Assembly (NCBI RefSeq): GCF_004216475.1
Contig: NZ_CP022303.1
Span: 4,337,001 to 4,401,000, forward strand
Length of the DNA: 64,000 bases
Direction of reading: 5' to 3'
DNA from: Thalassococcus sp. S3
GTDB lineage: Bacteria > Pseudomonadota > Alphaproteobacteria > Rhodobacterales > Rhodobacteraceae
Part shown: positions 1 through 64,000 of the stretch, piece by piece
How the letters are laid out: every line of letters starts with the position of its first letter
Numbering within the stretch: position 1 is the stretch's first letter
Notes under the pieces: model-generated
What the model was told of the DNA's origin: nothing
What the model saw: the letters and a program-made list of their open reading frames with translations, nothing else
Database searches by the model: none
Position numbers and translations under genes: made by a program

Positions 1-1166
1 CGGTCGATGCCATTCAGGTCATAGGCGGCCCGATCGGCGGACATATCCCGGTGCCGGATAAGCGCCTCCTCGATCTGCACCTCCCCCTCGTCCGGAAAGA
101 TGGAGCAGGTACAGAACACCATGCGCCCGCCGGGTTTGAGCAGCGACCACGCGTGATCGATGAGCTGGCCCTGCAGCGCGATCAGACCAGCAAAATCGCC
201 GCCGTCCTTTGCGAAAGGCAGATCAGGGTGGCGGCGGATCGTCCCGGTTGCGGAGCAAGGCGCATCCAGCAGAACGGCATCGTATGCGCCACCGTGCTCC
301 AGGGCGTCGGCGATTATCAGATCTGCATCAAGCCCGGTCCGTTTCAAATTCTCGCTGACCCGCGCCATCCGTGTTTCGGACGAATCAATTGCCGTCACAC
401 GGGCACTCGCCGCCGCAAGCTGCATTGTCTTACCGCCAGGAGCGGCGCAGAGGTCGACGACCTTTTCCCCCGCTTTCGGAGCAAGGATTTTCACCGGAAG
501 CGCGGCAGCGGCATCCTGAACCCACCAGTCACCCTCGGCATAGCCCGGCAGCCTGGAAATCTGGCCCGCCTCCCTCAGACGCAGGGATCCTGTCGGCAAG
601 ACATCCGCGCCCAGCCTGTCGGCAAGATCGCCGATCTCTCCCTTCGGGGTCAGATCCAGCGGCGCGCCTGCGGCATGCGCGCGTTCCATCGACGCCACAG
701 CGTCCGCGCCCCATGCCTCGACAAGTGGCCGGCGGAGCCAGATCGGCAACCGCGAGATGCGAAGTTTAGACCAGACATCCGGCCCTGTTGCAGCCACCTT
801 TCGCAGGACAGCGTTAACCAGCCCCTTCAGATGAGCCTGACGGCGATTGTTCGCGGTCAGCTCCACGAAGGCATTGACCACACCATGCGCGGCACCGCCG
901 GTGCAAAGCTCGAAGGTTCCGACCCGCAGGGCGTTCCGGATTGTCAGCGGCGGCGGTTTGCGAAGGTGCTTCTGCAAAAGCCGGTCCGCCCGTTCGAGGT
1001 TGCGCAACGTCTCTGTCGCAAGCCGTTGCGCCCGGGCGCGGTCATCCGGCTGCAATTGGGTCAACACCCCGGCATTCAACGCTTCAGAGAGCAGCCGATC
1101 CTGTCCCAAGACCTGATCCAGCAAGCTTACCGCGCCGCGCCGGGCGCCGATCCCTTTGTCCTGCAT
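1..1166 (-). CDS. rsmB: 16S rRNA (cytosine-C5)-methyltransferase, RsmB/NOP family (C-terminus beyond window)
   Basis: About 388 N-terminal residues are visible; the reading frame is still open at base 1. An N-terminal NusB-like helical region (roughly residues 1-130) is followed by a Rossmann methyltransferase domain with the SAM-binding motif DLCAAPGGKT and the two cysteine motifs of RNA m5C methyltransferases, LDAPCSATGTIRRHPD and FCTCSIFPDEGE. Family knowledge: such enzymes methylate C967-type positions of 16S rRNA using one cysteine as nucleophile. The ATG at 1166 is the only usable start, because an in-frame stop lies about nine codons upstream. The gene is divergent from the DUF1674 gene. 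The family is certain; the exact rRNA target is inferred. Confidence 0.9.
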   Translation of the reverse strand, partial: MQDKGIGARRGAVSLLDQVLGQDRLLSEALNAGVLTQLQPDDRARAQRLATETLRNLERADRLLQKHLRKPPPLTIRNALRVGTFELCTGGAAHGVVNAFVELTANNRRQAHLKGLVNAVLRKVAATGPDVWSKLRISRLPIWLRRPLVEAWGADAVASMERAHAAGAPLDLTPKGEIGDLADRLGADVLPTGSLRLREAGQISRLPGYAEGDWWVQDAAAALPVKILAPKAGEKVVDLCAAPGGKTMQLAAASARVTAIDSSETRMARVSENLKRTGLDADLIIADALEHGGAYDAVLLDAPCSATGTIRRHPDLPFAKDGGDFAGLIALQGQLIDHAWSLLKPGGRMVFCTCSIFPDEGEVQIEEALIRHRDMSADRAAYDLNGID

Positions 1167-1181
1167 ATCCCCAGCCTCGAC

Positions 1182-1209
1182 TTGCTCGGATCAAAGGGGG
1201 GCGTATATC
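1182..1209 (+). promoter_or_regulatory. candidate sigma-70 promoter for the DUF1674 gene
   Basis: TTGCTC (1182-1187), a 16-bp spacer and TATATC (1204-1209) lie 28 bp upstream of the ATG at 1237, in the short divergent gap with rsmB. The boxes are reasonable but not perfect, and no transcript data are available. Confidence 0.35.
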
Positions 1210-1236
1210 AAGGGTCACGCCGCAAAGGAACCCGTG

Positions 1237-1419
1237 ATGAGCGACGACAAGACCAATGACATCCCGCCCGCTGCCCAGCGCGCCTTGGCCGAAGCCGAAG
1301 AACGCAGAAAAGCGGCCAAATCGAACCAGCCGCTTCCTAAAGAACTGGGGGGGCGCGATGGGCCCGAGCCCGTTCGTTATGGTGATTGGGAAAAGAAGGG
1401 AATCGCGATCGATTTCTGA
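1237..1419 (+). CDS. DUF1674 protein, SDHAF4-like succinate dehydrogenase assembly factor
   Basis: A 60-residue acidic/basic protein whose C-terminal half has the DUF1674 signature: KELGGRDGPEPVRYGDWE followed by a terminal IAIDF. Family knowledge: the mitochondrial homologue SDHAF4 protects or binds the flavoprotein SdhA during assembly of succinate dehydrogenase; bacterial members are presumed cytosolic with a similar role. The start at 1237 is preceded by AAAGGA with suitable spacing. The stop lies 5 bp from the convergent stop of the next gene. No sdh genes are in the window, so the role rests on the family only. Confidence 0.85.
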   Translation: MSDDKTNDIPPAAQRALAEAEERRKAAKSNQPLPKELGGRDGPEPVRYGDWEKKGIAIDF

Positions 1420-1424
1420 CCGCG

Positions 1425-1775
1425 CTAGCGAAGCCGGAAGTCCGCGAAATCGCCTTGTCCGCGATCCGACGTAAAGCGGATCCGTTGGCCGTTGACCCGC
1501 ACCTCTTGGCAATTATAGCCAAGGTCACTTCCACCCCAGTACAGATCCCGGCAAAAATAGCCGCCCTGCCAGCTCCACTGACCGGTGACTTCCCAGCGCG
1601 CACCGGTTCCGCTGATTGCGCCGCCGGGCGCAACCTGCAGCCGGACAAAGGGCCGGGTGAGTGTTTTACCGGAGACGATCTTTTTGAAGTCTTCGGCGTT
1701 TGCGACCTTGGCGAAATCCGCTTTGGCCGGGACCGCAAGAAATAGAGCGGCAGCAATTCCTGCAAAAATACGCAT
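1425..1775 (-). CDS. small secreted protein of unknown function, downstream of dapB
   Basis: A 116-residue protein with a clear Sec signal peptide (MRIFAGIAAALFLAVPAKA) and a short mature domain rich in Gly, Arg and Trp. It has two mature cysteines (in YFCRDL and YNCQEV) that could form a disulfide. Relatives in this bacterial group are often labelled dihydrodipicolinate reductase, probably because they sit next to dapB; the sequence has no NAD-binding or DapB motif, so I do not accept that label. An alternative ATG five codons upstream (1790) directly abuts its purine stretch and is less likely. Function unknown; a periplasmic location is inferred. Confidence 0.75.
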   Translation of the reverse strand: MRIFAGIAAALFLAVPAKADFAKVANAEDFKKIVSGKTLTRPFVRLQVAPGGAISGTGARWEVTGQWSWQGGYFCRDLYWGGSDLGYNCQEVRVNGQRIRFTSDRGQGDFADFRLR

Positions 1776-1889
1776 GTTCAGGCATCCCATCCTTCGGAAA
1801 CATACCTGTCATACGCAGCTTTAGCGAAACCGGATCAACGTATCCGCAAGGCTATGCGCCGGTTTGGCGAAAAATCGCGGGTGCATCCG

Positions 1890-2699
1890 TCAGAGACCCA
1901 GAACGTCGATCATGTCGTACTCACCCGGCGGCTGACCCTGCCCCCAAAGCGCAGCGCGCAGCGCGCCACGCGCAAACAGGGCACGGTCACTGGCGACATG
2001 CCGCAACACGATCCGCTCACCCGGACCGGCAAAAAGAACATCGTGTTCGCCCACGATGTCGCCCCCGCGAATGGCGGAAAAACCGATCTGTCCTGACTGG
2101 CGTGCACCTGTGATACCGTCCCGTCCACGCTCTGCGACGTCATCAAGCCGGACACCGCGCCCCTCCGCCGCGGCCTCTCCCAGCATCAGGGCGGTGCCGG
2201 ACGGTGCGTCGACCTTTCGGTTGTGATGCGCTTCGATGACCTCGACGTCGAACTCCTCCCCCAGGGCTCGCGCCACCTGCTTGGTGATCTGCACCAGCAG
2301 ATTGACACCCAGGCTCATGTTACCCGCCCGGATGAAGACCGCATGCCGTGCGGCAGGTTTGAGCTGTTCGAGCTGCGCATCACTCATGCCTGTCGTTCCG
2401 ATCACGTGAACGGCGCGGGCCTGCGCGGCAAGCGCTGCGAATTCCAGCGTTGCTTCGGGCGCGGTAAAGTCGATCACGGCCTGCGCGCGCGCAAACGCTT
2501 CGAGCGGATCGTCCGTCACCGTAAGCCCAAGCGGCGCCCCGCCCATCGCTTCGCCCGCATCCTGCCCGATCCAGTCATGACCTTGACGCTCGACAACACC
2601 GGCAAGGTCGGCCTTGTCGCTTTCCGCGATCATGCGGATCAGCATCTGGCCCATACGGCCAGAAGCACCGGTTACCACCAAGCCCGGTCGTTCGGTCAT
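1890..2699 (-). CDS. dapB: 4-hydroxy-tetrahydrodipicolinate reductase
   Basis: DapB reduces 4-hydroxy-tetrahydrodipicolinate with NAD(P)H in the lysine/meso-diaminopimelate pathway, in the cytosol. The 269-residue protein has the N-terminal dinucleotide-binding motif [12 protein letters not shown] (near residues 9-20) and the substrate-binding/catalytic motif [15 protein letters not shown] (near 156-170) with its paired histidines and lysine. Length matches the family. The ATG at 2699 has AAGGA seven bases upstream; a GTG codon immediately before it is in frame but has poorer spacing. The gene is divergent from rbfA. Its product feeds the same pathway as the DapC-like aminotransferase at 34177-35361, but the two are unlinked. 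Confidence 0.97.
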
Positions 2700-2777
2700 C
2701 ACATCATCCTTCCCAAATTCCGCCTGCCCTCTCTAGCGCCACGCAGCCCGCTTGGCAAAGCGCACCGATCTGCTTAG

Positions 2778-3182
2778 ATGGGCGCCATGGGCAAGAACAA
2801 GTTTCACGATGGTCCCGGACCATCCCAACGCCAATTGCGGGTGGGCGAACTCATACGCCGTACGCTTTCCGAGGTACTGGCCCGCGGAGACGTGCACGAT
2901 CCGGAGCTGAACAGCATGTCGATCACGGTCGGAGAGGTTCGCACCTCTCCCGACCTTCGCATTGCAACGGCTTACGTGCTTCCGCTTGGCGGCAAAGGAC
3001 AGGAAGACGTGGTCGCATTGCTGGCCCGCAACAAAGGGGAGTTGCGCCGTCTGGTGTCGAAGAAACTGGCTCTCAAATTCGCGCCCGATCTGCGATTTCA
3101 ACTCGATGAAACCTTTGACCGAATGGACGACACGCGGCGCATGCTTGATCAAGACAGCGTACGCCGGGATCTTGAGAAATGA
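2778..3182 (+). CDS. rbfA: 30S ribosome-binding factor A
   Basis: RbfA is a KH-fold protein that binds the immature 30S subunit and helps 16S rRNA 5'-end maturation. The 134-residue protein shows the family pattern: an N-terminal [17 protein letters not shown] helix, then [20 protein letters not shown], and a C-terminal [17 protein letters not shown] segment. No strong Shine-Dalgarno is visible; a second ATG lies three codons downstream (2787) and cannot be excluded. The gene overlaps the next coding region by ATGA, so the two are translationally coupled. It is the first gene here of a broken nusA-infB-rbfA-truB-rpsO-pnp type cluster. Confidence 0.95.
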
Positions 3183-3919
3183 TACGCCTCTGCCTGACGC
3201 TGGCTCTGTTGGTGCTCTGCCAGCCCGCGCTGGCCGCCGAATGCAAGGCCGTCACCCACGACGCCAACCGCTACACGATCTGCGAGGTTGACCCGCGCAC
3301 CGAGACGCTGAGGCTCTTTCTCTATGACGATGCGGGCGCGCCCTATGGCCATTTCAGCGCGGTAGACGCGGCGCTTTCTAACCAACAGCGGCGTCTTGGG
3401 TTTGCGATGAATGCCGGTATGTACCACTCTGATCGAGCGCCGGTCGGTCACTATATCGAAGATGGCGAGCAGGTGATGCGCGTGGTCTCAAGCGCGGGAC
3501 CGGGTAATTTCGGCCTGCTGCCAAACGGTATCCTTTGCCTGCGCGAGGGCCGGGCCGATGTGATCGAGACGCTGCGCTTTCAAAGTGAGGCGCCGGAGTG
3601 CCGGCACGCGACCCAATCGGGACCCATGCTGGTCATCGACGGTGCATTGCACCCGCGCTTTCTTGAGGACAGCACCTCACGCTACGTCCGAAACGGCGTA
3701 GGCACGTCTTCTGATGGCAGCCGGGCCGTATTCGCCATCTCGTCGAACCCGGTGACCTTCCATGAATTCGGACGCCTCTTCCGCGACGAGCTGGATTTGC
3801 CGAATGCCCTTTACTTTGATGGCAATGTCTCTCGCCTGCACGCACCGATGCTGGATCGATCCGATGTCGGCTTTCGGATGGGCCCGATCATCGGCACGGT
3901 TCGTCCACTCGAGGACTGA
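3179..3919 (+). CDS. exported phosphodiester glycosidase (NAGPA/DUF2233) family protein
   Basis: A 246-residue protein with a signal peptide ([19 protein letters not shown]) and the NAGPA-like domain: [41 protein letters not shown] and [14 protein letters not shown]. Family knowledge: members include the human uncovering enzyme, which removes N-acetylglucosamine from a phosphodiester, and bacterial periplasmic proteins of uncertain substrate. The start ATG overlaps the rbfA stop (ATGA), so it is co-translated with rbfA although its function seems unrelated to ribosomes. The substrate is unknown; a periplasmic location is inferred from the leader. Confidence 0.85.
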
Positions 3920-4013
3920 CAGATCGACATCACGACAGACCGCCCGGCGATTGACAGTTTCGAGCCGGGAGTGGTAGGCGGCGCTCTCTATCTAATCACT
4001 TTCTGAGGCATCC

Positions 4014-4928
4014 ATGGGACGTACGCGAAAGGGGCGTGACATCTCCGGCTGGCTGATCGTGGACAAGCCCGCGGGCATGACCTCGACCGCAGTTGTCAAC
4101 AAGGTTCGCTGGGCGCTCCAGGCGAAAAAGGCGGGCCATGCCGGCACGCTTGACCCCGATGCAACTGGTGTTCTTGCCGTGGCTTTGGGTGAGGCGACCA
4201 AGACGGTGCCTTACGTCACCGACGCGCTCAAGGCCTATGCCTTCACGATCCGCCTGGGCGAGGCGACCAACACGGACGATGCAGAGGGAGAGGTGATCGC
4301 GACCAGCGACCTCAGACCTGATGACGAAACGATCAAAAGCGCTCTGGGTGCCTTTGTTGGCGAGATCCAGCAGGTGCCGCCGAAGTATTCTGCCGTGAAG
4401 ATCGACGGGCAGCGGGCCTACAAGCTGTCCCGCGCGGGCGAAGACGTCACGCTTGAAGCGCGCCCCCTTTGGGTGGAGGAGCTGGTCGTGACCGACCGGC
4501 CTGACCATGACCATGTCACGCTTGAGATGACATGCGGCAAGGGTGGCTATGTCCGTTCGATTGCCCGGGATCTGGGTGCTGCACTGGGGTGCCATGCCCA
4601 TGTGCGTAACCTCAGACGGCTTTGGTCGGGGCCTTTCGATGCGGATGACGGTCTGGATCTGCAGCAGGTAGAGGAACTGGCGCGCACGCCTGAGCTCGAC
4701 ACCCACATAAAGCCGCTTGAGATGGGGCTGGAAGATCTTCCGGAACTGCGGTGCACCGCCGATGGGGCAGCGCGCCTGCGCAACGGCAATCCGGGCATGG
4801 TGATTGCCACGGATGTCGAATACGGCGATGAATGCTGGGCCTCTCATGACGGGCAAGCCGTTGCCGTCGGCATCTACAAGGCTGGTCAACTGCATCCCAG
4901 CCGTGTGTTCAATCAGCCCGCGTCGTGA
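4014..4928 (+). CDS. truB: tRNA pseudouridine(55) synthase
   Basis: TruB converts U55 of the T-loop of most tRNAs to pseudouridine. The 304-residue protein has the motif [19 protein letters not shown] with the catalytic aspartate at about residue 47, then KRYSAVK-like [17 protein letters not shown] and [15 protein letters not shown], followed by a C-terminal PUA-like segment. GAGG six bases before the ATG supports the start. It lies 95 bp after the phosphodiester glycosidase gene and overlaps the following DUF1643 gene by four bases. Confidence 0.97.
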
Positions 4929-5431
4929 TCACGCGCAACCACACCAAGGGCGACGCGTTTTCGACGGCCGTCTATTCCGACTGCGAGCGATATCGCTATG
5001 CGCTGACACGGGTTTGGGACGCGGACGGGCGGCGCGCGAATTTCGTGATGCTTAACCCCTCGACCGCGACTGAGGTTCAGAATGACCCGACCGTGGAACG
5101 ATGCGAGCGCCGCGCGCGTGCTCTTGGATTTGGCGCGTTCCAAGTCACAAATATCTTTGCATGGCGCGACACCGATCCGCGCAAGATGCGCGCCGCCGAG
5201 GACCCCGTCGGCCCGGAGAACGACGCGGCTATCCTTGCCGCGGCGGAGTGGGCGGATCAGGTCGTGGCCGCATGGGGCACGCATGGCGCACACCTTAGCC
5301 GCGGCGCGGATGTCGAACGCCTGCTGCGGGCTGCCGGGCACCCGCTTTGGATGCTGGGGCTCAGTAAGGACGGTCATCCCAAACACCCCCTTTACATCGC
5401 CTATGCGCAACAGCCCGAGCGATGGATCTGA
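4925..5431 (+). CDS. DUF1643 domain protein
   Basis: A 168-residue protein with the DUF1643 signature: [40 protein letters not shown], and a C-terminal [14 protein letters not shown]. The function of the family is not established to my knowledge; the fold looks cytosolic, with no signal or membrane segment. Translation starts at GTG (4925), which overlaps the truB stop as GTGA, so it is coupled to truB. It is one of the extra genes between truB and rpsO. Confidence 0.85.
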
Positions 5432-5469
5432 CACGCTAATCGGGCGTTAACCAACTGATCTCATTGCCT

Positions 5470-5500
5470 TTGACTTCGCTGGTGCTGCTATGACTAGATA
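5470..5500 (+). promoter_or_regulatory. possible promoter for the RTX-repeat gene
   Basis: TTGACT at 5470-5475 and TAGATA at 5495-5500 (spacer 19; CTAGAT gives 18) lie in the 109-bp gap before the RTX-repeat gene. The spacing is slightly long, so this is only suggestive. Confidence 0.3.
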
Positions 5501-5539
5501 TGGTCCCGTGGGCGAATGCGAACTTGGTGAGTGTAAGAG

Positions 5540-6523
5540 ATGTTGTGGTTAGCCGGATTGATGGGCATGGTCGCCGTTGGCGCCGCCAGCTTTGTAAGCG
5601 TAACGTCAGACGAAACTGAAGAAGAGGCGCAAGACCGGGACTTGGCAGACACGCTGTCTGAGGAGGCAACGTCCGAGACCACCAGCATCCTGGATTTCAT
5701 AGACCCCCCCGAGGCTGACATCGTGGTGGGTGATGCCGACAACAACGAGATGTCGGGCGGCGGCGGCGATGACCAGATGAACGGGTATGAAGGAGACGAT
5801 CTTGTCTCTGGAGACCAGGGCAATGACACCGCGCACGGGGGCGATGGCGAGGATACGGTTCTCGGCGGTTCCGGACAGGATGAGCTCAAGGGAACGGACG
5901 GCGACGATCTTCTGCGGGGCGGCAGCGGAGAAGACACACTTTACGGCGAAAATGACGATGACACGCTAATGGGTGGCACAGGCGATGACAGCCTGAACGG
6001 GTCGGCGGGCGATGACTACATCTACGGCGGCGATGGCGACGACGCGCTTCTTGGAAACAGCGGGGATGACACGCTCGAAGGAGGTGAGGGCGCGGATACG
6101 CTGAACGGCGGATGGGGCGACGACGTGATCAACGGCCTTGATGACCGCGAGGCCGGTACGGTCGACTTTTTGAATGGCGGCGGAGGCGACGACCTCATCT
6201 TCGCGGGCAATAGCGACGTCGTCACAGGCGGGACGGGTGAAGATACCGTGCTACTGGGCGACTGGATTGAAAACGGTGAAGCGGTTGAAATCGTCAATTA
6301 CGACAGCGCCGAGGATCAGGTCATCCTCGTCTGGGACGACGATACATTTGAAGACGTCGAGATCGAGTTGATCAACGATGCCGGAGCGTCGGGCGACAGC
6401 CATATCCTGGTTGACGGAGAGGTGGTGGCGAAGATCAAAGACAACACCTCTGTCGCGCTGGACGATATCGCGCTGATTGCCCGCGGCGACATCTCCTCTC
6501 TCGGCTTTTCGCTCCCGATTTAG
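5540..6523 (+). CDS. membrane-anchored RTX-type calcium-binding repeat protein
   Basis: A 327-residue, highly acidic protein. Residues 1-18 (MLWLAGLMGMVAVGAASF) form one hydrophobic segment, followed by an acidic linker. Residues about 60-215 hold a run of GGxGxD-type nonapeptide repeats (e.g. GGGGDDQMNGYEGDDLV, GGTGDDSLNGSAGDDYI), which bind calcium in a parallel beta-roll. A non-repeat beta-rich domain of about 90 residues ends the protein. RTX proteins exported by type I secretion normally lack an N-terminal leader, so this layout suggests an anchored or Sec-exported protein. No type I secretion genes are nearby. Shine-Dalgarno is weak. Function beyond calcium binding unknown. Confidence 0.85.
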   Translation: MLWLAGLMGMVAVGAASFVSVTSDETEEEAQDRDLADTLSEEATSETTSILDFIDPPEADIVVGDADNNEMSGGGGDDQMNGYEGDDLVSGDQGNDTAHGGDGEDTVLGGSGQDELKGTDGDDLLRGGSGEDTLYGENDDDTLMGGTGDDSLNGSAGDDYIYGGDGDDALLGNSGDDTLEGGEGADTLNGGWGDDVINGLDDREAGTVDFLNGGGGDDLIFAGNSDVVTGGTGEDTVLLGDWIENGEAVEIVNYDSAEDQVILVWDDDTFEDVEIELINDAGASGDSHILVDGEVVAKIKDNTSVALDDIALIARGDISSLGFSLPI

Positions 6524-6530
6524 GGACCCT

Positions 6531-6559
6531 TTGCAAAGACAGGGATTTGCGCGTATACG
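6531..6559 (+). promoter_or_regulatory. candidate sigma-70 promoter for rpsO
   Basis: TTGCAA (6531-6536), exactly 17 bp, then TATACG (6554-6559). The -10 box sits inside a perfect 14-bp palindrome GCGCGTATACGCGC (6549-6562). This would give rpsO a leader of about 105 nt. Spacing and box quality are good, but it is unproven. Confidence 0.5.
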
Positions 6560-6670
6560 CGCGCATCCGTCGGGAATCGAGACGACACCCGGCGGTCATA
6601 ATCTCCACGGGCCTGTGCTGGACGACATCCCGGCCTGCGCCATCCACTCTAACCTGCAAAGGAGACCCCG

Positions 6671-6940
6671 ATGTCGATCACAGCCGAAGAAAAAGCCCGC
6701 GTTATGAAGGATTTCGCAACAAAGGACGGCGACACAGGTTCGCCGGAAGTCCAGGTTGCCATCCTCAGCTCCCGCATCGCAACGCTGACGGAGCACTTCA
6801 AGACGCACAAGAAAGACAATCACGGCCGGCGCGGCCTGCTGAAGATGGTCGCCCAGCGCCGTAAGCTTCTTGACTATGTCAAAGGCAAGGACGAGGCGCG
6901 TTACCAGGATCTCATCAAGCGCCTTGGTCTGCGCCGCTGA
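6671..6940 (+). CDS. rpsO: 30S ribosomal protein S15
   Basis: S15 binds 16S rRNA early in 30S assembly and contacts the 50S subunit through bridge B4. The 89-residue protein has the normal length and family sequence, including [28 protein letters not shown] and the C-terminal [18 protein letters not shown] seven bases before the ATG supports the start. It has its own good promoter candidate and a strong terminator, so it can be transcribed apart from truB and pnp; an S9 peptidase gene now separates it from pnp. Confidence 0.98.
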
Positions 6941-6964
6941 TCCGAAAATAGCACCAACGTACGG

Positions 6965-6997
6965 AACCGTATCTGCCCCGGCAGGTACGGTTTTTTC
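6965..6997 (+). terminator. intrinsic terminator after rpsO
   Basis: A stem AACCGTA (6965-6971)/TACGGTT (6986-6992), continued by CTGC/GCAG around a CCCG loop with a single unpaired base on each side, runs into TTTTTT. It ends the rpsO transcript 25 bp after its stop. Confidence 0.85.
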
Positions 6998-7141
6998 TTG
7001 CGCCGCTGTCGAACCGGCGGGTGTCTCAGCCGATCCGCCATCCATTTTCCGCCGGTTTCAACCCTGCGCCGAAAGGCATGTTGCAGCCGTCCAGAAGCTT
7101 GTCGAAAGCTTGCCTGGCACATGGACGGAGATGCATCAGCA

Positions 7142-9127
7142 ATGCTCAAGAAAATCGCTATCTGGGCCCTTGGCCTGATCGCATTTGCCGGGATGGCCGG
7201 AACCGGCGCGTATCTTTGGGCCAGCAGGGACATCCCGCCAACGCATCCGACGCTTGCCGAGGCCGATCTGCCAGACCTGATCCCCGTCCGGCATTTCTGG
7301 GCCAGCACCGCAGAGGAATGGGCCTACAAGCCCTCCTTTGACGGTCAGTATATCGCATATCGCGCCGTAAGATGGGCCCAGGGGGTGGTGATCCTTTCCG
7401 ATATCGCGACCCGCAAGGAGATGGCGGTACTGGAGGATGTGTCCGACTATTACTGGTCGGACATCGAAGCCAAGCTTTATGCGATCATCGAAGGTCGGCT
7501 TTGGCTGATCGATCCTTATGCGCCAGACCGGGACAACTGGTCCGATGTCACACCACGCGGCTTTAGCGGCTGGACCATCAAGAACAGGGTGCGCGGCGCT
7601 GACGATCTCTGGCTCATTTCGTCCCGCGACCGCAACCCGGCTTTCGCTGACATCTACACCACGCGCCAGGACGGTGGCGGCAAACGATTGCTGCTGGAAA
7701 ACGAGGGCCGCACGCTCGACTGGGTTTTTGACGCCGCGGGCAACCCGGTTCTTCGATTTGACCGGCGTGAAGACGAATATGTCGATCTCTTTGTTCTCGA
7801 CGATCCCGACACAGCGGATTGGCGGCTCCTGATGACGATCAGTCCAACCGATCATTTTCGTGTTCATGATCTCATCCCGGAGAGAAACGCCGCTATCGTC
7901 ATGTCGTCCCGCGACCTTGATAAGGTTGCCTTTGTCGAGGTGGATCTTGAGACCGGAGACCAAACGGTGATCTATGGCATGCCGGACACCGATCTGCTTT
8001 CCGTCGTCAACCTCGACCCGCATGACAGCACGCTTGATCTGATCTACAACCACGGGCCGGGCCGCTCCTTCATCACGGTCAGCAAGCGCGGCTCGGAACT
8101 CGCCTACCAGATGGATCAGCTTGGAGAGCGGGTCTTTCCGGATGACTTCTATTGGGCCGGAACCGGGCGATTTGTGACAGCCACACTGTCCCCGAATGCC
8201 AAAAGCTATGAATACCTGCTCTTTGATCTGGAGAACGGAAATCAGACCCATCTGGGCACCTTTCATTTCCGGGACCGGCATCAGGACAAACTTGCCCTGA
8301 CCGAGGAGGTCACGATCACCGCGCGAGACGGCCTTGAGTTGCCTGCCCTTCTGGTCCGCCCGAAAGGGGTCGAAGGGCCCGTACCGTTGCTGGTCGAAGT
8401 GCATGGCGGACCGGCACAGCACGTGGCCTGGTCCTATGCGCATTTCTGGCAATTCTTCGCCAATCGCGGCTACGCCGTTCTGTCGGTCAACTTTCGCGGC
8501 TCGACCGGCTATGGAAAGCGCTTTCAAGCGGCAGGTTTTCGGGAGTTCGGGCGCGCCATGCAGCAAGATCTCTATGATGCCGCCGCCTGGGCCGTCGATC
8601 AGGGGATCGCAGACCCGGAGGCCATGGCCATCGCTGGCGGCAGCTATGGGGGGTATGCGGCCGCCATGGCCGCGACAGATCCCGCGTCACCCTTTGCAGC
8701 GGCAATCGTCGCGCATGCCGTGCTCGACGTTGAATATCAGATGCGCAACAATCCCTTCGCCTGGGGCCTGAGCACAATCAATATGGAGCGGTATTTCGGA
8801 TCTCTCGACAACGAAGAGGATCTGGAAAACATGCGCCGCTACTCTCCCCTGAACCGGATCGAGGATCTGTCGATCCCGGTTCTGATGGTGGCCGGCAAGC
8901 GAGATCGGGTCGTCGGGTTTGAACAGACCGAGGAGTTCATTCGCCAGGCCGAAGCCCAGGGCAAGAGTGTTGAAGAGCTGATCTTCGAGAATGAGGGGCA
9001 CGGCGTGAGCCGCTGGCAAAGCTCGGTCCGGCACGCCCGGGTGATCGAGGAGTTTCTGGCCGAACACTTGGGCGGACGCAGCGGCGGCTGGGATATCAGC
9101 GAGACGCTGGCGGACTATATCGACTGA
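7142..9127 (+). CDS. S9-family prolyl-oligopeptidase-type serine peptidase, membrane-anchored
   Basis: A 661-residue protein: an N-terminal membrane anchor (about residues 4-26, IAIWALGLIAFAGMAGTGAY), a long beta-propeller-like region, and a C-terminal alpha/beta-hydrolase peptidase domain. The nucleophile motif is GGSYGGYAAAMA, and GKRDRVVGFEQTEEF and NEGHGVSRW supply the acid and histidine. VEVHGGPAQHV is the oxyanion-region motif. Family knowledge: such enzymes cleave short peptides; the substrate here is unknown. The start at 7142 has GGAG eleven bases upstream and puts the anchor at the N-terminus; ATG 7121 lacks a ribosome site. It interrupts the usual rpsO-pnp adjacency. Confidence 0.88.
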   Translation: MLKKIAIWALGLIAFAGMAGTGAYLWASRDIPPTHPTLAEADLPDLIPVRHFWASTAEEWAYKPSFDGQYIAYRAVRWAQGVVILSDIATRKEMAVLEDVSDYYWSDIEAKLYAIIEGRLWLIDPYAPDRDNWSDVTPRGFSGWTIKNRVRGADDLWLISSRDRNPAFADIYTTRQDGGGKRLLLENEGRTLDWVFDAAGNPVLRFDRREDEYVDLFVLDDPDTADWRLLMTISPTDHFRVHDLIPERNAAIVMSSRDLDKVAFVEVDLETGDQTVIYGMPDTDLLSVVNLDPHDSTLDLIYNHGPGRSFITVSKRGSELAYQMDQLGERVFPDDFYWAGTGRFVTATLSPNAKSYEYLLFDLENGNQTHLGTFHFRDRHQDKLALTEEVTITARDGLELPALLVRPKGVEGPVPLLVEVHGGPAQHVAWSYAHFWQFFANRGYAVLSVNFRGSTGYGKRFQAAGFREFGRAMQQDLYDAAAWAVDQGIADPEAMAIAGGSYGGYAAAMAATDPASPFAAAIVAHAVLDVEYQMRNNPFAWGLSTINMERYFGSLDNEEDLENMRRYSPLNRIEDLSIPVLMVAGKRDRVVGFEQTEEFIRQAEAQGKSVEELIFENEGHGVSRWQSSVRHARVIEEFLAEHLGGRSGGWDISETLADYID

Positions 9128-9255
9128 TCTTGGCGCGGCCATTGATGACAGAGCCTGCGATTTGAAGGTTTCAAAGTCGCGCAATCTCGGATATGGCCGC
9201 ACAGTCTGTAGATAGGCGCCCGGACCCCAGCGCCCGACAAACAAGAGACAGGGGT

Positions 9256-9307
9256 CAGAGGCAATACGGCCTCTGCGAAATCGGGGAGACGGGACCGACC
9301 CGCTCCC
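9256..9307 (+). promoter_or_regulatory. two-hairpin leader of pnp
   Basis: Two RNA hairpins precede pnp: CAGAGGC/GCCTCTG with a six-base loop (9256-9275), and GGGAG-a-CGGG/CCCG-CTCCC around a five-base loop (9284-9307). The second ends 15 bp before the pnp ATG. In E. coli a hairpin upstream of pnp is cut by RNase III to allow autoregulation; a similar role here is inferred only. Confidence 0.4.
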
Positions 9308-9322
9308 AACATAGGAAACGTG

Positions 9323-11467
<2,145 letters not shown>

Positions 11468-11487
11468 TCTGCCACATCCGCTCTTTG

Positions 11488-11514
11488 AAAACCCCGGCCC
11501 GGCGCCGGGGTTTT
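11488..11514 (+). terminator. intrinsic terminator after pnp
   Basis: A perfect ten-bp stem AAAACCCCGG (11488-11497)/CCGGGGTTTT (11505-11514) with a seven-base loop, followed by CTTTTG. It is a strong terminator on the plus strand. Confidence 0.9.
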
Positions 11515-11558
11515 CTTTTGCGCTGGTCCCGGAACCAACCTGCTTTTAGGAACGGCGC

Positions 11559-12275
11559 ATGAGATCGATGATCATCCACATGTCCCGCAGCACCGCGCGG
11601 CGCCCGAATGTCGAGCGTCTGTTGCGCGATCTGCCCAATGCAGAGGTGATCGAAGCGGCGGACGGGCAGGAGCCCAAGGATATCGCTGACCTGACCGTAA
11701 GGCCCGGAAACCTGCACCGGCCAAGCTACCCCTTTTCCCTGCGCCCGGCAGAGATTGGCGTGTTTCAAAGCCATCGCAGGTGCTGGCGCGCCTTGCTCGA
11801 CAGCGGCGACGATTTCGCGCTGATCGTTGAGGATGATCTGGCGGTGGACCCCGCGCGACTGACCGAGGCGCTGGAACTGATCCATGCGCATGCCCATCCG
11901 AACATGTATGTGCGCCTGCCGGTCAAGGATCGCGAGAAACCAGGGCACACATTAGCAACCCAAGGCGCCTGCGCGCTGATCAAGCCCAAGGTCATCGGTC
12001 TGCAATGCATCGCACAGGTGGTCGGTCGGGGCGCTGCGGAAAGGCTCCTTCAGGCTTCGGACACCATTGACCGGCCAGTTGACACATGGCTGCAGATGCA
12101 CTGGGTCACTGGGCAACCTATCCATGCCGCGCTCCCAAACGGGAACAGGGAGATTGCAGGAGAGATTGGCGGCTCCACCATCCAGACGAAAATCCGCGCC
12201 AGCGGAAAACTGGCGCGGGAATGGAAAAGGTTCGTCTATCGCGCGCAGGTCGCCCTGCGCCCGCAGAAACCCTAG
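11559..12275 (+). CDS. glycosyltransferase family 25 protein
   Basis: A 238-residue protein with the GT25 (LPS-glycosyltransferase) pattern: MIIHMSRSTARRPNVERL at the N-terminus, LRPAEIGVFQSHRRCWRALL, and ALIVEDDLAVDP with the acidic nucleotide-sugar/metal motif. Family knowledge: GT25 members add hexoses to lipooligosaccharide or other glycans; donor and acceptor are unknown here. AGGAA precedes the start. The gene stands alone after the pnp terminator rather than in a polysaccharide cluster. Its stop codon overlaps the convergent peroxiredoxin stop by four bases. Confidence 0.85.
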   Translation: MRSMIIHMSRSTARRPNVERLLRDLPNAEVIEAADGQEPKDIADLTVRPGNLHRPSYPFSLRPAEIGVFQSHRRCWRALLDSGDDFALIVEDDLAVDPARLTEALELIHAHAHPNMYVRLPVKDREKPGHTLATQGACALIKPKVIGLQCIAQVVGRGAAERLLQASDTIDRPVDTWLQMHWVTGQPIHAALPNGNREIAGEIGGSTIQTKIRASGKLAREWKRFVYRAQVALRPQKP

Positions 12276-12925
12276 CTGGGATCCTTCGTGGTACGCAGAT
12301 AGGGCAGCACGGTGGTGAACTCACCGAACTTGGCCTTGGCATCCTCGTCACTGACTGTTACGGGGATGATCACATCCTCGCCCGGGTTCCAGTTGGCGGG
12401 TGTTGCCACGCCCTTGCCCATCGACGTTTGCAACCCGTCCAGGGCGCGCAGCACCTCGGCAAAGTTGCGGCCCACCGTCATCGGGTATGTCATGCTCAGC
12501 TTAAGCTGCTTGTCCGGCCCGATGATAAAGACCGAGCGCACGGTTGCGCTGTCGGCCGGTGTGCGGCCATCGGGCAGATAAGCCTCGGCGGGCAGCATGT
12601 CGAAGGCTTTCGACACTTCCAGACCGTCATCTGCGATGATCGGGAAACCGGCCTTCGCGCCGCCCACCTTTTCGATGTCGCCTTTCCACTTCTTGTGATC
12701 CTCGACCCCGTCAACCGAGACGCCGATCACCTTGGTTCCGCGTTTCTCCCATTCCTCGGCCAGTTGCGCGACTGCGCCGAACTCCGTCGTGCAGACGGGC
12801 GTGAAGTCTTTGGGATGCGAAAACAGGATCGCCCAGCTGTCGCCGATCCAGTCATGAAACTGGATGGTGCCGTGATCGGTTTCGGCTGTGAAATTCGGGA
12901 CGGTATCGTTGATGCGCAGACCCAT
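12272..12925 (-). CDS. 1-Cys peroxiredoxin (Prx6-type)
   Basis: A 217-residue cytosolic peroxidase that reduces hydrogen peroxide and organic hydroperoxides. The peroxidatic motif is HPKDFTPVCTTEFGAVAQL with the catalytic cysteine at residue 45. The long C-terminal half (FPIIADDGLEVSKAFDML, PMTVGRNFAEVLRALDGLQ, TPANWNPGEDVIIPVTVSDE) is typical of the Prx6/1-Cys subgroup. No second resolving cysteine is seen. AAGGAG lies 6 bases before the ATG at 12925. No OxyR-type regulator is adjacent. Confidence 0.95.
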   Translation of the reverse strand: MGLRINDTVPNFTAETDHGTIQFHDWIGDSWAILFSHPKDFTPVCTTEFGAVAQLAEEWEKRGTKVIGVSVDGVEDHKKWKGDIEKVGGAKAGFPIIADDGLEVSKAFDMLPAEAYLPDGRTPADSATVRSVFIIGPDKQLKLSMTYPMTVGRNFAEVLRALDGLQTSMGKGVATPANWNPGEDVIIPVTVSDEDAKAKFGEFTTVLPYLRTTKDPS

Positions 12926-13043
12926 GGTGTTCTCCTTCTGGCAGACGTTCGACTCGCGTCGCATTCAACTTAAGCCCAACCCGCCTTCGATACATCCCCC
13001 GACTTGCCCCTGCCTGCGCAGGGTGACACAGTGGCGGCGATTC

Positions 13044-13061
13044 ACTGACCGCACGGTCAGT
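13044..13061 (+). promoter_or_regulatory. perfect palindrome, candidate TetR-family operator
   Basis: ACTGACCG-CA-CGGTCAGT: perfect eight-bp arms with a two-base spacer, 29 bp upstream of the aldehyde dehydrogenase start. TGACCG/CGGTCA half-sites are typical of TetR-family repressors of fatty-acid, aldehyde and related catabolic genes. No TetR gene is in the window, so the regulator would act in trans. Confidence 0.5.
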
Positions 13062-13090
13062 CAAAGCAGCCGGATATTGGGAGGTCCGCC

Positions 13091-14530
13091 ATGATCGAGA
13101 AACGCCAGTTCTACATCAACGGCCAATGGGTCGACCCCGCAGCACCCAGTGATTTCGAGGTGATCGACCCCTCGACCGAGGAGGCCTGCGCCGTGATCTC
13201 TCTGGGCGGGGCCGAGGATGTCGACAAAGCCGTCGCCGCTGCAAAGGCCGCCTTGCCAGCTTGGATGGCCATGCCCGCCGAGGAGCGTATCTCACTGGTC
13301 GAGAAACTGGCGGAGGTCTACAAAACCCGTGGCGAGGATCTTGCGCAGGCGATGAGTGCCGAGATGGGTGCGCCCATCGACATGGCCCGCAGCCAGCAGG
13401 TGGGCGCCGGTGTCTGGCATCTGAAGAACTTCATCCAGGCTGCCAAGGAATTCCAGTTCGACAAGCCGCTGGGGGATCACGCGCCAAACGACCGGATCAT
13501 CTACGAAGCGGTCGGCGTAGCGGCCCTGATCACGCCTTGGAACTGGCCGATGAACCAGATCACGCTCAAGGTGGGTGCTGCGGCAGTTGCCGGCTGCACG
13601 ATGGTTCTGAAACCGTCCGAGCAAAGCCCGCTCAACGCGATGATCTTTGCCGAGATGATGGACGAGGCCGGCTTCCCGGCGGGTGTGTTCAATCTGGTCA
13701 ACGGCGACGGGGCCGGCGTGGGTACGGCCCTGTCGGGGCACGCAGATGTGGACATGGTCAGCTTCACCGGCTCCACCCGCGCGGGCACGGCCATCTCGAA
13801 GAATGCCGCCGACACGCTGAAGAAGGTTCATCTGGAGCTTGGCGGCAAGGGCGCCAATCTGGTCTTTGCCGATGCAGACGACAAGGCCGTCAAACGCGGC
13901 GTGCTGCACATGATGAACAACACCGGCCAGTCCTGCAACGCGCCCAGCCGGATGCTGGTGCAGGAGGAGATCTACGACCAGGCGGTCGAGACGGCCACAG
14001 AGGTTGCCAATATCGTCAGCGTCGGAAACGCGCATGAGGAGGGCCGGCATATCGGACCTGTGGTCAACGAAACCCAGTTCAACAAGATCCAGGGCCTGAT
14101 CCAGACCGGGATCGACGAAGGCGCAAGGCTGGTCGCGGGTGGCACGGGACGCCCGGACGGGATGAACCGGGGCTACTACGTCAAACCCACGGTCTTTGCC
14201 GATGTTACGCCCGATATGACCATCGCTAAAGAGGAGATCTTTGGACCGGTCCTGTCGATCATGAAATTCGGCAGCGAGGCAGAGGCGGTCGAGATCGCCA
14301 ATGACACGCCTTACGGCCTGACCAACTATGTCCAGACCCAGGACAGCGACCGCGCCAACCGCATGGCGCGCCTGCTCCGTTCCGGCATGGTGGAGATGAA
14401 CGGGCAATCCCGCGCCGCGGGCTCTCCCTTCGGTGGCATGAAGCAATCGGGCAATGGCCGCGAAGGCGGTGTCTATGGCATTGAGGACTTCCTCGAGATC
14501 AAGGCCGTCTCGGGCTGGACCCCGGCCTAA
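13091..14530 (+). CDS. NAD(P)-dependent aldehyde dehydrogenase
   Basis: A 479-residue member of the aldehyde dehydrogenase superfamily, oxidising an aldehyde to the acid. Visible motifs: TPWNWPMNQ with the oxyanion asparagine (N151), FTGSTRAG, the general-base glutamate in LELGGKGANLV (E249) and the nucleophile in NNTGQSCNAPSRM (C282). PFGGMKQSGNGREGG closes the substrate channel. Length is normal. GGGAGG lies eight bases before the ATG. The substrate is not evident. It lies 24 bp before the GT11 gene on the same strand; a palindromic operator candidate lies upstream. Confidence 0.95.
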   Translation: MIEKRQFYINGQWVDPAAPSDFEVIDPSTEEACAVISLGGAEDVDKAVAAAKAALPAWMAMPAEERISLVEKLAEVYKTRGEDLAQAMSAEMGAPIDMARSQQVGAGVWHLKNFIQAAKEFQFDKPLGDHAPNDRIIYEAVGVAALITPWNWPMNQITLKVGAAAVAGCTMVLKPSEQSPLNAMIFAEMMDEAGFPAGVFNLVNGDGAGVGTALSGHADVDMVSFTGSTRAGTAISKNAADTLKKVHLELGGKGANLVFADADDKAVKRGVLHMMNNTGQSCNAPSRMLVQEEIYDQAVETATEVANIVSVGNAHEEGRHIGPVVNETQFNKIQGLIQTGIDEGARLVAGGTGRPDGMNRGYYVKPTVFADVTPDMTIAKEEIFGPVLSIMKFGSEAEAVEIANDTPYGLTNYVQTQDSDRANRMARLLRSGMVEMNGQSRAAGSPFGGMKQSGNGREGGVYGIEDFLEIKAVSGWTPA

Positions 14531-14554
14531 AGACCAAGGCCCGGACGGAGTGCG

Positions 14555-15400
14555 ATGATCCAGGTGAGACTGCATGGCCGTCTGGGCAACCAGATGTTCC
14601 AATACGCCGCCGGGCGTGCCCTTGCCTTGCGGCACAATACGGATGTCGCGCTCGACACACGTAGTGCGGTGGACCGGAACGAAGGCGTGCTGACCCGCGT
14701 CTTCGACCTGCCGCTGACGCAGGCGGATCATCAACCCCCGTACAAGGGCGATGGCCTTCTGCGATATGCTGCATGGCGCTATCTGGGCGGCCCGCCACGT
14801 TTTCAGCGCGAACGGGGATTAGGTTATAACCCCGGCTTCGAAGACTGGGAGGATGGCATCTACCTCCACGGATATTGGCAAAGCGAGCGCTACTTTGCAG
14901 ATATCGCCGAGACCGTCCGTGCCGATTTCACCTTCCCCGAACAGATGTCGGAGCAAAACGCCGAGATGGCGGCGCAGATCGGTGCGGGCACTTCGGTCTC
15001 GCTGCATGTGCGTCGAGGCGACTATCTTTCGACCGGCGCGCATGGCGTTTGTGATCAGGCCTATTACACAGCCGCAATCGACGCCTTGTTGCCCAAGATC
15101 GATGGGGAGCCCACGATCTATGTCTTTTCGGACGATCCTGCCTGGGCGCGGGACAATCTCACACTCCCCTGTCCGCGCATTGTGGTGGACTTTAACGGGC
15201 CGGAGGCGGATTACGAGGATATGCGCCTGATGTCGTTCTGCGATCACAATATCATCGCAAACTCATCCTTCTCGTGGTGGGCGGCTTGGCTGAACGACAA
15301 TCCGGCAAAGGAAGTCGCAGGCCCGGCAAACTGGTTCAGCGATCCCAAGCTCAGCAATCCCGACATCCTGCCAGATCGCTGGCTGACGGTGCAGGCGTAA
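14555..15400 (+). CDS. glycosyltransferase family 11 (alpha-1,2-fucosyltransferase-like)
   Basis: A 281-residue GT11 protein. The N-terminus MIQVRLHGRLGNQMFQYAAG, the motif HVRRGDYLS at residues 151-159 and NSSFSWWAAWLNDN near 246-260 are the GT11 hallmarks. Family knowledge: GT11 enzymes transfer fucose from GDP-fucose to galactose in alpha-1,2 linkage; some marine members may use other donors. GGAG precedes the ATG. It may be co-transcribed with the aldehyde dehydrogenase 24 bp upstream, although no functional link is obvious. No GDP-fucose synthesis genes are nearby. Confidence 0.88.
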   Translation: MIQVRLHGRLGNQMFQYAAGRALALRHNTDVALDTRSAVDRNEGVLTRVFDLPLTQADHQPPYKGDGLLRYAAWRYLGGPPRFQRERGLGYNPGFEDWEDGIYLHGYWQSERYFADIAETVRADFTFPEQMSEQNAEMAAQIGAGTSVSLHVRRGDYLSTGAHGVCDQAYYTAAIDALLPKIDGEPTIYVFSDDPAWARDNLTLPCPRIVVDFNGPEADYEDMRLMSFCDHNIIANSSFSWWAAWLNDNPAKEVAGPANWFSDPKLSNPDILPDRWLTVQA

Positions 15401-15403
15401 ACC

Positions 15404-16054
15404 CTAGAACGGCGTCTTGCTACGAAACTTCTGCGAGATGCCGCTCTCGGGATGCTTGATCCGCAACTCCTCCGAATGGAGCATCAGGCGCGGATGATTC
15501 GCAGCCGGTCCATCGGCATAGAGCGGATCCCCGAGGATCGGATGACCCAGAGCCAGCATATGCACGCGCAGCTGATGGCTGCGACCGGTGCGCGGGAACA
15601 GCCGGACACGGGTTTCGCCCGCATCTTGCTTCAGAACGCGCCAGTCCGTGACCGCCGGCTTTCCGGTCTCATAGCAGACCATCTGGCGCGGACGGTTGGG
15701 CCAGTCGACGATCAGAGGCAGGTCGACTACACCCTCACGCGGTTCCAGCAGTCCCTGCAGCCGTGCGACATAGGTCTTCTTGGCCTTGCGGGCCTCGAAC
15801 TCCGCGCTGAGGGACCGTTGGGCATGGGGTGTGAGTGCAAAGACCATTACGCCGGACGTATCCCTATCAAGCCGGTGCACCAAAAGCGCGTCGGGAAACG
15901 CTGCCTGCACACGAGTCAGCAAGCAATCCGACAGATGATCGCCGCGCCCTGGAACCGACAAAAGGCCCTCAGGTTTGTTGACGGCCACCAGATGCGCGTC
16001 CTCGTAAAGGACAATGAGCGGGTCTTGCGGCGGATCATAGTCGGACGAAAGCAT
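15404..16054 (-). CDS. rluA: RluA-family pseudouridine synthase
   Basis: A 216-residue enzyme with the RluA catalytic motif VHRLDRDTSGVMVFALT (aspartate in HRLDRDTSG), NKPEGLLSVPGRG near the N-terminus and PRTGRSHQLRVHMLALGHP near residue 160. There is no S4 domain, and the length equals that of RluA (about 220), which modifies U746 of 23S rRNA and U32 of some tRNAs; RluC/RluD are longer. The exact target is inferred. It ends 3 bp from the convergent GT11 stop. Confidence 0.88.
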   Translation of the reverse strand: MLSSDYDPPQDPLIVLYEDAHLVAVNKPEGLLSVPGRGDHLSDCLLTRVQAAFPDALLVHRLDRDTSGVMVFALTPHAQRSLSAEFEARKAKKTYVARLQGLLEPREGVVDLPLIVDWPNRPRQMVCYETGKPAVTDWRVLKQDAGETRVRLFPRTGRSHQLRVHMLALGHPILGDPLYADGPAANHPRLMLHSEELRIKHPESGISQKFRSKTPF

Positions 16055-16158
16055 ATCGCGCTCTAGCCGCTGAGCCGGAGCAGGGCAACCTCACGTCACC
16101 ATTGCCAGGGCGCCGATGGCTCGCAAAGCTGGGACCTAAGCCAAGGAGGAGGCCTGCC

Positions 16159-16569
16159 ATGCACCCGACCATCACCCGTATGCAAGATGTCGTCGCGAAA
16201 GGCGACGACACCCAGATCGGCCCGCTTCTGGCCGAAAACGTACGGTTTATGCCGCCCACTTACTACAAGACATGGACAGGGCGGGACGCCGTGGCCGCCG
16301 TGCTGGGCCATGTGGGTCAGGTCTTTACCGACTTCCACTATCGCCGCGTTATGGGCGAGGGCAAGGACTGGGCGCTTGAGTTTCAATGCAAGGTGGACGG
16401 ATTGGACGCGGTCGGCGTGGACCTGATTACGCTGGACGATGACGGGCTGATCGAAACCTTCGAGGTCGTGATGCGACCCCACAAGACGATCGGCGCGCTG
16501 CGCGAGGCAATGAACGCCAGGGTGATGACCGATGCACGGTTCCTGGAGTTTCAGAAAGCGTTGAGTTGA
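16159..16569 (+). CDS. SnoaL/NTF2-like protein
   Basis: A 136-residue protein of the NTF2-like cone fold: HPTITRMQDVVAKGD, LLAENVRFMPPTYYKTWTGRDAV, then VFTDFHYRR and a long beta-rich C-terminal half with LEFQCKVDGLDAVGVDLI. Members are small hydrolases, isomerases or binding proteins; function cannot be read from sequence. The start at 16159 has an excellent AAGGAGGAGG. It stands alone between rluA and the minus-strand demethylation operon. Confidence 0.8.
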   Translation: MHPTITRMQDVVAKGDDTQIGPLLAENVRFMPPTYYKTWTGRDAVAAVLGHVGQVFTDFHYRRVMGEGKDWALEFQCKVDGLDAVGVDLITLDDDGLIETFEVVMRPHKTIGALREAMNARVMTDARFLEFQKALS

Positions 16570-16658
16570 TCTGATTACCCTCGATCCGACGGCGACCGAG
16601 AGAGAACCGACATGCCTTTCGATGAAGGCGTTTGTTTGACGAGAACAATGCGTTTCTT

Positions 16659-16688
16659 GTTTCAACGAAGACCAACAGGGTCTGAAAC
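16659..16688. repeat. imperfect inverted repeat in the gap
   Basis: GTTTC/GAAAC and AGACC/GGTCT arms form a hairpin with a five-base bulge, just beyond the operon terminator in the 186-bp gap 16570-16754. No T-run follows. Role unknown. Confidence 0.4.
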
Positions 16689-16693
16689 CAATC

Positions 16694-16722
16694 AAAAAAC
16701 GCCCGGTGGGATCCACCGGGCG
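16694..16722 (-). terminator. intrinsic terminator of the demethylation operon
   Basis: On the minus strand a perfect ten-bp stem (CGCCCGGTGG 16700-16709 / CCACCGGGCG 16713-16722) is followed by TTTTTT (A-run 16694-16699 on the plus strand). It lies 32 bp after the stop of the last operon gene. Confidence 0.9.
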
Positions 16723-16754
16723 AACTTATGACATTCGTAAGGGGCTCGACCCGT

Positions 16755-19193
16755 CTAGACCTTCACGCGCTCTGATTTGGAATCGTACATCGGTTTCAAA
16801 GACGCCTCCGCCGCGACTTTCACACCGGCCACGTCGATCTCGTAAGAAGAGGCCAGAACGTCCGCAGCACTTTCGCCTTCGCAGGGCACATAGCCCAGGC
16901 CCATCGCGCCGCCCAGATGGTGACCGTAGGCGCCAGAGGCCAGATAGCCCACAAGCTCACCGTTCCGCAGGATCGGTTCGTTGTGATAAAGCAACGGCTC
17001 GGCATCCTTCAGCTTGAACTGGATCAGTCGGTTCGACAGGCCCTTCTCTTTCTTCTCCAGCACCGCCGCGCGTCCGATGAAATCGGGCTTGGCGATCTTC
17101 ACAGCAAAGCCAAGCCCCGCCTCCAGCACATGATCCTCGCAGGTGATATCATGCCCGAAATGGCGGAAGCCCTTCTCGATCCGGCAGGTATCCATCATGT
17201 GCATCCCGCAAAGTCGCATGCCAAAGTCCTGACCCGCCTCAGCCAGCGTTTCAAAGACATGGCCGGCCATGTCGGAAGAGACGTAAACCTCCCACCCCAA
17301 TTCACCCACATAAGTGACCCGGTGCACACGGGCGAGACCCATGCCGATCTCGATTTCCTGCGCGGTGCCGAAGGGGTTGTTCGCGTTGGTGAAGTCAGCG
17401 GGTGAGACCGCCTCCAGCAGGTCCCGCGCGCGGGGGCCCATGACGGCCAATACGCCCTCGCCTGCCGTCACATCGGTGATCACGACCCGGAATTCTCCGA
17501 CGTGACGCTGCATCCAGGTCTGGTCGGCCAGCCGCGTGGCGGCAGGTGTGACGACAAGAAAGCAAGTCTCCGACAGGCGGGTCACGGTGACGTCCGCTTC
17601 AATTCCGCCGCGCTCATTGAGAAACTGTGTGTAGACGATCTTGCCCACGGGCACGGCGTAGTCGCCGCCGCCCACGTAGTTCATGAATGCCTCGGCATCG
17701 GGCCCTTCGACGCGGATCTTGCCGAAGGAAGACATGTCGTACATACCCACATTCTGGCGGATGGCCATATGCTCTTCACGGACGTTATCGAAAAAGTTCT
17801 GCCGGTCCCAGGAATAGACGTATTCCGCCTCCTGGCTGCCGCGCGCGAACCAGTTGGCACGCTCCCAGCCCGCGAATTCGCCCATCACCGCGCCCCGCTC
17901 CAGCATCTGCGCGTGGAAGGGCGTGCGTCGAATGCCCCGCGCCGTGGCCTTCTGCTTGAAAGGGAAATGATCGGCGTAAAGAAGGCCCAGCGTCTCGGTC
18001 GACCGCTCCATCAGATAGCTCTTGTTACCCTGAAAGGGCTGCATCCGGCTGATATCGACATCGCCCAGATCAAACGGCTTCTGCCCGTCCTCCATCCATT
18101 GCGCCAAAGCCATGCCCGCGCCGCCCGCCGACTGGATACCGATGGAGTTGAAGCCCGCCGCGACCCAGACATTGTCCATCTCGGGGGCGAGGCCCAGGTG
18201 ATAGGCATCGTCCGGCGTGAAGCTTTCGGGGCCGTTAAAGAAGGTATGAATGCCCGCCTCAGCCAGCATCGGCACGCGGTTGACGGCCTGTTCGAGGATC
18301 GGTTCGAAATGGTCGAAATCCTCGGGCAATTGGTCGAATTCAAAGCCTTCCGGGATCGGTCCCCAGGGTTTCGAGACAGGCTCGAACGCGCCCAGCAGCA
18401 TCTTGCCCGCGTCTTCCTTATAATAGGCGCATTCATCCGGGACCCGCAGGACGGGGAGCTGCGTGAGATCCTTGATACCCTCGGTGACGATATAGAAATG
18501 CTCGCAGGCCTGCAGGGGCACGTTCACGCCCAGCATCTTACCCACATCACGACCCCACATGCCCGCGCAATTGACCACGTGATCGCAAGCGATGTGGCCC
18601 GGCCCCTCCGGCCCTTCATAGTCCACACCGGTGATCCGCTTTCCATCCCGCGTCACACCGGTGACCTTGGTGCGTTCGGCGACGACCGCACCGCGCTGCT
18701 TGGCCCCCTTGGCCAGCGCGTGGGCGATGTTGGCCGGATCGCCCTGCCCGTCCTTGTCGAGATAGACGCCCGCCAGAACACCGTCGAGGTTGAGATGCGG
18801 ATAGCGGTCGCCCACCGCATTCGGGCTGATCTCCTCCACCTCGACGCCAAAGGCGCGGGCCATGGCGGCCTGGCGATAGATCTCTTCCTTGCGCGCCTCG
18901 GTCAGCGCCACGGTGATTGATCCACAGCGTTTGAAGCCCGTGGCAACACCCGTTTCAACCTCAAGATCGCCGTAGAGTTCCTGGGAATACTTGGCGAGTT
19001 TCGTCATGTTCGCCGTCGCGCGCAGTTGAGCAATCAGGCCAGCGGCGTGCCAAGTCGTGCCGCAGGTGAGCTGCTTACGCTCCAGCAGTACGACGTCGGT
19101 CCAGCCCAGCTTGGTGAGGTGATAGGCAACCGAACATCCAATGACACCGCCGCCGATGATGACGGCACGGGTTTTTTCGGGGATCTGTGTCAT
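16755..19193 (-). CDS. FAD-dependent dehydrogenase with GcvT domain (dimethylglycine/sarcosine dehydrogenase type), copy 2
   Basis: An 812-residue two-part enzyme. The N-terminal FAD oxidoreductase domain has AVIIGGGVIGCSVAYHL and CGTTWHAAGLIAQ, whose histidine is the covalent-flavin residue in dimethylglycine and sarcosine dehydrogenases. The C-terminal half is an aminomethyltransferase-like GcvT domain (VTYVGELGWEVYV, MDTCRIEKGFRHFGHDI, GHHLGGAMGLGYV) that binds tetrahydrofolate and captures the one-carbon unit as methylene-THF. ATG 19193 is preceded by a GAGAGAG stretch and is the first codon giving the flavin motif at the N-terminus. Substrate specificity between dimethylglycine, sarcosine or another N-methyl compound cannot be read. 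Last gene of the operon. Confidence 0.9.
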   Translation of the reverse strand: MTQIPEKTRAVIIGGGVIGCSVAYHLTKLGWTDVVLLERKQLTCGTTWHAAGLIAQLRATANMTKLAKYSQELYGDLEVETGVATGFKRCGSITVALTEARKEEIYRQAAMARAFGVEVEEISPNAVGDRYPHLNLDGVLAGVYLDKDGQGDPANIAHALAKGAKQRGAVVAERTKVTGVTRDGKRITGVDYEGPEGPGHIACDHVVNCAGMWGRDVGKMLGVNVPLQACEHFYIVTEGIKDLTQLPVLRVPDECAYYKEDAGKMLLGAFEPVSKPWGPIPEGFEFDQLPEDFDHFEPILEQAVNRVPMLAEAGIHTFFNGPESFTPDDAYHLGLAPEMDNVWVAAGFNSIGIQSAGGAGMALAQWMEDGQKPFDLGDVDISRMQPFQGNKSYLMERSTETLGLLYADHFPFKQKATARGIRRTPFHAQMLERGAVMGEFAGWERANWFARGSQEAEYVYSWDRQNFFDNVREEHMAIRQNVGMYDMSSFGKIRVEGPDAEAFMNYVGGGDYAVPVGKIVYTQFLNERGGIEADVTVTRLSETCFLVVTPAATRLADQTWMQRHVGEFRVVITDVTAGEGVLAVMGPRARDLLEAVSPADFTNANNPFGTAQEIEIGMGLARVHRVTYVGELGWEVYVSSDMAGHVFETLAEAGQDFGMRLCGMHMMDTCRIEKGFRHFGHDITCEDHVLEAGLGFAVKIAKPDFIGRAAVLEKKEKGLSNRLIQFKLKDAEPLLYHNEPILRNGELVGYLASGAYGHHLGGAMGLGYVPCEGESAADVLASSYEIDVAGVKVAAEASLKPMYDSKSERVKV

Positions 19194-19227
19194 GTCTCTC
19201 TCGTCTCCAGCACGGGTGCGTACCCGA

Positions 19228-20124
19228 TCAAACAATCCGGTGATGGTCGGCGCGCAAACGGCGCGCCAGTTCTGCGATATGGGCGGGGCCGACCTCGCAG
19301 CAGCCGCCCACAATGGTGGCGCCCTGGGCCACCCAGCCCATGGCGATGTCGGCATAGGCCTCGGGGCCCAGATCTGTCCGTTCTTCCAGCGCATCCACAG
19401 TGGGCGCATCGGCAAGGAAGCCTTCGGTGATACGGGTGAAGCCGTTCGCGTAAGCTCCGAAGGGGCGGTCGAAATCGGCGACGATATCAAGTGCCGCGCC
19501 GATGGCTTCGGGACGGGAGCAGTTGATGAGCACCGCATCGGGCGCATACCGCTCGATCAAAGCGGCTGTCGCACCGACAGGTTCACCAGATCTGAGATGG
19601 GTTCCGTCTTCATCCATAACGCTGAGCGCAAGCCAGACGGGCCGGTTCAAGCCGGTCACGCCGCGCAGCGCCCCTTCCGCCTCTTGCAGGGAAGAGACGG
19701 TTTCCAGCACGAAGAGATCCACGCGATCCCACATTAGCGTCGCGATCTCGCGAAACTTCTGCGCGGCATCCTCAACATCCGGGGTCAGATCCGGGCGATA
19801 GGTGGCAAGCACAGGCCCCATTGCCCCCGCGATCCGGCCACCGCCCGCCGAAGCGCGTGCCGCTTCGGCCTGATCCAGGGCGGCGCTGATCAGGTCGGCC
19901 AAGCGATCGTCCAGACCGACACGCTCCAGCCGGCTGCGATGGATCGCATAGGTATTGGCCGTGGCCACCGTTGCCCCCGCCGCGAAGTAGTCCCGATGGA
20001 CGGCGCCCAAAAGGTCAGGCTGGTCGATCATCACCTGCGTCGACCACAAAGGGGTCGGTGCCTGGGTGCTGCGTTTGACCAGTTCCTGCCCGACAGAGCC
20101 GTCCAGAAGGACAATCTCGCTCAC
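19228..20124 (-). CDS. homocysteine S-methyltransferase family protein
   Basis: A 298-residue barrel protein of the homocysteine/betaine-homocysteine methyltransferase family. LLDGSVGQELVKR is at the N-terminus. The zinc-binding cysteines are in LINCSRPEAIG and the paired IVGGCCEVGPAHI near the C-terminus. Family knowledge: these enzymes move a methyl group from a methylated donor such as betaine, S-methylmethionine or dimethylsulfoniopropionate to a thiol such as homocysteine. It overlaps the upstream FAD/GcvT gene by four bases and sits 34 bp before the second one. It likely supplies or consumes the methylated intermediate handled by them. Confidence 0.88.
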   Translation of the reverse strand: MSEIVLLDGSVGQELVKRSTQAPTPLWSTQVMIDQPDLLGAVHRDYFAAGATVATANTYAIHRSRLERVGLDDRLADLISAALDQAEAARASAGGGRIAGAMGPVLATYRPDLTPDVEDAAQKFREIATLMWDRVDLFVLETVSSLQEAEGALRGVTGLNRPVWLALSVMDEDGTHLRSGEPVGATAALIERYAPDAVLINCSRPEAIGAALDIVADFDRPFGAYANGFTRITEGFLADAPTVDALEERTDLGPEAYADIAMGWVAQGATIVGGCCEVGPAHIAELARRLRADHHRIV

Positions 20125-22565
20125 GCACGCAGCCTTTCGTTTTGCGGATCCCAGAGCGGCTGGTCCGGCTGCACGGTGGCACGGCGGCGTTCGCCGAATA
20201 TCTCCACCTCAAGCTCGGTGCCCGGCTCCGCCAGATCCGTGCGCACCATGCCCAGCGCGATGGAGGCGCCCACACGGTAGCCCCAGGCGCCTGAAGTGGT
20301 TTCGCCCACGACCGTGCCATTCTGCCAGAGGGTCGACATATAGGGCGCATCCGCATCACCCGCATCGACGATCATTGTCACAAAGCGTTTCTTCACGCCT
20401 TGCTGCTTTTCACTGAGCAATGCAGCCTTGCCGGGGAAGTCCTGTGGCTTGTCGAACTTGATGAACCGCTCCATCCCGCCTTCAAGCAGCGTGTAGTCGG
20501 TGCTCAGGTCGCCCTTCCAGGCGCGGTAACCCTTTTCGATCCGCATGGAGTTCAGCGCGTACATGCCAAACGGTGTGGCGCCTGCGTCGATGACGGCATC
20601 GTAGATCACGGGCATCACATCGAACGGGGCGTGGATTTCCCAGCCCAGTTCTCCGGCAAAGGACACACGGAAAAGCCGCGCGGGTTGCCCTGCGACCTTT
20701 GCGTCCTGATGCGTCAGCCAACCCAGCGACAGATCGCCATCGGTGAGCGGGGCCAGAAGATCCCGCGCCTTCGGACCGGTGAGGATCAAGGTGGAATAGT
20801 CCCGCGTCGCATCCGTCAGCGAGAGCCCTTCGGGCAGGTTCTTGTTGAGAACTTCGAAGTCGTGCCATTGCGCGGGCGCCGCGGTGATCAGCATGAATTC
20901 GTCTTCGCCCAGGCGGATCAGCGACATCTCCGTCAGAATCCGCCCCCGGCTGTCGGGGAAGTAGCCGAGGTTCATGCGTCCCACCTTCGGCAGCGCACCC
21001 GCGATCATGCCGCGAAGATATTCCGCAGCCCCTTCGCCTTTCAGCAGGAAGCGGGAGAAGCCGGGAAGGTCCAGAACGCCGACACCGTCGCGGACAGCTT
21101 CGACCTCTTCCCTGATCCGCTGCTCCCACGGGCCGGAGCGGTTCCAGGTCTGTGTGCTCTCCTCGGACGTGTCATCGCCGGGCTTGGCAAACCAGTTGGC
21201 CCGCTCCCACCCGTTGTAACAGCCCATCACGCCGCCTGCGGCGCGGATGCGGTCATCGACGGGCGACAGTTTCTTGTCGCGCCCGGCGGGCCATTCGTGA
21301 TGCGGGAAGTGCATCGCGTATTCGTGGCCGTAGGTCTCCAGCGCCTTGGCGAGGCAATAGTCGTGATCGGCGTGATCGGTGTAGCGGCGGGGATCGACGG
21401 CCCACATGTCCCATTCGGTCTCGCCATGCATGATCCATTCCGACAGCGTTTTGCCGGCGCCACCCGCCTGGACGATGCCGAAGGTGAAGGAATGTGCCTC
21501 GAACGCGTTCTTCACGCCGGGCATGGGACCGATCAGGGGCAGCCCGTCGGGGGCATAGGGGATCGGGCCGTTGATGTTACGCCCAACACCTGCGGTGCCC
21601 AAAAGCGGCACACGCCCCATGGCGTCTTCAATATACCATTCCAGCCGCTCCAGATCATCGGGATAAAGCTGAAAGCTGAAGTCTTCGGGCATCGGATCGT
21701 CCGGAGTGACCCAATGCGCCTTGCAGTTCCTCTCATAGGGACCAAGGTTCAGACCGTTCTTGTCCTGCCGCAGGTAATAGGAACTGTCGACGTCCCGGAT
21801 CATCGGCAGCTTGCGGCCGTGTTCCTTGGTCCAGGCTTCGATCTCGGGGATCTCGTCGGTCAGGAAATACTGGTGAGACATGACAACCATGGGCACGGTG
21901 CGCCCGCCATAGGGCTTGAACCATTCACCCACGCGCTGCGCATAGTAACCCGCGCAGTTCACCACGTATTCGCAGCGGATATCGCCCTTGTCGGTATGCA
22001 CGATCCACTCGTCCCCATCGCGGCTGACGCCGGTGGCCGGGCAGAACCGCTGGATGTTGGCGCCCAGATCCCGCGCGCCCTTGGCCATGGCCTGGGTCAG
22101 CTGTGCGGGGTCGATGTCCCCGTCGAGGGAATCCCATAGGCCGCCGGCCAGATCGTGGGTTTCCATGAACGGATAGTGGCCCTTCATCTCCTCCGGCGTC
22201 AGGATATCCAGTTCCAGCCCCTGATAGCGACCCATGGAGGCGACGCGCTCGAATTCCTGCATCCGCTCTTTCGAATGCGCCAGACGCAGGGCCCCGGTGA
22301 CGTGATAGTTCATCGGGTAATCGACGTCCTTGGCCAGGGTCCGGTACATCTCCAGCGAATAGCGCTGCATGTTCAGCACCGCCCACGAGGAGGAGAAGTT
22401 CGGGCAATTGCCCGCCGCGTGCCAGGTAGAGCCGGCGGTCAGCTCGTTCTTTTCGAGCAGGACGCAATCGGTCCAGCCCGCCTTGGCCAGGTGATAGAGG
22501 CCCGACACGCCGACGGCACCGCCACCGATGATGACCACACGGGCCGTTGTTGGAAAATCTGCCAT
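20121..22565 (-). CDS. FAD-dependent dehydrogenase with GcvT domain (dimethylglycine/sarcosine dehydrogenase type), copy 1
   Basis: An 814-residue paralogue of the enzyme at 16755-19193 with the same order: FAD domain (VVIIGGGAVGVSGLYHL), covalent-flavin motif AGSTWHAAGNCPN, then a GcvT domain (VSFAGELGWEIHAPFD, NSMRIEKGYRAWKGDLS, GYRVGASIALGMV). Predicted to oxidise an N-methyl group and pass the carbon to tetrahydrofolate. It differs from copy 2 around the substrate region (residues 45-110), so the two may act on successive substrates. It lies 16 bp after the GFA gene and overlaps the methyltransferase gene. Confidence 0.9.
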   Translation of the reverse strand: MADFPTTARVVIIGGGAVGVSGLYHLAKAGWTDCVLLEKNELTAGSTWHAAGNCPNFSSSWAVLNMQRYSLEMYRTLAKDVDYPMNYHVTGALRLAHSKERMQEFERVASMGRYQGLELDILTPEEMKGHYPFMETHDLAGGLWDSLDGDIDPAQLTQAMAKGARDLGANIQRFCPATGVSRDGDEWIVHTDKGDIRCEYVVNCAGYYAQRVGEWFKPYGGRTVPMVVMSHQYFLTDEIPEIEAWTKEHGRKLPMIRDVDSSYYLRQDKNGLNLGPYERNCKAHWVTPDDPMPEDFSFQLYPDDLERLEWYIEDAMGRVPLLGTAGVGRNINGPIPYAPDGLPLIGPMPGVKNAFEAHSFTFGIVQAGGAGKTLSEWIMHGETEWDMWAVDPRRYTDHADHDYCLAKALETYGHEYAMHFPHHEWPAGRDKKLSPVDDRIRAAGGVMGCYNGWERANWFAKPGDDTSEESTQTWNRSGPWEQRIREEVEAVRDGVGVLDLPGFSRFLLKGEGAAEYLRGMIAGALPKVGRMNLGYFPDSRGRILTEMSLIRLGEDEFMLITAAPAQWHDFEVLNKNLPEGLSLTDATRDYSTLILTGPKARDLLAPLTDGDLSLGWLTHQDAKVAGQPARLFRVSFAGELGWEIHAPFDVMPVIYDAVIDAGATPFGMYALNSMRIEKGYRAWKGDLSTDYTLLEGGMERFIKFDKPQDFPGKAALLSEKQQGVKKRFVTMIVDAGDADAPYMSTLWQNGTVVGETTSGAWGYRVGASIALGMVRTDLAEPGTELEVEIFGERRRATVQPDQPLWDPQNERLRA

Positions 22566-22581
22566 CCGAATGCTCCCTTGC

Positions 22582-22959
22582 TTACGCGCTCTGTGGCGCG
22601 TCGTCCTTGATGTCGTAGTAATCGCCCTTGTCGGCGGTGAAGATATGCTTCTTGATCGTCAGCCCGGTGGGCGCGTCGAATGCGGACATGGAGATGGAAA
22701 TCTCGTCCTCATCCACATGCTTCCAGAACAGGAACGACTCGCAGGTGGCGCAAAAGCCGCGCTTGGCCGTTTCGCTGGCCATATACCAACGCAATGTCCG
22801 GTCTGCGATCAGGTGAAAACCGCAATCATGCACGGGGCAACTGGCCCAGTGATGACCCGACTGCTTGCGGCATTGGCCGCAATGGCAGCAGGCCACACCG
22901 CTGAGCACGCCATCCACCTCAAAGCCCACGTTCTTGCACAAGCACGAGCCCGTCAGCAT
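22582..22959 (-). CDS. GFA/CENP-V-fold zinc protein (glutathione-dependent formaldehyde-activating type)
   Basis: A 125-residue protein with the GFA cysteine pattern: GSCLCKNVGFEV, ACCHCGQCRKQSG and GFCATCESFLFW, giving two zinc sites. Family knowledge: Gfa was described as speeding formation of S-hydroxymethylglutathione from formaldehyde, though many members have unknown activity. In an operon of N-demethylating enzymes that can leak formaldehyde, a detoxifying role is a reasonable inference. ATG 22959 has GAGG seven bases upstream and lies 4 bp after the LysE stop. Confidence 0.85.
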   Translation of the reverse strand: MLTGSCLCKNVGFEVDGVLSGVACCHCGQCRKQSGHHWASCPVHDCGFHLIADRTLRWYMASETAKRGFCATCESFLFWKHVDEDEISISMSAFDAPTGLTIKKHIFTADKGDYYDIKDDAPQSA

Positions 22960-22963
22960 CGCG

Positions 22964-23587
22964 TCATCCTCGTGGCTGAGGGGTGGAGCTGGAGCCCAGC
23001 AACACACCATAGATCATAAAACAAAGCGCCATGAACCGGCGCAGCCAGACGTTGAAGACGGCGCCAAGCGCCGCGCGGCCCAAGCCGGCACCCAGGGCGG
23101 TATAGCCGGAATAGCTGAGCGCTGTGATGACCAGAGCCGTGGGCATGATGACCCCCATCTGATCCCAGATCGGGACATTGGGCTGTACGAATTGTGAGAA
23201 GGCCGCGAGGTATCCCGCGACGCTTTTCGGGTTGATCGTGGCGACCGCGAGCGCATGAAAGTAGACGTTCCGCGCCGGTCGCGCGACCGATGGCGCGGGA
23301 CGCGTCGCATTCATCCAGCCGCGCACACCGATATAGATCAGGAACGCCGCTCCGATCAGCTTGGCGACAAAGAACGCCTCGGGCGATGCCGCGATGAGTG
23401 CCGTGATCCCAAGCGCCGATAGGATCAGAAAGGCCGTCGCCTGCGTGAGGATTGCAAGGATGCCCGGGATCGAGCGCAGAAAGCCCATGGTCATCCCGTT
23501 GGTGATGCAGTTGACTGCGTTGGGACCTGGCGTGGTGACAAAAACCACCCAGAACACCGCGAAAACTGTCCAGCCTTCGAAACTCAC
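22964..23587 (-). CDS. LysE/RhtB-family exporter
   Basis: A 207-residue inner-membrane protein with about six hydrophobic segments and the LysE signature near the start (FVTTPGPNAVNCITNGMTMGF). A conserved IGAAFLIYIGVRGWMNA helix follows, then INPKSVAGYLAAFSQFV. Family members export amino acids or derivatives. Its place between the regulator and the catabolic genes suggests export of a pathway amino acid or overflow product such as glycine, sarcosine or methionine; the substrate is not known. Confidence 0.88.
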   Translation of the reverse strand: MSFEGWTVFAVFWVVFVTTPGPNAVNCITNGMTMGFLRSIPGILAILTQATAFLILSALGITALIAASPEAFFVAKLIGAAFLIYIGVRGWMNATRPAPSVARPARNVYFHALAVATINPKSVAGYLAAFSQFVQPNVPIWDQMGVIMPTALVITALSYSGYTALGAGLGRAALGAVFNVWLRRFMALCFMIYGVLLGSSSTPQPRG

Positions 23588-23597
23588 AGCACCCGCC

Positions 23598-24173
23598 TCA
23601 ATAGACAGGCGGTGCGATCACCCAGATCGCGATGGCGGGTTCCTCGTAAGAATTGGCCCAGCGGAACCGCTCACCACGGATACGGAAGCTGTCGCCGGGA
23701 TGTATCGTGAAGCGACGGCTGCCGACCTCAAGGTCCAGCTTGCCCGAGATGAGATATCCCACCTCCTGCGTCGGACGGCAAACCCACTCGGTGATTTTGC
23801 TGCCCGGCTCAAAGGTTGAATGCACCATTTCGAAATCGTCGGTCAGATCCGGCGAAAGGAGCGCCTCGCTCAGCCCGGCCGCGCGCGCACCCAGAGGCCG
23901 TCTTGCGCCCCTGCGTACGACATAACCCTCTTCGCTCTGCGGGCCCGCCGACGGGCCGAACAACGTGGACACCGACACATCCAACGCCTGCGCCATATGC
24001 CGCAGATCCGTGATGGATGGTTCAGAGAGGTTACGTTCCACTTGGCTAAGCCACCCCACAGACCGATCAAGCCGGTCGGCAAGCTCCGCCAGTGTCAGCC
24101 CACGTGTCTTTCGCAGGGCACGAAGATCTGCACCGAGAGAGGCAGGCTGCAGCGGAACATCGTGAATCATCAT
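23598..24173 (-). CDS. XRE-family transcriptional regulator with C-terminal cupin domain
   Basis: About 191 residues. A helix-turn-helix of the XRE/Cro type lies near residues 14-70 (LRALRKTRGLTLAELADRL, SVGWLSQVERNLSEPSITD). A cupin sensor domain follows near 115-185 (SKITEWVCRPTQEVGYLISG, FTIHPGDSFRI). Such proteins regulate amine and amino-acid catabolism, sensing a small molecule through the cupin. Two adjacent ATGs (24173 and 24170) follow AGGG; the second has better spacing. It is the first gene of the demethylation operon, and two inverted repeats touch its ribosome site, so autoregulation is likely. Confidence 0.88.
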   Translation of the reverse strand: MMIHDVPLQPASLGADLRALRKTRGLTLAELADRLDRSVGWLSQVERNLSEPSITDLRHMAQALDVSVSTLFGPSAGPQSEEGYVVRRGARRPLGARAAGLSEALLSPDLTDDFEMVHSTFEPGSKITEWVCRPTQEVGYLISGKLDLEVGSRRFTIHPGDSFRIRGERFRWANSYEEPAIAIWVIAPPVY

Positions 24174-24181
24174 GACACCCT

Positions 24182-24206
24182 GTGAAAAAGAACGTTCTTT
24201 TTTCAC
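24182..24206. promoter_or_regulatory. operator box 1 upstream of the XRE-cupin gene
   Basis: GTGAAAAA-N9-TTTTTCAC, a perfect inverted repeat whose centre also contains AAAGAACGTTCTTT. It begins immediately upstream of the AGGG ribosome site of the regulator, so a bound protein would block transcription initiation or elongation. Confidence 0.6.
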
Positions 24207-24220
24207 GATGCATCGGAATC

Positions 24221-24245
24221 GTGAAAAATCAAAGAACTTTTTCAT
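24221..24245. promoter_or_regulatory. operator box 2 upstream of the XRE-cupin gene
   Basis: GTGAAAAA-N9-TTTTTCAT, a second copy of box 1 with one arm mismatch, exactly 39 bp away. The inner arms of the two boxes also form an inverted repeat (TTTTTCACGAT 24199-24209 / ATCGTGAAAAA 24218-24228). Confidence 0.6.
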
Positions 24246-24257
24246 GCTACGTTGAAA

Positions 24258-24713
24258 TTAGCGGTCGGAAAAGGCCCGGCGCAGGATGCGATCAAGCATG
24301 TCGGCGTCTTTTTGATCAAAGGCGCTCTCCTGATCGCTATCGATATCGAAGACGCCGATGACATTTCCGGTCCGGTTGCGGAAAGGGATCACCAGTTCAG
24401 ACCTTGTTGATGTCGAACAGGCGATATGCCCCTCGAAAGCGTCGACATCCGCCACGATCTGCACCTCGCCCGTCCGCGCCGCCGCGCCGCAAACGCCGCG
24501 GGAAAAGGGGATGACAAGGCAGCCATGACCACCTTGATAGGGCCCGATCTTGAGCAGTTCGGGCGCCACGACGCGATAAAAGCCTGTCCAGTCGAACCGC
24601 GCATCCGCGTGATGAACCTCGCACGCAATGGTCGCCATCAATGCGATGTCGTCTGTTTCGCCATCCGTCAGCGCGGCGATGGTCTTTTCAAGGGTCGCAT
24701 AGTCAACTTGCAT
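24258..24713 (-). CDS. msrC: free methionine-(R)-sulfoxide reductase (GAF domain)
   Basis: A 151-residue single GAF domain with the fRMsr signature: GPYQGGHGCLVIPF, RGVCGAAARTGEVQIVADV and GHIACSTSTRSELVIPF. The three conserved cysteines are at about 65, 75 and 99. Family knowledge: the enzyme reduces free methionine-R-sulfoxide, using disulfide exchange among these cysteines and thioredoxin. The residue after the HIAC cysteine is Ser where Asp is common. It lies 78 bp after the thiolase gene on the same strand and 85 bp before the XRE regulator; whether it joins that operon is unclear. Confidence 0.87.
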   Translation of the reverse strand: MQVDYATLEKTIAALTDGETDDIALMATIACEVHHADARFDWTGFYRVVAPELLKIGPYQGGHGCLVIPFSRGVCGAAARTGEVQIVADVDAFEGHIACSTSTRSELVIPFRNRTGNVIGVFDIDSDQESAFDQKDADMLDRILRRAFSDR

Positions 24714-24791
24714 AGCAGCCTTTCGTTCAGCAGGCCGAAAACCTGTCTGCGGAGTGGAGCCGTTGGGTTTGATCTGATCGAAGCGCCGGGA

Positions 24792-25964
24792 TCAGACGCG
24801 TTCGATCGCGATGGCAGTGCCTTCGCCGCCGCCGATACAGATAGCCGCCACGCCCCGCTTCAGATTACGCGTCTCTAACGCGTTAAGAAGCGTGACAATG
24901 ATCCGCGCGCCGGACGCACCGATCGGATGGCCCAGCGCACAGGCTCCGCCATGGACATTCACAACCTCACGCGGCAGGGCCATTTCGTGCATGAAGGCCA
25001 TGGGAACAACCGCAAAGGCCTCATTGACCTCCCAAAGGTCAACGTCGTCCTTGTGCCATCCGATCCGCTCCAGCAGCTTTTGCGCAGCCGGAACCGGTGC
25101 CGTTGTGAAAAGACCCGGGGCCTGCGCGTGGCTGGCATGACCGACGATTCGTGCGCGGATATTCAGGCCTTGCGCCTCCGCCGCATCCGATGATGCAAGA
25201 ACCAGGGCAGCTGCGCCATCAGAGATGGACGAGGAGTTCGCAGCCGTGACCGTCCCATCCTTGCGGAAGGCCGGTTTCAGATGCGGGATCTTTTCAGGCC
25301 GTGCCGATGCGGGCTGTTCATCGGCGGTTGTCACAATCTCTCCCTTTCGGCTGGACACCGATACCGACGCGATCTCACGATCAAAAGCTCCGCTCTTCTG
25401 AGCGGCGAGCGCGTTCGAAAGCGACGTGATGGCATAATCGTCCTGCGCGTCGCGTGTGAACTGATAGGCCTCGGCGCAGTCTTCGGCGAACGTGCCCATA
25501 AGACGGCCCTTGTCATAGGCATCCTCAAGCCCGTCGAGGAACATGTGATCTTGTGTCTGGCCATGTCCGATGCGCGCGCCCCCGCGCATCGCTGGTAGAA
25601 GGTACGGGGCATTCGACATGCTCTCCATGCCTCCGGCGACCATGACATCGGTTTGGCCCAGAGCAATCTGATCAAAGCCGATCATGGCGGCCTTCATGCC
25701 GGACCCACACATCTTGTTAAGCGTGGTGGCCGGAACGTCTTCTCCCAGCCCGGCGGCGAAACCAGCTTGACGGGCCGGTGCTTGGCCCTGACCGGCCGGC
25801 AAGACGCACCCCATCAGCACGTCGTCGATCGCACCAGCCTTCGCGTCATCCAAAGCCGCGCGAATTGCAACACCGCCCAGATGCGATGCGGCGACGCCAT
25901 CGAATGCACCCTGAAACCCGCCCATCGGAGTGCGCGCTGCTCCGGCGATCATAACATCTTTCAT
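24792..25964 (-). CDS. acetyl-CoA C-acyltransferase (thiolase)
   Basis: A 390-residue thiolase. The acyl-accepting cysteine is C86 in LNKMCGSGMKA; the histidine motif is GGACALGHPIGASGARI, and the second cysteine is in CIGGGEGTAIAIERV. It condenses two acetyl-CoA or cleaves 3-ketoacyl-CoA. Length and motifs fit the biosynthetic acetoacetyl-CoA type, but the direction cannot be told from sequence, and no acetoacetyl-CoA reductase or PHB synthase is adjacent. It is divergent from the STAS gene. Confidence 0.93.
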   Translation of the reverse strand: MKDVMIAGAARTPMGGFQGAFDGVAASHLGGVAIRAALDDAKAGAIDDVLMGCVLPAGQGQAPARQAGFAAGLGEDVPATTLNKMCGSGMKAAMIGFDQIALGQTDVMVAGGMESMSNAPYLLPAMRGGARIGHGQTQDHMFLDGLEDAYDKGRLMGTFAEDCAEAYQFTRDAQDDYAITSLSNALAAQKSGAFDREIASVSVSSRKGEIVTTADEQPASARPEKIPHLKPAFRKDGTVTAANSSSISDGAAALVLASSDAAEAQGLNIRARIVGHASHAQAPGLFTTAPVPAAQKLLERIGWHKDDVDLWEVNEAFAVVPMAFMHEMALPREVVNVHGGACALGHPIGASGARIIVTLLNALETRNLKRGVAAICIGGGEGTAIAIERV

Positions 25965-26055
25965 TTTGCTCCTCCCAAAGCCTGTCGCTGCATACCGAAT
26001 AGTAAGGATTCGGAGCTAGACGTGATGCTCACTAACGTCACATGAGGACCAGGCA

Positions 26056-26385
26056 ATGTCCCTTTCAACCACCGATACTGATACCTCACGGATTGTGACG
26101 GTCAATGCCAACCGAATAGACGCGGCCATGGCCATCCAGTTCAAGGACGATATGCGCGGCCAGACCGAAGACGGACCAGATCGGGTGATCCTGGATCTCT
26201 CCGGCGTCGATTTCATCGATTCAAGCGGGCTGGGGGCAATCGTCGCCGCGATGAAACAGTTGGGAGAAGGCCGCAAGATGGATCTGGCCGGGCTGACCCC
26301 AACGGTCGAAAAGGTGTTCCGATTGACCCGCATGGATACCGTCTTTCGCCTCTTCGACACGGTAGAGCAGGCAAAGAACGCATAG
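26056..26385 (+). CDS. STAS-domain anti-anti-sigma factor
   Basis: A 109-residue STAS protein with the phosphorylation-site motif VDFIDSSGLGAIVAAMKQ. Family knowledge: the unphosphorylated form binds an anti-sigma kinase and frees a sigma factor or other partner; phosphorylation on the DSSGL serine reverses this. The next gene encodes the matching kinase, 44 bp downstream. No PP2C/SpoIIE phosphatase or sigma factor is in the window. Confidence 0.9.
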   Translation: MSLSTTDTDTSRIVTVNANRIDAAMAIQFKDDMRGQTEDGPDRVILDLSGVDFIDSSGLGAIVAAMKQLGEGRKMDLAGLTPTVEKVFRLTRMDTVFRLFDTVEQAKNA

Positions 26386-26429
26386 CAATCAGGCCATTTG
26401 GCGCTCACGATCAGGAAAGCGAGTTCAGC

Positions 26430-26900
26430 ATGACGAACCAGATTGATCTGGTCTGCCCTGCAACCGAGCTGGGTGTCCGCGAAGTGATTGGAAAGCTGAT
26501 GGGAAAACTCGCCGATTTCGGGTTGACCCGCGATGCCTGCGGAAACGTAGAGATAGCGTTATCCGAAGCGCTCAACAACGTTGTCGAGCATGCCTATGCC
26601 GGGATCGACTGCGGTCGGATCGTGCTGTCATGCCAGCGGATCGACGGCGCGCTTGTCTTTGAGATCGTGGATACCGGCGCGCCCCTCCCGGACCTTGCCT
26701 TGCCAGAAGGTGCCCAGGTCGATGTGTCCGGACCTGTCGAACATCTGCCCGAAGGGGGCTTTGGCTGGTTTCTCATCCGCACGCTGTCCGACGATCTGCG
26801 ATATTTCCGCGACGACGGCCAGAACCGATTGAACATCAGCTTTGCGTTTCACAGCGAGGTGCCGGTGACCGGCGAGGCAATTGCCCTAAAAGAGCCGTAA
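26430..26900 (+). CDS. anti-sigma-factor-type serine kinase (RsbW-like HATPase)
   Basis: A 156-residue GHKL ATPase lacking a dimerisation/His domain, so it is the RsbW/SpoIIAB type. N-box: EIALSEALNNVVEHAY; G1-box: EIVDTGAPLPD; G2-like: LPEGGFGWFLIRTLSDD. It would phosphorylate the STAS protein encoded just upstream and sequester an unknown target. The two genes form a partner-switching pair. Confidence 0.9.
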   Translation: MTNQIDLVCPATELGVREVIGKLMGKLADFGLTRDACGNVEIALSEALNNVVEHAYAGIDCGRIVLSCQRIDGALVFEIVDTGAPLPDLALPEGAQVDVSGPVEHLPEGGFGWFLIRTLSDDLRYFRDDGQNRLNISFAFHSEVPVTGEAIALKEP

Positions 26901-26961
26901 TCCGCCCGCAATGCCGCCGGAATAGACTGCGATACATCAAGATGTAGCTGCATATGGCTTC

Positions 26962-27008
26962 CCTCGGTGTCGCGTTTTATAGCCCCCACCCAGTGCGCGG
27001 CACCGAGG
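26962..27008 (+). promoter_or_regulatory. long hairpin upstream of the gamma-glutamyltransferase gene
   Basis: CCTCGGTGTCGCG (26962-26974) pairs with CGCGGCACCGAGG (26996-27008) over 13 bp, including one U-G pair on the plus-strand RNA, around a C-rich 21-nt loop. It lies 85 bp before the ATG at 27093. No T-run follows, so it is not a plain terminator; a structured leader is possible. The rest of the 192-bp gap shows nothing clear. Confidence 0.4.
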
Positions 27009-27092
27009 CTTATGCAGACAAAAAAGCTCCATCACATTGGCAATCTCCGTCGCCCGCTCTAACGTCCCGCCCGTAAGCGAGGGAAGGACAAG

Positions 27093-28673
27093 ATGATGCG
27101 GGACTTTCATATGCCAGGCCGGTCGGCCGTGCTGGCGACCAACGGAATGTGCGCGACGTCTCACCCACTGGCGGCACAGACGGCACTCGACATCCTCAAG
27201 CGAGGGGGCAACGCAATGGACGCCGCTATCGCTGGTGCGGTGCTGCTGGGCATTTGCGAACCGCAGATGACGGGGATCGGCGGAGATTGCTTCGTGCTCT
27301 ACACTGCGGCGGGCGGAACGGAGATCCGCGCTCTGAACGGGTCCGGGCAGGCCGCCGCGGCAGCCAGTGCAGCGGATCTGCGGGCAGCGGGCGAAACGCA
27401 AGTGCCCCTTCACAGCGCCCATGCCGTCACCGTGCCGGGCGCGATCGACGCTTTCTGCCACCTGTCGGACACCGTCGGCACTCTGGGCCTTGACGCTGTG
27501 CTGGGCCCCGCCATCCACTACGCGGAAAACGGGGTGCCAGTTGCGCCGCGGGTTGCGTTTGACTGGGCCAATGATGCCTCAACGCTGCAGGGCAACGCGC
27601 GGTCCAACTTCCTTGTCGACGGGGCGGTTCCGCGCCCGGGTCAGATCTTCCGCGCGCCGGGCCAGGCCGAGGTGCTCAGACGGATCGCCAAGGAAGGTCG
27701 GGATGCATTCTATACAGGCGAAATCGCCGAGGACATGGTCAGCACCCTGACCAAGATGGGAGGCGTTCACACGCTTTCCGATTTCGAGGCAACGGCCTGC
27801 TTTGAGGCACAACCGATCAGCGGATCCTATCAGGACACAGATCTGGTCGAACATCCGCCCAACAGCCACGGGGCCACGGCCATCCTGATGTTGAACATCC
27901 TCGCTCAATTCGACATCGCGGCGATGGACCCGCTGGGCACCGAACGCGCCCATATCGAGGCGGAAGCCGCCAAACTGGCCTATGACGCACGCAACCGCTT
28001 TATCGGCGATCCCGATTACACAAGCCGGCTCGATCACATGCTCGACATGGACACCGCCCGGAAGCTCGCGTCATTGATCGACCCGAAGCGTGCGATGGAA
28101 AGTGCGACAACGATCAGCGAAGCGGTGCACAAGGACACGATCTATATCACCGTGATCGATAAAGATCGGATGGCGGTCTCGCTGATCTATTCGATCTTTC
28201 ACGGTTTCGGCTCCGGGATCGCGTCCGAGAAATTCGGCATCCTTTTCCAGAACCGCGGCGCGGGCTTCACGCTGCAGGACGGCCACCCGAATGAGCTGGC
28301 GGGCGGCAAGCGCCCGATGCACACGATCATTCCGGGTATGCTGCGCCAGAACGGGCGCGTGACCATGCCGTTCGGTGTGATGGGCGGCGCATATCAGCCC
28401 AACGGTCATGCCCGCGTCGTCAGCAACCTGGTCGATTTCGATATGGACCCGCAGACCGCCCTTGATGCCCCCCGCGCGTTCTCGGACGCGGGCAACATGA
28501 AAGTGGAGCGTGGATATTCCGATACTGTTCGGCAGGAGCTTGCCGACCTTGGCCATAATGTCAGCATTCCGGACACGCCGATCGGTGGCGCACAGGCGAT
28601 TCTCATCCGCGACGACGGTGTTCTGGAAGGGGCAAGCGACCCCCGCAAAGACGGCTGTGCCCTTGGCTACTAG
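27093..28673 (+). CDS. gamma-glutamyltransferase family protein (no signal peptide)
   Basis: A 526-residue member of the Ntn-hydrolase gamma-glutamyltransferase family. N-terminal part: CATSHPLAAQTALDILKRGG, GGNAMDAAIAGAVLLGICEP and MTGIGGDCFVLY. The small-subunit start motif is KDTIYITVIDKDRMAVSLIY with the autoprocessing/catalytic threonine at 349 and FGSGI after it. Classical enzymes have TTH where this has TIY. No signal peptide is present, unlike periplasmic Ggt. It could be a glutathione hydrolase or a relative acting on another amide; the substrate is unclear. A GAGGGAAGG site precedes the start. Confidence 0.85.
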   Translation: MMRDFHMPGRSAVLATNGMCATSHPLAAQTALDILKRGGNAMDAAIAGAVLLGICEPQMTGIGGDCFVLYTAAGGTEIRALNGSGQAAAAASAADLRAAGETQVPLHSAHAVTVPGAIDAFCHLSDTVGTLGLDAVLGPAIHYAENGVPVAPRVAFDWANDASTLQGNARSNFLVDGAVPRPGQIFRAPGQAEVLRRIAKEGRDAFYTGEIAEDMVSTLTKMGGVHTLSDFEATACFEAQPISGSYQDTDLVEHPPNSHGATAILMLNILAQFDIAAMDPLGTERAHIEAEAAKLAYDARNRFIGDPDYTSRLDHMLDMDTARKLASLIDPKRAMESATTISEAVHKDTIYITVIDKDRMAVSLIYSIFHGFGSGIASEKFGILFQNRGAGFTLQDGHPNELAGGKRPMHTIIPGMLRQNGRVTMPFGVMGGAYQPNGHARVVSNLVDFDMDPQTALDAPRAFSDAGNMKVERGYSDTVRQELADLGHNVSIPDTPIGGAQAILIRDDGVLEGASDPRKDGCALGY

Positions 28674-28687
28674 GGTCCTCGGACCCT
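28672..28687. repeat. short perfect inverted repeat spanning two convergent stop codons
   Basis: AGGGTCC-TC-GGACCCT lies exactly in the 13-bp gap between the gamma-glutamyltransferase and hspQ stops. It has no T-run and too small a loop for a classic terminator, but it could act as a transcription barrier in both directions. Confidence 0.4.
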
Positions 28688-29013
28688 TAATTCAGCTGGA
28701 AATGCAGCGGATAATGACCGTCTTCGAACGGCCCGAACATATCCTCGATATCGGGATGATCCACAGGCTCCCCGGAATAGTCGGCCACAAGATTTTGCTC
28801 GGAGACATAAGCCACATAGTAGCTTTGATCATTCTCGGCCAAGAGGTGATAAAACGGCTGATCCTTGATCGGCCGGTTCTCCTCCGGGATGGCCTGATAC
28901 CATTCCTCGGTATTGGCAAATTCTGGGTCGACATCAAAGACAACACCACGAAACGGATGTTTCTTGTGCCGGACCACCTGGCCCAAGTGATATTTCGCGC
29001 GTGCTGTCATCAT
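28687..29013 (-). CDS. hspQ: heat shock protein HspQ
   Basis: A 108-residue YccV/HspQ-like protein: AKYHLGQVVRHKKHPFRGVVFDVDPEF, QAIPEENRPIKDQPFYHLLAEND, YVAYVSEQNLVADYSGEPV (given as separate motifs along the chain). Family knowledge: HspQ binds hemimethylated DNA in vitro, and stimulates the Lon protease. Two ATGs in tandem (29013, 29010) can serve as start. A heat-shock-like promoter candidate lies 12-40 bp upstream. Confidence 0.93.
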   Translation of the reverse strand: MMTARAKYHLGQVVRHKKHPFRGVVFDVDPEFANTEEWYQAIPEENRPIKDQPFYHLLAENDQSYYVAYVSEQNLVADYSGEPVDHPDIEDMFGPFEDGHYPLHFQLN

Positions 29014-29024
29014 AGCGTTTTAGC

Positions 29025-29053
29025 CCCTAGAGCCTGTTACTAGCCGTTTCAAG
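29025..29053 (-). promoter_or_regulatory. candidate RpoH-type promoter for hspQ
   Basis: On the minus strand CTTGAAA (29053-29047), a 16-bp spacer and CTAGGG (29030-29025) precede hspQ by 12 bp. The -35 box matches the alphaproteobacterial heat-shock consensus; the -10 box is weaker. Confidence 0.4.
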
Positions 29054-29097
29054 GTGCATTTGTCCAATATTTGAAGCTCAATTCAGAGAAACAGTCT

Positions 29098-29979
29098 GTG
29101 AACCTTGCCTTAACAGTCCTCGAAGTCGTTGCCCCGGTTTTTCTGCTGGCCGGACTTGGCTTTGTCTGGGTTCGGCTGGGGTTTGAATACCGGATCCAGT
29201 TCGTTACTCAACTGGCCATGACGCTGGCGGTTCCTTGCCTGATCTTCGTCTCTCTGATGAAGACCCAGATCGACCCCGCAGCACTGACCACGCTGTCGCT
29301 TGCATCTCTGGTCGCCTATGGCGCGATAACCGTGGTGGCGGCCTTGGTGGTCTGGATCGCCGGTTTGAACAGGCGCACGTATCTTGCCCCGATGATTTTT
29401 GGAAATACGGGCAATCTGGGCCTGCCGCTTGCGCTTTTCGCGTTTGGCGAAGCGGGGCTCAGCTATGCGGTCGTGGTGTTTGCCATCATGGCAATCCTGT
29501 CCTTCACCTTCGGCATATGGCTTGTTGCGGGTCAGGGCGCGTTCTTGAAGGTGCTGAAGGAGCCGCTTGTCGCGGCGACGCTGCTTGGTGGATTGTTTCT
29601 TTGGCAAGGGTGGCAAACGCCGCTCTTTCTCACCAACGCGCTGGACCTTATCGGACAGATGGCGATCCCGCTGATGCTGATCACCCTAGGCGTCGCGGTG
29701 GCGCGGCTTAGTCCGGGAAGCGTCGGTCGGGCAATCTGGCTGTCGCTTCTCAAGCTGGTGCTGTGTGTCGGTCTGGCTTGGATCGTCGGACAAGCATTCC
29801 AAATGGATCCCATCGCGTTCGGTGTTCTGGTCCTGCAGGTGTCCACGCCAGTTGCCGTGACCTCGTATCTTCTGGCGGAAAAATACGGCGCCGATGCCGC
29901 TTCGGTCGCGGGCCTGGTGGTCGTGTCCACGCTGATGTCGGTGGCTGCCCTGCCCCTGATCCTGGCATTTCTGCTCTAG
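29098..29979 (+). CDS. AEC-family (auxin efflux carrier-like) transporter
   Basis: A 293-residue inner-membrane protein with about ten hydrophobic helices. Family-typical segments are VAPVFLLAGLGFVWVRLGF, MTLAVPCLIFVSLMKTQI, GNTGNLGLPLALFAFGE and LQVSTPVAVTSYLLAEKYG. AEC transporters move organic acids, amino acids or auxin-like compounds; the substrate here is unknown. GTG 29098 is preferred as start because it gives the usual family N-terminus; a TTG nine codons upstream (29071) is possible. Divergent from hspQ. Confidence 0.88.
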   Translation: MNLALTVLEVVAPVFLLAGLGFVWVRLGFEYRIQFVTQLAMTLAVPCLIFVSLMKTQIDPAALTTLSLASLVAYGAITVVAALVVWIAGLNRRTYLAPMIFGNTGNLGLPLALFAFGEAGLSYAVVVFAIMAILSFTFGIWLVAGQGAFLKVLKEPLVAATLLGGLFLWQGWQTPLFLTNALDLIGQMAIPLMLITLGVAVARLSPGSVGRAIWLSLLKLVLCVGLAWIVGQAFQMDPIAFGVLVLQVSTPVAVTSYLLAEKYGADAASVAGLVVVSTLMSVAALPLILAFLL

Positions 29980-30049
29980 CCCAAATGTGATTTCCACAGG
30001 GTCAAAAAGAGTGTAAGCTTTCGAAAAACATAAAAGAAGCGAGAGGCAG

Positions 30050-30640
30050 ATGAGCAGAAGTCTTTACGCTATCGCATTGTTGATGCTGTTGGCCGCCTGC
30101 GGCGGCGGCTACAACGCGCCACCGCGCGATCTTGACAATGCGTGCAGCATCGTAAGCGAGCGCCCCGAATACCTGCGGGCCTTCCGCGCCACCGAGCGCA
30201 AGTGGGGTGTGCCGGTGCATGTGCAGATGGCGACCATTTATCAGGAAAGCAAATTCATCGGCGACGCACGCACCCCGTTCCGATACGTGATGGGGATCAT
30301 CCCCATGGGTCGGCAAAGCAGCGCATATGGCTATGCGCAGGCCTTGGACGGAACCTGGGACGAGTATCGCGATCAAACCGGGCGCCGCAGCGCCAAGCGT
30401 GACCGCATCCGTGATGCAAGCGATTTCATGGGCTGGTACATGTCCCACTCCCGTGATCGCAACGGCATCGCAATGCACGATGCGCGCAACCAGTATCTCG
30501 CGTATCACGAGGGTCATACCGGCTACGCGCGGGGATCCTACAACCGCAAGAGCTGGCTTTTGCGGGTTTCAGGAGAAGTCCAGCAGCGCGCGAACAACTA
30601 CCAGGTCCAGCTTGCCTCCTGCCGCAGAGCGCGAGGCTAA
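30050..30640 (+). CDS. transglycosylase-SLT-like lipoprotein
   Basis: A 196-residue lipoprotein (lipobox LLAAC, cysteine at residue 17). The SLT/lysozyme-like domain has VPVHVQMATIYQESKFIGDA with the likely catalytic glutamate, SSAYGYAQALDGTWDEYRDQ and YLAYHEGHTGYARGSY. Predicted to cleave or bind murein glycan strands in the periplasm. GAGAGG precedes the ATG. Its stop overlaps the convergent lolA stop by four bases. Confidence 0.88.
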   Translation: MSRSLYAIALLMLLAACGGGYNAPPRDLDNACSIVSERPEYLRAFRATERKWGVPVHVQMATIYQESKFIGDARTPFRYVMGIIPMGRQSSAYGYAQALDGTWDEYRDQTGRRSAKRDRIRDASDFMGWYMSHSRDRNGIAMHDARNQYLAYHEGHTGYARGSYNRKSWLLRVSGEVQQRANNYQVQLASCRRARG

Positions 30641-31227
30641 CGCTCGTCTTCTCCGACAAGGCGGGTGTTGAAAAGCCCGTCGCTGATCGACATGCCGGTT
30701 TCCAGACCGCCCAGAATGACGGTGGTCTGGCCACCATTCGCATCATTGATCACCCACTTGCGCAATTGGGTTGGTGAGCCTGTAAACATCAGATCGATGC
30801 TGCCGGTATCCGGGTTGTCCGGATCCTGCGCGCGGACGATTGTCGCCGTGCCATCAAAGCTGTGCCCGGTCACCATGTTGGCCCGTCCAAGATCGACATT
30901 GCGGGCCAGGATGATCGAGAGGGGAGTACGGTTCAGCGCGTAGGTCTCGGGCGCCTGATTGGACTTCGGATCATGGATCACCACGGCGCCGGCGCCGGCC
31001 ATCACGATGGCCTCGTCAGGCGGATCATACTCAAACCGCACCCGCCCGGGGCGTTTGATGTAAAGATCCCCGGTGCTGAGCGTGCCATCGTCGTTGATCT
31101 GCGTGAATTCACCACGTGCGGTGGTCATCGCGTTGAGATAGCGGGAAATTTCGCTCAAGGGCAGTTTGTCCGCAAAGGCGGGAACGGCGGTCAGCGTGCA
31201 GAATGCAGCGGCAATCAAGTGTTTCAT
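30637..31227 (-). CDS. lolA: outer-membrane lipoprotein carrier protein
   Basis: A 196-residue periplasmic chaperone that carries lipoproteins from LolCDE to the outer membrane. Signal peptide MKHLIAAAFCTLTAVPAFA, then the family pattern LNAMTTARGEFTQINDDG, IKRPGRVRFEYDPPDEAIV and VINDANGGQTTVILGGLETG. It lies 79 bp downstream of ftsK on the same strand, a common arrangement in this group. Confidence 0.93.
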   Translation of the reverse strand: MKHLIAAAFCTLTAVPAFADKLPLSEISRYLNAMTTARGEFTQINDDGTLSTGDLYIKRPGRVRFEYDPPDEAIVMAGAGAVVIHDPKSNQAPETYALNRTPLSIILARNVDLGRANMVTGHSFDGTATIVRAQDPDNPDTGSIDLMFTGSPTQLRKWVINDANGGQTTVILGGLETGMSISDGLFNTRLVGEDER

Positions 31228-31305
31228 GATGTTTGATGTAACCCGCGTTTGCGGAAATTACATCTCCCGAAATGTCACGACCCCGCGATAGGCAGGGTCG
31301 CGCAC

Positions 31306-34161
31306 CTATTGCTGCTCAGGGACGAGAATTTCGCGTTTGCCCACATGGTTGGCGGGCGACACAAGGCCTTCCTCTTCCATCTGCTCCACAAGCCTCGCGG
31401 CTTTGTTATAGCCGATGGCAAGCTTGCGCTGGATGTAGGAGGTGGAGCATTTGCGGTCCTTGATCACGATCTGCACCGCCGTGTCATAAAGCGCGTCCTC
31501 GCTGTCGGTGTTTCCGCCAAGGCCCAGAACCGCGTCGATATCGCTTTCACGCTCTTCATCGGGCCCATCAAGCACGTGGCTCACATAATCGGGAGGACCA
31601 AAGGCCTTGAGATGGTTGACGACCTCCTCGACCTCTTCATCCGAAACGAACGGCCCGTGACAGCGCGTGATCTTTGCACCGCCCGCCATGTAAAGCATAT
31701 CGCCCATGCCCAGAAGCTGTTCGGCGCCCATCTCGCCCAGGATGGTGCGGCTGTCGACTTTCGAGGTCACCTGGAACGAGATCCGGGTGGGGAAGTTCGC
31801 CTTGATCGTGCCCGTAATCACGTCGACGGACGGGCGCTGCGTGGCCATGATCAGGTGAATGCCCGACGCCCGCGCCATCTGCGCGAGACGCTGGATACAG
31901 GCCTCGATCTCCTTACCGGCGACCATCATCAAGTCGGCCATCTCGTCCACGATCACAACGATGTAAGGCAGCGCCTCGGGCTGGATCTCTTCGGTTTCAA
32001 AGATCGGCTCGCCTGTCTCGTCGTCAAAACCCGTCTGCACGGTGCGCGAGAACATCTCGCCCTTCGACAGCGCGTCGCGCACCCGGCCGTTATAGCCTTC
32101 GATGTTGCGCACACCCATCTTGGACATCTTGCGATACCGCTCCTCCATCTCGCCTACGGTCCATTTCAAAGCGACAACCGCCTTTTTCGGGTCCGTCACC
32201 ACGGGGGAGAGGAGATGCGGGATGCCGTCATAGACGCTAAGCTCCAGCATCTTGGGGTCGATCATGATCAACCGGCATTCCTCCGGCGTGAGCCGGTAGA
32301 GGAGGCTGAGGATCATCGTGTTGATCGCCACCGACTTACCTGAACCGGTGGTCCCGGCGATCAGAAGGTGGGGCATCTTTGCCAGGTTCGCCACGACAGG
32401 CTCACCGCCGATATCCTTGCCCAACGCCAGCGGCAGGCGCATGTTGGTGTCGCCGAAATCACGGGCAGCCAGCACTTCGCGCAGGACGCACATCTCGCGG
32501 TTCTCATTGGGCAGTTCGATCCCGATCACCGAGCGACCCGGCACGGTGGAGACCCGCGCCGACAAGGCCGCCATCGACCGTGCGATATCGTCAGCCAGGC
32601 CGATCACACGAGACGCTTTAAGACCCGGTGCAGGCTCAAGCTCGTACATCGTGACAACGGGGCCGGGGCGGACGCTCACGATCTCCCCCTTCACGCCGTA
32701 ATCATCAAGGACGTTTTCCAGCATGCGCGCGTTTTCTTCCAGCGCCTCGTCGCTGAGGTGATGGCGCTGGATGGAATCCGGGCTGGTCAGCAGGTTTAGT
32801 GGCGGCAATTCGAATGCGACGCCGTTTTCTTCGAAGGCCAGGGTCGGCTGTGCCTCCTGCTGCGCGCGACGCGACGGGGTCGGAGCCTTGCGCGCGGGAT
32901 TCTGCACGACCTTGCGAGGTTCGGCGACAGGCAGCGGCTGCGGGGCCGGGTCGGGATCTGTCAACGGCAGCGCCTGCGCTTCCGGTCGGTAGGGGGCCGG
33001 TTCCGGAAGATGAGGTTGCGCTGCGGTCAGGGGAGGTTCGGTGCGAACGGGCTGCGCCGGCTGATGCATCGCCGTCAACGGAGGTTCCGGTCTCAACTCG
33101 ACCGGTTGAGGTGTTGTATCCAGCACCAACGGATCGGGACCGCGCCCCCGGCCCTTGGTCAGAGGAAGGTCGGTATCAATCTGAAGCTTGGTGCCCTGGC
33201 GCGCGCGGGACTTGATGACATCCGCGATCTTGGCCTTGATCCGATCATCACCGGGCATTTCATCAAGCTCGTCGAAATCCTCCAATGGCTCGGGCTCCAC
33301 AAGTTCGGGTTCGGGCAGCGGATCCGGTCGTTTGATCAATGCGGGCATGCGCGCCAAAAGGCCCTGCTTTTGCACGGGTTCGGCTGGCGCGGGTGGTGGC
33401 AGATCCTCTTCATAGACTGGCCCCTCTTGGAACATGGACGCTATGCTTTCCTGACGCTCTGCGCGCCGTTCGCGGGCAGCTTGCGCTGCCTGCATCGCCG
33501 TGCTGGCACCGCGGCCCGCCAGGGTCAGAAGTCCGGCATAGAACATGATCAGACCCACCACGATCATCCGGAAACCACGCTGAATTTCCGCCCGGGTAAA
33601 GCCAAGCACGAAGGCAGCCGTCGCCAGCATCGCCACAGCCATTACGAGAGACATCAATTTGACAGCAAAGTGCGAGCCGAGCGGCAGCAATGTCAGCAAT
33701 GCGCCCATGACAGTATCGCCGAAAAGACCGCCCAGACCAAAGCTGTGCGTGCTTTTCCAGGTGTCGCCGGGGATGAGCGTTGCGGCATAGACGGAACAAA
33801 CCGCAACCGCGATCGGCGCAAAAATCAAACGGGCGCCTGCCCGTTCCTCTCCGAAATGGCCGGTAAAGCGGACACCCCAAACCACCAGCACCAGCGCAAA
33901 AGCCCAGCTTCCCCAGCCCACGATCATGAACAAGGGCGCTGCAATCGACGCCCCAAGTCGGCCCATCCAGTTCTGGACCGGCGCATCGGTCGAGACCATC
34001 CAGTTCGGATCGTCCGGGGTGTAAGACCCGATCATCGCCGCCGCCATCAGGCCCAGCACGACCAGAACGATACCGATCAGCTCCTTGCCCCGCTTTTCGA
34101 TCGCGGCCTGCATGGAGCTATCGAGCAATGGGTCCCGGCTGCGAGTGTTGTAAGATGCCAT
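31306..34161 (-). CDS. ftsK: DNA translocase FtsK
   Basis: A 951-residue septal DNA pump that segregates chromosome dimers. It has four N-terminal membrane segments (about residues 28-190), a Pro/Glu-rich linker (about 230-460), and the motor. The motor has Walker [18 protein letters not shown], Walker [16 protein letters not shown], and [16 protein letters not shown]. The C-terminal gamma winged helix that reads KOPS sites is present ([20 protein letters not shown]). Full length. 15 bp downstream of the aminotransferase gene, so probably co-transcribed. Confidence 0.96.
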
Positions 34162-34176
34162 GCGCGTCCCTCGGTC

Positions 34177-35361
34177 TTATCTGAAAAGGCAATCGCGGAG
34201 CGTGATCAGCCCGCGCTGCATTTCGTTCTTTGGGGCCACCATCGCGACCCGGATATAGCCTGCGCCGGGGTTCACCCCGTCACGCGTCTGCGCCAGATAG
34301 GCGCCGGGCAGGACCCGCACGCCGGTCTCCCGCCAAAGTTTCAGTGTCGCCACCTCGCCGTCCTCGACCGGCAGCCAGAGAAAAAAGCCTGCCTCGGGGC
34401 TGTGATAGCCAGGCACGTCACCCAGCACCTCGTCCGCGATGGTGTATTTCTCGGCGTAGAGCGCACGGTTTTCGACCACGTGGTCCTCATCCGCCCAAAC
34501 CTGCGCTGCCGCTGCCTGCAAAGGTAAGGGCAGCGGTGTGCCCGCATAAGACCGAAGCTGCTTGGCACGCCGGATGCTTTCCGGGCCGCCCGCGACAAAC
34601 CCTGACCTTAGGCCCGGCAGGTTCGACCGCTTGGACAACGAGTGAAAGATCACCACCCGGTCGGGATCGGCGCCCATCTCTTGCGCAACCTGCAATGCGC
34701 CGACAGGGGGTGTGTCGCGGTAAATCTCGGAATAGCACTCATCGGCGAAAATCTTGAAATCGTATTGCTCGGCAAGACCGATCAGCTCTTTCCAGTAAGC
34801 CCGGTCCGCTACGGCGCCCTGCGGGTTGGCGGGCGAGCAGATATAGGCAATTGCCGTGCGGTTCAAAATCTCTGCGGGCAATCCGGCATAATCGGGAAGA
34901 TGGCCCGTCGCTTCGGTCGCTGCGACAAAGACCGGTTCGGCGCCCACCGAAAGGGCGGCGACCAGATAGACCTGGTAGAAGGGGTTCGGCGAAAGAATGA
35001 CCGGCTGCGCACCGTTTTTCTGTTCCGGGCACAAGGCCATGGCGGCGTTATAAAGCCCCTCGCGCGTGCCGTTCAGCGTCATCACATTCTCATCGGGATC
35101 CATCGCGATGCCATAGCGCCGGTCGAGCCAATCACAGATCGCACCCCGCAACGCGTCAGAGCCTTCGTTGGGCGGATAATTGTTAAAGCCCGCCGCATTC
35201 TCGGCGATGACATCCAAGATCCAGGGCGGGAAGGCGTGTTTCGGCTCCCCGATGGTCATGTGCACGACATCGCCACCCGGCGCATGCACGTCAAGAAGTG
35301 CGCGCAGACGCGGGAATGCATAAGCCGGTAGGTTCGAAAACCGCTCGGGGAACACCATCAA
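34177..35361 (-). CDS. class I/II aminotransferase, DapC-like
   Basis: A 394-residue PLP-dependent aminotransferase. MTIGEPKHAFPPW near residue 36, GTREGLYNAAMAL, SPNPFYQVYLVAAL, YICSPANPQGAVAD, FADECYSEIY and the PLP-lysine motif SLSKRSNLPGLRSGF are visible. The motifs resemble succinyl-diaminopimelate aminotransferase (DapC) of proteobacteria, which would place it in the lysine pathway with dapB of this window. Other amino-acid substrates are possible. It lies just upstream of ftsK. Confidence 0.85.
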   Translation of the reverse strand: MMVFPERFSNLPAYAFPRLRALLDVHAPGGDVVHMTIGEPKHAFPPWILDVIAENAAGFNNYPPNEGSDALRGAICDWLDRRYGIAMDPDENVMTLNGTREGLYNAAMALCPEQKNGAQPVILSPNPFYQVYLVAALSVGAEPVFVAATEATGHLPDYAGLPAEILNRTAIAYICSPANPQGAVADRAYWKELIGLAEQYDFKIFADECYSEIYRDTPPVGALQVAQEMGADPDRVVIFHSLSKRSNLPGLRSGFVAGGPESIRRAKQLRSYAGTPLPLPLQAAAAQVWADEDHVVENRALYAEKYTIADEVLGDVPGYHSPEAGFFLWLPVEDGEVATLKLWRETGVRVLPGAYLAQTRDGVNPGAGYIRVAMVAPKNEMQRGLITLRDCLFR

Positions 35362-35466
35362 AACTGCCTCTGGTTCGGGATCATAACGTCCCGTTTTGCA
35401 AGCAGATTACAGAGGCCCCTGCCCCACGTCCAGAGAAAGCCGCGCAAAGGCGGGCATTTGTGGCTT

Positions 35467-36795
35467 TCAGGACAACGCCCGTTCCGCAGCAGCACCGATC
35501 CGCAACACATGCGCTTCGGTCTGCGGTGGCGTCATCAGCATAATGCCACAGCTGGGCACGCCCGTCGGCACCGTCAGCGCGGTAAGACCCATGAGGTTTC
35601 CGATGCGGGTATTGCGCAAGGTCAGCAGATTTTCGGTAACGTAGTAATCGTCTTCGGCGTTCAGACGCGTAAGACTTGGCGGCATAATCGCAGAGGATGG
35701 CAAAATCACCGCATCGTAACCTGCGGTCGCCTGATCATACGCCATCCGGCAGGCTTTGAGTGTTGCCCAAGCCGCGACATAGTCGGGGCCCGAGATGTCC
35801 ATCCCCAACCGAAAACGGCGCAGGATTTCGGGATACATCACATCCGGGTTCGCTTCGATGACATCTCGCCAAAGTCCATAGGCTTCGGTGGGATAAAGTG
35901 CTGCTGTAAGGTCCATCGCCCTGGCAACCTCGGGCACATCGATGGGCTCAACCATTGCGCCGGCGGCCTTCAACCGGTCCACGGCGCTGCAAAAAGCCGC
36001 AAGCGGCGCGTCCCGCATATCGTCCATCGCAATGGTTTGCAGCGCGGCAAAGCGACGGCCCTTCAACGATGCGCCCTCGATATCCGGTGCAGGGCTGCCC
36101 TCCAGCGCGCCTAGAAGCAACGCGGCATCCTCGACCGATCGGGTAAGTGGGCCGACCGTGTCGAACCTCAGGCAAAGTGGCACAACCCCCTCAAGGCTCA
36201 GCCGACCCGAGGTGGTCTTGAGACCCACAAGATCGTTCCAGGCCGCCGGAATGCGGACCGACCCGCCGGTATCCGACCCGATCCCAGCGGCAGCGAGATT
36301 GAAGGCGACTGACGCAGCAGCCCCGGAGGAGGACCCGCCCGGAACCGCATCGGCGTCGTTGACACAAGGTGGCGTGTTGGTCACGGGGTTATAACCTAGG
36401 CCAGAGAAGGCCAGTTCGGTCATGTGCGTTTTGCCCAGGCAGACCGTCCCCATGGCCGTGGCATTGCGCAAAACAACGGCATCGGTTTCAGGCACCCGGC
36501 CCTTCAGCAATGCTGAACCGGCTTCGGTGCCGATACCCGCCGTGTCGAAGAGATCCTTCCAACTGATCGGCACACCATCCAGCAGAGATAGGCGCCGCCC
36601 CGCCGCCGCCCGCGCCTGCGCGGCCTTCGCCTCAGCCAGCGCGCGGTCATGGGTCACACGGGCATAGATCCGGTCACGTAGGTCATGGCCGTCGATAGCA
36701 TCCAGATACGTTTGGGTCAGCGCGACCGGGTCGATCTCTTTCGCCTCGATCCCACGCCCCAGATCGGCGGCCGTCATCGTCAACCAGTCTTGCAT
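35467..36795 (-). CDS. amidase signature family protein
   Basis: A 442-residue amidase-signature hydrolase with the Ser-cisSer-Lys triad: lysine in VPISWKDLFDTAG, serines in PGGSSSGAAASVAF and GSDTGGSVRIPAAW. It hydrolyses an unknown amide; GatA homology is general, and no gatB/gatC is nearby. ATG 36795 is preceded by GAGGG; the frame is open further upstream, but that part is antisense to the next gene. It lies 48 bp from the divergent hydroxylase start. Confidence 0.9.
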   Translation of the reverse strand: MQDWLTMTAADLGRGIEAKEIDPVALTQTYLDAIDGHDLRDRIYARVTHDRALAEAKAAQARAAAGRRLSLLDGVPISWKDLFDTAGIGTEAGSALLKGRVPETDAVVLRNATAMGTVCLGKTHMTELAFSGLGYNPVTNTPPCVNDADAVPGGSSSGAAASVAFNLAAAGIGSDTGGSVRIPAAWNDLVGLKTTSGRLSLEGVVPLCLRFDTVGPLTRSVEDAALLLGALEGSPAPDIEGASLKGRRFAALQTIAMDDMRDAPLAAFCSAVDRLKAAGAMVEPIDVPEVARAMDLTAALYPTEAYGLWRDVIEANPDVMYPEILRRFRLGMDISGPDYVAAWATLKACRMAYDQATAGYDAVILPSSAIMPPSLTRLNAEDDYYVTENLLTLRNTRIGNLMGLTALTVPTGVPSCGIMLMTPPQTEAHVLRIGAAAERALS

Positions 36796-36843
36796 GTCTT
36801 GCCCTCGTTCGCTTTGCCCGCGACGGTAGCGACAGGACCGCAC

Positions 36844-38106
36844 ATGGACAATCCCGCCGACCCCACCATATTTCGCCGCATGACACCTGAGAGCGATATC
36901 CTCATCGTTGGCGGGGGGCTGAACGGCCCCGCGCTCGCCCTGGCCATGGCCCAGACGGGGCACACCGTAACCGTTATTGATGCGTTGCCCGAAACCGTGC
37001 GCAAGAATGCCGCCTTCGACGGACGCTCTTATGCGCTGGCGCTGGCGTCGCAGCGGCTTTTGTCGGTCATCGGCATCTGGGATGCCGTGGCAGAGCATGC
37101 CCAGCCGATGCTGGAAATCAAGGTTACCGACGGGCGCGCGGGCCAAGGGCCTTCCCCGTTCTTCATGCACTTCGATCATGCCGAGATCGAAGAAGGGCCG
37201 ATGGGCTACATGATCGAAGACCGCCACCTGCGCCGCGCCTTTCTGGACGCGATGGCAGCCTCCGACCGGATCACGCAGATCAGCGGAACAGCGGTCGTAG
37301 CCCAGGAAACAGGTGCCCAACATGCCAGCGTCGTGCTGGAAGACGAGCGTGAGATCAGCGCCCGGCTCCTCATCGGCTCGGACGGTCGGCAAAGCGGAAC
37401 GGCTGAGCGGGCAGGCATCCGGCGCACCGGCTGGGATTACGGTCAGACCGCGCTGGTTTGCGCGGTGGAGCATGACAAACCCCATAACGGCATTGCGCAT
37501 CAGTTCTTCATGCCTGGCGGGCCGCTTGCGATCCTGCCTTTGACTGGCAACCGTTCCTCTATTGTCTGGAGCGAGCAGACGGCACGCGCGCTGGAGATCC
37601 ATGCGATGGAGGATGCGGGATACGTTGAGGCGCTGCGTCCCGCCTTTGGTGATTTTCTCGGCGAGATTCACCTCGCCGGAAAACGCTTTACATATCCACT
37701 CAACCTGACGCTGGCGAACAGCTTTATCGCCGAGCGCCTTGCGCTGATTGGCGACGCGGCCCATGGCGTGCATCCGATCGCGGGCCAGGGTCTGAATGCC
37801 GGTTTGCGCGATGTTGGTGCGTTGGCGCAAGTGCTGGCCGAGGCCGCGCGGCGCGGGGAGGACATCGGCGGCGAGATGGTTCTTGAACGCTACCAGCAAT
37901 GGCGCCGCTTCGACGTTGCCTCTCTGGCGGTAGCGACCGATACGTTCAACAGGCTCTTTTCGAATGACAATCCGATCCTGAGACTGGGGCGTGACATCGG
38001 GATGGGCGTGGTCAATGCCCTTCCTGGCCTGCGCCGCGGCTTCATCCGCGAAGCGGCGGGCCTGACCGGAGATCTGCCCCGCCTGTTGCAGGGACGCCCG
38101 ATCTAG
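36844..38106 (+). CDS. UbiH/UbiF/COQ6-family FAD hydroxylase (ubiquinone biosynthesis)
   Basis: A 420-residue flavoprotein mono-oxygenase: [18 protein letters not shown] near residue 20, the DG motif [18 protein letters not shown], and [20 protein letters not shown]. Family knowledge: these enzymes hydroxylate the ubiquinone ring; which position cannot be told. AGGA precedes the ATG at 36844; ATG 36880 lacks a ribosome site. The stop overlaps the convergent Trm112 gene by four bases. Confidence 0.9.
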
Positions 38107-38288
38107 CCGAGTGTCCGGGCCTCGTCCGCAAGCATGATCGGGATGCCGTTGCGGATGGGGAACGCAACGTTCCCGGCCTTGGAGATCAGCTCCTGCGCGT
38201 CGGCATCGTATTCCAGCGTGGTATGGGTCAACGGGCAGATCAATGCCTCTAGCATATGGCGGTCAAAGGCCAGCGTGTCGTCGGTCAC
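38103..38288 (-). CDS. Trm112/YcaR-like small protein
   Basis: A 61-residue protein: [38 protein letters not shown]. It matches the bacterial Trm112-like family, usually a partner of methyltransferases or found beside lipid A genes. Only one cysteine remains (CPLTH), so the zinc knuckle typical of many members is incomplete. It overlaps the upstream LON-domain gene by four bases. Confidence 0.88.
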
Positions 38289-38929
38289 TGGATCATTTCC
38301 TCATTCGCGCCGCCGCGCAGGGTAAATTCGATCAGCGTTACAAGCGTTTCGCGCCGGGTTGCCAGCGACGGCGCCTCCAGCAAAGCCTGCTTATCCTCCG
38401 GATCAAAGTCGAGCAGCATGGACAGCGAGTTGATCAGCAGCTCATCCTCGGCGTCTTTGAGCGTGTCCCAATCGGTCGAAAGCTGTCGTGCGGAGAAGTA
38501 CCGTTCCAGCAGCTCCATGAAGCTGTCCCGGTCAAATTCGGTATCCGCTTCGGTTGCACCCAGATCCCGTTCAAACCCGTCCCAGCGCACGTCGCACTTG
38601 CGATACGGGCTGAAACCGGTCACCTCCTGACGGATGCGAAAACGGGATATGCCCGACAGCGTGATCAGATAGCGCCCATCCTCGGTCTCGGAAAATTGCG
38701 TGACGCGCCCCGCGCACCCGATAGAATGCAACGCGTTGTCATCGCGGCCGGGCACCTTGTTGGGTTGCACCATCCCGATCAGCCGCGTGGGCGTTTTCAT
38801 GGAATCCTCAAGCATCTGCAGATAGCGGGGTTCGAAGATATGAAGCGGAAGCCTCGACCGCGGCAACAGCAACGCGCCGGGGAGAGGGAATACCGGAATG
38901 GTTTCCGGGAGATCAGCAGCCTTGAGCAT
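38285..38929 (-). CDS. LON peptidase substrate-binding-domain protein
   Basis: A 214-residue stand-alone N-terminal Lon domain: [51 protein letters not shown]. There is no ATPase or protease domain. The family probably binds proteins, but its role is not known. It is sandwiched between the thioredoxin-like and Trm112-like genes, an arrangement usual in this group; it overlaps the latter by ATGA. Confidence 0.9.
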
Positions 38930-38956
38930 GTCAGGTGACTTAGCCCACGCGGGAGA

Positions 38957-39874
38957 TCAGGCAAATATCATCGAACTGAGCTTACGCCGCCCGTTCAGCA
39001 CCACCGCATCATTCGGCTTAAGCGCGTCGAAAATCGTGAAAAGCTGCGTTTTTGCAGCCCCGTCATTCCATTCCCGATCCCGGCGGAAAAGCTCAAGAAG
39101 GTGGCCCACCGCCTCTTCGACCTTGCCATTGGCATGCAGCGCCAACGCGAGGTCGAACCGCGCTTGATGGTTGTCAGGCTCGGCCTCAACGGTTGCGGTC
39201 AGATCAGCCACGGGGCCGGCATCTGCCGCCTGTCGGGCCAGCTCCAGTTGCGCATGCGCCGCTTCGAGTTCAGCGCTGGTGGAAATTTCCGCCGGGGCAC
39301 CGTTCAGGATCGCTTCGGCCTGGTCCAGATCGTCCATCGCGATATGCGCGCGCACCAGACCGCCATAGGCGCCCGCGTGGTTCGCATCCTCGCCCAGGAT
39401 CGCCGCAAAAGTTTGTGCCGCGTCCACTGCCGCCCCTTCGGCCAGCATCTGCTCTGCCGCCTCAACTGCCTCGTTCAGGCCGTCTTCGGGCGACTCGCCG
39501 CCAGCGGCCTTGATCACACGGTCGATGAATGCCTTGATCTCAGATCCGGGCAACGCCCCCTGAAACCCGTCAATCGGCTGGCCCTTGAAGAACGCGTAAA
39601 CGGTGGGGATCGACTGGATCTGCAACTGACCCGCGATCATCTGCGCCTCGTCCACGTTGACCTTGACCATCTTTACCGCACCCTTGGCGGCGGTCACGGC
39701 CTCTTCCAGCATCGGGCCCAACGTCTTGCAGGGTCCGCACCAGGGTGCCCAGAAATCGACGATGACGGGAACCTCCTGCGACGCTTCGACCACATCGGCC
39801 ATGAAGGTCGCCTCGCTGCTGTCCTTGATCAGGTCGGCGGCAGCCGGTCCGGCGGAAAGTCCCAGATCCATCAT
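38957..39874 (-). CDS. thioredoxin-like co-chaperone (CnoX/YbbN type)
   Basis: About 305 residues: an N-terminal thioredoxin domain with WAPWCGPCKTLGPML (redox-active CGPC) and a C-terminal helical region with tetratricopeptide-like repeats (residues about 130-305). This matches the YbbN/CnoX family, which protects proteins and hands them to GroEL or DnaK under stress. Unlike E. coli CnoX the CGPC motif is intact. GAGGG six bases upstream supports ATG 39874. Confidence 0.9.
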   Translation of the reverse strand: MMDLGLSAGPAAADLIKDSSEATFMADVVEASQEVPVIVDFWAPWCGPCKTLGPMLEEAVTAAKGAVKMVKVNVDEAQMIAGQLQIQSIPTVYAFFKGQPIDGFQGALPGSEIKAFIDRVIKAAGGESPEDGLNEAVEAAEQMLAEGAAVDAAQTFAAILGEDANHAGAYGGLVRAHIAMDDLDQAEAILNGAPAEISTSAELEAAHAQLELARQAADAGPVADLTATVEAEPDNHQARFDLALALHANGKVEEAVGHLLELFRRDREWNDGAAKTQLFTIFDALKPNDAVVLNGRRKLSSMIFA

Positions 39875-39926
39875 GTCAGTCCCTCGCATTGCGGATGCGC
39901 TCTATATGAGCGCCCTTGGGCCGGAG

Positions 39927-40715
39927 TCAAAGGTCAAAACTGGCAAAAACCGGGGCGTGGTCGCTGGGCTTCTCCCATCCGCGGGCATCGCGCAGGATGC
40001 GGCTGTCATGCCCGGCATTGGCAATGTCGGGCGTCGCCCAGACGTGATCCAACCTGCGCCCCTTGTCGGAGTTCGACCAATCGGGCGAGCGGTAGGACCA
40101 CCAGCTGTAAAGCTGGCCTTCGGGGATATCCTTGCGGGTGATATCGACCCAGCCGCCTGCATCCTGCGTCTCTGCCAGATGTTCGACCTCGATGGGCGTG
40201 TGGCTGACCACTTTCAAAAGCTGCTTGTGGCTCCACACATCATCTTCACGCGGGGCGATGTTCAGATCGCCCACAAGGATCGACTTTTCGGGCTTTTCGG
40301 CATGAAACCAATCGCGCATGTCCGTGAGATAGTCCAGCTTCTGCCCGAATTTCACGTTCTTCTCGCGGTCCGGCACATCGCCGCCTGCCGGCACATAGAA
40401 ATTGTGAACCGTCACCCCATTCTCCAGCTTGGCAGAGATGTGGCGGGCATGACCAAGACCTGCGAAGTCCTTCTCGCCCACCTCCTCCATCGGGATGCGC
40501 GACAAGATCGCGACGCCGTTATACCCCTTCTGCCCCCGCGCGACCATGTGCATGTAGCCCAGCGCCTTGAACCCCTCGACCGGGATCTTGTCGACCGGGG
40601 ACTTGCATTCCTGCAGGCAGAGGACGTCCGGCCCGTGCTCCTCCATCAGTTTCAGCACGATAGGCTCGCGCAGGCGGACGGAGTTGATGTTCCAGGTGGC
40701 AAGGGTGAAGGACAT
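39927..40715 (-). CDS. xthA: exodeoxyribonuclease III
   Basis: A 262-residue AP endonuclease/exonuclease for base-excision repair. Motifs: TWNINSVRLREPIV, LCLQECKSPVDK with the metal-binding glutamate, LVGDLNIAPREDD, and the terminal KPSDHAPVFASFDL with the catalytic histidine. Length matches the family. It is on the same strand 52 bp upstream of the thioredoxin-like gene. Confidence 0.95.
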   Translation of the reverse strand: MSFTLATWNINSVRLREPIVLKLMEEHGPDVLCLQECKSPVDKIPVEGFKALGYMHMVARGQKGYNGVAILSRIPMEEVGEKDFAGLGHARHISAKLENGVTVHNFYVPAGGDVPDREKNVKFGQKLDYLTDMRDWFHAEKPEKSILVGDLNIAPREDDVWSHKQLLKVVSHTPIEVEHLAETQDAGGWVDITRKDIPEGQLYSWWSYRSPDWSNSDKGRRLDHVWATPDIANAGHDSRILRDARGWEKPSDHAPVFASFDL

Positions 40716-40787
40716 GGGCGGGCCTCTTCTCAGCAGCTATTCGGGCGCAGCGTAGTACGCGCGCCCGAAAGAGGCCATGCCAAATGT

Positions 40788-41762
40788 TCACATTCCGTTC
40801 GGCGCCAACAGAACCTTTCCTTTGCGTTCGCCGGCCATGGTGTAAGTCACTGCCTCTGCTATTTCATCAAGGCTGAAATGCCGGTCGATCGGCGCATGGA
40901 GCGTTCCATTGGCCACGGCTTGCGTGAGCGAGCCATAGACCTGCATCCGCTCTTCCTTGCTTGCATTGGAGAACCAGTGGACAAGCCAAAAGCCCCGCAC
41001 CCGGATGTCGTTGAAGATCAGGTTCAGCGCAGGCATCGAGATCGGCTGCATCGACATCGCGCCGTAATTGACCAACGTTCCGCCCTGCTCCAGCGTTTCA
41101 GCGAGGTGACCGAAGGTTTCACCGGCCACCGCATCCAGCGCCAACTTCATCTTGGCCCCGGCGGCCTGCCTCACGCGTTTGGCGAGATCGGGACCATCGA
41201 CCAGAACTGCGTCGGCTCCGACCTCCTCCATCTCTGCCACGGCGCTGTCGCGGCGCACCACGCAGGCCGTCTTGATTCCCTTTGCCTTGGCAAGTTGCAC
41301 GACATAATTGCCGACGGCCGAGTTCGCGGCGGATTGGATCACCCAATCGCCCTCCTTCAAGTCCACGAAGTCGGTCAACAGCAAATGCGCTGTGGCCGGG
41401 TTCACGGTCAGCATGGCAAGCTGGTCCAGATCCCCCTCAGGCATCGCGGCAAGCGTGTGGATATCAGCCACAACTTCGCTCACCCAGGTGCCTGCCCCGG
41501 CTGGCAGCAGGACAAGTTGGCCGACCGCGATGCCGTCCCCGTTCACCTCGGTAACCCGGCCGAGCCCCTCGTTGCCCGCCACTGCAGGCAGATCCGGCAT
41601 GACGCCGTATTGCCCGGCCACCTGAATAACGTCCGATGGGTTGATGGGCGCTCTCAAGACCTCGACCCGCGCCTGCCCGGCTTTGAGCGTAACGGCATCT
41701 TTCTCAAGAACTTCAAGCACCCGCGCAGGGTCGCCGAACTGATGGTAAACGATTTGTTTCAT
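40788..41762 (-). CDS. MDR-superfamily reductase, trans-2-enoyl-CoA reductase-like
   Basis: A 324-residue medium-chain dehydrogenase/reductase without zinc-binding cysteines. APINPSDVIQVAGQYGV, VAGNEGLGRVTEV, VIQSAANSAVGNYVVQLAK (nucleotide site) and RGFWLVHWFSNASKEER resemble mitochondrial enoyl reductase (MECR/ETR) proteins, which use NADPH on trans-2-enoyl thioesters. The substrate is not certain. The gene stands alone. Confidence 0.87.
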   Translation of the reverse strand: MKQIVYHQFGDPARVLEVLEKDAVTLKAGQARVEVLRAPINPSDVIQVAGQYGVMPDLPAVAGNEGLGRVTEVNGDGIAVGQLVLLPAGAGTWVSEVVADIHTLAAMPEGDLDQLAMLTVNPATAHLLLTDFVDLKEGDWVIQSAANSAVGNYVVQLAKAKGIKTACVVRRDSAVAEMEEVGADAVLVDGPDLAKRVRQAAGAKMKLALDAVAGETFGHLAETLEQGGTLVNYGAMSMQPISMPALNLIFNDIRVRGFWLVHWFSNASKEERMQVYGSLTQAVANGTLHAPIDRHFSLDEIAEAVTYTMAGERKGKVLLAPNGM

Positions 41763-41878
41763 GTCTGATCCTCCGCCGTCTCTCTCGATCTAGATGGCAT
41801 ATCGGGCATGTGAGAACACCCCCTGAGGACCCAACGTCATTTGCGGAACGCTATTCCGCTCTGCGGTCTCTTCTCCCC

Positions 41879-41956
41879 AAAAAAAGAGGGCCGGACATCT
41901 AAGTCCGGCCCAGTCCAACAGGGAGGTACATGTCAAAACACAGACATGTTGGAATA
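41879..41956 (-). ncRNA. candidate small RNA, copy A, with anti-Shine-Dalgarno linker and terminator
   Basis: On the minus strand: hairpin 1 with a seven-bp stem (41949-41943 with 41934-41928), then the linker ACCTCCCTGTTGGACTG (41927-41911), a nine-bp GC-rich hairpin (41911-41903 with 41896-41888) and TCTTTTTTT. A -10-like TATTTA at 41968-41963 implies a start near 41956 and a transcript of about 78 nt. An FNR-type box is centred about 42 bp upstream of that start. The CCUCCC could pair with ribosome-binding sites. It resembles in idea the CCUCC-motif RNAs of Rhodobacter, but homology is not shown. Confidence 0.5.
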
Positions 41957-41991
41957 GTTCCATAAATAATTGATGTGGCCAATTTGTGTCT

Positions 41992-42005
41992 TTGATCTGA
42001 GTCAA
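41992..42005 (-). promoter_or_regulatory. FNR/Dnr-type box
   Basis: TTGAT-CTGA-GTCAA, one base from the FNR consensus TTGAT-N4-ATCAA and also close to Dnr-type sites. It lies 40 bp after the SnoaL-like stop, and about 42 bp upstream of the inferred start of RNA copy A, which is the class II activator position. Confidence 0.5.
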
Positions 42006-42044
42006 ATGCCCCTGCGCGCTTGTGCGCCTTTCAACTTCAGATAG

Positions 42045-42395
42045 TCAGGCGCCCGGCTCACCGTGACAGGCCGCTGCCCGATAAACACGGCCAGTTTCGT
42101 CAAAGTAAAGCGTTTCAGCAGCCAGAACGCCGCGCTGGTTCACGTAAGTGATCACCATCATATGGTAGCCATGAAATACATCCCTTACCCGAAAGGCCAG
42201 GTCCGGCTGGCGGTCGAGCGCGGCAGCCCAATACTTGCGAAGCGCGGGCTTTCCGATCAACTCCCCCGTCCCGGCAATCGGGACGGCTTTGTTGGACCGA
42301 AAGACAATATCCTCGGTGTAGTGGCTGAGGATCCGATCCAGATCGTGACTGTTCCAGTCCTCTTGCCAGCATTCAGCAAATGACTTGGCATCCAT
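42045..42395 (-). CDS. SnoaL/NTF2-like protein
   Basis: A 116-residue NTF2-fold protein: MDAKSFAECWQEDWNSHDLD, LSHYTEDIVFRSNKAV, GELIGKPALRKYWAAALDR, DVFHGYHMMVITYVNQRG. Members include small hydrolases, isomerases and binding proteins; function here is unknown. It lies between the two sibling RNA elements and may be transcribed from the regulator gene upstream or on its own. Confidence 0.8.
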   Translation of the reverse strand: MDAKSFAECWQEDWNSHDLDRILSHYTEDIVFRSNKAVPIAGTGELIGKPALRKYWAAALDRQPDLAFRVRDVFHGYHMMVITYVNQRGVLAAETLYFDETGRVYRAAACHGEPGA

Positions 42396-42466
42396 CTTGC
42401 GATGCCCCCATAAGGTCAGCGATCATGACCTTATGGGCGTGATCATGCACTCACAACAACCCCGGC

Positions 42467-42534
42467 AAAAAAAGACCCGGCACAAGGCCGGGTCAGTCCA
42501 ACAGGGAGGTGCATGGGGCTTAACCGGCCCATGC
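42467..42534 (-). ncRNA. candidate 3'UTR-derived RNA, copy B, sibling of copy A
   Basis: On the minus strand, ten bases after the CenR-like stop: hairpin 1 with a seven-bp stem (42534-42528 with 42517-42511), the identical linker ACCTCCCTGTTGGACTG (42510-42494), a seven-bp GC hairpin (42493-42487 with 42481-42475) and CTTTTTTT. Both stems differ in sequence from copy A but keep pairing, which points to conserved structure. At least it is the terminator of the regulator gene; it may also be processed into a small RNA. Confidence 0.5.
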
Positions 42535-42543
42535 GGCGGTTCT

Positions 42544-43230
42544 CTACGCAACCAGGCGGTAGCCGCCTGATTCTGTCACCAGCAGACGAGCATTCGAGGG
42601 ATCAGGCTCGATCTTCTGGCGCAGGCGATAGATATGGGTCTCAAGTGTGTGGGTTGTAACCCCTGCATTGTATCCCCACACCTCATGTAGCAAAACATCG
42701 CGCGCGACGACGCCGTCGGTCGAGCGATACAGGAATTTCAGGATGTTGGTTTCCTTCTCGGTCAGCCGAATCTTGCGCTCATCTTCGGTGATCAGCATCT
42801 TCATGGATGGCTTGAACGTGTAGGGCCCCAGAGTGAATACAGCATCCTCGGATTGTTCGTGCTGGCGCAATTGCGCGCGGATCCGGGCCAAAAGGACCGG
42901 AAACTTAAAAGGCTTGGTGACATAGTCATTGGCACCAGCATCCAGACCCAGGATGGTGTCGGCATCGCTGTCATGACCGGTCAGCATCAGGATCGGCGAT
43001 TTCACGCCTTGCTTGCGCATCAGACGGCACAATTCCCGCCCATCCGTATCCGGCAGGCCCACATCCAGAATGATCAGGTCGTAAAGCGCCTCTTTCGCGC
43101 GTTCCATGGCTTCGGCGCCATTGCCTGCTTCGAAGACGTCGAAGTCTTCGGTCATTACCAGTTGCTCACTCAGCGCTTCGCGCAGATCCTCGTCGTCATC
43201 GACAAGCAGAATTTTCTTGAGCTGTGCCAT
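42544..43230 (-). CDS. cenR: OmpR-family response regulator, CenR-like
   Basis: A 228-residue two-domain regulator. The receiver domain has ILLVDDDEDLREAL, the phospho-acceptor in LIILDVGLPDTDGREL (D56) and NDYVTKPFKFPVLLARIRAQ. The winged-helix domain has LTEKETNILKFLYRSTD, VWGYNAGVTTHTLETHI and RLLVTESGGYRLV. The sequence closely recalls CenR, the cell-envelope regulator of alphaproteobacteria; no histidine kinase is adjacent, which also fits CenR. Its 3' UTR holds RNA element B. The symbol is by recollection, not alignment. Confidence 0.85.
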   Translation of the reverse strand: MAQLKKILLVDDDEDLREALSEQLVMTEDFDVFEAGNGAEAMERAKEALYDLIILDVGLPDTDGRELCRLMRKQGVKSPILMLTGHDSDADTILGLDAGANDYVTKPFKFPVLLARIRAQLRQHEQSEDAVFTLGPYTFKPSMKMLITEDERKIRLTEKETNILKFLYRSTDGVVARDVLLHEVWGYNAGVTTHTLETHIYRLRQKIEPDPSNARLLVTESGGYRLVA

Positions 43231-43303
43231 CGCAGGCTCCTGTCTCGTTTCTGTGACCGGAGATGAGCGCCAAGTCGGATAACGGCAAGATTTGCTGCAA
43301 CGC

Positions 43304-43342
43304 TTTCACGCTGACGTGTTTCACGCGGGGGAATTGTTTCAC
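43304..43342. promoter_or_regulatory. three TTTCAC repeats in the cenR-ribA divergent gap
   Basis: TTTCAC occurs at 43304-43309, 43319-43324 and 43337-43342 (GTGAAA on the minus strand), 15 and 18 bp apart, in the 142-bp gap. They could be direct-repeat sites of an OmpR-type regulator, but the six-base unit is short. Confidence 0.25.
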
Positions 43343-43372
43343 ATTCTTGCAGAATGGCCTTAATTCGGTTCC

Positions 43373-44464
43373 ATGACGCTAAGCCCCGACACCACCGAAT
43401 ATCTGGCACGTGCCCGCGCGGACCTGCGAATGGGTGTTCCCATCGTCGTCGCGGGGCATCAGGCCGCAGTCCTGGTTCTGGCGACAGAAACGCTGGGGGC
43501 AGAGCGCCTTGCGGATGTACGCATGCTAGGCGGCACGCCTGTTCTTGCCCTGACATCCCGGCGCGCAGAAACCCTCAAGGCGCGGGCCTATGACGGTGAT
43601 CTGGCCCGCGTGCGCCTGCCCAAAGACGCGGGCCTGGCTTGGGTGCAGGCCATCGCAGATCCTGCCGACGATCTGAAAACACCGATGAAGGGGCCGCTTG
43701 CGACCGAACGGGATGGAGAGGCGGCTTTGCACCGCATCGCGTTGCAAATCATCAAGTCAGCCCGCCTTTTGCCTTCGGCCGTGGTGCTGGACTTGGCGGA
43801 TGGCGCAGGGTTCGCCGGGCAGCACGGCCTGACGCGGATCGATGTCAACGCGGCCGGCCCGGTGCTGGCCATGCGATCCGCCCTTCATCCCGTGGTCAGC
43901 GCCCGCCTGCCGTTAGAAGTGTCGGAGGCCGGAAGACTGCATGTGTTTCGCCCCGAGGATGGCGGAGAAGAGCATTACGCGGTCGAAATCGGCCAGCCCG
44001 ACCGGTGCACACCGGTGCTAGCGCGCCTGCATTCCGCCTGCTTTACCGGAGATCTGATGGGCTCTCTCAAATGCGATTGCGGGCCGCAATTGCGGGGGGC
44101 GCTGGGGCAGATGGGAACAGAAGGCAACGGCGTGCTTCTCTATCTCAACCAGGAAGGGCGTGGGATCGGCCTTGCCAACAAGATGCGCGCCTACAGCCTG
44201 CAGGACCAGGGTTTTGACACCGTGGAAGCGAACCACCGGCTTGGGTTCGAGGATGATGAGAGGGATTTCAGGCTTGGCGCGGATATCCTGCGCGCGATGG
44301 GATTTCAGGCGGTTCGGCTCCTGACCAACAACCCCGCCAAGATCGAGATGATGGAAAAGACGGGTATCTCCGTGACCGAGCGTGTTCCGCTCAAGGTCGG
44401 GGAGACGGCGCATAACCGCGGCTATCTCGCCACCAAGGCTGCTAAGTCCGGGCACCTGCTGTGA
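43373..44464 (+). CDS. ribA: GTP cyclohydrolase II
   Basis: A 363-residue enzyme opening riboflavin synthesis by converting GTP to a pyrimidine product and formate. The C-terminal catalytic domain (about residues 170-363) has the zinc cysteines in CFTGDLMGSLKCDCGPQL, then YLNQEGRGIGLANKMRAY and LTNNPAKIEMMEKTGI. An N-terminal region of about 165 residues precedes it; it resembles a degenerate, non-catalytic domain seen in alphaproteobacterial RibA. Overlaps the next gene by GTGA. Confidence 0.93.
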   Translation: MTLSPDTTEYLARARADLRMGVPIVVAGHQAAVLVLATETLGAERLADVRMLGGTPVLALTSRRAETLKARAYDGDLARVRLPKDAGLAWVQAIADPADDLKTPMKGPLATERDGEAALHRIALQIIKSARLLPSAVVLDLADGAGFAGQHGLTRIDVNAAGPVLAMRSALHPVVSARLPLEVSEAGRLHVFRPEDGGEEHYAVEIGQPDRCTPVLARLHSACFTGDLMGSLKCDCGPQLRGALGQMGTEGNGVLLYLNQEGRGIGLANKMRAYSLQDQGFDTVEANHRLGFEDDERDFRLGADILRAMGFQAVRLLTNNPAKIEMMEKTGISVTERVPLKVGETAHNRGYLATKAAKSGHLL

Positions 44465-44964
44465 CGCCAAACGACCTGGTCCTGTCTCCGCGGGGGTTAT
44501 CGTTTCAGGGTCGGCTCTACCCGTGCAGCATCGGCAAGGGCGGGCTGCGTGCCGACAAGCGGGAAGGCGATGGCGCCACACCGATCGGCGTGCACCGGTT
44601 GGTGGGCATGCTTTATCGCCCGGACCGCATGGCCCGGCCCACGGACTGGGCCCGGCCGATCCGTCCGGGAGACCTTTGGTCCGATGATATCAGCGATCCG
44701 GACTACAACATGATGGTGCACTCGCCGCACCGCTTCGGTCACGAAAAATTGCGTCGGGGCGATCCGCTTTATGATCTTGTGATCCTGACGAATTGGAACT
44801 GGCCCTATCCGGTCAAGGGACGAGGCTCGGCCATATTCATTCATCAGTGGCGCCGACCCGGCTATCCCACCGAAGGGTGTATCGCCTTGCGGCGCGATCA
44901 CCTTCGGCAAATTGCAAAGCGCATTACGTTCGAAACGCGGCTCTTTGTGGGGCAAAGACGCTGA
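44461..44964 (+). CDS. L,D-transpeptidase (YkuD) family protein
   Basis: A 167-residue YkuD-domain protein with the catalytic motif FIHQWRRPGYPTEGCIALRR (histidine and cysteine). LYPCSIGKGGLRADKREGDGA is the N-terminal half of the fold. It lacks a visible signal peptide, although the family usually works on peptidoglycan in the periplasm. Translation starts at GTG 44461 overlapping the ribA stop. Confidence 0.87.
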   Translation: MTPNDLVLSPRGLSFQGRLYPCSIGKGGLRADKREGDGATPIGVHRLVGMLYRPDRMARPTDWARPIRPGDLWSDDISDPDYNMMVHSPHRFGHEKLRRGDPLYDLVILTNWNWPYPVKGRGSAIFIHQWRRPGYPTEGCIALRRDHLRQIAKRITFETRLFVGQRR

Positions 44965-45001
44965 GCCCGAGCAAAACTCCAGAGACCGTTACGGACGGCC
45001 G

Positions 45002-45391
45002 CTATTCAGGATACCGTCTGCGTGCTGTCGCTGTACCAAGAACCTGCCGCCCGTTCTTGGCGGTCGCGGTCCATTCGTACGTGTGGGCACCGCTTGGCGG
45101 GCAGGGGCTTTTGTACTTGAATATGCCAGCCGGCATCCGGCCATCACCGCTGACTTTCACCTTTCCGCCTCCGTGATTGTAGCTGGGCACGTCCAGGTCT
45201 TTCAGGCGAAATTCGATGACTTTGGTTCCTTGCGGAACGCCTTTCAGCACGAATTGCGGGTTGCCGACGCGGTTCGGTTTGCCGCTGGTGCACAACGGAA
45301 TATCACCCCATTTGAATGATATCGAGAAATCAGCAGATGCCGTTGTCGCGGACAGAATAAGTGCGCACACCATGATGCAAAATGGTTTCAT
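45002..45391 (-). CDS. exported PEBP-like (YbhB/YbcL-type) protein
   Basis: A 129-residue secreted protein with signal peptide KPFCIMVCALILSATTASA. The mature part has PQFVLKGVPQGTKVIEFRL, LDVPSYNHGGGKVKV and KSPCPPSGAHTYEWTATA, which resembles the ligand site of phosphatidylethanolamine-binding proteins. It is shorter than most members. ATG 45391 follows AAGGG; an ATG eight codons upstream would spoil the signal peptide. Function unknown. Confidence 0.78.
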   Translation of the reverse strand: MKPFCIMVCALILSATTASADFSISFKWGDIPLCTSGKPNRVGNPQFVLKGVPQGTKVIEFRLKDLDVPSYNHGGGKVKVSGDGRMPAGIFKYKSPCPPSGAHTYEWTATAKNGRQVLGTATARRRYPE

Positions 45392-45457
45392 CAGACAAAC
45401 CCTTAACATGTACACTTCATTACAAGCGTATCGAAGAGAGACTGGTCAACCCACAGC

Positions 45458-46111
45458 TCAGGTTTTTTCGCGCTCTCCGAAGATGGCGGATCCGACACGG
45501 ATATGAGTGGCGCCAAGTGCGATGGCCTGTTCAAAATCTCCGCTCATACCCATCGACAGACCTTGCAGATCGTTGCGCTCCGCGATCTTGGCAAGGAGCG
45601 CGAAATGCAAAGACGGCTCCTCATCGACAGGAGGGATGCACATCAATCCCACAACCGGCAGATCCAGAGCGCGGCATTCGGCCACAAAGCGATCCGCCTC
45701 TTCGGGCATGATGCCGGCCTTCTGCTCTTCCTCGCCCGTATTGACCTGCACGAAAAGATCCGGGCACGCGCCACGCTCCTGCGCAAGGCGCGCCAGTGTC
45801 TTGGCCAATTTCGGTCGATCCACCGAATGGATCGCCTGACAGAGATCCATGGCCTGCCGTGCCTTGTTGGTCTGCAAAGGACCGATCAGATGCAAAGAGA
45901 TATCATCGAAGTGCTCGCGAAAAGCCGGCCATTTGCCGGCGGCCTCCTGCACCCTGTTTTCGCCGAAACAGCGATATCCCTGCTCAAGAACGGCTTCGAC
46001 CCTGTCATTCGGCTGAACCTTGGAGACCGCGATAAGCTCAACTGTTCCACCTGGCCGTCCGGCCTTCTCTTCCGCCTGCGCGATGCGCTTTTGTATCTCG
46101 CTCAGTGACAT
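45458..46111 (-). CDS. YggS-family pyridoxal-phosphate homeostasis protein
   Basis: A 217-residue PLP-binding protein with an alanine-racemase-like barrel: LIAVSKVQPNDRVEAVLEQG holds the PLP lysine, followed by CFGENRVQEAAGKWPAF, VDRPKLAKTLARLAQ and GLSMGMSGDFEQAIALGATHIRVG (as two motifs). Family knowledge: it keeps free PLP balanced; it has no known catalytic reaction. GGAGGGG lies just before ATG 46111. Confidence 0.92.
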   Translation of the reverse strand: MSLSEIQKRIAQAEEKAGRPGGTVELIAVSKVQPNDRVEAVLEQGYRCFGENRVQEAAGKWPAFREHFDDISLHLIGPLQTNKARQAMDLCQAIHSVDRPKLAKTLARLAQERGACPDLFVQVNTGEEEQKAGIMPEEADRFVAECRALDLPVVGLMCIPPVDEEPSLHFALLAKIAERNDLQGLSMGMSGDFEQAIALGATHIRVGSAIFGEREKT

Positions 46112-46158
46112 GGGCCCCTCCGATCTACTGCGCAAAGAACACCAAGCCTTGCAAAATG

Positions 46159-46190
46159 AAAAGGGCGCGACCTGCGCCGCGCCCCTTTTT
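46159..46190 (-). terminator. intrinsic terminator after porin copy 1
   Basis: GGGCGCG (46163-46169)/CGCGCCC (46178-46184) flanked by AAAA and CCTTTTT. It can work in both directions, but only the minus-strand porin ends here. Confidence 0.8.
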
Positions 46191-46209
46191 CTCTGCTCTT
46201 CCGGTTGGC

Positions 46210-47205
46210 TTAGAAGCTGAACCAGACACCAGCCTGAACGGTGGTGATGTCGTCGGACCCTTGGGCCGCACCGGCTTCGATCGACACGCCGCCGCCCAGA
46301 TCGTGCGAGACGTGGAGACCGTAGCCGGTTCCGTCATACAGATCGTCAGGGTTGTCTTCGCTGGTCACGAAACCAACGAGCGTCGTGGCCGCGCCGATGT
46401 CATAGCTGCCGTAGAGGCCAAACTTGTCGACATCCACACGCTGACCTTGCGCATTGATACCGGCATCTTGGTTCTGCGCGTAGGCAAAGCGAACGCCGAA
46501 GAGACCGAGGTCACCGAAGATCGCGGCAACGATCTTGTCTTCACCGACTGCATTCGAGTCCTGGTAGCCCAGCGAGGCCGTCCAGTTGCCGAATTCATAG
46601 TAACCGCTCACAGCGGTCCGCTCGAGGCCTTCGATCACCGGAGGACCCACGGCAACGTCGTTGTCTTTCGAGTACGACAGATGCGCACCGAACGGACCCT
46701 GCTCGTAGATCACTTCGACGCCGTTGCGGCCGGACCCACCGGAGGAATACGCGTCCCAGTTGTCGTAGTTGGTGTTGCGGTCGCCCACGTTGGTCACAAG
46801 GCTGATGAAGTCTGCGCCATCCAAGCCGATACCGGTCGAACGGGTTTCGAGATACAGACCCTGCATCGAGTCCAGAGCGCCGGCGATGTTGCCGACCTGG
46901 AGCGTGAAGCCTCCGACGCTTGCGAAGAAGCGCGCGCCGTTGAAGTCTGCGCCATTCGCAACGCCATCACGGCTTTCCGCCTGTGCGCGGAACCGTGCAC
47001 CGAAGGTAATACCACCATCTGTCTCGGCAGACATGTCGAATTGCAGACGCAGGCGGCTGGTGATGTTGGTTTCACCGGCAACGGTATCTTCGTTTGCTTC
47101 GTTGTAATCGAGGCCAAAACGGCCATAGCCACTGATGCGGACATCCGCCATCGCGGTGCTCGCACCCATGACCAGGGCGGTCGTGGCGAGTGCTAAAGTT
47201 CTCAT
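46210..47205 (-). CDS. porin (Rhodobacter type), copy 1
   Basis: A 331-residue outer-membrane beta-barrel protein. Signal peptide MRTLALATTALVMGASTAMA, then DVRISGYGRFGLDYNEANED, alternating beta strands, and a C-terminal TVQAGVWFSF ending in phenylalanine, the BAM-recognition signature. GAGGAAA precedes the ATG. It is a close paralogue of the next gene upstream, so the two arose by tandem duplication. It has its own terminator. Confidence 0.93.
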   Translation of the reverse strand: MRTLALATTALVMGASTAMADVRISGYGRFGLDYNEANEDTVAGETNITSRLRLQFDMSAETDGGITFGARFRAQAESRDGVANGADFNGARFFASVGGFTLQVGNIAGALDSMQGLYLETRSTGIGLDGADFISLVTNVGDRNTNYDNWDAYSSGGSGRNGVEVIYEQGPFGAHLSYSKDNDVAVGPPVIEGLERTAVSGYYEFGNWTASLGYQDSNAVGEDKIVAAIFGDLGLFGVRFAYAQNQDAGINAQGQRVDVDKFGLYGSYDIGAATTLVGFVTSEDNPDDLYDGTGYGLHVSHDLGGGVSIEAGAAQGSDDITTVQAGVWFSF

Positions 47206-47376
47206 GGTTTCCTCGCTTCCATGACAAGAAAAAGTGAGTGCAAGAACACGCTCACATGCTGTCTAAATGGGACTAAACTGTTCGGTTCACAATGGGTTAG
47301 ACCCAATGATTTTCAATGATTTTTCGGCGCTGGCAAAATGTTGCCGACAAGGTCCCGACGGATAAGCAGAACAACG

Positions 47377-47402
47377 AAAAAGGGCGGGTCAATGACCCGC
47401 CC
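47377..47402 (-). terminator. intrinsic terminator after porin copy 2
   Basis: On the minus strand GGGCGGGTC/GACCCGCCC (47382-47390/47394-47402) with a three-base loop is followed by TTTTT. The remaining 170 bp before the copy 1 start presumably carry its promoter, which I could not pick. Confidence 0.85.
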
Positions 47403-47429
47403 TCAAAGCTTTGTGATGTGGGGTTCAGC

Positions 47430-48461
47430 TTAGAAGCTGAAGTACACACCAGCTTGAACAGTCGTGTTGTCGTCGGATGCTTCAACAGCACCGGCTTCGA
47501 GGGACACACCGCCGCCCAGGTCGTGGGACACGTGGATACCATAAGCCGTACCGTCAGATGCACCGCCCGGGTTGTCTTCGTTGGTCACGAAGGCCACCAG
47601 GCTGGTTGCCGCACCGATGTCGAACGTGCCGTACAGGCCGAACTTGTCGATGTCGTTGTTCACGGTGCCGGTGCCGGCAGCGTTGCGCGACGTCACGTTA
47701 TCGACGCTTGCATAGGCCAGACGCACGCCAGCAAAGCCCAGATCGCCCGAGATCGATGCGATCAGGATGTCGTTGTCGCCACCGTCTTGGTTCTCGTCCT
47801 GGTAACCGATTGCTGCGGTCCAGTCACCGAACTCATAGGACAAGTGAACTGCGGTACGCTGCACGCCTTCCACAACCGGGGGGCCAACTGCGACGTCGTT
47901 GTCTTTCGAGTACGACAGGTGTGCACCGAATGCGCCTTGCGAGTAGATCACTTCGACGCCGTTACGGCCCGTGCCGCCGGAGGAGTATGCATCCCAGCCG
48001 AAGTAGTCGCTTCCGCTCACAGCGTTGGTGAACGAGTCACCGACGTTTGCAACGTGGCTTGTGAAGTCAGCACCGTCGATACCGATACCCGCGGTACGGG
48101 TCTCAAGGTACGTGCCGGGCATTGCTTCGATAGCACCGGTGATGTTGCCGACTTGCAGGGTGAAGCCGCCAGCGCTTGCGAAGAAGCGTGCACCGTTGAA
48201 GGTCGCGCCGTTCGGCGTGCCGTCACGGCTTTCAGCTTGTGCGCGGAAACGGGCACCGAATGCGACGCCACCGTCGGTTTCAGCCGACATGTCGAACTGC
48301 AGACGCAGACGGCTAGTGATGTTCGTTTCACCGACAACGGTGTTGTCGTTCCGCTCGTTGTAGTCCAGACCGAAACGGCCATAGCCGCTGATCCGCACAT
48401 CGGCTGCGGCCATGCTCGCCGTGGCGATCAGCGCAGTCGTTGCGAAGAGAACCTTTTTCAT
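47430..48461 (-). CDS. porin (Rhodobacter type), copy 2
   Basis: A 343-residue outer-membrane porin: signal peptide MKKVLFATTALIATASMAAA, then DVRISGYGRFGLDYNERNDN, GVEVIYSQGAFGAHLSYSKD, and terminal TVQAGVYFSF. It shares most of its sequence with copy 1, the differences being in a few inserted segments that probably are extracellular loops (for example near DQNEDGGDND-like and NVTSRNAAGTG regions). GAGGGAAA precedes the ATG. Confidence 0.93.
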   Translation of the reverse strand: MKKVLFATTALIATASMAAADVRISGYGRFGLDYNERNDNTVVGETNITSRLRLQFDMSAETDGGVAFGARFRAQAESRDGTPNGATFNGARFFASAGGFTLQVGNITGAIEAMPGTYLETRTAGIGIDGADFTSHVANVGDSFTNAVSGSDYFGWDAYSSGGTGRNGVEVIYSQGAFGAHLSYSKDNDVAVGPPVVEGVQRTAVHLSYEFGDWTAAIGYQDENQDGGDNDILIASISGDLGFAGVRLAYASVDNVTSRNAAGTGTVNNDIDKFGLYGTFDIGAATSLVAFVTNEDNPGGASDGTAYGIHVSHDLGGGVSLEAGAVEASDDNTTVQAGVYFSF

Positions 48462-48554
48462 AGTTTTTCCCTCGGTTTCTATTCATATGCCCAAACCGGG
48501 GAATCCGGTGAGGGTATGCCGGACGGTTTCGCTCTTTCACCCCCGATTTGGCAA

Positions 48555-48570
48555 GGCTTGGCGCCAAGCC
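48555..48570. promoter_or_regulatory. perfect 16-bp palindrome in the 307-bp gap between porin 2 and DUF3576
   Basis: GGCTTGGCGCCAAGCC is fully self-complementary. It lies 94 bp upstream of the porin start (minus strand) and 198 bp upstream of the DUF3576 start (plus strand). It could be a regulator site. The rest of the 48462-48768 gap shows no gene or clear promoter. Confidence 0.35.
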
Positions 48571-48768
48571 GTCAATGAAAGGGCGCCGGGCTGGTGCAGC
48601 TTTGCCACACTCCGAACACCCCTCCCTGGCACCGCCCGGCGACCGGACCTCAAGCCTTCGTCGGTGGACATTGTGCCCATCCAAGGCAGAACGGCACTTA
48701 TGCACTTGCCCGATCAGCACACCTTGGGTAGGAAAAAGCCCGTAAAACAACATCGGAATGAGGCCGCC

Positions 48769-49242
48769 ATGCAGTCCAAAACGACAATGCTGACTTGCGC
48801 GATGATGTGCTGCATCCTCTTGTCGGCGTGCGGTCAGGGCCGCGGAACAGCATTGGGTGTCGTATCCGGCGGACGTGAAGAGATCAGAGAGCCCGCAGGC
48901 GGCTCGTCCATATGGGATCTTTTCCGCCCGTCCAGCGCGGATCAGACCGTCAATGTCAACAAATACATCTGGAACGCCTCTCTCGACGTGTTGAGCTTCT
49001 TGCCCGTGCAGACAGTCGATCCCTTCACAGGCGTTATCGTCACCGGCTACGGCACACCGCCGGGTGGAGGTCGCGCTTATCGCGCAACGATCCACGTGAC
49101 CGACCCGGCGCTCGAAGCCCGCTCGCTCCGCGTCGCCTTGCAAAGCCGCAGTGGGCCCGTCGCCCCCAGCACAACACGCGCGGTTGAGGACGCGATCCTA
49201 TCGCGCGCCCGGCAAATGCGTATCTCCGACAACCGGTTCTGA
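48769..49242 (+). CDS. DUF3576 lipoprotein
   Basis: A 157-residue protein with a lipoprotein signal (lipobox LLSAC, cysteine near residue 21) and the DUF3576 domain: SSIWDLFRPSSADQTVNVNK, YIWNASLDVLSFLPVQTVDP, GVIVTGYGTPPGGGRAYR. Function unknown; the gene is regularly found before leuS in alphaproteobacteria. GAGG precedes ATG 48769. A strong terminator separates it from leuS. Confidence 0.88.
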   Translation: MQSKTTMLTCAMMCCILLSACGQGRGTALGVVSGGREEIREPAGGSSIWDLFRPSSADQTVNVNKYIWNASLDVLSFLPVQTVDPFTGVIVTGYGTPPGGGRAYRATIHVTDPALEARSLRVALQSRSGPVAPSTTRAVEDAILSRARQMRISDNRF

Positions 49243-49265
49243 GGCCCACCTGAAAGAGGCCATCA

Positions 49266-49291
49266 AACGCCGGGTCCAGCCCGGCGTTTTT
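49266..49291 (+). terminator. intrinsic terminator between DUF3576 and leuS
   Basis: AACGCCGGG (49266-49274)/CCCGGCGTT (49280-49288) with a five-base loop, continued by TTT. It ends 21 bp before the leuS ATG, so leuS must have a promoter upstream or inside, or arise by read-through. Confidence 0.85.
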
Positions 49292-49311
49292 ACGTAAAAA
49301 GGACATATCCG

Positions 49312-51858
49312 ATGGCGCGCTATACCCCCGCCAAACTCGAAGCGAAATGGCAAGAGGCCTGGGAAAAGGCCAACGTCTTCAAGGCTCAAGCTTCTACTGA
49401 CAAGCCAAAATACTACGTGCTTGAAATGTTCCCCTACCCGTCGGGCCGCATCCATATGGGGCATGTGCGCAACTACACGATGGGCGACGTGATTGCGCGC
49501 TACAAGATGTCCACGGGCCACAACGTCCTGCACCCAATGGGCTTTGACGCCTTTGGCCTGGCCGCCGAAAACGCGGCGATGGAGCGGGGCATTCACCCGG
49601 CCGAATGGACCTATGCCAACATGGACGACATGCGCGCCCAGATGAAGCCGCTGGGCCTCTCCATCGACTGGTCACGCGATCTGGCCACCTGCGATCCCCA
49701 ATATTACGGCCAGCAACAGGCGCTCTTTCTCGACATGCTCGAGGCAGGGCTCATCTACCGCAAGAATGCGGTGGTGAACTGGGATCCCGTCGATATGACC
49801 GTGCTCGCCAACGAACAGGTTGAGAACGGCAAGGGCTGGCGCTCCGGCGCGGATGTCGAGAGGCGCGAGCTGACACAATGGTTCTTCCGCATCTCCGACT
49901 ATGCCGAAGAGCTGCTCGACGCGCTCGACACGCTCGACAATTGGCCCGCCAAGGTGCGCCTGATGCAGGAAAACTGGATCGGCAAGTCCCGCGGCCTGCA
50001 AATGACCTTTGCGCTGAGCGAGGCGACACATGGCCATGACGGGATCGAGGTCTACACCACCCGCCCCGACACGCTCGCCGGGGCCAGCTTCATCGCGCTC
50101 AGCACCGATCATCCCCTCGCCAAAGCCCTTGAGGCGGACGACGCAGATCTCGCGGCCTTCAACGCCGAATGCCGCAAGACGGGCACATCGGAGGCCGAGC
50201 TGGAAAAGGCTGAAAAGCGTGGCTTTGACACCGGTCTCACCGTGCAGCACCCGCTCTATCCCGACCAGACGCTGCCGGTCTGGGTGGCGAACTTCGTGCT
50301 GATGGATTACGGCACTGGCGCGGTCTTCGCCTGTCCCGCACATGACCAACGCGACCTCGATTTCGCGCGTAAATATGACCTGCCCGTCATCGACACCTTC
50401 GTGGCGATGGACGACGACACGCGGGTTGAAAACGCCGCCTTCGTGCCCCCGAAAACCGAAAAGGTCCGCTGGATCAACCAGCCCGCCGGGGTAACCCAGG
50501 CCACCGGGCAAGAGGCCATCGACGCGACCATCGACTGGGCCGAAGCGCAGGGCCTCGGCAGCGGCAAGGTCCAGTACCGTCTGCGCGACTGGGGCCTGTC
50601 GCGCCAGCGCTATTGGGGCTGCCCGATCCCGGTCGTGCATTGCGATGCCTGCGGCGTGGTGCCAGAAAAGAAAGAGAACCTGCCCGTTCGCCTGCCGGAC
50701 GACGTCACCTTCGACATCCCCGGCAACCCGCTCGACCGGCACCCGACATGGCGCAACGTGCCCTGCCCGTCCTGCGGTGCGCCCGCCAGGCGTGAAACCG
50801 ACACGATGGACACGTTCGTGGACAGCGCTTGGTACTATGCGCGCTTCACCGCCCCGCATGCGACAACGCCCACACGGGCGGAGGAGGCGGCCTATTGGAT
50901 GAACGTCGATCAATATATCGGCGGGGTCGAACATGCGATCCTTCACCTGCTCTATTCGCGGTTCTTCGCGCGGGCGATGCACATCACCGGACATCTTCCC
51001 AAAACCGCCATCGAACCCTTCGATGCGCTTTTTACCCAGGGCATGGTCACGCACGAGATCTACCAGACCCGTGACCCCAAGGGCCGACCCGTCTACCACC
51101 TGCCCGAGGATGTCAGCGACGGCAAACTGGCAGACGGCACCGCGGTAGAGATCATTCCTTCCGCCAAGATGTCCAAGTCGAAAAAGAACGTGGTCGACCC
51201 GGTCAACATCATCTCTGCTTTCGGTGCCGACACCGCCCGCTGGTTCGTCCTCTCCGACAGCCCGCCCGAACGGGACGTGGAATGGACGGCTTCCGGGGCG
51301 GAGGCCGCCTACAAGCATCTCTCCCGCGTCTGGATGCTCTGCGACCGCATCGCCGCGATGAGTGACGGCGCCGCAGGCGCCGGAGACGAAGAGCTGCTGC
51401 GCGCGCTGCACAAGACCATATTCGATGTGACACAAGGCGTCGAATCCTTCGGTTTTAACGCCGCGATTGCCAAGCTCTATGCCTTCACCAACACGCTCGC
51501 CAAATCCAAGGCCTCCAAAGCCGCGCAGCGCGAAGCGATCATGACGCTGGCCCAACTCATGGCCCCCATGACCCCTCACCTGGCCGAGGATATCTGGGCC
51601 CATCAGGGCGGCGAAGGCCTGATCGTTAACGCCCCCTGGCCTGTGGCGGACGAGGCGATGCTGGTCGAAGACACCGTCACCCTGCCCGTTCAGGTCAACG
51701 GCAAACGGCGCGCGGAAATCAACGTACCCAAGGATATGGAGAAAACCGAGGTTGAAAAAACCGCGCTCGCGGTTGAGGCTGTGCAAAAGGCGCTAGAGGG
51801 CGGCAGCCCCAAGAAAGTCATCGTCGTACCGGGCCGGATCGTGAATGTCGTCGTTTGA
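49312..51858 (+). CDS. leuS: leucyl-tRNA synthetase
   Basis: An 848-residue class I synthetase charging tRNA-Leu. The HIGH motif is in [15 protein letters not shown], the editing domain follows (residues about 220-415), and the KMSKS motif is [17 protein letters not shown] near residue 625. Zinc-like cysteine pairs appear in HCDACGVVP and VPCPSCGAP. Length fits the family. AAGGA precedes the ATG. The stop overlaps the lptE start by 14 bases. Confidence 0.98.
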
Positions 51859-52333
51859 CCGCAGAACCCTTCTGATGCTGCCGCTGGCGCTTGCCGCCTG
51901 CGGCTTCACTCCCGTCTACGGGACGGGCGGCAACGCGCAAGCCCTTCGCGGTCAGGTTCTGGTTGATGCACCCATCAATCGCGACAGCTTCCTGCTGGTT
52001 CAAAACCTCGAACAGCGCCTCGGCCGCGCATCTGCTGCGCGCTATGCGCTGGCCCTCGACCTGAACGTCGCTGAAGAGGGCCTCGCGGTCACGCGCCAGA
52101 ACGTGACCGCGCGCATCAACCTCGTCGGGACCGCCAGCTACGCGTTGCGGGATCTTACAACCGGTAACGTCGTCCACTCCGGCAGCGTCGAGAACTTCAC
52201 CGGCTATTCCACCACAGGCTCCACGGTCGAGACACTCGCCGCTGAACGCGACGCCCGTGCGCGTCTTATGACCATCCTCGCAGATCAGATCACCACGCGC
52301 CTCTATGCCGTGGCCGACCTGCCCGCCGCATGA
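51845..52333 (+). CDS. lptE: LPS-assembly lipoprotein LptE
   Basis: A 162-residue outer-membrane lipoprotein. The start [24 protein letters not shown] shows the LAAC lipobox (written as one leader; cysteine at residue 19) and the CGFTPVYG motif of LptE in alphaproteobacteria. LptE plugs and helps fold the LptD barrel that inserts LPS. It overlaps leuS by 14 bp and holA by 4 bp, so the three are translationally coupled. Confidence 0.92.
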
Positions 52334-53355
52334 AGCTCAGTCCGCGCGAGGCCCCCGGCTATTTCCGCAAGCCCGATCCAGAGCGCATGGGCCTGCTAAT
52401 CTACGGCGCCGACGCCATGCGCGTGGCCTTGCGCCGGGCCGAGGTCATCAAAGCGCTTATCGGTCCCGATGGTGAGGAAGAAATGCGCCTCACCCGCATC
52501 CCCGGCGCTGAGCTTCGCAAGGATCCCGCCCAGCTTCTCGATGCGACCAAGGCCATCGGCTTCTTTCCAGGCCCGCGCGTGGCCTTTGTCGAGGACGCCA
52601 ATGACAACGCGACCCCTGCGATCATGTCCGCCGTTGAGGCTTGGGAGCCGGGCGATGCCCAGATCATCGTTACAGCCGGCGCCCTGCGCGCCACATCCAA
52701 GCTGCGCAAGCTCTTCGAAGGCCATCCCGACGCCTATGCCACCGGCCTCTACGACGACCCGCCGGGCCGGGACGAGATCGAGCGCATGTTGGCCGAAGCC
52801 GGCCTGCGCGAGGTGCCAGCCGACAGCATGACGGCGCTCACCGATCTGGCCCGCGAACTGGGGCCCGGAGACTTCCGTCAAACACTGGAAAAAATCGGCC
52901 TCTACAAACGCGGCGACACCACGCCACTCACCGTCGAAGACATCACCGCCTGCGCCCCCGCCACGACCGAGGCTGCCCTTGACGACGCCCTGCACATCGT
53001 GGCCGAGGCGCGCAGCGCCGAGATCGCCGGCGTGCTGCGCAAGCTGCAGGCCCAAGGCACGACGCCCGTCTCTCTCTGTATCGGTGCGATGCGCCATTTC
53101 CGCACGCTCCATGCGGCGGCCTGCGATCCGGGCGGCCCGGCCGCAGGTATGGGCCGCGTCCGCCCGCCGGTCTTCGGACCACGCCGCGACCGGATGATCC
53201 GTCAGGCACAGAATTGGGGCGTCAACCGGCTGGAGACCGCCCTCACCGTGCTCACCGACACCGACCTGCAACTCCGCTCCGCCGGCCAGACAGCCCCGCA
53301 AATGGCGCTGGTCGAGCGCATGCTGATCCGCCTCGCCATGCTGGGGCGGCGGTGA
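52330..53355 (+). CDS. holA: DNA polymerase III delta subunit
   Basis: A 341-residue clamp-loader subunit: LLIYGADAMRVALRRAEVIK near the start, AFVEDANDNATPAIMSAVEA, MTALTDLARELGPGDFRQTL, and GVNRLETALTVLTDTDLQLR near the C-terminus. It opens the beta clamp in the HolA-HolB-DnaX complex. Starts with ATG in an ATGA overlap with lptE. Confidence 0.94.
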   Translation: MKLSPREAPGYFRKPDPERMGLLIYGADAMRVALRRAEVIKALIGPDGEEEMRLTRIPGAELRKDPAQLLDATKAIGFFPGPRVAFVEDANDNATPAIMSAVEAWEPGDAQIIVTAGALRATSKLRKLFEGHPDAYATGLYDDPPGRDEIERMLAEAGLREVPADSMTALTDLARELGPGDFRQTLEKIGLYKRGDTTPLTVEDITACAPATTEAALDDALHIVAEARSAEIAGVLRKLQAQGTTPVSLCIGAMRHFRTLHAAACDPGGPAAGMGRVRPPVFGPRRDRMIRQAQNWGVNRLETALTVLTDTDLQLRSAGQTAPQMALVERMLIRLAMLGRR

Positions 53356-53445
53356 GGCATGTCTGCGCGCTGACCGATGGTTGCACCAGGCGAAACCTCT
53401 GAACGATGCACCGCGAACAGAAAAGAAACCTAAGAAGAGGCACTC

Positions 53446-54030
53446 ATGTACAAAGTATACGGCAAGGTTCAATCCCGCGCGTTCCGCGTCCTTTGGGCAC
53501 TTGAGGAACTCGGGCAGCCCTACGAGTTGATCGACGCCGGTGCGCAAAGCGCCGAAGTCCTCGCCGTCAATCCCATCGGCAAGATCCCCGTCCTGACCGA
53601 CGGTGACGCCACCCTCACCGATTCCGCCGCCATCATGTCCTACCTCGCCGACAAGCATGGTGCGCTGACACACCCCGCCGGCACCACCGCTCGCGCCAAA
53701 CAGGACGCCCTAATCCACATGGTGAACGAGGAACTCGACGCCAATCTCTGGCTCGCCATGAAACACGCAATGGTCCTGCCCGAAGACCGCCGCGTCACCG
53801 CAATCCTCCCCTCGGCTGCCTCCGACATCGAACGTGGCCTTGCGCGCATCGCGAGCCGGCTCGAAGGACCGTTCCTTCAAGGCGAGACCATGACCATAGC
53901 CGACATCCTATGCACCCATTGCCTGAACTGGACCCACGCGATGAAGTATCCCATCGAGCACGAAAACCTGAAAACCTACGCCAAGGCGATGCGGAACCGA
54001 GAGGCGTTCAAACGCGCCTCTGCCGCTTAA
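53446..54030 (+). CDS. glutathione S-transferase family protein
   Basis: A 194-residue GST: thioredoxin-like N-terminal domain with KVYGKVQSRAFRVLWALEEL, NPIGKIPVLTDGDATLTDSA (cis-proline and gamma-glutamyl site) and an all-helical C-terminal domain with MTIADILCTHCLNW. The catalytic residue is likely the serine in KVQSRAFR. Substrate unknown. The 3' end overlaps the convergent flavoprotein gene by 23 bp. Confidence 0.92.
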   Translation: MYKVYGKVQSRAFRVLWALEELGQPYELIDAGAQSAEVLAVNPIGKIPVLTDGDATLTDSAAIMSYLADKHGALTHPAGTTARAKQDALIHMVNEELDANLWLAMKHAMVLPEDRRVTAILPSAASDIERGLARIASRLEGPFLQGETMTIADILCTHCLNWTHAMKYPIEHENLKTYAKAMRNREAFKRASAA

Positions 54031-55213
54031 CATACTCCGCCGCCGCCTGTCCCGCCCAGCGCCCGGTTGCAAAGCAGGCGGTCAGCAGATAGCCCCCCGT
54101 GGGCGCCTCCCAATCCAGCATCTCGCCCGCGCAGAACACACCCGGGCGGTTCTTCAGCATCAGACGTTCATCCATCGCATCAAACGCAACGCCGCCCGCG
54201 ACCGAGATTGCTTCGTCCATCGGCCTCAACCCGGCATGCTGAACCTCCAAGCCCTTGATCACTTGTGCCAACTCCACCGGGTCAACTGGCAAGGGCCGCC
54301 CGAATTCGTTCAACAGCGCCGTCCTGACCGGCCCCAGTTTCAGCACCTGCCGCAGATGGTTGGCCATGCTGCGCTTGCCTCTCGGTCGGGCGAGCCTGTG
54401 CTCAACTTCAGCTTGGTCAACATCCGGCATCAGATCGATACGCAGCACATGACCCGCCCGAAGCTGCGGTGTCAGTGTATAGACCCCACCACCCTCTAGC
54501 CCCGTCGCCGAAATCACCGCTTCGCCGCGTGACACCGCCTCTCCGGCGCGAAAGGCCACGCCCTTTATCGGCTGACCCAGATGCCGCGCCATATGCTCTG
54601 ACCAACTCACGCACAGCCCGGCATTCGACGGCGCGAAGGGCGTCACTTTCACCCCTTGTTCACGCAGCGCCTCTGCCCACAATCCGTCCGAGCCCAAACG
54701 CGCCCAACTGGCCCCGCCCAGCGCCAACACCGTCGCCCCGCTCGTCACCTGCCGCAAACCCTCTGGCGTCGCGAAGGACAGCGCAGCGCCGTCCCATCCG
54801 GCACAACGCCAGCGCACACGCCGCGCGACACCCAATTCGTCCAACCGGGCGATCCACGCGCGCAGGAGCGGCGACGCCTTCATCGCTTCTGGAAAGACCC
54901 GCCCCGTAGACCCTGTGAACAGCGCCTGCCCCAGCCCCCGCGCCCAATCCTGCATCGCCGCCGCATCGAAAGCCTGCAAGGCTGGGCGCAAGGCCTCCGC
55001 CTCCGGATAGGCAGCGAGCAGGGCGTCGAACGGCTCGTCCTTGGTCAGGTTCAGCCCCGATTTCCCCGCCATCAGGAACTTCCGCCCCAGTGACGGTTTG
55101 GCCTCGCAAACCAGCACCGACGCCCCCGCCCGTGCGGCCTCCTCCGCTGCCATCAGTCCCGCCGGCCCTCCGCCGATCACGACGATGTCAAAGATGTCCT
55201 TGCCTTGCGCCAC
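54008..55213 (-). CDS. HI0933/BaiN-like FAD flavoprotein (TIGR03862 type)
   Basis: A 401-residue flavoprotein: VVIGGGPAGLMAAEEAARAG, CEAKPSLGRKFLMAGKSGLN, TGSTGRVFPEAMKASPLLRA, TVLALGGASWARLGSDG and VFCAGEMLDWEAPTGGYLLT. This is the HI0933-like family with TIGR03862 features. Physiological function unknown; some members reduce double bonds or desaturate. The start is only 24 bp from the divergent HNH gene start. Confidence 0.9.
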   Translation of the reverse strand: MAQGKDIFDIVVIGGGPAGLMAAEEAARAGASVLVCEAKPSLGRKFLMAGKSGLNLTKDEPFDALLAAYPEAEALRPALQAFDAAAMQDWARGLGQALFTGSTGRVFPEAMKASPLLRAWIARLDELGVARRVRWRCAGWDGAALSFATPEGLRQVTSGATVLALGGASWARLGSDGLWAEALREQGVKVTPFAPSNAGLCVSWSEHMARHLGQPIKGVAFRAGEAVSRGEAVISATGLEGGGVYTLTPQLRAGHVLRIDLMPDVDQAEVEHRLARPRGKRSMANHLRQVLKLGPVRTALLNEFGRPLPVDPVELAQVIKGLEVQHAGLRPMDEAISVAGGVAFDAMDERLMLKNRPGVFCAGEMLDWEAPTGGYLLTACFATGRWAGQAAAEYVKRQRRV

Positions 55214-55237
55214 CTACGCCCCATCCTGTCGGCCACG

Positions 55238-55531
55238 ATGAGCGACCCGATCTGCCCCCTCTGCGACCGCCCGATCCCTCCGGGCGTCAAGCAAAGCCAT
55301 CACCACCTGATACCGAAACTCAAGGGCGGCAAGGGCGGTCCCACCGTGCTGCTGCACCACATCTGCCACCGCGAAATCCATGCCAGCCTTTCAGAGGCCG
55401 AACTGGCCCGCAGCTACAACACCGTCGAGGCGCTGCGCGCCCATCCAAGGCTCGCCAAGTTCCTCGCCTGGATTCGTAAGCGCCCGCCCGAGTTTCAATC
55501 AAAGATCCCTGGCAAGCGCCGCCAGCGTTAA
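55238..55531 (+). CDS. small HNH-type nuclease-fold protein
   Basis: A 97-residue protein with CPLCDRPIPPGVKQSHHHLI, PKLKGGKGGPTVLLHHICH and REIHASLSEAELARS. The CPxC pair, the HHH and the CHREIH segment form a zinc finger plus HNH-like active site. No restriction, phage or toxin-antitoxin partner is adjacent. Start 55238 has no evident Shine-Dalgarno; an upstream TTG at 55205 is possible. Stop overlaps the next convergent stop by four bases. Activity inferred only. Confidence 0.8.
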   Translation: MSDPICPLCDRPIPPGVKQSHHHLIPKLKGGKGGPTVLLHHICHREIHASLSEAELARSYNTVEALRAHPRLAKFLAWIRKRPPEFQSKIPGKRRQR

Positions 55532-56130
55532 CACATCGCCTTGATGCCAGCGGCAATCTCCGGCTTGGCCGCCGCTGTGTCCGCCGCGATCTCTCTCGCG
55601 GCCTCCAGCACGTCGCCCTCGACGATGCGGTCGATCAGCCCGAATGCGTAAGCCTCCTCGGCCAGGATCTTCTGCCCGCCCATCAGGATCAGCTTGGTCC
55701 GCGCAGGCCCGATCAACGCGCGCATGCGGCCGGGGTCGGAGGGTTGCGGCAGAAAACCCAGCTTCATCACCGGGTAGAAGAACTTCGCCCCCGGCACCGC
55801 GATGCGGATGTCACAGGCCAAAGCCATCCCCATGGCCCCGCCCGCGAGCGTGCCATTCAGCGCCGCGATACTCAGCCCCGGCAAGGCCGCGATGGCGCCC
55901 GACAAACGCTCCCACACATCTGACGTCGCGAGACCTGCCCGCGCCTCCTCCAGATCCGCACCGGCGCTAAAGACCTTGCCCTCGCCCGTCAGGATCAGGG
56001 CGCGGGCGTCCTGTGCGGCTTCGGCGATCTCGGCCAGTTGCGTCAGCATCTCGTGCGTCAGGGAGTTGGCCTTGTCGGGCCGGTTGATCTTGGCAACCCA
56101 CAGGTCATCGTCTTTCGTCAATTCAATCAT
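55528..56130 (-). CDS. crotonase-fold protein lacking both hydratase glutamates
   Basis: A 200-residue enoyl-CoA hydratase/isomerase superfamily protein: VFSAGADLEEARAGL (oxyanion), AALNGTLAGGAMGMALACD (second oxyanion) and FFYPVMKLGFLPQPSDPGRM. In true hydratases the two catalytic glutamates lie at GGGCELA and PEI; here these sites read GGAMGMA and PVM, so neither is present. It is also shorter than usual (about 260). It may be an isomerase, thioesterase or non-catalytic form. Overlaps the SDR gene by 4 bp. Confidence 0.85.
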   Translation of the reverse strand: MIELTKDDDLWVAKINRPDKANSLTHEMLTQLAEIAEAAQDARALILTGEGKVFSAGADLEEARAGLATSDVWERLSGAIAALPGLSIAALNGTLAGGAMGMALACDIRIAVPGAKFFYPVMKLGFLPQPSDPGRMRALIGPARTKLILMGGQKILAEEAYAFGLIDRIVEGDVLEAAREIAADTAAAKPEIAAGIKAMC

Positions 56131-56870
56131 ATCAATCCAACCCGTTTGCGGATGCCTTCATCGCGCAACGAAATCTCCTGTCCCACGAATTCATCCGCAT
56201 CCTCGCCACACATCCAAATCAGCGCCCTGGCCGGCCAATCCGCAGGGATGTGATCGTCCCAGGCAAGCTGGCTGACCGGATTGATGCCAGACGCCTTGAT
56301 CTCCCGTTGCATCTGCGTGGCCACCGTGCCCGGCGACAGACCCATCGCCCGGATCCCGTTGTCGCGCTCTTCCTTGTCGACACAGCGGGTCAGCATGGCC
56401 GCACCGGCCTTTGACGCGCAATAATGGCTCCATGCCTCGACAGGCCCATGCGCCGCGCCAGAGCTCACCGTCAGGATCGTCCCCCGCCCCGCCGCCTTCA
56501 TCACCGGAAGCGCCGCGCGCATGCCGTGAAAGACGCCGGTCAGATTGATATCGATCACATGGCCCCAATCGGCTGGATCCGCCTCCGCCAGATGCGAGAT
56601 CGGTTCGATCACACCGGCATTCCCGATCAGGACGTCCAGTCCGCCGAATGTCTCTGTGCAAGCCGCGACAGCCGCCTCGACGTCGCTGTAGACGCTCACA
56701 TCGCACGAGACCGCGACGGCCCTTTCACCGATCTCTTTGGCCAGGCTGCGCAGGCTTTCCGTACTCCGCGCGGTCAGAACAACGTTTGCACCGGCCTCGG
56801 CGAAAACCCGCGCGGTCTCTGCTCCGATGCCGCGGCTCGCTCCGGTTATAAGTACGGTTGTATCTTGCAC
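56127..56870 (-). CDS. short-chain dehydrogenase/reductase
   Basis: About 247 residues. The cofactor motif is LITGASRGIGAETARVFAEA, NAG is in DVLIGNAGVIEP, the catalytic serine is in ILTVSSGAAHG and the Tyr-Lys pair is YCASKAGAAM. NAD(P)H-dependent; substrate unknown. No ATG lies close to the cofactor motif. GTG 56870 or 56879 are the plausible starts (GAGGAAA nearby), so the first few residues are uncertain. Its coupling to the crotonase-fold gene suggests an acyl-CoA or hydroxy-acid step. Confidence 0.85.
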   Translation of the reverse strand: MQDTTVLITGASRGIGAETARVFAEAGANVVLTARSTESLRSLAKEIGERAVAVSCDVSVYSDVEAAVAACTETFGGLDVLIGNAGVIEPISHLAEADPADWGHVIDINLTGVFHGMRAALPVMKAAGRGTILTVSSGAAHGPVEAWSHYCASKAGAAMLTRCVDKEERDNGIRAMGLSPGTVATQMQREIKASGINPVSQLAWDDHIPADWPARALIWMCGEDADEFVGQEISLRDEGIRKRVGLI

Positions 56871-57006
56871 TTTCCTCACCCACCTGTGGTACGTGTTGGT
56901 CAACTGGTAGACTGGGCTCGCTGGCCCGTCCACCCCTTCCGGGCTCTTGACAGCCGGACGACTTTTGCGACCCCTTGGGTCTGGTATTGACTGGAAAGGT
57001 TCCCTT

Positions 57007-58536
57007 ATGACGATTGATTTTTCACGTGTCAGCACGGCAGCGTTGATTGCAGGCTGTTTCGCGGGCACAAGCGCATACGCCGATGTGACGGCGCAGGATG
57101 TTTGGCAGGACTGGCAATCCTATATCGCAGGATCCGGTTACGAGATCACCGCGACCGAAAACATGTCCGGCAATACGCTGACGGTCAGCGACATCTCGAT
57201 GTCATTGGCGATGGAAGCGGATAACAGCGCGGTTTCGGTGACGATGGGCGACCTTGAATTCGTCGAGAACGGGGACGGCACGGTCTCCGTGGTCATGCCT
57301 GAGACCGTTCCGATCGCCTTTTCCGGCACTGGTGAGGACGGCACCCCGTTTTCCGGAAAGCTCGACTATGTCCAGGACGGGTTCGAGATGGTCGCATCCG
57401 GCGAACCCGACAACATGGACTATGCCTATACCGCAGATCGGCTGGCGGTCATCATGACCGAGATTACCGCCAACGGGCAAACCCTGCCCGCGGACGCGGC
57501 CAAGATGGAGGTTGCGCTGGCGGACATTACCGGCTCCACCCAGATGGAGGTTGGGGACCTGCGCGCTTACGAGCAGACCATGTCCGCAAACACGCTGACC
57601 TACGATTTCGCGTTCACCGGTCCCGAAACCAGTGAACAGTTCAACATGACCGGCGGATCTCAGGATTTGTCCTTCGACGGAACGGCGTCGATGCCGCTTG
57701 AAATGGACCCCGACAACATGGACGCCTCTTTGCGGGAAGGTTTTGCCGCTGACGGGACCTTTAGCTATGCAGGTGGATCGACGCAGCTGAATTTTGCTGC
57801 CGAAGGCGACGAATTCGCCATGCAAACCGGGTCTGAAAGCGGAAGTGCGCGCTTTGGGCTGAGCCAGTCGGGCCTGATTTACGACATCACGCAGGCGGTC
57901 GTTTCGGCTGACATCACCACCAGCGATCTGCCCTTTCCCGTTGCGCTGAACATGGCCGAGGCAGCGATCAATCTTCTGATCCCCGTTAGCCAGGATGAGG
58001 CGGAACAGGATTTCGCCCTTGGCATGAAGATGGGCGACTTCACGATGTCAGATGCGATCTGGAACCTCTTCGATCCAGGCACTCAATTGCCGCGCGATCC
58101 CGCAACGATCGAGTTGGACTTGACCGGCAAGGCCACAATGCTGATGAGCCTGATGGACCCCGCATCAGCCGAAGCGATGGAACAGCCCGGCGCTGAACCC
58201 GCTCAGTTGAATGCGCTGACCCTGCGCAACCTTCTGGTTTCCGCGGTCGGCGCCCGCCTGACCGGTACGGGTGATTTCACGTTCGATAACTCCGACACCG
58301 AAACATTCGATGGTCTGCCCAAACCGACAGGCGCCGTTGATTTGCAACTGGTCGGCGGCAATGGATTGCTCGACAAGCTGGTGGCCATGGGCCTTCTTCC
58401 AGAAGACCAAGCCATGGGCGCACGGATGATGATGGGCCTCTTCGCCGTGCCCGGCGACGGTGAGGATACGCTTAACTCGAAGATCGAGATCAACGAGGAA
58501 GGCCATATCCTCGCCAACGGACAGCGCATCCAGTAA
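57007..58536 (+). CDS. DUF2125 secreted protein
   Basis: A 509-residue, acidic exported protein (signal peptide MTIDFSRVSTAALIAGCFAGTSAYA). The mature part is rich in Asp, Thr and Ser and in beta-strand patterns, fitting DUF2125, a periplasmic or envelope family of unknown function in alphaproteobacteria. AAGG precedes ATG 57007. It is divergent from the SDR gene and followed by its own terminator. Confidence 0.85.
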   Translation: MTIDFSRVSTAALIAGCFAGTSAYADVTAQDVWQDWQSYIAGSGYEITATENMSGNTLTVSDISMSLAMEADNSAVSVTMGDLEFVENGDGTVSVVMPETVPIAFSGTGEDGTPFSGKLDYVQDGFEMVASGEPDNMDYAYTADRLAVIMTEITANGQTLPADAAKMEVALADITGSTQMEVGDLRAYEQTMSANTLTYDFAFTGPETSEQFNMTGGSQDLSFDGTASMPLEMDPDNMDASLREGFAADGTFSYAGGSTQLNFAAEGDEFAMQTGSESGSARFGLSQSGLIYDITQAVVSADITTSDLPFPVALNMAEAAINLLIPVSQDEAEQDFALGMKMGDFTMSDAIWNLFDPGTQLPRDPATIELDLTGKATMLMSLMDPASAEAMEQPGAEPAQLNALTLRNLLVSAVGARLTGTGDFTFDNSDTETFDGLPKPTGAVDLQLVGGNGLLDKLVAMGLLPEDQAMGARMMMGLFAVPGDGEDTLNSKIEINEEGHILANGQRIQ

Positions 58537-58561
58537 ACCCGAAATCGGGTCAGATTATTCG

Positions 58562-58588
58562 ACGGGGCGGCCCAGCGCTGCCCCGTTT
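58562..58588 (+). terminator. likely intrinsic terminator after DUF2125
   Basis: ACGGGGC (58562-58568)/GCCCCGT (58580-58586) with an 11-base loop, followed by TT and, after GCA, TTTT. Weaker than the others because the U-tract is broken. Confidence 0.55.
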
Positions 58589-58661
58589 GCATTTTCGCCG
58601 GGACTTGCAGGGCCATCACCACCGGGCTAGGTCGGCACCCAGGAAAGGGATCAGCAGACCA

Positions 58662-60008
58662 ATGACGGATACACTTTCGGATCTCACCGAAGCACTGCTT
58701 GACGCCGCAAAGAAAGCGGGCGCAGAGAATGCAGATGCGCTTGCGGTGCGAGGAACCTCAATATCCGTCGACGTCCGCGGCGGTGCGCTTGAACAGGCGG
58801 AACGGTCGGAAGGGGTAGATATCGGCCTCCGTGTCCTGATCGGCCAAAAACAGGCCAGCGTGTCGGCGTCGGACACACGCCCCGAGACACTGGCAATGAT
58901 GGCCGAACGCGCAGTGGCAATGGCCAAGGAGGCGCCGGATGACGCCCATATCGGTCTCGCCGACCCGGCCGACCTGACCCGTGGCTGGGACCTTGACGCA
59001 CTGGAACTGGCGGACCCTTCACCCGAACCGGCGCCAGAGCACCTTGTCACCGATGCCAGCACGGCCGAAGCGGCAGCGCTGGATGTCAAAGGGGTGTCCC
59101 AGGTCCAGTCGGCGACCGCCTCCTATGGCGCCTCCGAAATCTATCTTGCGGCGACCAATGGCTTTTCCGGCGGCTATGCGCGCACCAACCGCTCGACATC
59201 CTGCGTGGCCATCGCGGGGACCGGGACGGGCATGGAACGCGACTATGACGGGGACATGCGGACCTATCAGTCGGATCTGCGCTCACCGGGCCAGATTGGC
59301 CAGCAGGCCGGACACTTCGCGGTCGAGCGTCTGGACGCCCGAAAGCCAGCCACCGGCAACTTTCCCGTTCTATTCGATGAACGCATCGCCTCATCCCTCA
59401 TCGGTCATCTCGTCGCGGCAGCAAATGGCAGCGCGGTGGCCAGGGGGGCGTCCTGGCTTCAGCACGCGCTGGGAGAGCGGGTCCTTCCCGATCATCTGTC
59501 GCTGATCGAGGATCCTCACCTTCCGCGCAAAACAGGCTCTCGCCCGTTTGATGCCGAAGGACTGCCCACGACGCGCCGGGCTATCGTTGAAGATGGAATA
59601 TTGACCGGATGGACGCTGGATCTTGCGACCGCGCGGAAGCTCGGCCTTGCGTCAACCGGCAACGCCGCGCGCAGCACCTCTGGCCCACCGTCCCCGGCGA
59701 CATGGAACCTTGCGCTGACGCAGGGGGACCAGAGCAAGGCAGATCTGATGGCCGATATGGGAACCGGACTGCTGGTCACATCAATGATTGGCGCGACCAT
59801 CAACCCAACGACAGGAGATTATTCCCGCGGGGCTGCGGGGATCTGGGTCGAAAACGGCGTGCCGACCTATGCCGTCAACGAATGCACGATTGCGGGTAAT
59901 CTGCGCGACATGCTGCGCCGGATCATCCCCGCGAACGATGCCCGCACGCACCTGTCGCGCGTCGTGCCGTCGCTTCTGGTCGAAGGGATGACCCTTGCCG
60001 GAGCGTGA
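58662..60008 (+). CDS. tldE: TldE/PmbA-family metallopeptidase subunit
   Basis: A 448-residue protein of the TldD/PmbA family: GAENADALAVRGTSISVDVR, GLRVLIGQKQASVSASD, RNAARST-like STGNAARSTSGPPSPATWNL, and VENGVPTYAVNECTIAGNL. The HExxxH zinc motif of TldD is absent, as expected for TldE/PmbA; TldD is not in the window. The TldD/E pair degrades unfolded peptides and processes microcins. AGGAAAGGGA precedes ATG 58662. Overlaps the next gene by 14 bp. Confidence 0.9.
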   Translation: MTDTLSDLTEALLDAAKKAGAENADALAVRGTSISVDVRGGALEQAERSEGVDIGLRVLIGQKQASVSASDTRPETLAMMAERAVAMAKEAPDDAHIGLADPADLTRGWDLDALELADPSPEPAPEHLVTDASTAEAAALDVKGVSQVQSATASYGASEIYLAATNGFSGGYARTNRSTSCVAIAGTGTGMERDYDGDMRTYQSDLRSPGQIGQQAGHFAVERLDARKPATGNFPVLFDERIASSLIGHLVAAANGSAVARGASWLQHALGERVLPDHLSLIEDPHLPRKTGSRPFDAEGLPTTRRAIVEDGILTGWTLDLATARKLGLASTGNAARSTSGPPSPATWNLALTQGDQSKADLMADMGTGLLVTSMIGATINPTTGDYSRGAAGIWVENGVPTYAVNECTIAGNLRDMLRRIIPANDARTHLSRVVPSLLVEGMTLAGA

Positions 60009-60774
60009 TCTTTCGCTCCTGATAGAGGCAGCAGAGGCGGCCGGGGACGTCGCCCTGGGCTACACCGGAAAGACGGCAAAGCGCTGGGAAAAGCCGGATG
60101 GCGCCGGCCCCGTGACCGAGGCGGACCTGGCCGTCAACGATATGCTCGCCTCGAAGCTGCGCGCAGCGCGCCCCGATTATGGATGGCTGTCCGAGGAAAA
60201 CGAGGACGATCCGGAGCGGCTGAACCGCGACAAGGTCTTTATCATCGACCCGATCGACGGCACCCGCAGCTTTGCCGACGGATCGCGCACCTGGGCCCAT
60301 GCCCTGGCCGTCGCCGAAAGGGGCGTCGTGACCGCCGCGGTGATTTACCTGCCGCAACGCGACTTGCTTTACACCGCCGCATGGGGCGAGGGCGCGTCTC
60401 TGAACGGGGACAAGGTCGCTCCGACAAAGGCGGATGCGCTGGACGGCGCGGCGATCCTTGCAACAAAGGCCAATCTCGACCCGAGGCACTGGCCCGGGTC
60501 GGTGCCGAGCTTTCGCCGGTCGCACCGACCATCGCTGGCCTACCGCATGGCGCTTGTCGCGGAGGGTCGCTTCGACGGCATGTTGACCTTCATGCCGGCC
60601 TGGGAATGGGACATCGCCGCCGGAGATCTGATCCTTCGCGAAGCCGGCGCGCGGATCACCGACAAGGCCGGTGCAGCGCTGCAATTCAACAATCCGCGCC
60701 CCAAGCTCGATGGGGTCATCGCCGGAGGAACCACTGTTCATCAGGAGATCCTGGCCGCTCTGCGCATCAAATAG
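59995..60774 (+). CDS. inositol-monophosphatase-family phosphatase (CysQ-like)
   Basis: A 259-residue metal-dependent phosphatase: TEADLAVNDMLASKLRAARP, WLSEENEDDPERL, the metal motif IIDPIDGTRSFADGSRTWAH and WEWDIAAGDLILREAGARIT. It could hydrolyse 3'-phosphoadenosine 5'-phosphate like CysQ or a sugar phosphate. The start is TTG 59995, seven bases after GAAGGG, inside the tldE end. Confidence 0.9.
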   Translation: MPERDLSLLIEAAEAAGDVALGYTGKTAKRWEKPDGAGPVTEADLAVNDMLASKLRAARPDYGWLSEENEDDPERLNRDKVFIIDPIDGTRSFADGSRTWAHALAVAERGVVTAAVIYLPQRDLLYTAAWGEGASLNGDKVAPTKADALDGAAILATKANLDPRHWPGSVPSFRRSHRPSLAYRMALVAEGRFDGMLTFMPAWEWDIAAGDLILREAGARITDKAGAALQFNNPRPKLDGVIAGGTTVHQEILAALRIK

Positions 60775-60864
60775 GCCGCGACTGCGGTGCTGCGCTTGAC
60801 GCGATAGATCAATTGCTTAGGCTCGCGGCCAATTCTCACGACAAAGACCCAAAGGACACCGCCA

Positions 60865-61107
60865 ATGGTCCAACGCCTGCACCTCGTTTTCGGCGGCGAG
60901 CTTATCGACCCATCCCGCAACGCGTTCAAGGATGTCGAGGATATCCATATCGTCGGCATGTTCCCCGACTATGCCAGCGCCTACAATGCCTGGAAGGCGG
61001 AGGCGCAGCGCACGGTCGACAACGCACATATGCGCTACTTCATCGCGCATCTGCACCGCCTTCGCGACGAGGAAACCGAAGCCTCCTCGACCGAGGAGCT
61101 GGGCTGA
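60865..61107 (+). CDS. DUF4170 protein
   Basis: An 80-residue protein: RLHLVFGGELIDPSRNAFKD, IHIVGMFPDYASAYNAWKAE, AQRTVDNAHMRYFIAHLHRL. It matches DUF4170, a small cytosolic family usually placed directly before waaA/lpxK in Rhodobacterales and relatives. Function unknown; the location suggests a role near lipid A synthesis. The WaaA-like gene starts 4 bp downstream. Confidence 0.88.
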   Translation: MVQRLHLVFGGELIDPSRNAFKDVEDIHIVGMFPDYASAYNAWKAEAQRTVDNAHMRYFIAHLHRLRDEETEASSTEELG

Positions 61108-61111
61108 TCCC

Positions 61112-62332
61112 TTGGCGCGGTCGCTCAGCCTCGCGGCCTATCGGGCGCTTTCGGCACGCAAGCCGCAGGCGACCTTTGCGCCGCCCGTAGATCGCCCGGA
61201 GGGCGAGGTCCTATGGGCGCACGCCACAAGCAGCATGCGGCTGGCGGCGCTGCAGAACTTTGGCTTCCGGCTCAAACAGCAACGTCCGGACCTGCACGTG
61301 CTGATCACAACGTCACAACGGACCGGACCGGGGGAAGAGCTGTGGCAGGGCGCCGACTGGATTTGCCCGCTTGTCCCCGATCACCCCGAGCTTGCGCGCG
61401 CCTTTCTCGACCACTGGCGCCCCGATCTTGGCGTCTGGACGGGCGGGTATCTGCAACCGAACCTAATCAGCACGGCACGGGAACGCGATCTTCCGATGGT
61501 CCTGATCGATGCGGATAACGAGGGCTTTGACGAAGCAAGGCACAGCTGGTTTCCAAGTCTGATACGCTCTTGTCTTGGATGCTTCGAGACCATCCTGTCC
61601 GCTGATGAGGCAACCGCCGAACGGCTGATCCGTCTAGGTGCAAAGGCCGAGAAGGTCACCGTTTCGGCCCGGTTGCGAAACGGAAGCATGCCGGTCGCCA
61701 TCAACGAAACCGATCTGAAAGAGGTCACCGATATGCTGGGCGGTCGTCCCATCTGGCTCGCCGCGCATGTGCAGCCGGATGAAGTGGAAACCGTGCTCGC
61801 GGCGCATCGGCATGCGATCCGGCTTGCCCATCGGCTGCTCCTGGTTCTGCTGCCCGCATCACCGGATCAGGCCGACGCCTACCGAACGATGCTTGAGCAG
61901 GCGGGAATGCGGTGGTCCGATTGCGATACGACAGATGACAGCACCCAGGTCCTCCTGTGCGACACCGAATGCGGGCTGGACGAAATTGCGCTTTGGTATC
62001 GGGTCGCTCCGCTCAGCCTTGTGGGCAGCTCGCTCAAGCCCGGATATGGCGGACATGACCCTTTCATGGCGGCGGCCTTCGGCTCTGCCATTCTCTACGG
62101 GCCCAACGTGCGCAACCACCTGAGCGCCTATTCCCGCCTCGCCTCAGCCGGGGCGGCGCGGATTGTGAAGGATGCCGATACGCTCAGCGCCGCCGTCTCC
62201 CGCCTGATCGCGCCGGATCAGGCCGCCTCCATGGCGCTTGCGGGGTGGGAAGTCGTGTCCGAAGGGGCGCATCTGACCGATCAGCTTCTTGAACTCGCCC
62301 ATGACACACTCGACCACGCGGGACCGCATTGA
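61112..62332 (+). CDS. WaaA/KdtA-like glycosyltransferase lacking signature glutamates
   Basis: A 406-residue GT-B protein aligned by eye with Kdo transferase (WaaA): [89 protein letters not shown]. In WaaA these read HxVSVGE, ESELWPN or METELWPN, and GGHNPLEAA; all three glutamates are replaced here. TTG 61112 is the only suitable start; GAGGAG lies 13 bases before. It may transfer a different sugar, have altered chemistry, or be a scaffold. The stop overlaps the lpxK ATG (TGATG). Confidence 0.82.
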
Positions 62333-63330
62333 TGCGGCCGCCATCCTTCTGGGACAATCCAGCGGACCGCCCCGGGCTGGCAGCCCGGCTTCTCGGCCCT
62401 CTGGGCGCGCTCTACGCCGCGGCCACCGCCCGCCGCCTTGCAAAAGGCCGCCCGGTCCGGCCTGGCGTTCCGGTGATCTGCGTGGGCAACCTGAATGCCG
62501 GCGGTACCGGCAAGACGCCCACGGTCATCTGGCTTCAGGAACGCCTGCGCGATATGGGCCATACGCCGCACATCATCTCCCGCGGTTATGGAGGGTCGCT
62601 GACAGGTCCCGTGGAGGTGCTGCCCGCCCGCCACAAGGCCTCCCAAGTTGGTGACGAACCCCTGCTTCTGGCCGCATTCGGCGATGTCTGGGTCGCACGG
62701 GACCGGGCCGCCGGAGCACGGGCCGCCGTCGAAGCCGGGGCCACGGTTCTGATCCTGGATGACGGTTTTCAGAACCCCGCCTTGGCACAGGATCTTTCGA
62801 TCATCGTGGTGGATGCGGCGCGGGGATTTGGCAATGGCTTCTGCCTGCCAGCTGGCCCTCTGCGCGAACCGGTTCAAACCGGCCTTGCCCGCGCCGATCT
62901 GCTCCTCTCTATAGGACCGCCTGCCGATCAGGCGCGGTTCACTCAGCGCTGGGATCATGCTATCGCGCTGCCGCACCTCACCGGCGTGCTTGAGCCTTTG
63001 CAGACCGGTATGGATTGGTCACAAACCCGCGCTCTCGCCTTTGCAGGGATCGGACATCCCGAAAAGTTCTTTGCCACGCTTCAGGCTCTGGGCGCCGATC
63101 TTGCCCGAACCGAAGCGCTCGACGATCACCAGACGTTGAGCCCCGCCCTGCTCTCCCGTCTGGAGGCCGAGGCGCGGGCACTTGGCGCACAATTGGTGAC
63201 AACCGAAAAAGATGCGGCGCGTTTGCCTGCAAGTTTCAGACCCAAAGTCATCACTTTGCCGGTGCGGCTGCAGATCGCCGACCATGAAACACTCGAAAAC
63301 AGGCTGAACGAGGTCGCGCCGGCGCCCTGA
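62332..63330 (+). CDS. lpxK: tetraacyldisaccharide 4'-kinase
   Basis: A 332-residue membrane-associated kinase that phosphorylates lipid A at the 4' position. Walker [18 protein letters not shown]; then [43 protein letters not shown] and [12 protein letters not shown]. Length and motifs fit the family. The ATG shares a base with the stop of the WaaA-like gene, so the two are coupled. An in-frame TTG one codon earlier is less likely. Confidence 0.95.
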
Positions 63331-63344
63331 GCCTGCTTTCTTCG

Positions 63345-64000
63345 TCAGCCGTCCTCTCCAAGCTTGGGTGCCGGACGATGCAAGGCCAGTTCCGCGTCCG
63401 AGAACCGAAAGGGCGCACGCACACCCGGCACGCCATCCAGTTCGATCTGCATGCCCCGCGCCTGCACATGGGGGTCGGACATGACTTCGGCCAGATCGTT
63501 GATCGGCCCCGCAGGCACGCCCGCCGCTTCGCAAGCCGCAAGCAGATCGGCCTTGGCGCGCTGACGGGTCGCCTCGGTCAATCGTCTGGTCATCTCTTCG
63601 CGATTGGCGATCCGATCCTTGTTGCGCAGATACTCCGGCGCCTCCGCCATCTCCTCAAGCCCCAGCAGGCCGCACAACCGCTGATACTGCCCGTCATTTC
63701 CGGTGGCGATGATGATGTAGCCATCCGCACAATCGAAAACCTGATAAGGCGTGAGGTTCATATGCGCATTGCCCATCCGCCCCGGTGCCACGCCAGTCGT
63801 CAGGTAGTTCATCGCCTGATTGGCCGTGACCGCCACAGCCACGTCCAGCAAGGACATGTCGATATGCTGGCCCCTGCCGGTCTGCGTCCTTTGATGCACA
63901 GCCGCCAGGATCGCGGTCGTCGCGTAGACGCCGGTAAAGATGTCCGTGATCGCCACGCCTGATTTCTGCGGCTGGCCCTCGGGCTCTCCGGTGATCGACA
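63345..64000 (-). CDS. CaiB/BaiF CoA-transferase family III protein (N-terminus beyond window)
   Basis: The C-terminal 217 residues or so of a family III CoA transferase: VAITDIFTGVYATTAILAAV, GQHIDMSLLDVAVAVTANQA, YQVFDCADGYIIIATGND, FGLLxGLEEM-like QRLCGLLGLEEMAEAPEYL and AGVPAGPINDLAEVMSDPHV. The catalytic aspartate lies upstream beyond the window, so activity cannot be checked. It would move CoA between acyl donors. It is convergent with lpxK, 14 bp apart. Confidence 0.9.
   Translation of the reverse strand, partial: SITGEPEGQPQKSGVAITDIFTGVYATTAILAAVHQRTQTGRGQHIDMSLLDVAVAVTANQAMNYLTTGVAPGRMGNAHMNLTPYQVFDCADGYIIIATGNDGQYQRLCGLLGLEEMAEAPEYLRNKDRIANREEMTRRLTEATRQRAKADLLAACEAAGVPAGPINDLAEVMSDPHVQARGMQIELDGVPGVRAPFRFSDAELALHRPAPKLGEDG

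Follow-up and report, generated by a model that had tools for sequence, protein, structure and literature searches.

Tandem SorX-type RNA elements downstream of cenR in Thalassococcus sp. S3, the second with a predicted FnrL-type promoter

The closest described relatives of the elements analyzed here are SorX and SorY, two small RNAs (sRNAs) of Rhodobacter sphaeroides; published statements on them are cited from excerpts of the papers. Published accounts present SorX as a stress RNA that arises by processing of the cenR mRNA. It corresponds to RSs2461 (PMC5036791) and is described as a processed sRNA (PMC8625941, PMC6238624), with an RNase E site at its 5′ end, at 2,598,224 (PMC6238624). Both SorX and SorY have been placed under RpoHI/RpoHII (PMC5036791, PMC8307010), and takP is a published target of SorY (PMC6238624). 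A ChIP-seq site for FnrL was reported in the putative promoter of RSs2461, with an effect on this RNA that, according to the excerpt, the authors could not establish (PMC4263372). Traits by which membership in SorX can be judged are the score with Rfam model RF02784, location in the 3′ UTR of cenR (RSP_0847), RNase E processing, Hfq binding and repression of potA.

Two SorX elements downstream of cenR

An earlier note had described two sibling RNA elements on the minus strand of a 64-kb stretch of DNA (64,000 nucleotides, hereafter the window). A search for their 17-nt linker, ACCTCCCTGTTGGACTG, allowing up to three mismatches, recovered it twice in the window, each time without a mismatch and on the minus strand as claimed; shuffled windows gave a mean of 0.08 matches and at most 2. 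The linker indeed lies between a CATG-containing 5′ stem on one side and a terminator with its T run on the other, the terminators of the two copies having 8 and 9 bp (Table 1). Stem bases are unlike in copies 1 and 2, with pairing kept in both. Folding z-scores were −2.6 for copy 1, with 2 of 200 shuffled sequences equally good, and −6.4 for copy 2, with none of 200. The extents first given, 41879-41949 and 42467-42534, were correctly placed except at their 5′ ends: the Rfam matches put the true starts some 7 nt further upstream, and this additional strand seems to belong to the structure. Likewise, the spacing of 600 bp was a near estimate, the repeats lying 583 and 588 nt apart.

Table 1. 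Features of the cenR-SorX locus (positions in the window)
Feature	Position	Strand	Basis or remark
cenR, OmpR-type response regulator	42544..43230	-	Pfam Response_reg and Trans_reg_C
SorX copy 1 (cenR 3′ UTR copy)	42468..42541	-	Rfam RF02784, 73.5 bits
Proposed helix S1, copy 1	42522..42541	-	AACCG 42541-42537 with CGGTT 42526-42522; 5 Watson-Crick pairs
5′ hairpin (S2), copy 1	42511..42534	-	GCATGGG with CCCATGC; folding
Linker (proposed seed), copy 1	42494..42510	-	Exact match
Terminator hairpin and T run, copy 1	42467..42494	-	
SnoaL-like gene between the copies	42045..42395	-	Pfam SnoaL_2, 46.9 bits (cut-off 27)
FNR/FnrL-type box TTGACTCAGATCAA	41992..42005	-	8/8 consensus letters; predicted
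AT-rich ATTATTTAT, possible −10 element of copy 2	41962..41970	-	
SorX copy 2 (copy with FnrL-type box)	41883..41956	-	Rfam RF02784, 61.9 bits
5′ hairpin, copy 2	41928..41949	-	ACATGTC with GACATGT; folding
Linker (proposed seed), copy 2	41911..41927	-	Exact match
Terminator hairpin and T run, copy 2	41881..41911	-	
Quinone oxidoreductase-like gene downstream of copy 2	40788..41762	-	Pfam zinc-binding dehydrogenase

Whether the elements belonged to the CcsR group or were new had been left open. The answer was neither: with Rfam release 15 both exceed the SorX gathering score of 46.6, and the 64-kb window has no other above-gathering match. By this model-based assignment the elements are members of the known SorX family and not a new family. 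Elsewhere in the window genome, a third SorX match (L003) lies exactly at the gathering score, with 46.6 bits for SorX and 59 bits for SorY (cut-off 111), and two weaker ones were found. Among 296 genomes of the family, 283 have SorX matches at E ≤ 0.001 and 237 have matches above gathering.

Copy 1 begins two bases after the stop codon of cenR, inside the 3′ UTR of this gene. The name given to the gene held up: its R. sphaeroides ortholog is 88% identical (G046:C4:2597469-2598152) and adjoins SorX, the Rfam match to which starts at 2598225, and RSP_0847 is named CenR in that species (PMC9275681). The 3′ end of the cenR mRNA is the likely source of the copy 1 sRNA. Copy 2 lies instead after the gene between the copies, 89 nt past its end and on the same strand. 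That this gene is SnoaL-like was borne out by Pfam. By tblastn (1e-5) the gene was recovered only in loci of the window genome itself, many of the loci compared having short flanks; its presence here may reflect a local insertion.

Immediately before the start of this gene, a perfect 12-bp inverted repeat (CCCATAAGGTCA / TGACCTTATGGG, 7-nt loop, 42407-42437) has a folding z-score of −5.5 and is a possible operator or RNA hairpin. The quinone oxidoreductase-like gene matches NCBIfam quinone_pig3 below its cut-off. A similar gene (72% identity over 324 aa; tblastn, L189) lies downstream of another tandem pair, that of genome G132.

An FNR-type box at the cenR-linked copies

A search at E ≤ 1e-60 detected CenR in 123 of 130 genomes. 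We collected the 3 kb downstream of cenR from 120 genomes (two stretches were shorter; G063 and G119 had no useful downstream sequence and were left out) and added the window, giving 121 loci, each from a different genus. Linker and terminator were present in 92 of these, with one copy in 89 and two copies in three, the window (G000) included; the scan accepted either CCTCCC or no more than one mismatch in 13 letters, so that some of the 29 negatives may have divergent copies that it overlooked. In 91 loci the first linker is about 32 to 186 nt past the cenR stop, and in one it is 2058 nt past it. A second set of loci came from a scan of genome contigs; the two samples have species in common and are not independent. 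Absence of the linker from relatives, or its occurrence apart from paired hairpins, would have spoken against the elements as first described; instead, linker, hairpins and terminator recur throughout the family. In one Rhodobacteraceae MAG, three linker copies follow a single cenR (L047 2192-3051).

A perfect TTGA-N6-TCAA box occurs between −130 and −40 of the linker in 28 of 95 cenR-linked copies, compared with a mean of 0.105 and a maximum of 1 in 200 shuffles, and with 5 in 334304 positions of the flanks. In 21 of the 28 it lies at −82 to −74, although the distance to cenR varies. When the 26 copies with a box at −96 to −71 are compared, T, T and A stand in 21, 21 and 18 of them about 29 nt past the box centre, and C stands in 22 about 44 nt past it, at the sRNA 5′ end; the letters between box, TTTA-like element and 5′ end mostly drift. 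Taking TTGAY-N4-RTCAA centred at −41.5 of the start as the criterion, this layout would match a class II FNR promoter from which transcription begins at the 5′ end of the sRNA. At copy 2, where the start would be expected at 41957, the centre of TTGACTCAGATCAA falls 41.5 nt before that position, and the TTTA of ATTATTTAT comes about 5 nt farther downstream than at the other copies with a box. The window genome encodes FnrL (NF045989, 458 bits, cut-off 300).

Presence of the box varies with the position of the copy. A perfect box precedes one of the 17 copies whose linker is less than 65 nt past the cenR stop (G127, at −51) and 27 of the 78 whose linker is 65 nt or more away. Among the matches listed in the genome-contig scan, the box precedes 14 of 44 cenR-linked copies and none of 66 other terminator-bearing copies in the −130 to −40 range. 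In the window, copy 1 is close to cenR and boxless, and copy 2 has the perfect box. The same division, first copy boxless and second copy boxed, is found at the tandem loci of G132, with copies 140 nt apart, and G169, where a 163-aa ORF lies in the roughly 640 nt that separate the copies. At two further tandem loci (G095, G250) no box was seen at either pair. The triple locus L047 and the double locus L086 carry a box at the last copy only, at −49 or −48.

Some boxes have another layout. Those at −48 (L086 6054-6172) and −52 (L090) are unlike the −78 type, those of G127 and G010 are at −51 and −53, and the box at −49 of the third L047 copy leaves too little room for a class II start ahead of the 5′ hairpin of that copy.

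Because 67 of the 95 cenR-linked copies are without a perfect box, FnrL-type control would not be universal. The best box-like site at R. sphaeroides SorX, TTGCGTGAGATCAA, has 7 of 8 letters and is at −109. The motif is also used by other Crp/Fnr regulators, Dnr (PMC5398030) and CrpK (PMC4263372), so that one of these could act at the copy 2 box. The FnrL-SorX link itself is already in print for one species; what the present comparison adds is the conservation of the box and its division between tandem copies.

The most serious alternative to a dedicated promoter is that copy 2 is a processed 3′ UTR fragment of the SnoaL-like mRNA, the box being idle or serving the downstream gene. Its location after a gene on the same strand is reminiscent of SorX after cenR, and SorX is a known processed sRNA (PMC8625941, PMC6238624). 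Nevertheless, both the box and its spacing are seen again at cenR-linked copies that stand alone, no similar SnoaL gene was found in the compared loci of other genomes, and the boxed second copy of G132 follows the first so closely that there is hardly room for a gene. We regard processing from the SnoaL-like mRNA as unlikely.

Covariation in the 5′ domain and relation to SorY

The earlier note had taken the covarying stems as a sign of selected RNA structure, a view that the wider sample upholds. In an alignment of 88 copies, 94.4% of the cells of the 5′ stem are paired, and each of its seven pairs has changes on both sides. The covariation of stem, terminator and helix S1 (see below) is 0.390, versus 0.173 after shuffling and at most 0.115 for slid versions. 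The alignment holds 88 of the 93 exact-core copies, with L218, L235, L259, L269 and the second copy of L258 removed by hand; the copies with linker mismatches (G091, G012) are also outside it. Both elements end genes and have strong terminators, and might in principle be plain terminators with a conserved leader and no trans activity. This we hold to be very improbable, given the two-sided changes in the 5′ hairpin, the 13 linker letters that are exact in 93 of 95 cenR-linked copies (in part an effect of the scan criterion) and the functions already published for SorX and SorY.

The 5′ domain probably has a further helix, S1, in which a 5′ CCCG would pair with CGGG in the loop of the stem to give an H-type pseudoknot with short loops. 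Both strands are unpaired in the Rfam consensus. A 5′ stem was detectable in 93 of 95 copies; among these, S1 has three or more Watson-Crick pairs in 89 and four or more in 68; after swapping of 5′ flanks between genomes, at least four pairs were found in a mean of 41.4 copies and a maximum of 52 (1000 trials, kinship ignored). Pairing types include CCCG:CGGG, CCCC:GGGG, ACCG:CGGT, GCCG:CGGC, TCCG:CGGA and CCCT:AGGG. Among the matches listed in the genome-contig scan, at least three pairs occur in 31 of 34 cenR-linked copies with a stem (43 examined) and in 6 of 22 such non-cenR copies (65 examined); flank swapping within the matches listed for this sample gave no clear drop (25 observed, mean 21.6, maximum 26). 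On MAFFT columns S1 by itself gave a weak signal, its score of 0.201 being reached in 5 of 500 shuffles and comparing with 0.191 for a version slid by −1.

Copy 2 forms at most two S1 pairs and has no GGG in its loop, and it appears to have lost this helix of the pseudoknot. Its UCCA (41953-41950) can pair with UGGA of the linker, leaving CCUCCC in a loop.

The linker and a GC-rich terminator are common to SorX-type and SorY-type RNAs, which differ in the 5′ hairpin. In R. sphaeroides, the locus at 1632636 scores 115 bits with the SorY model (RF02651) and 43.6 bits with that of SorX; the window copies reach 36.7 and 31.1 bits with RF02651, below its cut-off of 111. From these sequence features, we infer that SorX and SorY form a single family of paralogs; Rfam lists no clan for either. 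A weaker-scoring type with TTCCTCCCTGTCAGACTGG and a terminator, found at L004 (G000:C1:2326347-2326412) and L171 with 29.8 and 35 bits, is possibly a third branch.

Linker copies away from cenR can have a different upstream element. Among the matches listed, 65 such copies have a terminator and at least 120 nt of upstream sequence; CTTGA-N14-20-C.TAAAT is found at −67 to −74 in 15 of the 65 and in none of 44 cenR-linked copies, with a shuffle mean of 0.007. This element agrees with the placing of SorY under RpoH in PMC5036791 and PMC8307010. The RpoHI/RpoHII input of SorX is unexplained by the box analysis or by the sequences considered here.

Candidate targets, proposed mechanism and known systems

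As first noted, the CCUCCC-bearing linker is complementary to GGGAGG-type ribosome sites. That the linker would be the pairing region is supported by the ribosome site of takP, the SorY target, in R. sphaeroides, GTCCACAAGGGAGG, where 12 of 14 linker letters can pair; among 17 control sites, all taken from the window genome, the highest value was 11. TakP of R. sphaeroides was recognized from a match to PDB 2hzk over its full length. Among 13 takP-like loci, five paired better than all 17 controls, and the other eight did not exceed the best of these. Matches to takP at E ≤ 1e-100 were present in only 11 of 61 genomes, the window genome not being one of them. Start sites of potA-like genes could not be reliably assigned, and so gave no pairing result.

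The linker complement CCAACAGGGAGG was sought before ATG in 199 genomes. Of 30 loci read, 23 were flagged as the antisense strand of sRNA genes and two more (L319, L324) look antisense by eye, which leaves few real targets. In the window genome, ACAGGGAGG precedes ATG in 17 places. Pfam assigned transport functions to 4 of 9 of the ORFs scanned (a tenth ORF of 55 aa was set aside), compared with 6 of 17 control ORFs behind plain GGGAGG sites (a Rnf-Nqr subunit not counted), drawn from the first 30 of 375 places (L348-L377), 17 of which had an ORF of at least 80 aa. Because the longer complement thus brings no enrichment for transport over these controls, we name no targets in the window genome. 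GGGAGG ribosome sites of this genome often precede transport genes (the 6 of 17 ORFs just given). The SorX family might be a broad transport regulator.

Taken together, we consider it probable that the locus encodes anti-Shine-Dalgarno SorX sRNAs, copy 1 being cut from the cenR mRNA and copy 2 driven by FnrL. The single-stranded linker CCUCCCUGUUGGAC would lie over GGGAGG-type Shine-Dalgarno sites and thereby repress mRNAs. Copy 1 would belong to the cenR transcript and be freed from its 3′ end, in the manner known from R. sphaeroides. Copy 2 would be a tandem duplicate with its own FnrL-activated class II promoter, by which a low-oxygen input would be added to the same regulatory body.

A broader proposal, to which we give somewhat less than even weight, unites SorX and SorY in one Rhodobacteraceae family whose members differ in their inputs. 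A single anti-Shine-Dalgarno body would be served by a heat-shock-sigma-type promoter (SorY), by the mRNA of the envelope regulator cenR and by an FnrL promoter (both SorX), and the latter two inputs would be divided between the tandem copies in the window genome. The 5′ pseudoknot of SorX would guard the seed by keeping GGG off it. If FnrL does act at the conserved promoter, SorX would be oxygen-responsive in many Rhodobacteraceae, in agreement with the published ChIP site of open effect. A tandem pair with one input each would be a natural experiment that separates processing from promoter control, and a common seed would allow SorX and SorY to be studied as one regulon.

Among known systems, the window copies are closest to SorX itself (RF02784, RSs2461), which they resemble in score, position after cenR, 5′ stem, linker and terminator. 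They differ from RSs2461 in being tandem, with copy 2 parted from cenR by a gene, and copy 2 differs further in its perfect FnrL-type box and its lack of S1. SorY (RF02651, RSs1543) has the linker ACCUCCCUGUUGGACU and a GC-rich terminator in common with the window copies, but has a different 5′ hairpin, its own promoter and a location far from cenR.

The CcsR/cuckoo RNAs (CcsR1-4) of the same bacterial group carry the motif CCUCCUCCC in hairpin loops. The idea of a CCUCC anti-Shine-Dalgarno RNA is common to both, but we reject membership of the window elements as hardly credible: they score above gathering for SorX, they lack CCUCCUCCC and have CCUCCC in the linker instead, and no match of that name appears in Rfam, which may hold no such family, up to E = 1. 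Motif, motif position and Rfam assignment all set the two apart.

FnrS of Escherichia coli is an sRNA under an FNR-type box, as copy 2 would be if driven by FnrL, and the excerpt of PMC4263372 states that it has no sequence similarity to RSs2461. An FnrL-driven SorX would nonetheless have a role like that of FnrS.
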